A stretch of 64,000 bases of DNA, from NCBI GenBank assembly GCA_950022655.1, contig OX465590.1, positions 37,213,218 through 37,277,217 of the forward strand. Reading direction: 5' to 3'. Positions 1 through 64,000 of the stretch are shown piece after piece (position 1 is the stretch's first letter; every line of letters begins with the position of its first letter). A model generated the notes under the pieces. That model searched no databases. It was not told the DNA's origin and saw only the letters and a program-made list of their open reading frames with translations. This stretch comes from Alentia gelatinosa. Taxonomy: Eukaryota; Annelida; Polychaeta; Phyllodocida; Polynoidae. The translations under genes and the position numbers were made by a program.

Positions 1-430
1 TATTCTGCACTGAACAGTTGTTTTTTCCCCCTCTTTTTTATCATTTTGACAATTGTATATTACTATAATTTCTGATCATATAAATGTGAGCATTTCCCTT
101 TCTGTAGTTTTCTTTGCATTAACACATAAATATAGCTGCAATTCTTGACGGATCTCAATAAAGGTAAATCTAAATCCGTAGAATCATCTTCCGTATAAGC
201 GAATCAAAAGGAAAAAAAGAGACATCATTTGAGAAATACACTTTCATCCAACACATTTTTAGGTATAGCCTTGAGAAAAAGTTACTTTCTGTCAGTATGT
301 AAGGACTCTAGTGCTTACAGTTATTCTATCAGTAAAGTAACCTGGAGGTCTAGAATTTAAAAAAAAAAAAAAAAAAAAAAAATTAGAATAAAAATAACTG
401 CCACAGCAGTACTAGAGCACACGGTACTTA

Positions 431-29001
<28,571 letters not shown>

Positions 29002-29260
29002 CCTTTCACTTGCCTCACAAACTCAGCAAAGCATTCACAGTCATCCGGTGGTAAAAATCCTGGCCAGTTTCCTAAGTTATCCAACCAAACGGCCCGATGT
29101 TTTGGAGCGGCTGGTATCAGTCTGCTCACCCCTTCGCCGTTCACGGGCACCCTAAAAAATTGGTTAATTCCCGACTGATCATGCGCGCGTGACGTCATTA
29201 ATTGGTTTGCGCCATCCCATAATATCTAGCTTCTGGGTTAAACTTTATTAGGTCACGTGA
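29002..29260 (-). promoter_or_regulatory. Putative CHD4/Mi-2 promoter: CCAAT box next to a perfect CRE
   Basis: Upstream of the CHD start codon the minus strand reads CCAATTAATGACGTCACGCG: a CCAAT box (29205-29201) three bases before the palindromic CRE TGACGTCA (29197-29190), about 190 bp from the ATG. CCAAT plus CRE spaced like this is typical of TATA-less housekeeping promoters (NF-Y, CREB/ATF). No TATA box is evident. The transcription start is inferred to lie between about 29050 and 29150. Confidence 0.55.
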
Positions 29261-31585
29261 CTGGGTTACCCGCCTAACCTTTATTACTGATACTGTAACA
29301 GGTAAAGAAATGTCACAAAGGGACATCGTATAGCGCACACAGTTAACCTGGAAGCTTGATTTGTTCCTATGGCAGTGCTGAGGGTCATGATGGCTCCCAT
29401 GACTGTAGTTGTCATGAAGTGGCATTATAGATTTCACCCAGGGGGTGGGGTGGGGGGTAGGAATTCTCCGTGGTTGCGTTTCTCTGAATGCGAATGTAAA
29501 TTATCATAAGTCAATTGCATAATCAATTTATCAGCAGGCGGGCGGGGGTAGTGTCTGCCAGAAAGCATTATCATAAATATCGAGACAGCAGGCAACCCAA
29601 TGAAATGGGAGCGGGCAACAATGATACGCCTCATATATCTTGGGGCATTACACCCGCCAGCGGGTGCTCGTAGCCTGTGTGCTGCATGGGGACTGTAGCG
29701 TGTAGGCACATTAGTTAGAATGCTATGATTTACATCAGAGGCAGACCGGTAAAAGGTATACGAGTACTTATATGCCCATTACTAATGCATATTGACTATT
29801 TTGTGATATTAAGTTAGAAGTATATAAATATAAGTTGTATTAAACGTAAATGAAAAAATGATTTTGATTTTAACACTTTGGAATTCACTATAGGCCCTAT
29901 CGATATCGATGATAGATTATGACAAACCTTAAAGGCTTAACCCGTAAAGACGTATATTTGACCATGCACACTTTAACTCCGTTATTTGACAAATAAAAAG
30001 TGGTGGCAGTGGTAGGTACCAACGTGAATATACATGCCTAACTGCACCGCAACCTATAATATATCTAAAAGGGCTACGGTACCGGTAGCCTACATTGATA
30101 TATAGGTCCACCGCCACGTTTATTTCTTTTCTTCTTCTTTTTTTTTTTTGGAGGGGTGGGGGTAATCAATATTTATTCCTTTTACTAGGCCTATTACTAA
30201 CAAAGTATATTGAATTATATACCGGTAGGCATATTTTCATTTGCCCTTCGTTCTATAGTATTCGTAGAAGACTTCAAGCGCACCACCTGGGAAATACTTT
30301 AAAAATAGTATAATATTAATTGAGTCCCGTTCACGCCAGTAAACCCGATTTGAGCCTCCCCCCAATCCCTCGGCCCCATACCGCGGGTGGGACATTTCTT
30401 GGTCTTTCTGAGACAGAAATTTCCACGTGTTTCCTTATGTGTTTCTTACTTCAACTGTAGGCCAAGATCAACTATAATATGGGCGAAAAAGAGTCTCTTG
30501 TTGAGTCCTATTTTGGCAAATCTCCATAAATGATAGTCTGTTAAATAAATCGGGAAATTAGCCCCAAATACTGGTCTTGATTCCCCCCCCCCCCCCCACC
30601 TCCTTTTTATTTAAAAAAAACAACCCAACTACAACAATAGTACCGGTACATATCCAGGTTTCGCTGCAGGTTATTGTTGCCAGGGAAAGAGGCTGTACTG
30701 CCTCCTCTAAGAACCTCACTGGTGCATTCGATTTTTTTTCAATTTTGTCTTTTTAAAACGTTAATTGGCGGAAAAGTTTACATTCAAACCACGCGGTTTT
30801 CAATAGTTCACGTCAAAGATAGGTACAGAACCACATACACTATTGAATCATGATATAGCCTAACCTCAAGACAACACATTCAATGATATCTCGAATGTGT
30901 TCGCACGGAAGGAAAAACTGGACCTTTGATCTTAAACGTTAGGAACAAATGAAATACTCATCATTTGTGAATGAACTATAAAAAAGAATTAGCAATTAAT
31001 TGATTGGATTTTATACGGTCTATGGGGAATCTGCATTTGTTTGGTCCAAATGTGTCAAGCACTTCTGATCAATGAGGTATTTCGATTTGAAGTGATTGGC
31101 CATGGCCAGTTTGCATGGCATTCCTCTAAACCAGTAAGGCTAGGGATGCACCATCAGGGTGATGGTTAGCTAGAGTTTAGAACCTGGTGCGGTGGAGCAT
31201 GTCGCACGCTAACTGGCGACGGCCGCACGGTGAAAAACTGGCAAAACCTAATAAATTAGCTTTTGAAGGTTACTGGTAGGTTCATGGCCATTCGGTGGAA
31301 GAGGCCCTATTGACACTATTAGATACTGGCTCTCCTCACCCTACCAATGCCACAGAGTTGGCACGTAGATAGTGAAGGGATAGTTTTGCAACACACTAAA
31401 AGTTTGTATAACCCTTACTTTACCTGGCCAGAGTATACCCAATCTTAAAACAACATCCTCATTTTTGAAGGAATTGAAGAAAGCCATACTCTTTCTTCTT
31501 TTTTTTATATCAGGAAAATGTAAACATGCATATTTTACATATTAGGTTGGAACAAAATGGTCGAAAATATTTAGTTCTTTTGTTA
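29260..31585. other. Intergenic region upstream of CHD: no gene recognised
   Basis: Includes a G-rich stretch at 29436-29458 and a C-tract at 30582-30597. I found no splice-framed coding segment or RNA gene. Confidence 0.4.
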
Positions 31586-31587
31586 TT

Positions 31588-32275
31588 TAAAGGCATATCG
31601 AACCATTTGACTGAAAAATTAAAACCCATGGCAATTTCCTGAAAATTGAATATGATTCAGAGATCTGTACAAAGTGAAGCCAGGTGGTGGCCAATCGATA
31701 GTTTAAAGGCATATTCTACAATTCACGATGGTGCCACCTGGTGATTTTCAAATATTCCCATTCATCCATTGAACTTGGTGATTTGTGGCATATTCCAAAC
31801 TCAAAAGAGCAAAATTTGAGTTTTGTCTAGTTTGACCTAATCCAATAGGTAAAATAGGCTCTTTTTCACATGCTTAATTTATATGGGAAATGTACTGAAA
31901 AATATGGTTTTCTTTAATTCTTTCAAAAACAAGAACGGTGACCTATGATTTATAAAACGTAAATAGGTACCGGTAGTACTATACATATACTATATTTGCT
32001 AAGTTTAAGGAAAATGACATGGGTTTTATTTTGTGAAAAACAACTTTTTAGAATTTCTATATAATCTAATATAAAATTATCATTTATATTGATCTCTAAA
32101 TCAAACTCTAGTACAGTGACCTACAACACTTAGAGATCATTGTATTCAATTTTCAGAAAAATGACATGGGTTTTGATTTTCACGCCAAATTGTCCGATAT
32201 GCCTTTAACTTGATAGATGTTAATATTTAATAAATCACCAGGTGGCGCCACTGGGAATTGTAGAATATGCCTGTA
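31588..32275. mobile_element. Short DNA element family M, with an inverted second copy nested in it
   Basis: Two pairs of inverted ends interlock: AAAGGCATATCGAACCATTT (31588) with its complement ending 32212, and AGGCATATTCTACAATTC (31707) with its complement ending about 32273. Comparison with 38310-42828 and 57740-58207 shows the intact unit has the second left end and the first right end, so one copy appears inserted in a deleted inverted copy. Non-coding. Confidence 0.75.
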
Positions 32276-32799
32276 ACGGTTAGTCTCTGCAGAGTAGTCC
32301 ACAAAGCTGAGTGAATTACATAGCGGACAAACGCGGTGGAGTGCGGACAAAGTTATTTACATCGAGTGGGTTTCTGATTCTATCTCACCCCATATGCATG
32401 AAAAGGAACATCATTGATCAATAATAAAACAAGGATGTTATTTGAGGTGAGGAATAGGGAGCCAAAGTGAACGCGCTGCAACCACAGATAGCCGGTCACA
32501 AAATACTATTTCTGGGTATAGGTGCTCAGTACTTAGACTATGTAGGTTCGATATTATATTTCTCATTCTCCAATCTTTTAGATCCAAATTTTTAATATAC
32601 TTAACAACTGTCATCGTAGTTTTGAAACAAAGTTATTCAGAGACGATGGTTATAAACTTCACTTCAAAAGTAACTTCACTCCAAAACATAAGTTTAGCCT
32701 CAAACGGCCATAGCTTTAGCACTAAGCATCTTTCTTACTGGCCACCGGAAATGGTGTTTTGTAGGTGGGTATCTGTGGTTTCAGCGGGTTCACTTTGGC

Positions 32800-33160
32800 T
32801 CTCTATAAAAGTGGAAATATCTTTTTCATTTGGAATTTACCGCTTAATAGAGACTGAAAAAACATGGAAAACACATCACTATTGCCAGGGAATTGGCTGA
32901 GGGTCTGTTGAGAGGTACAAACCCCTGTTTCATTGGCGTGAATGAGGCTCAATGTACATTTTCTTCGTTTTATACAAGGAAAATTAATTCTGAAACTGGA
33001 AATGAAAAAGTAGAAAACTGTCATCCCTGTTAAAATAACTCACCCAATTAGCCATTGAGTATTGGGTACACCATCCGGTACCTTCACGACCGTGGAGTAT
33101 GAGCTCCTAATATTAAGCCAATGGAGAAAAATACAGGGGTGAGATAATGACAGATACCTG
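32800..33160. mobile_element. MITE family C (32800-33029) beside a family S fragment (33040-33150)
   Basis: The first has the TGGAAATATCTTTTTCATTTGG interior (in two parts) and ends AAAACTGTCATCCCTG. The second has ATTAAGCCAATGGAG and GGGGTGAGATAATG, the right-end framework of family S. Confidence 0.6.
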
Positions 33161-33448
33161 CCACAAAGCGTTGGTTGGGAAAGGGGGGGGGGGGTACAAG
33201 AGCTTCAATCACTGTGTCCCTCCACCTACCTCACCCCTTCTCGACAGGGTATTGCTCAACCAGTCAGTCAGGGGAAGGTTGCCTACTTTATCCTGATTTT
33301 TGCTTGATCATTTAATAAATGTTCATAATCAAAGACTTAAGCAAGTCTAAGAGGGGGTGGCGTTCTCAATTCATCTATTTTGGGCGGGGCGTGAGCTCAC
33401 AACACACACTACATACTATCATATCATTAAATCATAATGATACGTATG

Positions 33449-33611
33449 TGTCACAAATCTTGTGTATAATGTGGGGATTTGATCAGTGGATAACTCAGAA
33501 GCAGTCTACATTTCAAGTTCGCCAGCATTGACTGTTTATTACAATAGTACCCCAGATACACTGTAGGGGGCGCCCTGGTGCTGGATAACGTTTTAGAGGC
33601 GCTACACAACA
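33449..33611 (-). repeat. 3' LTR of the gypsy element
   Basis: Same sequence as the other LTR except two substitutions and a 2-bp deletion near its end. Flanked by GTATG at 33444-33448. Confidence 0.97.
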
Positions 33612-33625
33612 TCTCCCTTTTTTTC
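33612..33625 (-). other. Polypurine tract of the gypsy element
   Basis: On the minus strand GAAAAAAAGGGAGA sits immediately before the 3' LTR, the expected plus-strand priming site. Confidence 0.75.
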
Positions 33626-33883
33626 AAAACTTTCTTAAACAAGAGTCTTTATGTTTCTCTCAAATAAGTCTTACTTCAGATAGGGAGTTTTTATCTCTTA
33701 CTTTTACTACTACTTTGAAATGTCTTTAGAATGTCTATATGAGTCTCAATGTTAATCAGCTGTAGGATGATATTTATAGTAGCAACACAACATAAACAAA
33801 ACATATCCTGCGAATAAGGAGTAGACTTCTCCCTTTCGCGCCTTGTCCCGGGCATTATTCTTAGCCCATGTCGGGGGACAAGA

Positions 33884-34180
33884 CTAAGCTTCAATCAGTC
33901 TCTCTGGCCTCCTGATCATCCTCAGAGACCGGCGTAGCACAAGTGTTTCTGTGAGAGCTGGAGTAGGTGGACCAGCTGATGTAGCCGGATTAGGTGCGGC
34001 GACCACAGAAGGCTGATAGTGGTCAGGTCGAGTTAGAGTTGTAGGACTCTGCACTGCAGAACTTGTCTGGGAGTCTGCAGTCTCAGTTAGCTGCAGATGT
34101 CGACGATTTCTGCGGAAAATGCCTGACTCTGTCTGCAGATTATATGACCTTGGAGTCTCGGCTGAGGTGGTTATCACACC
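33884..34180 (-). pseudogene. C-terminal tail of the gypsy integrase, cut off by one in-frame stop
   Basis: The same frame stays open after the TAA at 34183-34181 down to a stop at 33884. It begins with the motif TPRSYNLQTESGIFRRNRRH, typical of gypsy integrase C-termini, then a low-complexity Pro/Thr tail. So this is the natural end of pol, separated by a single nonsense codon with no frameshift. Readthrough cannot be excluded, but a mutation in this copy is simpler. Confidence 0.85.
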
Positions 34181-37100
34181 TTAAGTCATCCAAGTCTTTT
34201 CCTGGTCGGTCTTCAGCCTAACCACATCTCCTGTTTGTAGATTAGGCAGGGATTTGACACCATTACGGTTGTTGTAGTGGTGCTCATATCCTGCTTTTGT
34301 TGCTTTATCAGTGTCTCTAATGACGTCTGGGTTAGGCCATGATGGCCTAAGTCTGGCACCAAGAGTTGGCAGATTTGTACAAATATGTCGGCCCATGAGG
34401 AGCTGGGATGGGCTACACCCTGTAGCGGCGATGACAGTGTCCCTGTAAATCATCAGTGCCAGCCACGGATCATCTTGTCTCAGGATACTTTTGGCTGTTT
34501 TCACAGCACGTTCTGCCTCTCCATTAGAACTTGGCAGATGGGGGCTAGAAGTGACGTGGTTGAAATCACACTTATTCGCGAACTGTTTAAACTGTTCAGA
34601 TGCAAACTGGGGCCCGTTGTCTGAGACTACTTCCTGTGGGAATCCCAGTCTGGCAAACACATCCTTCATCTTGGCTATCACTGCTGAAGATGTAGTCGTT
34701 GATAGATGGAGTATCTCAATCCACCGTGAATGATAGTCAACCATAACAAGATACTCTTGACGCTCGAACTGACACAGGTCAACTCCTATTTTCTGCCAGG
34801 GTAGATCAGGGAGCGTAGTCGTCATGAGTGGTTCCTTGTTCTGGGTCGGTCTATAGGTTTGACAAAGGTCACAAGTGGTCACGATACCTTTCACATCCTT
34901 GGCCATACCAGGCCACCACACAGACTCCTTTGCTTGTTCAAGGCATTTTGTGATACCCTGATGGCCTTGGTGTATCTTGTCGAGAATATCTGGTCTCATC
35001 TTTTCCGGGACGATGATCCTGTTGCCATAAGTCAGTAAACCATTACTAACTGATAGGCTCCCTCTCACATTGAAGAGCTGTTTCAGCTGGTCTGGGACGT
35101 CCTGTTCGTACTTCGGCCTTCCAGCCAGGGCAAACACACTTGCAGCTCGGAGGACATCATCATCGTGTGTTGCCTTCCGAAGCTCTGCCATCCGGTGGTC
35201 GGACATGGGAAGACTCTCCTCTACCATGGCCACGTGTATTGCAACCTCTGTGTCCGTCACAGTTGCATTATCCCACTTAGGGCTTCGTGAAAGCGCATCA
35301 GATATCACCATCGTCTTTCCAGGTGCATACTCAGCCTTCGCATTAAAGCGGAGCATGCGCATCAACAAACGTTGACATCTCAAGGGTGCTCTGTCTAAGT
35401 CCTTCTCGTTGATCAGAGTCACCAAGGGCTTGTGGTCTGTTAAGACCTTAAAGTTCTCCAGTCCACAAAGGAAACAATCAAACTTCTCACAGGCCCAAAC
35501 ACTAGCGAGACATTCCTTCTCAATCTGGGCATACAGTTGTTCAGCTGATGATAGGGTCCTTGAACAGTATGCGATGGGCTTCAGCTGACCATCGTGGTCC
35601 TGAAGCAGCACACCACCTAGACCATAGCTACTCGCATCAGCGCTCACTACGGTCGGCTTGCAAACATCATAGTAGGCAAGAGCTTGGGCTGATGATACCA
35701 GCTTTTTCATCCTATCAAAGGCCTCCTGCTGAGGTTGTCCCCATGACCACACAGTGTCACTTCGAAGCAGGTCGTTCAAAGGCTTAGTAATGTCATGAAG
35801 ATTTGGGAGGTAGGCTCCGAGGTAATGTACCATCCCCATGATCTGGCGTAAAAGCGGCACGGACGTTGGTTCGGGCATCTCGATTATCGCCGATACCTTG
35901 TCGCTGTCTGGTTCAATACCACTTTTGGTGAACTTATGTCCTAAGAACTTGAGTTCTGACTTGCCGATCACACACTTCTCCTTGTTCAGTTTTAGGTCAG
36001 ATTCCTGAAGATGTTTCATGACGTTGTCTAGCCTCTGATCGTGTTCCTCTCGGTCTTTACCATAGACGAGAATGTCGTCCATGTACACGAATGTACCCTC
36101 CAGTCCATCTAAGACCTCAACCATCTTTCTCATGAAGATTTCAGGTGCGGATGTTATCCCGAACGGGAGTCGTCTGAAACAGTATCTCCCGAAGGGCGTT
36201 ATAAAGGTTGTCAGCTCACAGCTCTGCTCCTCAAGCGGGATCTGGTAGAATCCACTGGTCGCGTCCAGAGAGGAGAATACTGACGCACCATTCAGCTTGG
36301 ATGTTGCATCTTCTAAGGTCGGTAACACATACCTTTCACGTTTAACACTTACGTTTAGTTTCTTCAGATCTACACAAAGCCTCACTTTACCTGACTTCTT
36401 CACCACAGGTACCATCGGAGCACACCATGCCGTAGGTTTTGTAATCTTACGAATTACATCGTTGGCCTCTAGCCTCTCGAGTTCCTCTTTAACCTTTGGG
36501 AGCAGGGGAATCGGTACACGTCGTGCAACAGTCAGAGCATATGGCTGGGCATCATCGTGGAGCACAATCTTGACAGGCTCTGTCTTGAAGCATCCCAAAC
36601 CCTGGAAGACCTCCACTTGATCTATCTTCTTGATCAGACCCATACGGCAGGCGACGCTGCGGCTCATCAAGCAGTCAATCAACTTTTGAACTACGATCAC
36701 TCTAAAGAAATACTTTGTACCTTTAAAGTTTGTTCTGGCGACAAACTGTCCCAAAGGCTTGACTGCACCACCCAGACTTGACAACTCTATGTTGACAGAC
36801 TTGAGTTGTGGCTTATTTCTCATCCTCTTGAATGTCCTCTCTGACATAATGCTGACGTCGGCTCCAGAGTCTAATTTCCATTTAACAAAATTTCCGTTAA
36901 TGTCAAGCTCTGTAAACCAAGCTGGGTCGCTGTCGGGGCAGTCAACGGCTCCAAGGAAGTACCCACTGGCTCCTCCATCGTCATCGTCATTTTGGTTGAT
37001 AGTCACTTCAAGGTCTTCAACGGCTGGTTTATTTTTACAAACAGAAGCGAAATGGTTCCAGCCCTTGCAGAGCACACACTTCTTTCCCTGAGCTGGACAC

Positions 37101-37798
37101 TTCTGGGTCCTATGCACGTAACCGCACTTTCCACACTTTGAGCTGTCCTTCTTTGGTGGGCCGCCACTTTCCTTCTTGGGTGGTCTGCTTCCACCAGCAG
37201 GTTTCTTCGGCTTTGGTTTACGTACAAAGTCCACCTTTGTCTCGTTCTGCTTTTTAACCAATTCGGAGTGTCGTGCCATCTCTACTGCCTTATCGAGCGT
37301 CAACTCGTCTTGTTCCAGCGGTAGTTTCAATGACACCTCCTTGTCGGACATTCCGCTGATTAGACGGTCTCTGATGTTTTCGGTCTCACGATCCCCGAAA
37401 CGACAATTTTCTGCTAACTCGTGAAGGTTACGCACAAAACATTCAACAGATTCTCCTGCTTGTTGAGTCCGCTGGTAAAACCGTGTCCTCTCATGAATAG
37501 TATTTCTCTTAGGGACGAAATATGCGTTGAATTTATCGAGCACTACATCGTAATCATCTTTTGGGTCGAGCGGATTAGGCTGAGCTTCGGTCGCGGCTGG
37601 TGGAGGATTGAACGTAAAGGACTTATAGATATTTTCTGCCTGTCTACTCATCGCGTAAATGAGTGAAGCAACCTGAATTTCACCATCATCTTTGTGAAGT
37701 TTTGTGGCAATTCTAAACCTTGCAAACCTTTCCCTCCACTCTGGCCATTTAGCAGGGGCATCAAAAGTCATAGGCTCAGGGGGGTTAAATTTGGGCAT
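34181..37798 (-). CDS. Gag-Pol polyprotein of the gypsy element (1205 codons)
   Basis: One uninterrupted frame. Two zinc knuckles at about residues 222-254 (CGKCGYVHRTQKC and the classical CVLCKGWNHFASVC); aspartic protease DSGA at about 309; reverse transcriptase about 420-620 with FGITSAPE and YMDD; RNase H from about 690 (SADASSYGLGGVL); integrase from about 890 with an HHCC zinc site (HQGHQG..CDLC), and catalytic DDE residues in VDYHSRW, SDNGPQF and SSNGEAE. Domain order protease-RT-RNase H-integrase is that of Ty3/gypsy (Metaviridae). The frame stops at TAA 34183-34181, inside the integrase C-terminal region. Clade not assigned. Confidence 0.95.
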   Translation of the reverse strand: MPKFNPPEPMTFDAPAKWPEWRERFARFRIATKLHKDDGEIQVASLIYAMSRQAENIYKSFTFNPPPAATEAQPNPLDPKDDYDVVLDKFNAYFVPKRNTIHERTRFYQRTQQAGESVECFVRNLHELAENCRFGDRETENIRDRLISGMSDKEVSLKLPLEQDELTLDKAVEMARHSELVKKQNETKVDFVRKPKPKKPAGGSRPPKKESGGPPKKDSSKCGKCGYVHRTQKCPAQGKKCVLCKGWNHFASVCKNKPAVEDLEVTINQNDDDDGGASGYFLGAVDCPDSDPAWFTELDINGNFVKWKLDSGADVSIMSERTFKRMRNKPQLKSVNIELSSLGGAVKPLGQFVARTNFKGTKYFFRVIVVQKLIDCLMSRSVACRMGLIKKIDQVEVFQGLGCFKTEPVKIVLHDDAQPYALTVARRVPIPLLPKVKEELERLEANDVIRKITKPTAWCAPMVPVVKKSGKVRLCVDLKKLNVSVKRERYVLPTLEDATSKLNGASVFSSLDATSGFYQIPLEEQSCELTTFITPFGRYCFRRLPFGITSAPEIFMRKMVEVLDGLEGTFVYMDDILVYGKDREEHDQRLDNVMKHLQESDLKLNKEKCVIGKSELKFLGHKFTKSGIEPDSDKVSAIIEMPEPTSVPLLRQIMGMVHYLGAYLPNLHDITKPLNDLLRSDTVWSWGQPQQEAFDRMKKLVSSAQALAYYDVCKPTVVSADASSYGLGGVLLQDHDGQLKPIAYCSRTLSSAEQLYAQIEKECLASVWACEKFDCFLCGLENFKVLTDHKPLVTLINEKDLDRAPLRCQRLLMRMLRFNAKAEYAPGKTMVISDALSRSPKWDNATVTDTEVAIHVAMVEESLPMSDHRMAELRKATHDDDVLRAASVFALAGRPKYEQDVPDQLKQLFNVRGSLSVSNGLLTYGNRIIVPEKMRPDILDKIHQGHQGITKCLEQAKESVWWPGMAKDVKGIVTTCDLCQTYRPTQNKEPLMTTTLPDLPWQKIGVDLCQFERQEYLVMVDYHSRWIEILHLSTTTSSAVIAKMKDVFARLGFPQEVVSDNGPQFASEQFKQFANKCDFNHVTSSPHLPSSNGEAERAVKTAKSILRQDDPWLALMIYRDTVIAATGCSPSQLLMGRHICTNLPTLGARLRPSWPNPDVIRDTDKATKAGYEHHYNNRNGVKSLPNLQTGDVVRLKTDQEKTWMT

Positions 37799-38105
37799 GT
37801 TGACAGTGACAGTACAGTCTTAAATTCAGATGTCAACACCACAACTTCACTCAAAATGCCACACACAGAGAAATTTCACTCAGTACTAGGATTCTACTAG
37901 TGTATAGCACTACAGTTGGATAGGTGATTTCAAAACATTAGACAGTCTTTATCCACTCCAGTTCATCTACTCATATCGGTTCACAACAACAATGTGCTTC
38001 CTCACTTGACCACTTTGCTTTCAGAGTTATCTCCTCTGATTTCAATGACAATGTAGGTTTATACATTACCAACTTGTTCCAGGAATGTATAACCACTCAA
38101 GAAGA

Positions 38106-38123
38106 TCCCACTAGCTGCCACCA
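38106..38123 (-). other. Primer binding site of the gypsy element
   Basis: Directly after the 5' LTR the element reads TGGTGGCAGCTAGTGGGA; TGG complements the universal CCA end of a tRNA. The tRNA species is not assigned. Confidence 0.7.
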
Positions 38124-38288
38124 TGTCACAAATCTTGTCTATAATGTGTGGGGATTAGATCAGTGGATAACTCAGAAGCAGTCTACATTTCAAGTTCGCC
38201 AGCATTGACTGTTTATTACAATAGTACCCCAGATACACTGTAGGGGGCGCCCTGGTGCTGGATAACGTTTTAGAGGCGCTACACAACA
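38124..38288 (-). repeat. 5' LTR of the gypsy element (element orientation)
   Basis: Starts TGTTGTGTAGCGCC at 38288 and ends GATTTGTGACA at 38124 on the minus strand. Nearly identical to the partner LTR. Confidence 0.97.
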
Positions 38289-38309
38289 GTATGTATGGGG
38301 GTAATGTAC

Positions 38310-38688
38310 ATCTAAAGGCATATTCTTTAATTCACGATGGCGCTATCTGGTGGTGGTTTTTTTTAAATATTGCAAATTATCAGTCAGAGCAGGTTCTTTG
38401 GGATTTGTTCTAATTAAATTCTAAATGAGTAGATTTGACGTTTTGTCCAGTTTATCCAATTTTAATAGGTAAAATGGGCTAATCTATATTTGCGTGATCT
38501 ACATAGGAAATGTACTGAAAAATATAGGTTTCTTCAATTATTTCAAAAATAAGGCGGATGACCCACGGTTTATAACATCTACATGTGCATTGCTATATAT
38601 ATATATATAAATACAGCATTTTGTGAAAGTTTGAGGGAAATGACATGGGTTTTACTATGTGAAAAAATACTTTTTAGAATTTCTATAT
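38310..38688 (+). mobile_element. Element family M, left part, split by a 3.9-kb insertion
   Basis: Begins TAAAGGCATATTCTTTAATT and aligns with 31705-32050 through ATGACATGGGTTTTACTATG and TAGAATTTCTATAT, where it is cut. The right part resumes at about 42621. Confidence 0.75.
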
Positions 38689-40707
38689 GGGTCATTCCAC
38701 CAGAAAATGTACTTTTGGTGAAAATCACACTTTTTGGGGGTTGATGGGCTATCATTTCAATATAAATGAATTTTTTAGAATTTTATTTTTCATGTAGACA
38801 GAAAACACCTGGCCCTTTCAGAAAATCATTACTTTTATTGGTCTATCTACATTTTTTTTAAATCTGGCCTTTCAAAGTCAGAAATTAGTAAAAAAAAAAG
38901 TGCATGTCCTTTTGATATTTTTAAAGTTTAGCACTATTTCTTTGGTGGAAACTATAAAGATATTTTCCCTAATTGATTTAATTCCTGAACTTATGTATAT
39001 TGGCTCTTGTTTAGTAGTATTTTCCCTTATTTCTCAGGCTCCACAAATTTTTTAGGTGTATTTCAATAAAAAGTGTGTTTTTTCAGCAAATGCAATAGGT
39101 TATATTTGGCATAGCCTGATGACAATATATTTTAATGGTATACTTCCCAAAGATGGAATTAAAACTCTGGACATACATCAATTTTTGACATATGTATATG
39201 ATTTTAGGCCAACTGCAACAGGATTTTTTTTCAAGCCGAATCACGAAAAAACCCAATTTTACATAATTGATATCACGGACGTGATGAGTTGTATTTAGCA
39301 CTCTCCACTTCTCCATATTGGTGCTAACTTGGTACAAAACTTACTGAATAATGTGGCCATAGGGTCTGTAGTGTAAGAGTAATAAAATGCTTCCAAACTG
39401 TCTTCACTATGCGAGAACAGGGAAAGTAATTTTGGAGGAATCACGTCCGAGAGATCAATGGAAGGTGGGAAAGCTGATCACAAGAACCGGATGTTATGCC
39501 TTTTGAATGTGCATGCGCCTCCACTACGGCGGTTCAGTGGCTTGAGGAGACATCCAGCTCGTGTGAGTAGTCCAGATTTTTTCGATGCTAGCACTATTTT
39601 TCCATCCTGGACATGATTTTCTGTGTTAATAGTGATTACTTGGAGTTTGTGATTCTATAGAATCCATTTTCTTGAAAAGTTGACAAGTATTTTCCGAAAG
39701 TTTGTCGTTTGAATAAAAGAGCAGATTGATGAGTTCCCAACATGGCCACTACTGGAAGGGTTGGGGATATTTTCAATGTCTTAGCGAATTTTTCAAAAAA
39801 ATTTGTTTAGCCATATCACGTCCGACATGGAAATTCTTCTTTCGATTGATCTATGAGAAAATGTGCAAAAAGGTGCAGAATATATATATTTTACGATCTA
39901 TTCCCAATGACAAAATGTATGTTTAAAAGACTGCATAGTATCTGGACTCAGGTTGTACACCTATCATGTGGTAATAGCCATCACGGACGTGATATGGGTG
40001 AAGTATTTTGACCGAATTGACTAGGAACTATGTTTGAATGAGATTGAATTACAAGAATACAGTATCAAAAGTTGTTCATTATGTGCACCAAGTGTCATTT
40101 CATAAGTCTAGGGAGAAAAAGTGAAGAAAGTCCACATGTAAATATATTTTTTTCATACATTTTTGTAGCCGCCGTCATGTCCGATATATGTATGTCAGAC
40201 GTGACGCCCAGTTTGGTTTTGTCTCATAACAAGTATGAAAATGAGGGTAAGGATCATATGTTTTGTTTTTTCTTAATGTTTGCTTATTGTACTCCATATC
40301 TAATCAAAAATTGAAATGATTATGAGATTGAGCTACTACCTATAGTGGTTTATTTTCATGTCGGACGTGATGCATGATTTTTCAAAACCATACCTGAACC
40401 ATAAGACTTGGACAAACCTTGGATAAAATCACCTGGAATACTGAAGATGGTTATATTCTATGGTGTGATGAAAAAAAAAATCAATTTGAGGAAATCTTTT
40501 TTTGACATTTTTGGCAAAAATCTGATTTTGTTAATATTTTTGTTCTAATGGCCATCATATTAAGTTTGTGGGCAAACTATCTATTCTAAATATAAGTCTG
40601 AACAGTAGTCATACAAAGAACACAACTTTTGAAAACAAATGTACCTTTTGAATGTTATCTAATAGGTAGTTTGCTAATTTTTTTTGTTTTCTCTTTTTTC
40701 AGTTTTA

Positions 40708-40883
40708 GGGGTATCCATAAGGTATGTACGCACAATATCTCAAATTTTCGACCCTACCAACCCCCCCCCCACCACCTTATTTATTTTCACAATAAAACAC
40801 AGAAGTAGCCTATGCACAAAATTTTAACCACCCTACCCCCCTACCCCCCCCCCTCAGTGCATACATACTTTATGGATGGCCCC
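40708..40883. mobile_element. MITE family P inside the 3.9-kb element
   Basis: GGGGTATCCATAAGGTATGT at 40708 and ACATACTTTATGGATGGCCCC (written 1 base short here: CATACTTTATGGATGGCCCC) at 40883, with C-tracts inside. It splits the host element. Confidence 0.8.
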
Positions 40884-40999
40884 TTACATATGAGCCATAC
40901 GTTGAAAGCATGGGGTGTAAACCGTTACCTCCGGATGAAAGGAAACCTCCAAAGGACTCATCTAAGGACTGGAGGAACAAGGAGATAAGAAAAAGATAA

Positions 41000-42055
41000 A
41001 ATTAAAAAGATAGAGAAAAGGTTTGCAGACGGTTCTTTGCACAAAATGTAAATGAAAAATGTACTCTTGTGTATTCTGAGTGGTATCAGAAGCAAGAGTT
41101 TGATATTCTTTGCAGTTTTTCCCCCCAAAAAACAGGTCACTGGCATTTAAGGTACTCTTATGTGTGGTTGAATTGAAGCTGATGTATATATTTGCAAAAC
41201 CAAAGAAGATTTTCTCAGCAATTTGTGCATATTTCATGTTTGGGATAAAGAAAGTGGAAGTTACTGGTCTGTCACGTCCGTTATTAAAAATATCACGTCC
41301 AAGAGATTTATGATGTACACACAAAATGTGGCATTTGGATGAATATTAAGGTTAAAGTTAGAGTTTTTGGCATTTAAAAGCATAGAGAAAAGGTTTGCAG
41401 ACGTTTTTTTAGCACAAAATGTAAGTGAAAAATGTACTCTTCTGTATTGTGGGTGGCATTAGAAGTAAGAGTTTCATATTCTTTGCAGTTTTTCCAGAAA
41501 AAAAACCAGGTCATTGGCATTTAACATACTCTTATAGGTCGTTGAATTGAAAATCATGTATATTAGCAAAAACAAATAAAAGTTTTTCAGATTTTGGTCC
41601 ACATTTCGTGTTTGTGGAGTGGAAGTTACTGGTCTGTCATGTCCGTTATCAAGAATATCACGTCCAAGAGATTTATGATGTCTACACAGAATGTGGTATT
41701 TCAATGAATATTACGGTTAAAGTTAGCGTTTTCTGCATTTAAAAGCAAAGAAAAAAGGTTTCTAGACGGTTTTTAGCACAAAATGTAAATGAAAAATGTA
41801 GTTTACTTTATTCTGAGTGTGATCAGAAAGCAAGAGTTGGACATTCTTTGTAATTTTTCAAGAAAAAAAACCCCAGGTCATTGGCATTTAAGGTACTGTT
41901 ATATGTGGTTGAATTGAAGATAATGTATTTTCAAAAGGAAACATGATCTTTTAATAATTTGGGACATATTTCGGATATCTCATCAAGAAAGTGGAATTTA
42001 CTGTTCTATCACGTCCGTTATTAAAAATATCACGTCCGAGAGATTTTTAAACCTT
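41000..42055. repeat. Three tandem units of about 365 bp
   Basis: Unit starts near AGAGAAAAGGTTTGCAGACG at 41012, 41384 and a diverged copy at about 41747. Each ends with a doublet TCACGTCCGTTATTAAAAAT plus ATCACGTCCAAGAGATT (41271, 41636, 42007). Confidence 0.85.
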
Positions 42056-42620
42056 TTTCCCAGAAGCTATTAGCTCAAGACATATTGCATGGAACATCTT
42101 CTAATTTGACATAAATCATGTATACAACCTATAAAAGTATTTCTGTGATTTAAAAAAGTGAAACTTTTGTATTTAGATAGTGACAGAAAAAACTAAATTC
42201 ATTTTGTAATCCCTTGGAGAACACCTTCTTTATTTGCATCTTTGAGGCAGCACAGAAAAAGATTGCATATGTAGTTAATTTTTTCCACTTGTCTATAACA
42301 TCAGACTATGCTTGGCATACTTGGTACAAACTTTATGTCTTACAAAAAATAAAATATATTTCTCTATCATCAACTTTTGTATGAGTGTTTTTTTATATGT
42401 GGGACGTGACGGCAATAATATATACAATTTTTGAAGCCTCACAAAAACTGACCCCCCGCTAATATCCCAGTTGAATCATGTTTTCCTAAAACTTGAAAGT
42501 GTATATATTTTGCACACAAGTAAAAGAAAATTTGGTTCGGGCAATTTTTTTTTTTTACCCCTTTTTTTACCAAAAGTACATTTTCTGGTGGGTCATTCCA
42601 CCAGAAAATGTACTTTTGGT

Positions 42621-42828
42621 CAATGTTGTCAATATATTCCTTTATGAAATTCTCACAGTATTGATCTCTAAATAATAATAAAAAAAACTAGCATGGTGAC
42701 CCCCATTGTTCAAGTTAGATGTGTGTACTAGTTAGTACACTTGGTGATCATCATATTCAAGTTTAAGGGAAATGACATGGGTTTTAATTTTCAAGCTAAA
42801 TTGTCGGATATGCCTTTAAATGGTCGCT
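42621..42828 (+). mobile_element. Element family M, right part
   Basis: Resumes with ATTGATCTCTAAATAAT and runs to AAATTGTCGGATATGCCTTT, matching the right end of the copy near 32212. Its end lies about 80 bp before the FAAP24 start codon. Confidence 0.75.
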
Positions 42829-42908
42829 GTCTACCTCTACTCTGTGTGGACATGCATTGACGTCGCCCGAGATATTGTGACGTGAGACCTCAAAGAAATG
42901 CGCGAACT
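42829..42908 (+). promoter_or_regulatory. Putative FAAP24 promoter with two CRE-like half sites
   Basis: Only about 80 bp separate the end of a transposon copy from the ATG. This strip holds ATTGACGTCGCC and TGTGACGTGAGA, both CRE/ATF-like, and no TATA box. The start site may be within the strip; inference. Confidence 0.4.
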
Positions 42909-43038
42909 ATGACGGCGAGGGGCGGCAGCAGCCAGCAGTCTCAAGCCACTCCAGTGCGTGTCGGTAGCCGTATTCCTGTAGGCCACGTCATTGTCAGTGA
43001 TCGCTGGAGGAATTCTGAACTGGTCAAAGCAGTACAGG
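42909..43038 (+). CDS. FAAP24: FAAP24 coding exon 1
   Basis: ATG at 42909 followed by a short polar leader and RIPVGHVIVSDRWRNSELVK, aligning with VPLGHIVANEKWRGSQLAQ of vertebrate FAAP24. Donor GTACGT at 43039, phase 1. Confidence 0.93.
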
Positions 43039-46000
43039 GTACGTAGATTACTCTACCCACCACTCATAACTTCCGTTTACCAGCGCTTCTTCAGATGTCG
43101 ATCGCAGAGCCCTCTCGTGATAAGTCATGTATGTGTGTTACCTGTGGTTCCCCTTTTGTACGGTAGATGGCGATACCAACCACCGGCTAACTGAACTCGC
43201 GCCTGAGCCTGAGGAAGTTGATGATGAGGGGGCGTGTATTCTGTTCTGTTTGTGCTTGTGGAGCTAATGTTTGAGGGCAGAAATGTGAAAATGGTACAAT
43301 ACCGCAAGAATTTTACAAGAGATCACAGCACGACCACAAATATGTATAAACTTATAACATGGCTACAATCAACTGACTGCAAATCATTGCATAGTGTAAG
43401 CCAATACAGGTGTTGCCGTTCAACGCCGCCTAACGGCCCACTCTCTAGTAACGCGGCCGCTCGGACAAACACGTCCGAGTCCGGGCACTTGAGACCCTAT
43501 TGAGGTATCCCAGAATTCAGTCTGTTTACAGGTCCCGGTGGGCGCTAGTTACCGACGTTGTATGGTGATAGACCCTTGACCCGTAACTCACAATCATTGC
43601 TTTTTAACGGTTTTTATAAGTCTTCAAATGGGAAATCCAATGTCAGAAATGGAATTTTCAGCTATTTCTATATGTATAGCCAAAATTATATTCAGGTTAC
43701 TCAAATATAAATGGGAAAACTGTGGTTCATATGATTGTAGTGTGTCCAACCACTCGCGAGCGGAACTTGTATTTACCCTGGGCGATAATCGGGAGCCGAG
43801 TAACCTCTGGAGGGCGTTATACCTAAAGTGTGAACGGTGGGTGTGATTACAGAAGTGTTGTTTTTGGACAGATTGGACTGCTAGAACAATTAAAGGCATT
43901 GTATCAACGAGTCTGGGCTATCAAAATTTTATAGTTTATAATTGTTTTGGTTTTAATTTGGAGAAATATAAGCACATGGTAGCTAGGTCTGCCAGTGTAT
44001 TAATGTATATTCAGTTTCAGTGATCCTAGGTTATCTATGCTATATCTAAAGTATTATTGAGGCAATATGCATGTATGACATACCCGATTTGAGCTGGAAT
44101 ACCATAGAATAAGATGCAATCATCATTATTTCTCTGGAAATAATGTAGACGGGTATTATGAACATATTATGCTCATAGACTCAGTGTTCCAGTGCTAAAT
44201 AATAGGTTACCAGGTGAATTTTTGGCTTCAGCTGTGTCGTAACTAAGCAGATAAGGTGCGACACCGGCCAGTGGAAAAAGGCCTATTACTCAGGAGGACA
44301 CTACCCCTACTTTAAGTCAACCATCCAGTTCAAGATCTGAGTTGTAAGCAAATGATAAGGAAAATAATAGAATCTCCACTTACAAATGTATTGAATCTCC
44401 ACTTACAAATGTATTGTATTTTCATATATTTGCATGCTACATTGTAGTTTATATTGTACTCTTCTTTTACTGTCATTACTATGCTCCAAGCTGTTTATAA
44501 CACAGTCTGAGTCAATAAATGTAATTGCATTTACTTGCGTTAAATAAAGATGATATTGATTTAACCTCATTTACTCCGTTAAAGCAGTGTTTTGGACCTC
44601 CACACAGACCCTCAGCCTCATGCCATGACCGGCAGGGACATATTATCCAAGTTTTTGGAATCTTTCAGAGGCAGAGATACCTCGTACAAGGGCTATTACT
44701 TCATGATTTTTAAGGTTGTTTACTAATTAAGTTGAATTAAGTGAATCCACATCGTCCCTGGTTCTCCTTGGCGTTCAGAAGAGGGTCTTTCTGTACCATC
44801 CTAGATTATTAACAAAATAATCAATTCAATAAAAGTGAGACATTCCTGCACCGGTATATATGATAATATGCAGGAAATAAGAGGAAAATAGGCATACATT
44901 GTACTTACACGAAATTATTCTGCAGTATTGCCGAAAGAGTTCAAGTGATCATAGGAAATGATGTTCATATTGATACTTGCTTGGTTTTCACTTTTTCCCA
45001 AATTATACCTATGTTTGGAGAGTGTGGACCAGATCTGAGATCTGTTACCCTGGTTGGATCCTACTTTGTCTAATCCAGAACAATGGTTGACCTGGAGACA
45101 CTATATTAACTTGGTTTGAACTGACAGGAAGTTGTCATTAACAAGGTAGCATCAGCTTTATCCAGAGGTGTCTATTGCCACGTCTTAGACGTGTTTTTTT
45201 TTTACCCCCATAATGTCAGAAAAGAACCATTGTTTAGTTTCTTACAGTGCTTCTCTCCCATTTTGACAATTTTGCCACTTTAATAAAGTTGTCAGGCCGT
45301 ACACAAAGTGTATCAGCCCCTAAATGTGACAAAGTCTATATGCCTTGAAACAGCCTAACATTAAGATGCCTGAAGAGTCCGATTCGGATGAAACCTTGGA
45401 GTCCCACCCGACACCGGTCATACATAAGACAGTGTTCATAACCAGAAATCTGCTTGGTTATACAGCTATTTACTCACTAAAACATGCTGGGAGAATAGTC
45501 AAGGTAGTGTGATGTCACTGCCGTGAGGGGTGGTTGTTATGCTACGTTGTTCTGATAACAATGTCTCCTGGGAGATCGCATAGCAACGGTCAGGTTCTGA
45601 CATGTAGATGTCATTTTCAAGGTAGCTTCGGTTGTGATCAGAAGTGTATGTGCCTCGTATTCTTTAAAAAAAAACAACCCCAAAACCCCAAAAGAACTCA
45701 TATTCTTAACTAGACGGGGGCCCTCCATAAAGTACGTACACACTGAGGGGGGGGGGGGGGGGGGCTGGGGGGGGGGGGGGTTAACAAATTTGCGTATGCT
45801 CCCTCTTTGTTCTATTGCGTACTATAGAGGAAACCCATGAAAGTTTAGGGTCAGAGCTTGTATCCCATCAAGTTTGAATCACGTAGTAATTCACAAGGCG
45901 AAGCCGCATGAATTATGTAGCGATTCAAACGAGATGGGATTGAACTCTGCCCCATAACTTGAATGGGTTTCTGAATTTATCTCACCCTTTACATTGACTA

Positions 46001-49000
46001 ATGGACTAACATTTGTGACATAATCCCCCATTGGATATTTTTCCGAAATATCTCATGGGCATTAGATACGAGTTCCCAATGTTAAGTCTATGGAGAAAAA
46101 ATATCTGGGGTGGGTAGGGGGGTCAGAAATTTTGGAAATTCTGCGTACATACTTTATGGATGGTCCCACACGATATTTGAAAACGAAGATATCTTAGCCA
46201 GTACTAACGGTCCAATACATTCTGGTGAAAACCTTGTGTTTGTAGGTAAGGTAAACGTACTGTATGAGGATGATCTGGGCGTCGTCGACTTCTACCCGTC
46301 ATCTGAAGTAGGAGTCATCTACATACCAGAGGGGGATATGGTCGCCGGCACCACCTACAAGAGAAAACTCGCCAAACTCAGAAAGGCAAGAAAATCATAT
46401 CACACGGGTGCACGTTTTCTGACGGAATTCCGTCGTTTCATACACACTGTTATCCTACCCCTGATATAAAATCCCATAGGCTTAACATTGGGTTTCCGTA
46501 TGCCACGCTGACTGTTTTATATGCCACTTGTGGCATACAGAATTGTTATCATGTAATATTCAAAAATCGAGGAGACAGGGTAGGATAAAATCAAAACCTG
46601 ATTCATTTTAATCGTGGCCACCGCATGCCACTCCTGGAGTTTTGGCTCCGGACTTCACTCAGCTTCGCCTCATGAAGTCACTATGCCAAACTCCAGTCGT
46701 GGCATACGGTAGCCAAGATTAAAACTCATCCAGTTTTATGATAGCAACACTAGAATATGTATGGATCCATAGCCATTCTGTTCTAAAATAATGTTATAAA
46801 TGATTATTTTTATTAGCCTTTTTAAATTTCCGATTTTTTTTTCTCAGTCCCGACTTTCATCCCTGGTATCAAATTTGCAACAGGGATATGACGTTTTCAG
46901 GAAATTGAATGACATATTCAAACTATAGATAACGTCATATCAGTCTGACAATAGTTAACATTGACAACGTGAAGGACATTTTAATTGCTCACATAACATG
47001 TACATGTTAAATCCCCCCCCCCCCTAAATGGGAAGCTGAAATGTAATACCGTAATTGAGATCACTTAATGTTTGTAATACATTTAATCCCTAACAGGCGA
47101 ATACAGTTCGTGGGATAGTGCTTGCTGAGAAAACACCAACAAGCACGCAGTATTTCGCTGCCCTGCAGAAGTTTGCTGTCCTTGACCTTGGATTAGTTCT
47201 TCTCCCGGTGAACTCTCAAACCGAGGCAGCAACTGTGTTGGCAGAATTGGTAAGATAAGGACAAAAAAATCTAAATTTTGCATGTCACTTGATTTGATTG
47301 ATTTTCTAGGAATTAGGTATTGGAACTTGCTCACCATAAGCCTGTCGGATACGATCTGTTATCTCACCCCAGATATTTTTTCTCCATAGACTTAACATTG
47401 GAAAGTCGTATCTAACACCCATTAGATATTTAGGAAAAATATCCAATGGGGGATAATGTCAAAAATCTTAGCCCATTAGTCAATATTAAGGGTGAGATAA
47501 ATTCAGAAACCCATTCAAGTTTAGGGTCAGAGCTCGATCCCATCTCATTTAAATCACATAGCAATTCACGCGGCTTCGCCTTGTGAATTACTATGTGATT
47601 CAAACTTGATGGGATACAAGCTCAGACCCTAAACTTTCATGGGTTTCCTCTATAAAAACAGACATTAAAGGGTTTAATTGCCATCGATAATACATTATCG
47701 TTCTTCCTAGTGAAAAGGAGAATTATGCATAATGTATGGTAGATAATATGTGTTTGTTTTCACTCAACAATCATTTCCTTATTACTTCACTTCAATTTTG
47801 CAGATGTTGTATCATCTTCAATATATTGTTCTTGATATTAACATAATTTTCATACACTCAGTTCTGCCCCTGCCCTATAATTCTAGCAGTTAGTGAAATT
47901 TGTCCACATATCTATGTATTTGTGATGGTTTGAAATTTGAAAATCATATTCTGAGAAACTAATTCGCCTTGTCTTTTCAAACGACTACTCCACTCACATT
48001 TATGACAGGTTCATGTAGAGAATAAGCCAACCCAGAATCAGTTCAGACTGAAGCGAAAGCCAGAACCAATCAACTCAAGCCTACTTTCAACGATTCAGAC
48101 TATCCCAGGACTAGGGGGAACGAAAGCTATGGTTCTCCTTGATAATTTTAAAAGTGAGCATGCATTTGTAATACAATTAGAAAAAGAAACGTATTTTTCT
48201 ATTGTGTTTTTATAAATCTCCCGTTTCGATCGGCAGTATAATGACTGGATTGATCTCTGATTAACAGCATAAAGGTTGTTAATGTATAGGCGTTTGTGTT
48301 TTTACATATCTATTTAATTAGTAAATTGATAAACATATTCCTTAAGGATTAATTTTCGGACTAATCCAGTAGTAATATTAGAAAACAAGTAACCCTTGAT
48401 GAATATTTTTTTTTTGCAACAGCGGTGTGCAGACCGACTTGGCCTCGTATTGCCATTCTCCAACCCTTAATACATAAAAATATAAAGATGACCATGATAA
48501 AGGAACTAAAATGATTCCTTATTATCAAATACATGTATAGTGTGCAAGAGTAAACCTGAACAAACTTGTGTTATGTTATTCAGGTATTGAAGGAATATGC
48601 AACGCGTCAGAAGAGGTGAGAAAATAAAAATATTATAATTACAATAACAGTTCATGTATTCAAGATAGACGTATATCGCCAGGAGAATGCCTCCAGGCAA
48701 TCCCAGGACTGAAAGGGTTTGACTGGAAATCGCTGGTCCGATTATAAATGCCGGTCCCATTTAAGAAAATGTTGATACCATAAATGTATAATTCATAGAA
48801 ATATTATAGAGGAAACCCATGAAATTTTAGGGTCTGAGCCCGTATCCCATCAAGTTTGAATCACATAGTAATTCACGCGGCTTCGCCTTGTGAATTACTA
48901 TGTACATGTGTAATTTAAATGAAATGGGATCGAGCTCTGACCCTAAACTTGAATGGGTTTCTGAATTTATCTCACCCTTAATATTGACTAATGGGCTAAC

Positions 49001-49956
49001 ATTTGTGACATTATCCCCCATTGGATATTTTTCCTCAATATCTAATGGGCATTAGATACGAGTTCCCAATGTTAAGTCTCTGGAGAAAAAATATCTGGGG
49101 TGAGATAATGCGTGATTACCTGTATCTCTCTTCGGCATGTTTATTCAAATTGTTTATTTGCTTCATATATGCATTCATGGCTCAACTTGTCATCATTTCT
49201 CACCCGTATCACATACGTTATATAATTGTTAGTCATTGTTAGTTGACCACTTATAGTTAGTCTACTGTAATATTTAATTGTCATCTGTTTACTTGTTATC
49301 TAGTTATATCTTCATTATACATGCAAGTGACATAGCGGTAATATGTGGATCTAAAGTTACACCCTATAGTGGCAAAGCGGGCCGTATGATGATGAGTTTT
49401 AATCTTCGCCACCGTATGCCATGACTGGAGTTTGGCATAGTGTCTTCATGAGGCGAAGCCGAGTGAAGTCCGGAGCCAAAACTCCAGGAGTGGCATACGG
49501 TGGCCAAGATTAAAACGAATCAGGTTTTGATTTTATCCTACCCCGTCTCCTCTATTTTGGAATATTACATGATAACAATTCTGTATGTCACTAGTGGCAT
49601 ACAAAACTTCGTATGCCAGTCAGCGTGGCATACGGAAACTCAATGCTAAGCTTATGGGATTTTATATTAGGGGTGGGATAAATATATTAGACATTCTTTT
49701 TTCACTGTGCCATATGTTATACATACTATACCCTGCACATAGGTTAGTAACTATAGGACTGACGAGTACAGGTGTATAATAAATGTATAACTGTACAGGT
49801 GTATAATAAATGTATAACTGGACTTGTGGCACTCTTGTTTTCTTGTATTCATAGCCATCATTTTTTCCTTCTGCTTTTCTGAAGGATCTGGCAGCAGTTA
49901 TTGGTCGGGCAAGTACTGCACAAATAAGGAAGTTTTTTTGTGACTCATGCAGTTGA
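42909..49956 (+). CDS. FAAP24: FAAP24 gene, six coding exons (complete, 223 residues)
   Basis: Exons 42909-43038, 46246-46385, 47097-47249, 48009-48153, 48584-48615 and 49885-49956 chain in phase to 223 codons plus stop; vertebrate FAAP24 has about 215. Matches run the whole length: PVGHVIVSDRWRNSELV, KVNVLYEDDLG, DMVAGTTYKRKLAKLRK, AEKTPTSTQYFAALQKF, AVLDLGLVLLPV, then IPGLGGTKAMVLLDNF and the second helix-hairpin-helix. FAAP24 has a catalytically dead XPF-like nuclease fold plus tandem HhH; it pairs with FANCM in the nucleus, binds single-stranded and branched DNA, and brings the Fanconi core complex to stalled forks. Introns are filled with MITEs. Intron 2 uses a GC donor. Confidence 0.95.
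43402..44287. mobile_element. Interspersed element, family X-long (FAAP24 intron 1)
   Basis: About 885 bp whose left part (CAATACAGGTGTTGCCGTTC, TAGTAACGCGGCCGCTCGG) and right part (GGTGCGACACCGGCCAGTGG, AAAAAGGCCTATT) recur in reverse at 62667-63247. The central part matches 13640-14110. Non-coding. Confidence 0.7.
44678..44825. repeat. Interspersed repeat, family D
   Basis: Shares CTCGTACAAGGGCTATTACT and AATCCACATCGTCCCTGG-like words with 20384-20600 and 62096-62262. Confidence 0.5.
44998..45400. repeat. Interspersed repeat A/B, order A-B
   Basis: Block A (ACCTATGTTTGGAGAGTGTG to GCCACGTCTTAG) precedes block B (AATGTGACAAAGTCTATATG to GATGAAACCTTG), the reverse order of the copy at 21480-21890. 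Confidence 0.6.
45716..46166. mobile_element. MITE family P interrupted by a family S fold-back element
   Basis: Left end GGGGGCCCTCCATAAAGTAC with long G-runs, right end GTACATACTTTATGGATGGT at 46166. A family S element (45833-46112) separates the two halves, so S inserted after P. Lies in FAAP24 intron 1, about 80 bp before exon 2. Confidence 0.8.
45833..46112. mobile_element. Fold-back element, family S
   Basis: Arms from GAGGAAACCCATGAAAGTTT pair across TAATTCA-CAAGGCGAAGCCGCA-TGAATTA (45887-45915). The right part has TCTAATG-type palindrome, AATGTTAAGTCTATGGAG and ATCTGGGGTG. Confidence 0.85.
46246..46385 (+). CDS. FAAP24: FAAP24 coding exon 2 (GC donor)
   Basis: Acceptor TTGTGTTTGTAG at 46234-46245. 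Encodes KVNVLYEDDLGVVDFYPSSE and IYIPEGDMVAGTTYKRKLAK. The exon must end at AAG 46385 before GCAAGA: only this gives phase 0 into exon 3 and the same spacing as the vertebrate protein. AG|GCAAG is the standard GC-AG donor form. Confidence 0.9.
46450..46741. mobile_element. Fold-back element, family T (FAAP24 intron 2)
   Basis: Starts TTATCCTACCCCTGATATAA, then CATAGGCTTAACATTGGG, a TATGCCACTTGTGGCATA palindrome, GGGTAGGATAAAATC, and arms around GACTTCA-CTCAGCTTCGCCTCA-TGAAGTC (46651-46679). Its full reverse copy is at 49386-49682. Confidence 0.85.
47097..47249 (+). CDS. FAAP24: FAAP24 coding exon 3
   Basis: Encodes GIVLAEKTPTSTQYFAALQK and VLDLGLVLLPVNSQTEA, the best-conserved stretch of the family. 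Acceptor CTAACAG, donor GTAAGA, phase 0-0. Confidence 0.95.
47359..47654. mobile_element. Fold-back element, family S, reverse orientation (FAAP24 intron 3)
   Basis: TTATCTCACCCCAGATATTT, CATAGACTTAACATTGG, palindrome TATCTAACACCCATTAGATA, GGGTGAGATAAAT, then arms around AATTCAC-GCGGCTTCGCCTT-GTGAATT (47563-47589), ending GGGTTTCCTCTATA. Confidence 0.85.
48009..48153 (+). CDS. FAAP24: FAAP24 coding exon 4, first helix-hairpin-helix
   Basis: Linker, then LLSTIQTIPGLGGTKAMVLL with the GLGGTKA hairpin of the first HhH motif. Acceptor TATGACAG, donor GTGAGC, phase 0 in, 1 out. Confidence 0.95.
48584..48615 (+). CDS. FAAP24: FAAP24 coding exon 5, 32-nt microexon
   Basis: Encodes (S)IEGICNASEE, aligning with SIQQLSNASIGE in vertebrates. 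Acceptor TTATTCAG, donor GTGAGA, phase 1 in, 0 out. Too short to show up as an open frame, but needed for continuity. Confidence 0.9.
48805..49108. mobile_element. Fold-back element, family S (FAAP24 intron 5)
   Basis: Begins TATAGAGGAAACCCATG; perfect inner stem ATAGTAATTCAC/GTGAATTACTAT around apex GCGGCTTCGCCTT (48877-48889), which is the reverse sense relative to the outer frame of 45833; ends CTGGGGTGAGATAA. Confidence 0.85.
49386..49682. mobile_element. Fold-back element, family T, reverse orientation (FAAP24 intron 5)
   Basis: Arms around CTTCA-TGAGGCGAAGCCGAG-TGAAG (49444-49468), then GATTTTATCCTACCCC, palindrome CGTATGCCAGTCAGCGTGGC, CAATGCTAAGCTTATGGG and GGGGTGGGATAA. Confidence 0.85.
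49885..49956 (+). CDS. FAAP24: FAAP24 coding exon 6 and stop
   Basis: DLAAVIGRASTAQIRKFF aligns with ELEQVVGQAVAQQIHAFF, the second HhH; stop TGA at 49954. Acceptor TTTTCTGAAG after a long pyrimidine tract. AATAAA signals follow at 50144 and near 50180. Confidence 0.93.
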   Translation, partial: DLAAVIGRASTAQIRKFFCDSCS

Positions 49957-50143
49957 AGAAGATGCAGCTGAATATTGTAATGGCTAGTCCGATAGATATA
50001 TTATTACATATCTATGGCCGGATATCTGTGAAATACGACCCGCTGCTAAGGTGCAGTACGAATTATGTTCGGGCGCACTGTGCCTGTACTAAATGAGCAC
50101 CAACTTTGGATCAACAGACCATGAATCAAGGACTTCGTAAGTA

Positions 50144-50149
50144 AATAAA
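50144..50149 (+). terminator. Candidate polyadenylation signal of FAAP24
   Basis: AATAAA 188 bp after the stop codon; further AATAAA words near 50180 and 50560 could serve instead. Confidence 0.4.
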
Positions 50150-50579
50150 ATTGCATTTGTTCATGTTATTTGGGTATACAATAAATAAAAGTGACTGATG
50201 CCGTAGGGATATCATGATAGATATATAGAAAATCGCCACTATATGAGGGAAATATTATCTGGAACTTACTAAGTAAAGAAACACAAAATCTACCAAGAGG
50301 AGATTTATTTAAGATAAGAGTAAAAGAAGAACTGCTAAATATGGCGTATGATATGTGATCGTAAGAAGATGATGTACTCTTTTCAAAAGAAAAGAAAAAA
50401 TACATGGTATAAGGTTTATAATCCTATGTGGTATAACTTCCTAGTATATTTATGTTGTCCTTGTTAATGTTATAGTCCTTGTATGTCCTGTACTAATGTG
50501 ACTCCCGCAGGGAAGAACGCCAACATGGCGATTGCTTGTAGTCGTTAATTGTGTTACTAAATAAAAAAATAAAAAAATA

Positions 50580-50700
50580 TATCGATCGTGGCCTTTTGTA
50601 ACGTAAATAGATCCCTCAGCCTACAGCGTTGGGCTGTATTTATGTTATAAAAAAATCCTCAACGGTCATCCCTACGGGCTCACTGACCAAGTTTACGTTG
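50580..50700. mobile_element. Fold-back element remnant
   Basis: Stem GGTCA-TCCCTACGGGCTCAC-TGACC (50664-50688) with outer words GTAACGTAAATAG and GTTTACGTTG. Shorter and more decayed than the others. Confidence 0.5.
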
Positions 50701-50729
50701 ATTGTTTTGTATTGTATATATTGGAATGC

Positions 50730-51111
50730 AATAGGCCCTTTTCCGTAGGCCGTTGTCGCACCTTATCTGCCTAGTAACGCCGCGACTGAAGCCAAACATC
50801 CATCTGGCAACGTATTCTTTAACATTGGATCACTCAGTGTATGAGCATAATGCGTCCATATTACCCATTTACATTATTTCCAGAGAAATAATGATTGCAT
50901 GACACATCACATTGGAGCTGGAATACCATAGAATGTGATGCAATCAGTGTTATTTCTCTAAAAATGATTGACACTGGTATTTTAAATGTATTACGACCAT
51001 ACACTCAGTCATTCAATACAAAGGAATACGTTGCCAGGTGAATGTTTGGCTTCAGCTTTGGCGTAACTAAGCAGATAAAGTGCGACACCGTCCATTGGAA
51101 AAAGGCCTATT
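50730..51111. mobile_element. Palindromic MITE, family X (AATAGGCCTTTTTCC termini)
   Basis: Ends AATAGGCCCTTTTCCGTAGG and TTGGAAAAAGGCCTATT are inverted, followed by matching inner parts (GTGTCGCACTTTATCTGC type, CTGAAGCCAAACA). Full length about 380 bp; arms separated by a short centre with TTATTTC..GAAATAA. Copies at 44080-44287 and 62666-62890. Confidence 0.85.
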
Positions 51112-52100
51112 GTCTATGTGTATGTAATGTGTTGTCAATACATGAGATACCATTCAGCGCACCTAGCGGCGGACAAGACTTTTACTGTGACCTATAAACA
51201 ATATGTTCTTCAAACGTAATTTAGGTATCATTAACTTGTTACTCTCATACACCCAATCCCCTAATAAGTAAAGTTCAAAGTTAAAAAGATTGAATGTAAC
51301 CATTTCTTTAGATCGCCTCAGTTCAGAGGCCAACTCATGTGGAATACGCTGGATGCTACTGTACAACGAAGTGAGTCCAAAAATATACTCAAACGATAAA
51401 TGAAAAGTATTTACGCTGTACATGAATGCCCTTGATTGTATTATTTCATTACTACATCTCATCTCATTACTATCAAATGCTCCTTTTATGACATCAAATG
51501 TAGCGAGATTTCTTTTCTCGTATCAATATTATTCAATGATAATATTCAATTTATTGTCAATACATTATTATTATTCCCATTGATATGTAAAGATAATATT
51601 TCTCGTAAAGCTATTCCGATAAGAGTGAATGTAATTACTTAATCACCTATTGTAAAGCGTATACTGGTATTATCCTGTTATATACCTGTAATTCTGCTTA
51701 CCGTAATCATCCAGTGGAAGATCTTTCTCGCGAAAGAACTGTTTTCTTTACTAAATTAAAAAAAAAAGACTCTAAAGAATATTTTGCTGTGAACTTGTTT
51801 GGCCAACTCTGCCTCGTATCTATGAAGCCAGTCTCACTTTTGGACGAGCGAAAAAAGGTATATTTTTGTTTGTTGTTTGTCATTGTAGAGTACTTAATCA
51901 TGTTCTAATGTGAAGAGACTACTTCACATAGACAAACAAGTGCCTGTTAAGCAAAGTCTTATGAACTGCATAAAAGTCAGTCATATGTGACTTCATGTAC
52001 ATATCAACGTCGCGTTGGCAGTGAATAAAAACACCTGAGTTTCCTTTGTACATGCTAGTTACCTTATGTTTTCACTGTAGACTTTCTATCGGCAAGGTTT
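51112..52100. other. Intergenic stretch: no gene recognised
   Basis: AT-rich, small open frames only, no splice-framed coding sequence or repeat family recognised. Confidence 0.4.
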
Positions 52101-52189
52101 ATCTGGCTTTATCTGGCTTTTATCTCACCCCCTGGTAACCCCCATAAACTCAATATTGGGAACTCGTACTCAACGCCCATGAAGTACGA

Positions 52190-52617
52190 GGCCGTCCATA
52201 AAAGATGTCATGCATTAAGGGGGGGGGGGGGCGATTCATTCTCCATGACCAAGAATGATAAAGTATATGGCAAAAACATGACAATGGGGAGGGGGGGGGG
52301 GGTAAAAAATGGTAGAAAAAAGTCATTTATCAGAGATGTCAGTTTTCCATTTTTCAGTGGAAATCCACTTTTTCATATCCAGTAGATGTGATTACTTTTC
52401 CCTATGTCAGACAAAAATGATAATGATTTAGGCTCATTTACGCCAATAAAGCAATGGTTTTAATCTACCCACAGACCCTCAGTCTCATGCCATGGCCGAC
52501 GAAGACATATTATCCAAGTTTTCCCGGTCTCTCTGAGGCAGAAAAATCCAAATGAAAAATATTTTCACTTTTTTCCCTGACCCCAACTGACATCCCTGAT
52601 TTATGAACGGCTCCTTG
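52190..52617. mobile_element. G-rich MITE (GGCCGTCCATAAA ends) with a nested family C MITE
   Basis: Outer element: GAGGCCGTCCATAAAAGATG at 52190 to ATTTATGAACGGCTCC near 52617, with G-runs at 52219-52230 and 52288-52302. Inner family C element at 52331-52598 (CAGAGATGTCAGTTTTCC to CTGACATCCCTG) is flanked by ATTTAT on both sides (52325-52330, 52599-52604), a likely target duplication. Confidence 0.75.
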
Positions 52618-52721
52618 TGTAAAGATAAACTGTCAGCCAATTAGTCAGTGACAGAAGGAAATACAATTTGTAACTGCATTCAATCCCTAGCCAGAGAAAA
52701 TACGATGCAGGTCCTTCTTAG

Positions 52722-52862
52722 GGGCCGTCCATAAATTATGTCACATTTTTTTAGGGAATTTTTAGGACCACCCCCCAACTACCTGTCAAACTTCCTCACA
52801 CACCCCCCCCCCCAAAAAAAAAAAAGAAATGTCACAGTTTCTGACCCCCCCCCCCCCCCCTA
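52722..52862. mobile_element. C-rich MITE fragment, GGGGCCGTCCATAAATTATG end
   Basis: One clear terminus at 52722 and C-tracts at 52802-52813 and 52845-52860; the far end is not visible. A related piece with GTGTGACATCATATATGGAA is at 53800-53901. Confidence 0.5.
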
Positions 52863-53089
52863 TTTTCTTTCTTATGTAAGATAGCATAACATAACAGTTC
52901 TTACATCATTGACAAAGCTACTGTAATACACCATTAATTTAGAGTGAGATATCATAGAGGAAACCTATGAAAGGTTAAGTTCAGAGCTTGTATCCCATTT
53001 AGTTTGAATCGTATGTATACCTAGCGATTCAAACGAGATGTCATTAGGTGGTGTCATTGACCTGAAATTTTTATCCCCAGTGTCACCAG

Positions 53090-53390
53090 GGACCTGTTTC
53101 AGTAGTTTCGTGACATGTCTAGATGGCGTCTGTGACACCATACGGACAGATCACAAGATTGCAGTTGATGACACACAGAGTTTCACTCACTTCTCCTAGG
53201 AATTAAGCAATGACACTTAAACATGAGTAGGGGATACATATAATCTATAATCGTTCCAAATATGAAGAAGATTGGCCATTTCGATCTTCTGATATTTGCT
53301 AGTCTTTTTCCGCTGTTGCTTGCGCTGTTGGTGCCGCTGTTGATGTATGTCTAGGCCTAATGTCACAAGACTACTGAAACAGGTCCAGGC
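53090..53390. mobile_element. MITE family Y, copy 1
   Basis: Inverted ends GGGACCTGTTTCAGTAGTTT and GACTACTGAAACAGGTCC bound a 300-bp non-coding unit with a (GCTGTTG..)-type tract near the right end. Copy 2 at 53947-54254 is about 90 percent identical by eye and in the same orientation. Confidence 0.85.
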
Positions 53391-53946
53391 TGATGATTAT
53401 CTGCCCAAAAGTGTGTCAAATAGTCAGCGGTTGGTGATAAATGTCATAAATAGCCCAAATCATCTGGTGAAAATGTGACAATGGGCATCTTGCATCCCTG
53501 ACAGAGACTTGTCCTCACTGATCAGAAAGAGAACCGTTCAAAGTGTAGCAGCACTCTCTGCTGTTACTCATAACAACTTGTAGCATATATACATGTACTG
53601 ACTTTCTTTGATGTGGCCATTCTCATATTGGGATGCCTTTTTTCATAGGTGTTTGACCATTTCAGTGGCTTTGTGTATGCACTGCAGCCTTAATAGGATA
53701 TCCATCCATAACTGCTTATGGTCAACACCATTCCAGCATGGGCAAAGTTGCCTCAAAGGTTTTGGAATTATGTGGCACATGTTCTGCTATACAACTCTGG
53801 ATGCCCCCCCCCCCCCCCCCCCGGTGATTTTTAGGCTGTGTCACACTTTTCAATCTATCCCCTACCCCCCTAAGTGTGACATCATATATGGAAGGCCCCT
53901 TAGTAAGCTGTGTAAAGGCATTCCATTGGAGACATCATAACATACC

Positions 53947-54254
53947 AGCTGGGACCTGTTTCAGTAGTTTTGTGACATGTCTAGATGGCGTCTGTGACAC
54001 CATACGGACAGATCACAAGACTGCAATCGATGACATGCGGAGTTTCACTCACTTCCCCTAGGAATTAAGCGATGACACTTTAACATGAGTAGGGGATACA
54101 TATAACCTATAATTGTTCCAAATATGAAGAAGATTGGCTTCTCCAACCTTCTGATACTTGCTAGACTTCTTTCCCCTGTTGCTTGCACTGTTGGTGCCGC
54201 TGTTGATGTCTGTCTAGGCCTAATGTCACGGAACTACTGAAACAGGTTCCAGAT
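53947..54254. mobile_element. MITE family Y, copy 2
   Basis: Ends GGGACCTGTTTCAGTAGTTT and GAACTACTGAAACAGGTTCC; interior matches copy 1, including GTCTAGATGGCGTCTGTGAC. Confidence 0.85.
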
Positions 54255-54766
54255 GCAGCTGCATGCGTCTATTGGACGGGTCATGTACGCTGGCAAGTAG
54301 TCCAGTTGGCTACGGCCTATAGTTTTCACCTCCGCTTCCAATGCCTACATTTCAAGGTATATATTTTGAAAATGGCGCTATAACTTATCATGTAACCTTT
54401 TATCTAACTATGGTACAACACATATTCTTAGTATCAGAGTTATTTTTGTCTTGGCAATAGTAACAACTTTCCTAAAGCTAATAAAACCTATTGGACGTTA
54501 AACTACCCAAACGATCAAACTTTACTTTCCAAGTACCAGTAGAAGGATTCTCCCCCAGGAACTATAACAGGTCATCTATCTCAACCTTAGGGTACTGCTA
54601 TCCTTACATGCATAGCCAGTTTAGATTTATTAACCACCAATCATGAAGTCTCCATACAAAACGTTTTGGGTGTGTGTAAATGGAGAAACGTCATTGAGTC
54701 TCTGAGTGGCGATTGACGGGAAAGCTAAATCATAAATTCAGTGCCCGACGTGTAATCTATTTATTT

Positions 54767-54768
<2 letters not shown>

Positions 54769-54844
<76 letters not shown>
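54769..54844. repeat. (TA)n microsatellite, about 75 bp
   Basis: Uninterrupted alternating TA. A shorter tract is at 59899-59928. Confidence 0.97.
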
Positions 54845-54847
<3 letters not shown>

Positions 54848-55019
54848 GTTTTCCCTGTGTATAAACGAAATTAATTGACCCTCACTCACCCTTAAAACTG
54901 TGTTTTGAACCTACCCCCAAAACCCTCAGCCCCATGCCGTGGTCAAAGCCTTCATGTTTTCTCGGACTTAGCAAATTCCATATGAAAAATATTTCCAATA
55001 CCCCAACTGACATTTGAAG

Positions 55020-56340
55020 CAGCATCTTGCTATTGTGTGGTTCATCATCCACTGAAATGAATATTTATGATATTATCCAAAACCATTCGTATGTAACTTA
55101 CTGGTTTATTAGAGCGTGCTTGCACGTGCTATATACATCACCTAGAGGTTATAAGTGGTCACAATTTCCAAGATAGTCCCAGAGTGGTGGAAACTTACTT
55201 TACCATATAATTTAAATTAACTTGTGCCTGTTTAGAGGTGATGGTGTTATATAGCTGATAAGGTACCTAAAGCTAATGGAAAATCCCACGTGAAGAAAAT
55301 CAGCCTCTTGTAAGGCTGACACGTTTTTGGCCACTTTAAATGATGCAACAGCAAATGTACTACCTGTGATGAAACTGTTACTGTACATAAAAGCATAAAT
55401 AAATAAAGTTTTGAAAAAAAAATTGAACTTCCAGCGTGCTTCTAGAAAACTATCCCTTCATTATCTGCGTGCTATTCACTGTGATGGTGAGAACAGAGCA
55501 GGAAACCAGTGTCTCAGGGTCTTAGAGGCATGCCCAGCTGACCATGACCAATCACTCAAGACCCACTGGTGCTTGATATGCTTGGATCCAAGATAGGCAG
55601 TTGCAGAAATGGCAAATTCACTGGGGGCAAGTGGGCTACAGAAAACGATTCATTGACTGAATGTAACACAAACCTTTTAATTGTTATTCATTTATAATTT
55701 CCCGCTCATTCATCAATGGTGAACATACCATTTGCTAAAAAAATCGATTAAATTGGCGCCCCGATTTATGAGGAAATATTTTTTGTATGAAAACATACCA
55801 TTTGCTGCTAGTTCCTCTAGATGCCTCAATTGGTCACGTTAGCTATGCACTAACATTATGGTCATTGCTTATCAAAAGGAATAGGCTTCCTCTTCCGTTT
55901 TAGACTCATTGGATCTTCATTATAGAAAAATCACCTTTTGAGAATACATGAAAAGGAAGACAAAAGAACAAATAGGTCGTCGTCAATTTTCCGATGGCTG
56001 CATACCATGTCGTGACTGTGTCCAACCCACTTGTCCAACCAGCCATGACTCTCACCATAACATACAGTACCTGCCTCTAGAACGGTTTCCTCTTGGCTGT
56101 GCGACATTGGATCTGTATTCCACATCTTTATGCAGAGTGGTCTTCCTACAGACTAGGGAGGGACACCTCCAACCATACCACAGTAGACAGGTGAGGGGGT
56201 CAGTGGTCAAGGAGTGAGGAGATAAAGGGTAATGAGTGTGTGGACGTCTTGTAAGGAAATCCCCCAGCTTCTTCAGGTGTAACACTTTGCCTGATAAAAG
56301 ACCAGCACAGACATTGAGGTAGGTACCTTCTAGTGATATA
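55020..56340. other. Intergenic stretch: no gene; possible retroposed 3' end near 55425
   Basis: At 55395-55425 AATAAATAAAGTTTTG runs into an A-tract, which resembles the 3' end of a retroposed transcript; no source gene recognised. Otherwise nothing to report. Confidence 0.35.
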
Positions 56341-56344
56341 TAAT

Positions 56345-56600
56345 ATACTATCTCACCCCAGTATTTTCTCCATAGGATTAGTACTAGGAACTCATACTCC
56401 ACGGCTGTGAAATTAGTGGCTAAATGGGTGAGTTATGTTATTAATTGATAATGTTCCTGTTCATGTATATGGGGTGAGATAAAATCAGAAACCCACTCGA
56501 TGAAAATCAATTGGTCCCAACTCTGCCGAGTTTGATTGCGCAGTAATTCACGAAGTGAAGCTAAGTAAATTATATAGCTTAATTTATTCATTTCACATAT
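56345..56600. mobile_element. Fold-back element, family S-like, decayed
   Basis: ACTATCTCACCCCAGTATTT, CTCCATAGGATTAGTACTAG, then GGGGTGAGATAAAATCAGAA and TAATTCA-CGAAGTGAAGCTAAG-TAAATTA around 56553-56582. Framework as in 47359. Confidence 0.65.
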
Positions 56601-56630
56601 GCATACTGTCACCTCTCTATATAGATACTT

Positions 56631-57012
56631 ACATAGAACATCCTGACTATGCTGTACAAGCAACACTAGGAGCAAATAGTATGTTCATCCTAGATGAATG
56701 AGCGTGCTATTATAAATGAATAACAATTAAAAGGTATAAGTTGGATTTAGCCTATGGATAGTTTTCTGTAACCCAATTGCCCCCAGTCAACTTGCAATTT
56801 TGTGCTTGTACAAGCATGGTTGGACGTTATATATTTACTATATACCCGAAATTAAGAAAAATCATTAATTTCATTTGGCTTAAGAACTAATATTTCAGTT
56901 TACGTATACAGAGCAAGTGTTCCGTATTTTCCCGTACGGAACAGTGTATTTTTACGTCATATATCGAAACGGTGCGTATTTACAGTATATACGGCATGGG
57001 TATATAGTAAAA
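56631..57012. mobile_element. Fold-back element, family W, with replaced centre
   Basis: Outer parts (AGAACATCCTGACTATGCTG and CAAGCATGGTTGGACGTTAT, TACGGCATGGGTATATAGTA) match 59083-59425, but the inner arms and apex differ. Confidence 0.65.
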
Positions 57013-57529
57013 TACATAATATGTATATTGTATCGAGACTTATTCATAGTCATTGATGTAGTGTTTATAGATATAAGAGGTATACTATATCGAGACTTGT
57101 GTGACAATTTCATTTTCCAGTTCACATTATTTGAATATCAATTTGCTCTTAGCGCTAGGACGTAGTAAACAAGGAACTGGAGACGAGGAATGTTCCCTTC
57201 CCCAAGCTTTAATTAGCAAATAACTTGTAATGTTCATGGACGACTGGCTTCCTAGTTTACCTTAGACTGGCTCCAGTCCCTGCATCCTATGTCTACTCTC
57301 CTCGCTGAGATACAGGTTGATTCATGGGCCAGTAAGAGAAGGATACATGCTTTAATGAACTTTATTCTGATTGTGATAAATTATTTAATGAATGTTCATA
57401 ATTAAAGACTTGAGAAAGTCTAAGTTTACCTGTATGTCGACTGGGATATCGGGACTGAATTGTATAAATCCTCAGGATATGTAAATATTATTTCTTGGTC
57501 GCTATTCCTGGCCTCCAAAACTAAGAAGG

Positions 57530-57725
57530 AACTGCATCAAGAGCCATAGCCACTGAAAATATGACATGAGTTTTGGTTGTGGAGTAATCTCATGAGGCAA
57601 AGCAGAGCAAGATTATGTGGCAAACGTAAGAGGATGGCATACTTTCAGTGGCTATGGATCCAGTGTGGTTCAGGTTTTATTTCACCCAATCACTGACTAA
57701 TTGACTAACATTTGAGACATCATCC
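57530..57725. mobile_element. Fold-back element (GAGGCAAAGCAGAG apex)
   Basis: Arms from GAGCCATAGCCACTGAAA to TTTCAGTGGCTATGGATC pair around TAATCT-CATGAGGCAAAGCAGAGCA-AGATTA (57585-57615). Confidence 0.75.
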
Positions 57726-57739
57726 CCTTGATTTTTATT

Positions 57740-58207
57740 TTACAATACTCCCCAATTCTTTCAAATACAAGGATGGTGACCTGTAGTTTTTATTAAAGCT
57801 TAAATGTATAGTATCATGCATTTACTACATTCTGTGAAAGGTTGAAGAAAATGACATAGTTTTCATCATACAAAAAAAATTATTCCGAATTTCTATATAT
57901 ATTCCATTTTGATACTATATTAATATTGATCTCCAAGGGACCATCCCTAAAGTATGTATGCAGAATCCCTGGAATTTTGGATCCCTGTCCTACTCCCAAT
58001 CTTGTACGCAATAGAACAAAGAAGGAGCATACACCCTCCCCCACTTCAGTGCGTACGCAATTATAGATGGCCCCAAAATCAAAAGCTAGCAGGGTAACCC
58101 CCAAATTTTGAGTTTTGTTCCCTAACACTTTGAGAACATCAAATTCAATTTTCAGGAAAAATACGTGGATCTTACTTCTCAAGACAAATTATCCAATATT
58201 CCTTTAA
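57740..58207 (+). mobile_element. Element family M, copy 3, split by a family P MITE
   Basis: Aligns with 31900-32212 (ATTCTTTCAAATACAAGGAT, GAATTTCTATAT, TATTGATCTCC) and ends AATTATCCAATATTCCTTTA. A family P MITE (57937-58074) sits inside it. The end is about 80 bp from the collagen-like gene's start codon. Confidence 0.75.
57937..58074. mobile_element. MITE family P
   Basis: GGGACCATCCCTAAAGTATG to GCAATTATAGATGGCCCC; interior lacks a long G-run. Confidence 0.8.
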
Positions 58208-58286
58208 TGGAAAATTATCATAAATCATACATAACGGTACATGCATAACATGTCTTTCTTTAATGATCATTTTCATAGTGAAGAAC

Positions 58287-59034
58287 ATGGCGGAGGACCA
58301 GTATGAAAAACCCGTCAACTTTGGCCTTCCTCTCCCTGGACTGACCCGCCAAAAACAGGAGACCGTCTACGATGAGATCCCTGAGGTGAGCCTGCCTCAT
58401 CGTGCATCCAAGAAAACCCCGCCCGCCTCCAGCAATGACCCCACCAGGCGCACCCTAGCGGAGATCCCGCGAACTAGGAAGGTGAACGTGTATGAGGATG
58501 TGAAAGTTGAACCGGGGCGAATCCCCACGCCCCTCCCACCGAGACCGGTCGAGTCCAAGAAGGTCATCTTCAAGAGGTCATCCATGAAGAGAAAGAAGAA
58601 GGAGGAGATGTTCTGCAATCTTTTCTGTTGGCAGTGGGTGGCCATGGCTGGGTACTTCTTTATAGGCGTGGCTGTGGTGGTGCTGTTTATCATTAGATTC
58701 ACTCGCGACGCACCGGAACCCGTGGAGGTAACGCTACCCCCAAACGTGACGATGCCACCCAAGGGACCTGCCACTCCTACAGGGCCTCCAGTGCTTCCAG
58801 GGTTACCAGGTGAGGACGGACGACCAGGAGCCCCTGGTAGACGAGGCCCAATAGGTCCACCAGGTCCCCAAGGTCCACAAGGTCCTCCAGGTCCATACAT
58901 TGCAGTGGGACGTCCAGGATTTCCAGGATTACCAGGGACTTCTGGACTTCCCGGGAAGACTCCCGACTCGGCACCGGCCGGGCCTGCCGGTCCTGCCGGT
59001 CCACCAGGCAAGGCAGGACACGTGTTTGCGGACG
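58287..59034 (+). CDS. Collagen-like membrane protein, exon 1 (tail, membrane segment, triple helix)
   Basis: 249 codons plus one base. Landmarks: TVYDEIPEV (Y28), [10 protein letters not shown] (Y69), [15 protein letters not shown] stop-transfer-like basic cluster, CNLFCW just before the hydrophobic span, and [20 protein letters not shown] collagen repeats broken at YIAV and TPDSAPA. Donor GTAAGC at 59035. The codon use is GC-rich as in the other genes. Confidence 0.93.
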
Positions 59035-59894
59035 GTAAGCATCTTCTCTGTGTGACAGAGATTTTGTAGAAGATCTGTTCTTATATAGAACGTCCTGACC
59101 ATGCTGTACAAGTCACAGAACGAGATGCTAATTTGCTGTTTGTACGGACCAAGGCATTTACGCCGAGTTCCGTACAAACGGTAAATTCGCATCGAGTTCT
59201 GTGACTCGTACAAGCATGGTTGGACGTTATATATTTACTATATACCCGAAATTGAAAAAAAAATCAATTTCATTTTTCTTAAAAACCAAAATTTTAATAA
59301 ATGTGTATGGCTAGATGGTCCGTATTTTAGTGTACAGACCAGTGGTCCGTACAGTATTTTTATGTCATATGCCAAAACGGTGCGCATTTACAGTATATAC
59401 GGCATGGGTATATAGTAAAGTCTGCGATGACTGTCTCAATTGCCCCGGGAGCGGTCCGAGGTAATTGCTCTTGTCGATCCTCCAGCGCATGCTTTGAGCT
59501 GCCGATCGCGCCTGCACCGTCTTGTTGGTCGCCGTCTGGTTCACCCCCGTCTGTTTTATGGTCTCCCGTCTCTAGAATCCGTAAACTTCTATTCAGCTCT
59601 TCCAAACATTGTGTATGTTGTTGCTGAGCTGAATCCTTGCATTTAGGACATTCTTTTGTCGTACGTCCATCGTACTTGTATAGACAAAGTTGACAAACTA
59701 CTGCTAGAAGCAAGAAAGTTGTCCACGGTTTCATGACACGTCCGTTTCAAAAAAAATTCTCAGAGACAATGGGACGGAGTAACGTGTGTAATTCGTTACC
59801 TGCCCGTGGTGGAGCCACTGAGGGTTAATTAGTTCCATTGGATTCCGCCTAACTCGCTAGGAGTATTTATATATACATACAGAGGTTGTATCTA

Positions 59895-59930
<36 letters not shown>

Positions 59931-62900
59931 TTAGTACTTCTCCGTTGTGCTACAAGTAGTTCTTCTTTTCGATTTACACTGTACTTCTGCTACTCTGAGT
60001 GCGGGCAGCATCAGCCAGCTGTCAGTGCCCTGCCTGTACCTCTCCCGGGGCCCGCTGGTGGAGGACTCCTTGAGAGGGGAAGCGGGTCTCTATATCGGAG
60101 ACACAGACTATAATCTCCAGTAAGTTGGTGCTTGATATGTTTGGAGCCCGGTGGACACCATCCCTTACGGGGGGTGTCCACCGGGCTCCCGACGCGAACT
60201 GACGCGCCCCGATATAGCCCTTCCGATACAAAATTCATATCGTAGCAAAATCGTAGAGCTTATCCGGGCAGTTGGTCAAGTTTCTACGATAACGCTACCG
60301 ACGCGGCCCGACGCGAACCGATAAAAAAACCATATCGTAGAGGGTCTACGACAATCGATCATGTATCGAATGTCGTAGCGCGTCGGGCCGCGTCGGTGCG
60401 CATCGCAGTGTATAGATGATTCTTTAAACGGGAAATCATTTGAAATAATCGATAGAAAATTATGAAATTTTCAGAATCTCTAGAATATATAATGCTGATG
60501 CGGCTGTCCAAAAATTGTGAAATTTGATAGTAGATAAGGGTCTCAAAACGATCATTTTATACTTTAACTTGGAACTGGTTTTTTTCATTAGATATTATTA
60601 TGAGGTATCATATAATATTGTTTTGTATCTACAGAGAAAGTATCAATCTTAAATATGCATTATTTCTGGAATTATGAAGGAAATATGGTTGATTACACTG
60701 GTTGCATCGTGAACTATATCGGGGTGTATCGGGACCATGGCACCTTTTTCATGCACCCTCCCAATACGTTACGACGCGCACCGACGCGAGCCGACGCGAA
60801 CCGATACGCTACGATATGCCTCCCGACGCGCTACGATATGGTAATTTTGTATCGGCTCGCGTCGGCTCGCGTCGGCGTTGGTGGGTGCGGGGTCTAACAG
60901 TCTACATCCTCCATACACTGTTTCAGTATTCAAACTACTCACTGTGTTACCATGCACATTAGGAGAGATATCAAAATAAAGTTATTACCTGGTAGTTAAA
61001 ATAAAAATATATAAGTACATCAAAAGATCTCAAAGGTTAGCGTTATAAAATCATTAAATCGCAGACGAAGCAACCACCCAACAGCCTTTTGTCAGATACT
61101 TGGAGGAGGCAACACACTTATCGGTGGCAGCCAAATGGTGGTGTCACAGGTGAAGGCCCATGAAACCCAATGAATTACCTACGCATTCCTGCCATGTGGC
61201 ATCGGCCTTTGAAGTTCCCTGTGGGTTTGTACACTATAAGCATGTTTGGCAGCCGTCTGCCAGTATCTGATTCAATGCCAGGCCAATGGAACACTCCCCT
61301 TTAAACGACTACAGAAGAACTTACAATTACTAAATATTATCTTGATGAGGTTGTCAGCATCATGAAATTGCTTCTACAATTCACTAGAATGAGATGCTGG
61401 AAAAGTTTCATAGGTTTACCAACAAGGTGCACGATAGCTTTCCTTTCGAGATCTGACGGGCTGTGGATCCAACTGACTCAAAGGGAAGAGTGAGGCATGA
61501 ATTATGATCTTTGCTGTTAAAGCTATAGCAAATGAGACTACTGTTAAAAGCTTGGGAAAATACCGACTTGTTTTACAAGTTTTACTTGTTTTAGTTATAG
61601 CTGTTCATTGCAAGAACGGTTACCTCATTACAGAAATGAATAAAAAGTATGTTTAAACTAAAAAAGAAAAATAAGCAAAGATAACAAATATGGCCTGTAA
61701 TATTTAACCCTTTCTAGAAGGGCAATGCCACATGGCATTCCCCTTGCCATGGCAGGACAATGCCATATGTCATCCCATGGGCATGGAAGAATAATTCTGT
61801 CTCTGTTCCTTTGTAACATTATAAAAAATCATCGCAGTGTCATTAAAATTACTTGACATATTTAGAGTTGCTAGTAATTCTCTAAAATATCGGAAAGTTC
61901 TGATGAAAATACAGATTTGCTGGAAGTTTCAATTTTTTTAACAACATTGACTACAAAAGCCAGCCATACAAACAACACAATTGGCTCTGTTGCCTGCCAT
62001 AGTGTGGATACATGATGAATCATGTGTGGCTCTTGAAGGGTTAATGAACCTGGGGCCCGTTGAATAATCTAGGCTCGTATATGAAGACCTATTTTGGTAC
62101 CTCGTGCAAGGGTTATCATTTAATAGTATTTAAGTTTGTTTGTTAAGACAGTCTTAGTCGTCCATAATGATACCCACAAGTGTTGAATAAAGTTGACCCA
62201 CATCGTCTCTGGGTCTACTTGGCGTACAGAAAATTGTCTTTATGTACGAGCATGTTATTCAACGGATGTAGATCAATTTTTTCATTCTAGGATTTTTCAA
62301 AATACCCGTTGGAAAACTTGTGTTTCTAAATCTCTAGATGACTAGTCATAGATGGAAATTTATTTCTAGTTTGTCTAAAAATTGGAAAACGTGTTCAATC
62401 AATGTTTCTGTCCACCATTATGTAAAGTAATTTTATCATAAATATTACTCATTTGATTGAAGACTTTAAACCCTTCCGTGTCCTTCAGATGAGTGTGGCA
62501 GGGACAATGGCGGATGTGCCCAGTTGTGTTATGACACGTATAATGGACATTACTGTGCCTGTATGGATGGCTATTACCTGACCCAAACCCAGCAGGTAAC
62601 CTGCTCCTCAGGTAAGGACAAGGTGTTTCTGTTCTTTTTCCTTTTTTATTTAGTGTCAAGGACCGAATAGACCTTTTTCCACAGGCCGGTGTCGCACCTT
62701 ATCTGGTTGGTTACGCAGTGCCTGCAGCCAAACAAGCCCCTGGCAACGTATTCTTTAGCATTGGATCTATCAGTATATATGAGCATTATATGTTCATAAC
62801 ACCAATGTATCTCATTTTCAGAGAAATAATATGATTTCATCGTATTCTATGGCATTCCAGCTCCAATTTGATGTATCATACATGCATATCACCTAAATGA

Positions 62901-63712
62901 TACTTTAGATATAACTTAGATAACACAGGGATACTGAAACTGAATACACAATAATACATTGGCAGGCCTAGCTATTATATGCTTATCTTTTTCCATGTTC
63001 AAACCAAAATAATTATCACCTATAAAGTTGAGACAGCCCAGACTCGTTGATACAATACCCTTGTTTGTTCCAACAATTTAATCTGTCAAAAATCAACACT
63101 CCTGCAATCACACCCACCGTTCACACTTTAGCTGTGATTGCTGTATATCTCTATTTGAATACCGCTGGAATCGCGGTGTTTGTCCGAGCGGCCGCGTTAC
63201 TAGACAGTGGGCCGTGAGGCGGCGCTGAACGGCAACACCTGTATTGCCGCTATGTCTCATCAAAACTCACCATTACATGTATCACCATGTATATACGTCC
63301 ATTGATCCATATATGTAAGGAAGAACTATTACCATCGATACAAATAAAGATCTTTTAAAGAAAAAATCTTTTGTCAAGCATGGCGTTTGCTGATCTATAT
63401 GGCCCTACTTAATTGATAAAAAATATTTCCTTTTTAACTTCTCATCCATGTTCGGAGGAGGTATTGTATATTTATTCATTGGGATCCCTTGAAACCGAAA
63501 TCTATTTTGCAAAGGAAATGTTCAAAAGATCCGATTGAAAATGTTTAGAATACAGATGCAAAGTATTGTTATGAGGCAAACTTGTAACGTTTTGATATAT
63601 GTTAATATTTACTTTACAGCTAGCAATACGGCGTGTCTCCAAACCCTACATGGCAGAATGTGTTGGTGCAAAGACGACCCTCCTTCTCTTCTCAATGGAA
63701 CACAATGCACAC
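58287..63712 (+). CDS. Type II membrane protein with collagen triple helix and EGF-like exons (3' end beyond the window)
   Basis: Three exons chain in phase 1: 58287-59034, 62489-62611 and 63620-63712. The predicted protein has a cytoplasmic tail (1-116), one membrane segment (about 117-138, [20 protein letters not shown]) with positive residues before it, Gly-X-Y collagen repeats (172-203, 208-224, 232-244), then an EGF domain and part of another. This is a membrane-bound collagen-like surface protein; I do not recognise a named orthologue. The tail has two YxxI/V motifs and a PLPPRP proline motif, suggesting docking of SH2 and SH3 proteins. Start chosen at 58287 (AACATGG) because CATAG|TGAAGAAC just before it looks like an acceptor from a 5' UTR exon; an in-frame ATG at 58263 would add eight residues. 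Confidence 0.85.
59083..59425. mobile_element. Fold-back element, family W (in intron 1 of the collagen-like gene)
   Basis: Arms of about 58 nt (from CGTCCTGACCATGCTGTACA to CAAGCATGGTTGGACG) with inner stem GTTTGTACGGA/TTCCGTACAAAC-type pairing and apex CCAAGGCATTTACGCCGAG (59149-59167). The right part carries TATATTTACTATATACCC and ends TATACGGCATGGGTATATAG. Confidence 0.85.
59360..59734 (-). CDS. Hypothetical small secreted or membrane-anchored protein, or an orphan exon
   Basis: A 124-codon frame starts [20 protein letters not shown], a good signal peptide or anchor, then [20 protein letters not shown], a possible short coiled coil, and an acidic Gly/Asp stretch. A TATA-like TATATAAATA lies about 130 bp upstream on the minus strand (near 59868). 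The last 20 or so codons read into the family W transposon, so either the true exon ends earlier at an unseen donor or the tail is exonised transposon. Nested in an intron of the plus-strand gene. I do not recognise it. Confidence 0.35.
   Translation of the reverse strand: MKPWTTFLLLAVVCQLCLYKYDGRTTKECPKCKDSAQQQHTQCLEELNRSLRILETGDHKTDGGEPDGDQQDGAGAIGSSKHALEDRQEQLPRTAPGAIETVIADFTIYPCRIYCKCAPFWHMT
60031..60119 (+). other. Exon-like segment of unclear ownership
   Basis: A pyrimidine-rich stretch, CTGTCAG, then an open frame ([20 protein letters not shown]) and a perfect donor GTAAGT at 60120. Entering in phase 1 it leaves in phase 2, which does not fit the EGF exon that follows; exon 1 joins that exon directly in phase. 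It may be an alternative exon with a missing partner, or chance. Confidence 0.25.
60140..60900. repeat. CGACGCG-rich palindromic element
   Basis: Opens with a perfect 17-bp hairpin GGAGCCCGGTGGACACC (60142-60158) around ATCCCTTACGGGG. The region then repeats words such as GACGCGAACCGATA, CGATATCGTAG and CGTCGGCTCGCGTCGG in both orientations (60190-60410 and 60770-60890), with AT-rich DNA between. CpG-dense, unlike its surroundings. Non-coding. Confidence 0.6.
60960..62090. other. Intron of the collagen-like gene: no gene recognised
   Basis: AT-rich. A short repeated word near CAATGCCAYATG occurs at 61727-61780 (GGCAATGCCACATGGCATTC, GACAATGCCATATGTCATCC), possibly a small palindrome cluster. 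Confidence 0.35.
62096..62262. repeat. Interspersed repeat, family D
   Basis: GCAAGGGTTATCATTTAATA, GTTGAATAAAGTTGACCCAC and GCGTACAGAAAATTGTC match 20384-20600. Confidence 0.6.
62489..62611 (+). CDS. Collagen-like membrane protein, EGF-domain exon
   Basis: [20 protein letters not shown], then [11 protein letters not shown] and a final cysteine: six cysteines in EGF order, with a calcium-binding-type D-E start completed by the split codon. Acceptor TCCTTCAG, donor GTAAGG, phase 1-1, the usual symmetrical EGF exon. Confidence 0.92.
62666..63247. mobile_element. Interspersed element, family X / X-long, reverse orientation
   Basis: Starts AATAGACCTTTTTCCACAGG, matches the ends of 50730-51111, and continues through the reverse complement of 43402-44080 to GGCAACACCTGTATTG. 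Lies between the two EGF-type exons. Confidence 0.75.
63620..63712 (+). CDS. Collagen-like membrane protein, second cysteine-rich exon
   Basis: [20 protein letters not shown] and LLNGTQCT: four cysteines in the pattern of the second half of an EGF-like repeat. Acceptor TTTACAG, donor GTAAGC, phase 1-1. The gene continues past the right edge. Confidence 0.85.
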
Positions 63713-64000
63713 GTAAGCAGGAGTTAACCCCTCTTGTACCTTGACATTTGTATTTCCCTAAAGTGGGATTCATGTACCTCACAGGCAGTTTGTCTGTTGA
63801 GATTCGGTACTGGAACACAACCTCCTCGTGTGAATGACAAGGTTCCTTTTTGCTGAGACAACTTTTTTTCTCTTGCAATTGTCGGCGACAATCCCCCTTA
63901 ACAAGGAACATAATCTCATGAGATTTTGACTTTAAGCAGGTTTAAAATTTAGAGGGACATTTTGGTGAGACAAATGTATTTGAAGCGTTCTCCCCCAGTC

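Follow-up and report, generated by a model that had tools for sequence, protein, structure and literature searches.

The 64-kb stretch of Alentia gelatinosa DNA analyzed here (the window, C12:37213218-37277217 of a 1.234-Gb genome) carries palindromes that appear to have unrelated arms and nearly the same tip, which raises the question of what these structures are and why the tip should be kept. An earlier note had counted at least 14 of them and given tip positions for 13, and all 13 tips are indeed present at palindrome centers. We found 13 strong hairpins in the window and none in each of three dinucleotide shuffles scanned with the same setting. A looser setting, which was not part of the shuffle comparison, gave 15 hairpins, among them 10 of the 13 listed sites; the other three (48877, 49449, and 4159) fell under the scan threshold and were matched by a covariance model. 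This model matched all 13 sites, 15971 only at an E value of 0.026, and the match is not independent since the training tips came from the same families. The long self-complementary arms, put at ∼50 to 65 nt, are also real, with arms of 59, 65, and 75 nt. Four of the 15 scanned hairpins are other palindromes lacking the tip (9485, 42566, 50804, and 60143). Searches of the window with Rfam at gathering thresholds and for tRNAs (bacterial code) returned no matches. The observation of hairpins sharing a tip is right and goes beyond chance. Another short perfect palindrome family without the tip, GATATGGCACCGAT...ATCGGTGCCATATC, was seen at L017:42-97, L027:674-722, L048:2441-2496, and L053:2589-2644.

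Grouping of the arms by blastn with the tips masked (E<1e-4) yielded several unrelated groups, as had been claimed, but the 13 sites amount to 8 groups and not 13: four sites belong to family A, two each to families B and C5, and each of the remaining five stands as a group of its own (Table 1). We also found a further hairpin and a relic tip beyond those listed.

The well-kept hairpins turned out to be the ends of larger elements, which the earlier note did not describe; these elements are short and non-coding and bear asymmetric inverted repeats. Next to each such hairpin lies a short word whose reverse complement is found further upstream: TTATCTCACCC ... GGGTGAGATAA in family A, TTATCCTACCC ... 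GGGTAGGATAA in both B and C6, TTATTATATACC ... GGTATATAATAA in C0, and TTTACTATATACCC ... GGGTATATAGTAAA in C4, while C2 has the repeat TTATTATCCATC. The repeats measure ∼11 to 15 nt, the 3' copy is internal, and the long hairpin (about 140 to 165 nt) forms the 3' end; in family A the 3' repeat lies about 150 nt from that end. A partner word of at least 11 nt was found in the right place for 37 of 87 scanned hairpins, and the hairpins scanned in A, B, and C0 stop within about 7 nt of the element 3' end. Copies of A run TTATCTCACC...CTCTATA and those of C0 TTATTATATACC...CCTAATA. Head-to-tail copies without a spacer occur in L007 (A-A) and L018 (C0-C0).

Table 1. Elements, hairpins, and tips in the window (positions count from the first base of the window)
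Feature	Position	Strand	Hairpin and tip	Remarks
Family C2 element, TTATTATCCATC repeat	648-1043	+	hairpin 902-1043, tip TC-GC-TAGC-GC-TC	absent from the earlier list
Worn element C32, repeat of family A type	4095-4423	-	tip near 4159	bounds by eye
Family C9 element, inner TTATTATATACC	6814-7111	-	hairpin 6814-6971, tip near 6886 (TC-TGCC-TAC-GGCA-TC)	outer repeat imperfect; bounds by eye
Worn family A element	15898-16279	-	hairpin 15907-16048, tip near 15971	apparent internal insertion; bounds by eye
Family C0 element, TTATTATATACC ... GGTATATAATAA	17032-17330	-	hairpin 17031-17194, tip near 17104 (TC-CGCC-TAT-GGCG-TC)	
Family C5 element	19386-19690	+	hairpin scanned 19523-19703, tip near 19606	imperfect repeat; bounds by eye
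Second C5 element	19690-20124	+	hairpin 19961-20124, tip near 20038	tandem with the first; bounds by eye
Family A element	45823-46112	-	hairpin 45830-45971, tip near 45894	genome C12:37259040-37259329
Family B element, TTATCCTACCC ... GGGTAGGATAA	46450-46737	+	hairpin 46590-46742, tip near 46658	end by eye
Family A element, 5' TTATCTCACCC, inner GGGTGAGATAA	47359-47654	+	hairpin 47506-47647, tip 47570-47582, GC/TT form	
Family A element	48801-49109	-	tip near 48877	
Family B element	49390-49682	-	tip near 49449, TC/TC on element strand	last 3' bases differ from the other copy
Relic tip, nearest group A	56544-56572	-		model match E 0.00077
Element C28, 3' part, inner repeat TTTTATTTCACCC	57541-57687	-	tip near 57594	5' end not found
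Family C4 element, TTTACTATATACCC ... GGGTATATAGTAAA	59083-59418	-	hairpin 59083-59234, tip near 59151	

Among the neighboring features, an exon of a FAAP24 homologue lies at 46110 to 46469 on the + strand (PF17949, E = 1.1e-15; PDB FAAP24 chains, E down to 4.8e-7), and further exons of this gene can be seen by eye on the same strand on to about 49960, so that the elements at 46.4 to 49.7 kb seem to sit in its introns. A collagen-repeat frame (PF01391, 58263 to 59069, + strand) directly adjoins the C4 element, and an SNF2-related exon (PF00176, 3232 to 3606, - strand) lies about 500 bases from the worn C32 element. The - strand also holds an open frame of 1,205 amino acids at 34181 to 37798, which from its motifs resembles an LTR-retrotransposon polyprotein, and, at 1936 to 2800, frames in which a unit of about 25 residues is repeated in tandem, probably a minisatellite.

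The tip itself had been described as unpaired. In fact a 2x2 internal loop sets off a mini-hairpin there, and the mini-stem also changes pairwise. In the usual form the stem is followed by TC, then by a mini-stem that covaries and closes a short loop, then by a second TC and the other half of the stem; the complementary strand shows GA ... GA around the mini-hairpin, often with a GNA/GNNA-like loop. Read from repeat to hairpin, the B tip is TC-GGC-TTC-GCC-TC, and the C0 and C9 tips in Table 1 are written in the same direction. Further forms are TC-GCTC-TAC-GAGC-TC in C19 (L024), TC-AGTC-TAC-GAC-TT in C7 (L047), TC-AGC-TCC-GCT-TC in C6, TC-AGC-TAAT-GCC-TC in C5, TC-GC-TATC-GC-TC in C2 (L044), and TC-GGCA-TAAA-TGCC-TC in C4, which has TT variants too; a C7 variant at L050:7333 carries a long inner stem between both TC. 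By reading, the tip is present in 14 of 33 arm groups (TC/TC in 12, GC/TT in A, and reversed in C8) and missing from 17, a count that leaves out two single hairpins in L020 resembling worn A and B. TC/TC is not indispensable, since the abundant family A has GC/TT.

Wherever the repeat allows a call, the tip points the same way with respect to the inverted repeat. With orientation set by the repeat alone, 37 hairpins gave 14 TC/TC (10 of them from family C0, whose copies had been fetched deliberately), 6 GC/TT, 1 TC/TT, no GA/GA, and 16 without a strict call, the strict calls being confined to A, C0, C2, C4, C6, and C19. The other 50 scanned hairpins comprised 34 without a call, 12 of TC/TC type, 2 of A type, and 2 others. 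The C8 hairpin at L050:7623 shows TC/TC only when read opposite to its apparent repeat, which counts against the explanation that we favor below.

To look at the tip without presupposing its letters, we scanned for a 6-bp stem, a 2x2 internal loop, a mini-stem, and a loop. In 13 random 10-kb loci, GA/GA (equivalent to TC/TC) made up 5 of 17 internal loops, with every other combination found once, versus 0 of 126 in ten shuffles of 194 kb. Four of these five are element hairpins (two C2 and two C6), and the fifth, L044:5518, is AT-rich and falls in no group. The same scan gave 2 of 9 GA/GA in the window and 7 of 37 in the flanks of fetched copies, one of the seven being a TA repeat. The tip word GGCGAAGCC occurs 12 times in 318 kb, and 6 of these occurrences fall within 3 nt of a detected palindrome center, a zone that takes up 0.14% of positions. 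In the sampled sequence, the possibility that the tip is no commoner at palindrome centers than elsewhere was not borne out, and neither was descent of all copies from one consensus with ordinary divergence, given the arm groups that blastn finds unrelated.

The pairing was assessed on 15 tip rows, two of them mislabelled. Outer positions paired in 125 of 150 cases (mean of 64.8 and maximum of 83 in 2,000 shuffles) and mini-stem positions in 34 of 45 (mean of 20.8, maximum of 29); pairing was also how the hairpins had been detected, which makes the outer value partly circular and the mini-stem value less so. For the 10 window tips the covariation score was 0.600, compared to 0.155 for shuffles and 0.061 to 0.194 for slid versions. 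A model built from these 10 tips found 11 matches at an E value of ≤0.001 in the 13 random loci: seven from trained groups (three B, two A, one C5, and one C28), three from untrained groups (two C6 and one C8), and L053:9717, which has no group. By eye, a recognizable inner repeat lies just 5' of the hairpin in 7 of the 11. L050:4772 and L048:2701 were considered as new arm groups and rejected, as they match C5 and C28. The covariation and the three matches from untrained groups uphold the central claim of the earlier note, that of a conserved tip on covarying stems.

How the stems diverge can be followed at two depths. In family C0 (32 hairpins, 96% mean column identity) the changes are mostly one-sided, as in decaying copies, so the covariation lies between families or subfamilies and not among recent copies. 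The L018 subfamily of C0 shows, by eye, three adjacent paired changes on both arms, and at L038:1635-1800 the L018-type three-base block is seen on one arm only, a half-way state of the paired change. At greater depth, seven elements from about five arm groups have one 5' module in common (the subterminal repeat and CCATAGRCTTAACATTGG) and yet carry unrelated arms, which places the change of the arms later than the split of these families. As these elements at least must be related, the tip could be a functionless ancestral remnant of old related families in which only the arms were overwritten. We regard this as the least likely account of all: an unconstrained tip should decay along with the arms, whereas six letters of the arms have a mean pairwise identity of 0.41 over the 15 rows (two with arm errors, all selected for carrying the tip), compared with 0.90 for the four letters of TC/TC, and the mini-stem inside the tip changes and stays paired. 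The stem below the tip may instead need only to pair, in which case its sequence could drift or be rewritten symmetrically. Such rewriting would come about by selection for pairing in source copies or by template switching between the arms (PMC8794818).

The earlier note knew of no named family of this kind and spoke of a fold-back superfamily. Fold-back elements have long inverted repeats forming both element ends; elements A, B, and C0 have the long palindrome at one end only. The architecture published for HINEs and Helentrons, as described in the consulted portions of PMC4067079 and PMC7492417, is just this: an asymmetric inverted repeat and, after it, a palindrome on the 3' side. According to these portions, HINEs are non-autonomous elements of Helentron/Helitron2 type, non-coding, with subterminal inverted repeats of 11 to 15 bp, an internal 3' copy, and then a palindrome; HINE/DINE-1, Cg_HINE, and Pearl have no clear target duplication, a high copy number, and a T-rich insertion preference (PMC4067079, PMC7492417). 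Our elements likewise have subterminal inverted repeats of ∼11 to 15 nt, an internal 3' copy, and a palindrome lying between that copy and the 3' terminus. The supposed superfamily is best read, judging from these sequence features, as a set of what would be HINE-like rolling-circle elements. The mite HINEs in the consulted text of PMC4067079 have palindromes of 5 to 10 bp and a 3' repeat 38 to 60 bp from the end, and the far longer hairpins found here count against our explanation. The bivalve element Pearl has a central array of repeats of about 160 bp, and the published rule for Helentron subfamilies asks that the last 60 bp be at least 80% identical to those of a Helentron. Canonical Helitrons have a 5' TC, a 3' CTRR, no inverted repeats, and a 19-bp palindrome, as excerpted from PMC4778049, and insert between A and T (Helitron1); we rejected this identity because the TC/CTRR ends are absent and inverted repeats are present in A and C0.

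In genome searches A, C0, and B come back as units with nearly constant ends, and among the 40 scored sites per search, the query's own place aside, copies are 94 to 99% identical. First-look candidates numbered 15,859 for a 3.2-kb stretch holding both A and B, 4,146 for C0, and 4,811 for B. In the 13 random loci we counted 19 such hairpins, spread over 8 of the loci (11 matched by the model and 8 from the scan); extrapolation to the genome gives a copy number with an order of magnitude of 10^5, an estimate whose error is large given that the hairpins cluster. In L003 and L004, the 3' ends of A and B elements abut head to head near position 1500, as if insertion favored the ends of other copies. 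The flanks are 62 to 63% A+T. This AT richness, the inverted repeats of 11 to 15 nt, the lack of an intact rolling-circle gene in our genome searches, and a small excess of flank words in common in family C (32 copies; mean of 3.63 versus 3.13 shuffled, with 3 of 500 shuffles as high) would all suit cut-and-paste MITEs of another superfamily with an incidental hairpin. We nevertheless judge such an origin highly improbable, since the 3' repeat copy is internal and the long hairpin forms the 3' end, head-to-tail junctions have no spacer, and family A (11 copies) shows no flank-word excess (3.09 versus 3.27, with 399 of 500 shuffles as high).

It is probable, in our assessment, that the palindromes are the 3'-terminal hairpins of many non-autonomous Helentron-type (HINE/Helitron2-like) rolling-circle families and that the tip is the part read for termination. 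The closest experimental parallel is the Helraiser transposon, for which the consulted sections of PMC4778049 give the 3' hairpin as the signal for termination: exchanging the stem while keeping the loop left a donor with about 90% of wild-type activity, and a changed loop was as poor as a deletion. The exchangeable stem of Helraiser/Helibat1 resembles the varying stems and kept tip seen here, unlike the inverted repeats, which are asymmetric in our elements, and the termini, which are other ones (PMC4778049). By analogy, a Rep/helicase would nick the 5' end, would then peel off one strand, and would stop at the 3' hairpin, which would mark the cut site; the part read would be the tip, in which a TC/TC internal loop (GA/GA opposite) closes the stem and carries a small, mostly G-C mini-hairpin. 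The proposal that a protein or replication step reads the tip is plausible from the kept tip, the covarying stems, and these swaps, and the tip is probably the site where termination is read; what we infer comprises the nicking, the termination, the reading of the tip by a protein, and which protein this would be.

DNA physics, and not a protein, might also keep the tip, if a stable mini-hairpin on the complementary strand and G.A mismatches eased hairpin formation or polymerase stalling and so led to more amplification. The GA/GA strand would allow tandem G.A pairing. By our own count about 8 of 15 representative tips have a complementary-strand loop of the GNA/GNNA kind, and nearest-neighbor energies favor the complementary strand in 13 of 15 tips by 0.4 to 1.0 kcal/mol, one of the tips (C2 w902) having been given wrong arms. 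Mini-hairpins of this GNA/GNNA kind have exceptional stability once they contain at least two G-C pairs, as stated in the part of PMC4686876 consulted. However, C4, C5, and C7b have other loops and yet keep TC/TC, a fully paired stem would beat a 2x2 mismatch in stability, and loop sequence mattered in Helraiser in the sections cited (PMC4778049); we consider the physical account unlikely, albeit the strongest of the alternatives.

A second parallel comes from the Fusarium Helitron2 elements FoHeli1/2, which, in the portions of PMC5148889 consulted, also have asymmetric inverted repeats and carry a mini-hairpin inside the inverted repeat; here the mini-hairpin crowns the long 3' hairpin and the repeat is without one. 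The likeness is a lead, not proof of homology. The tip may be a portable Helentron/Helitron2 recognition module, read on single-stranded DNA by Rep and in essence that of the Fusarium mini-hairpin 5' ends, an idea that we put forward tentatively and think somewhat doubtful. The main text of the HINE/Helentron papers PMC4067079 and PMC7492417, as far as consulted, makes no mention of a composite tip common to unrelated stems, and the consulted text of the open-licence PMC literature yielded no published description of the shared tip. The composite shared tip with its own covarying mini-stem is the new part; the element architecture was already known.

The earlier note had also called for an autonomous partner. 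Decayed Rep/helicase and helicase-endonuclease genes are present, but our searches found no intact one, and no tip was seen at the four decayed loci scanned. Profile and piece searches of the genome (PF14214, PF05970, and the Rep-adjacent and L057 endonuclease pieces) found no intact Rep/helicase gene. PF14214 gave one place, and the piece next to its Rep motif found itself and one 33-residue match; PF05970 gave nine pieces at five loci, of which C1:144085424-144087312 was rejected as an element gene because it looks, by reading, like a spliced host helicase. L010 is a decayed Rep/helicase relic. At L057, pieces of a helicase and an endonuclease lie one after the other, a combination typical of Helentrons; both fell below the Pfam cutoff in the scan of this locus, and the helicase lay above it in the PF05970 search. 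The endonuclease piece of L057 found only itself in the genome. In 26 kb around four decayed loci (L010/L011, L057, L058, and L059) the tip model had no matches up to an E value of 5, hairpin scans at the decayed loci gave only hairpins without the tip, and inverted-repeat words around the L010/L011 relic marked no recognizable element end. The missing tips are not decisive, since the model also misses 8 of the 19 random-locus hairpins and relics may have lost their ends. That these searches found neither an intact autonomous partner nor the tip at the relics is the main gap in the rolling-circle explanation. With copies 94 to 99% identical and no intact Rep/helicase found in these searches, the driving machinery may be one not yet recognized.

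We know of no test of how Helentron 3' ends are recognized. The many families in one genome amount to a natural mutational experiment in which the stems vary and the tip stays, a pattern that agrees with the Helraiser hairpin data and offers their evolutionary counterpart in another branch. It suggests a compact, testable target, a TC/TC or GA/GA mismatch with a mini-hairpin, and a structure-based model can find such elements where sequence search fails. If the tip is such a portable module, any self-complementary stem could carry it, and new non-autonomous families could form by changing all but the tip and the subterminal repeat.
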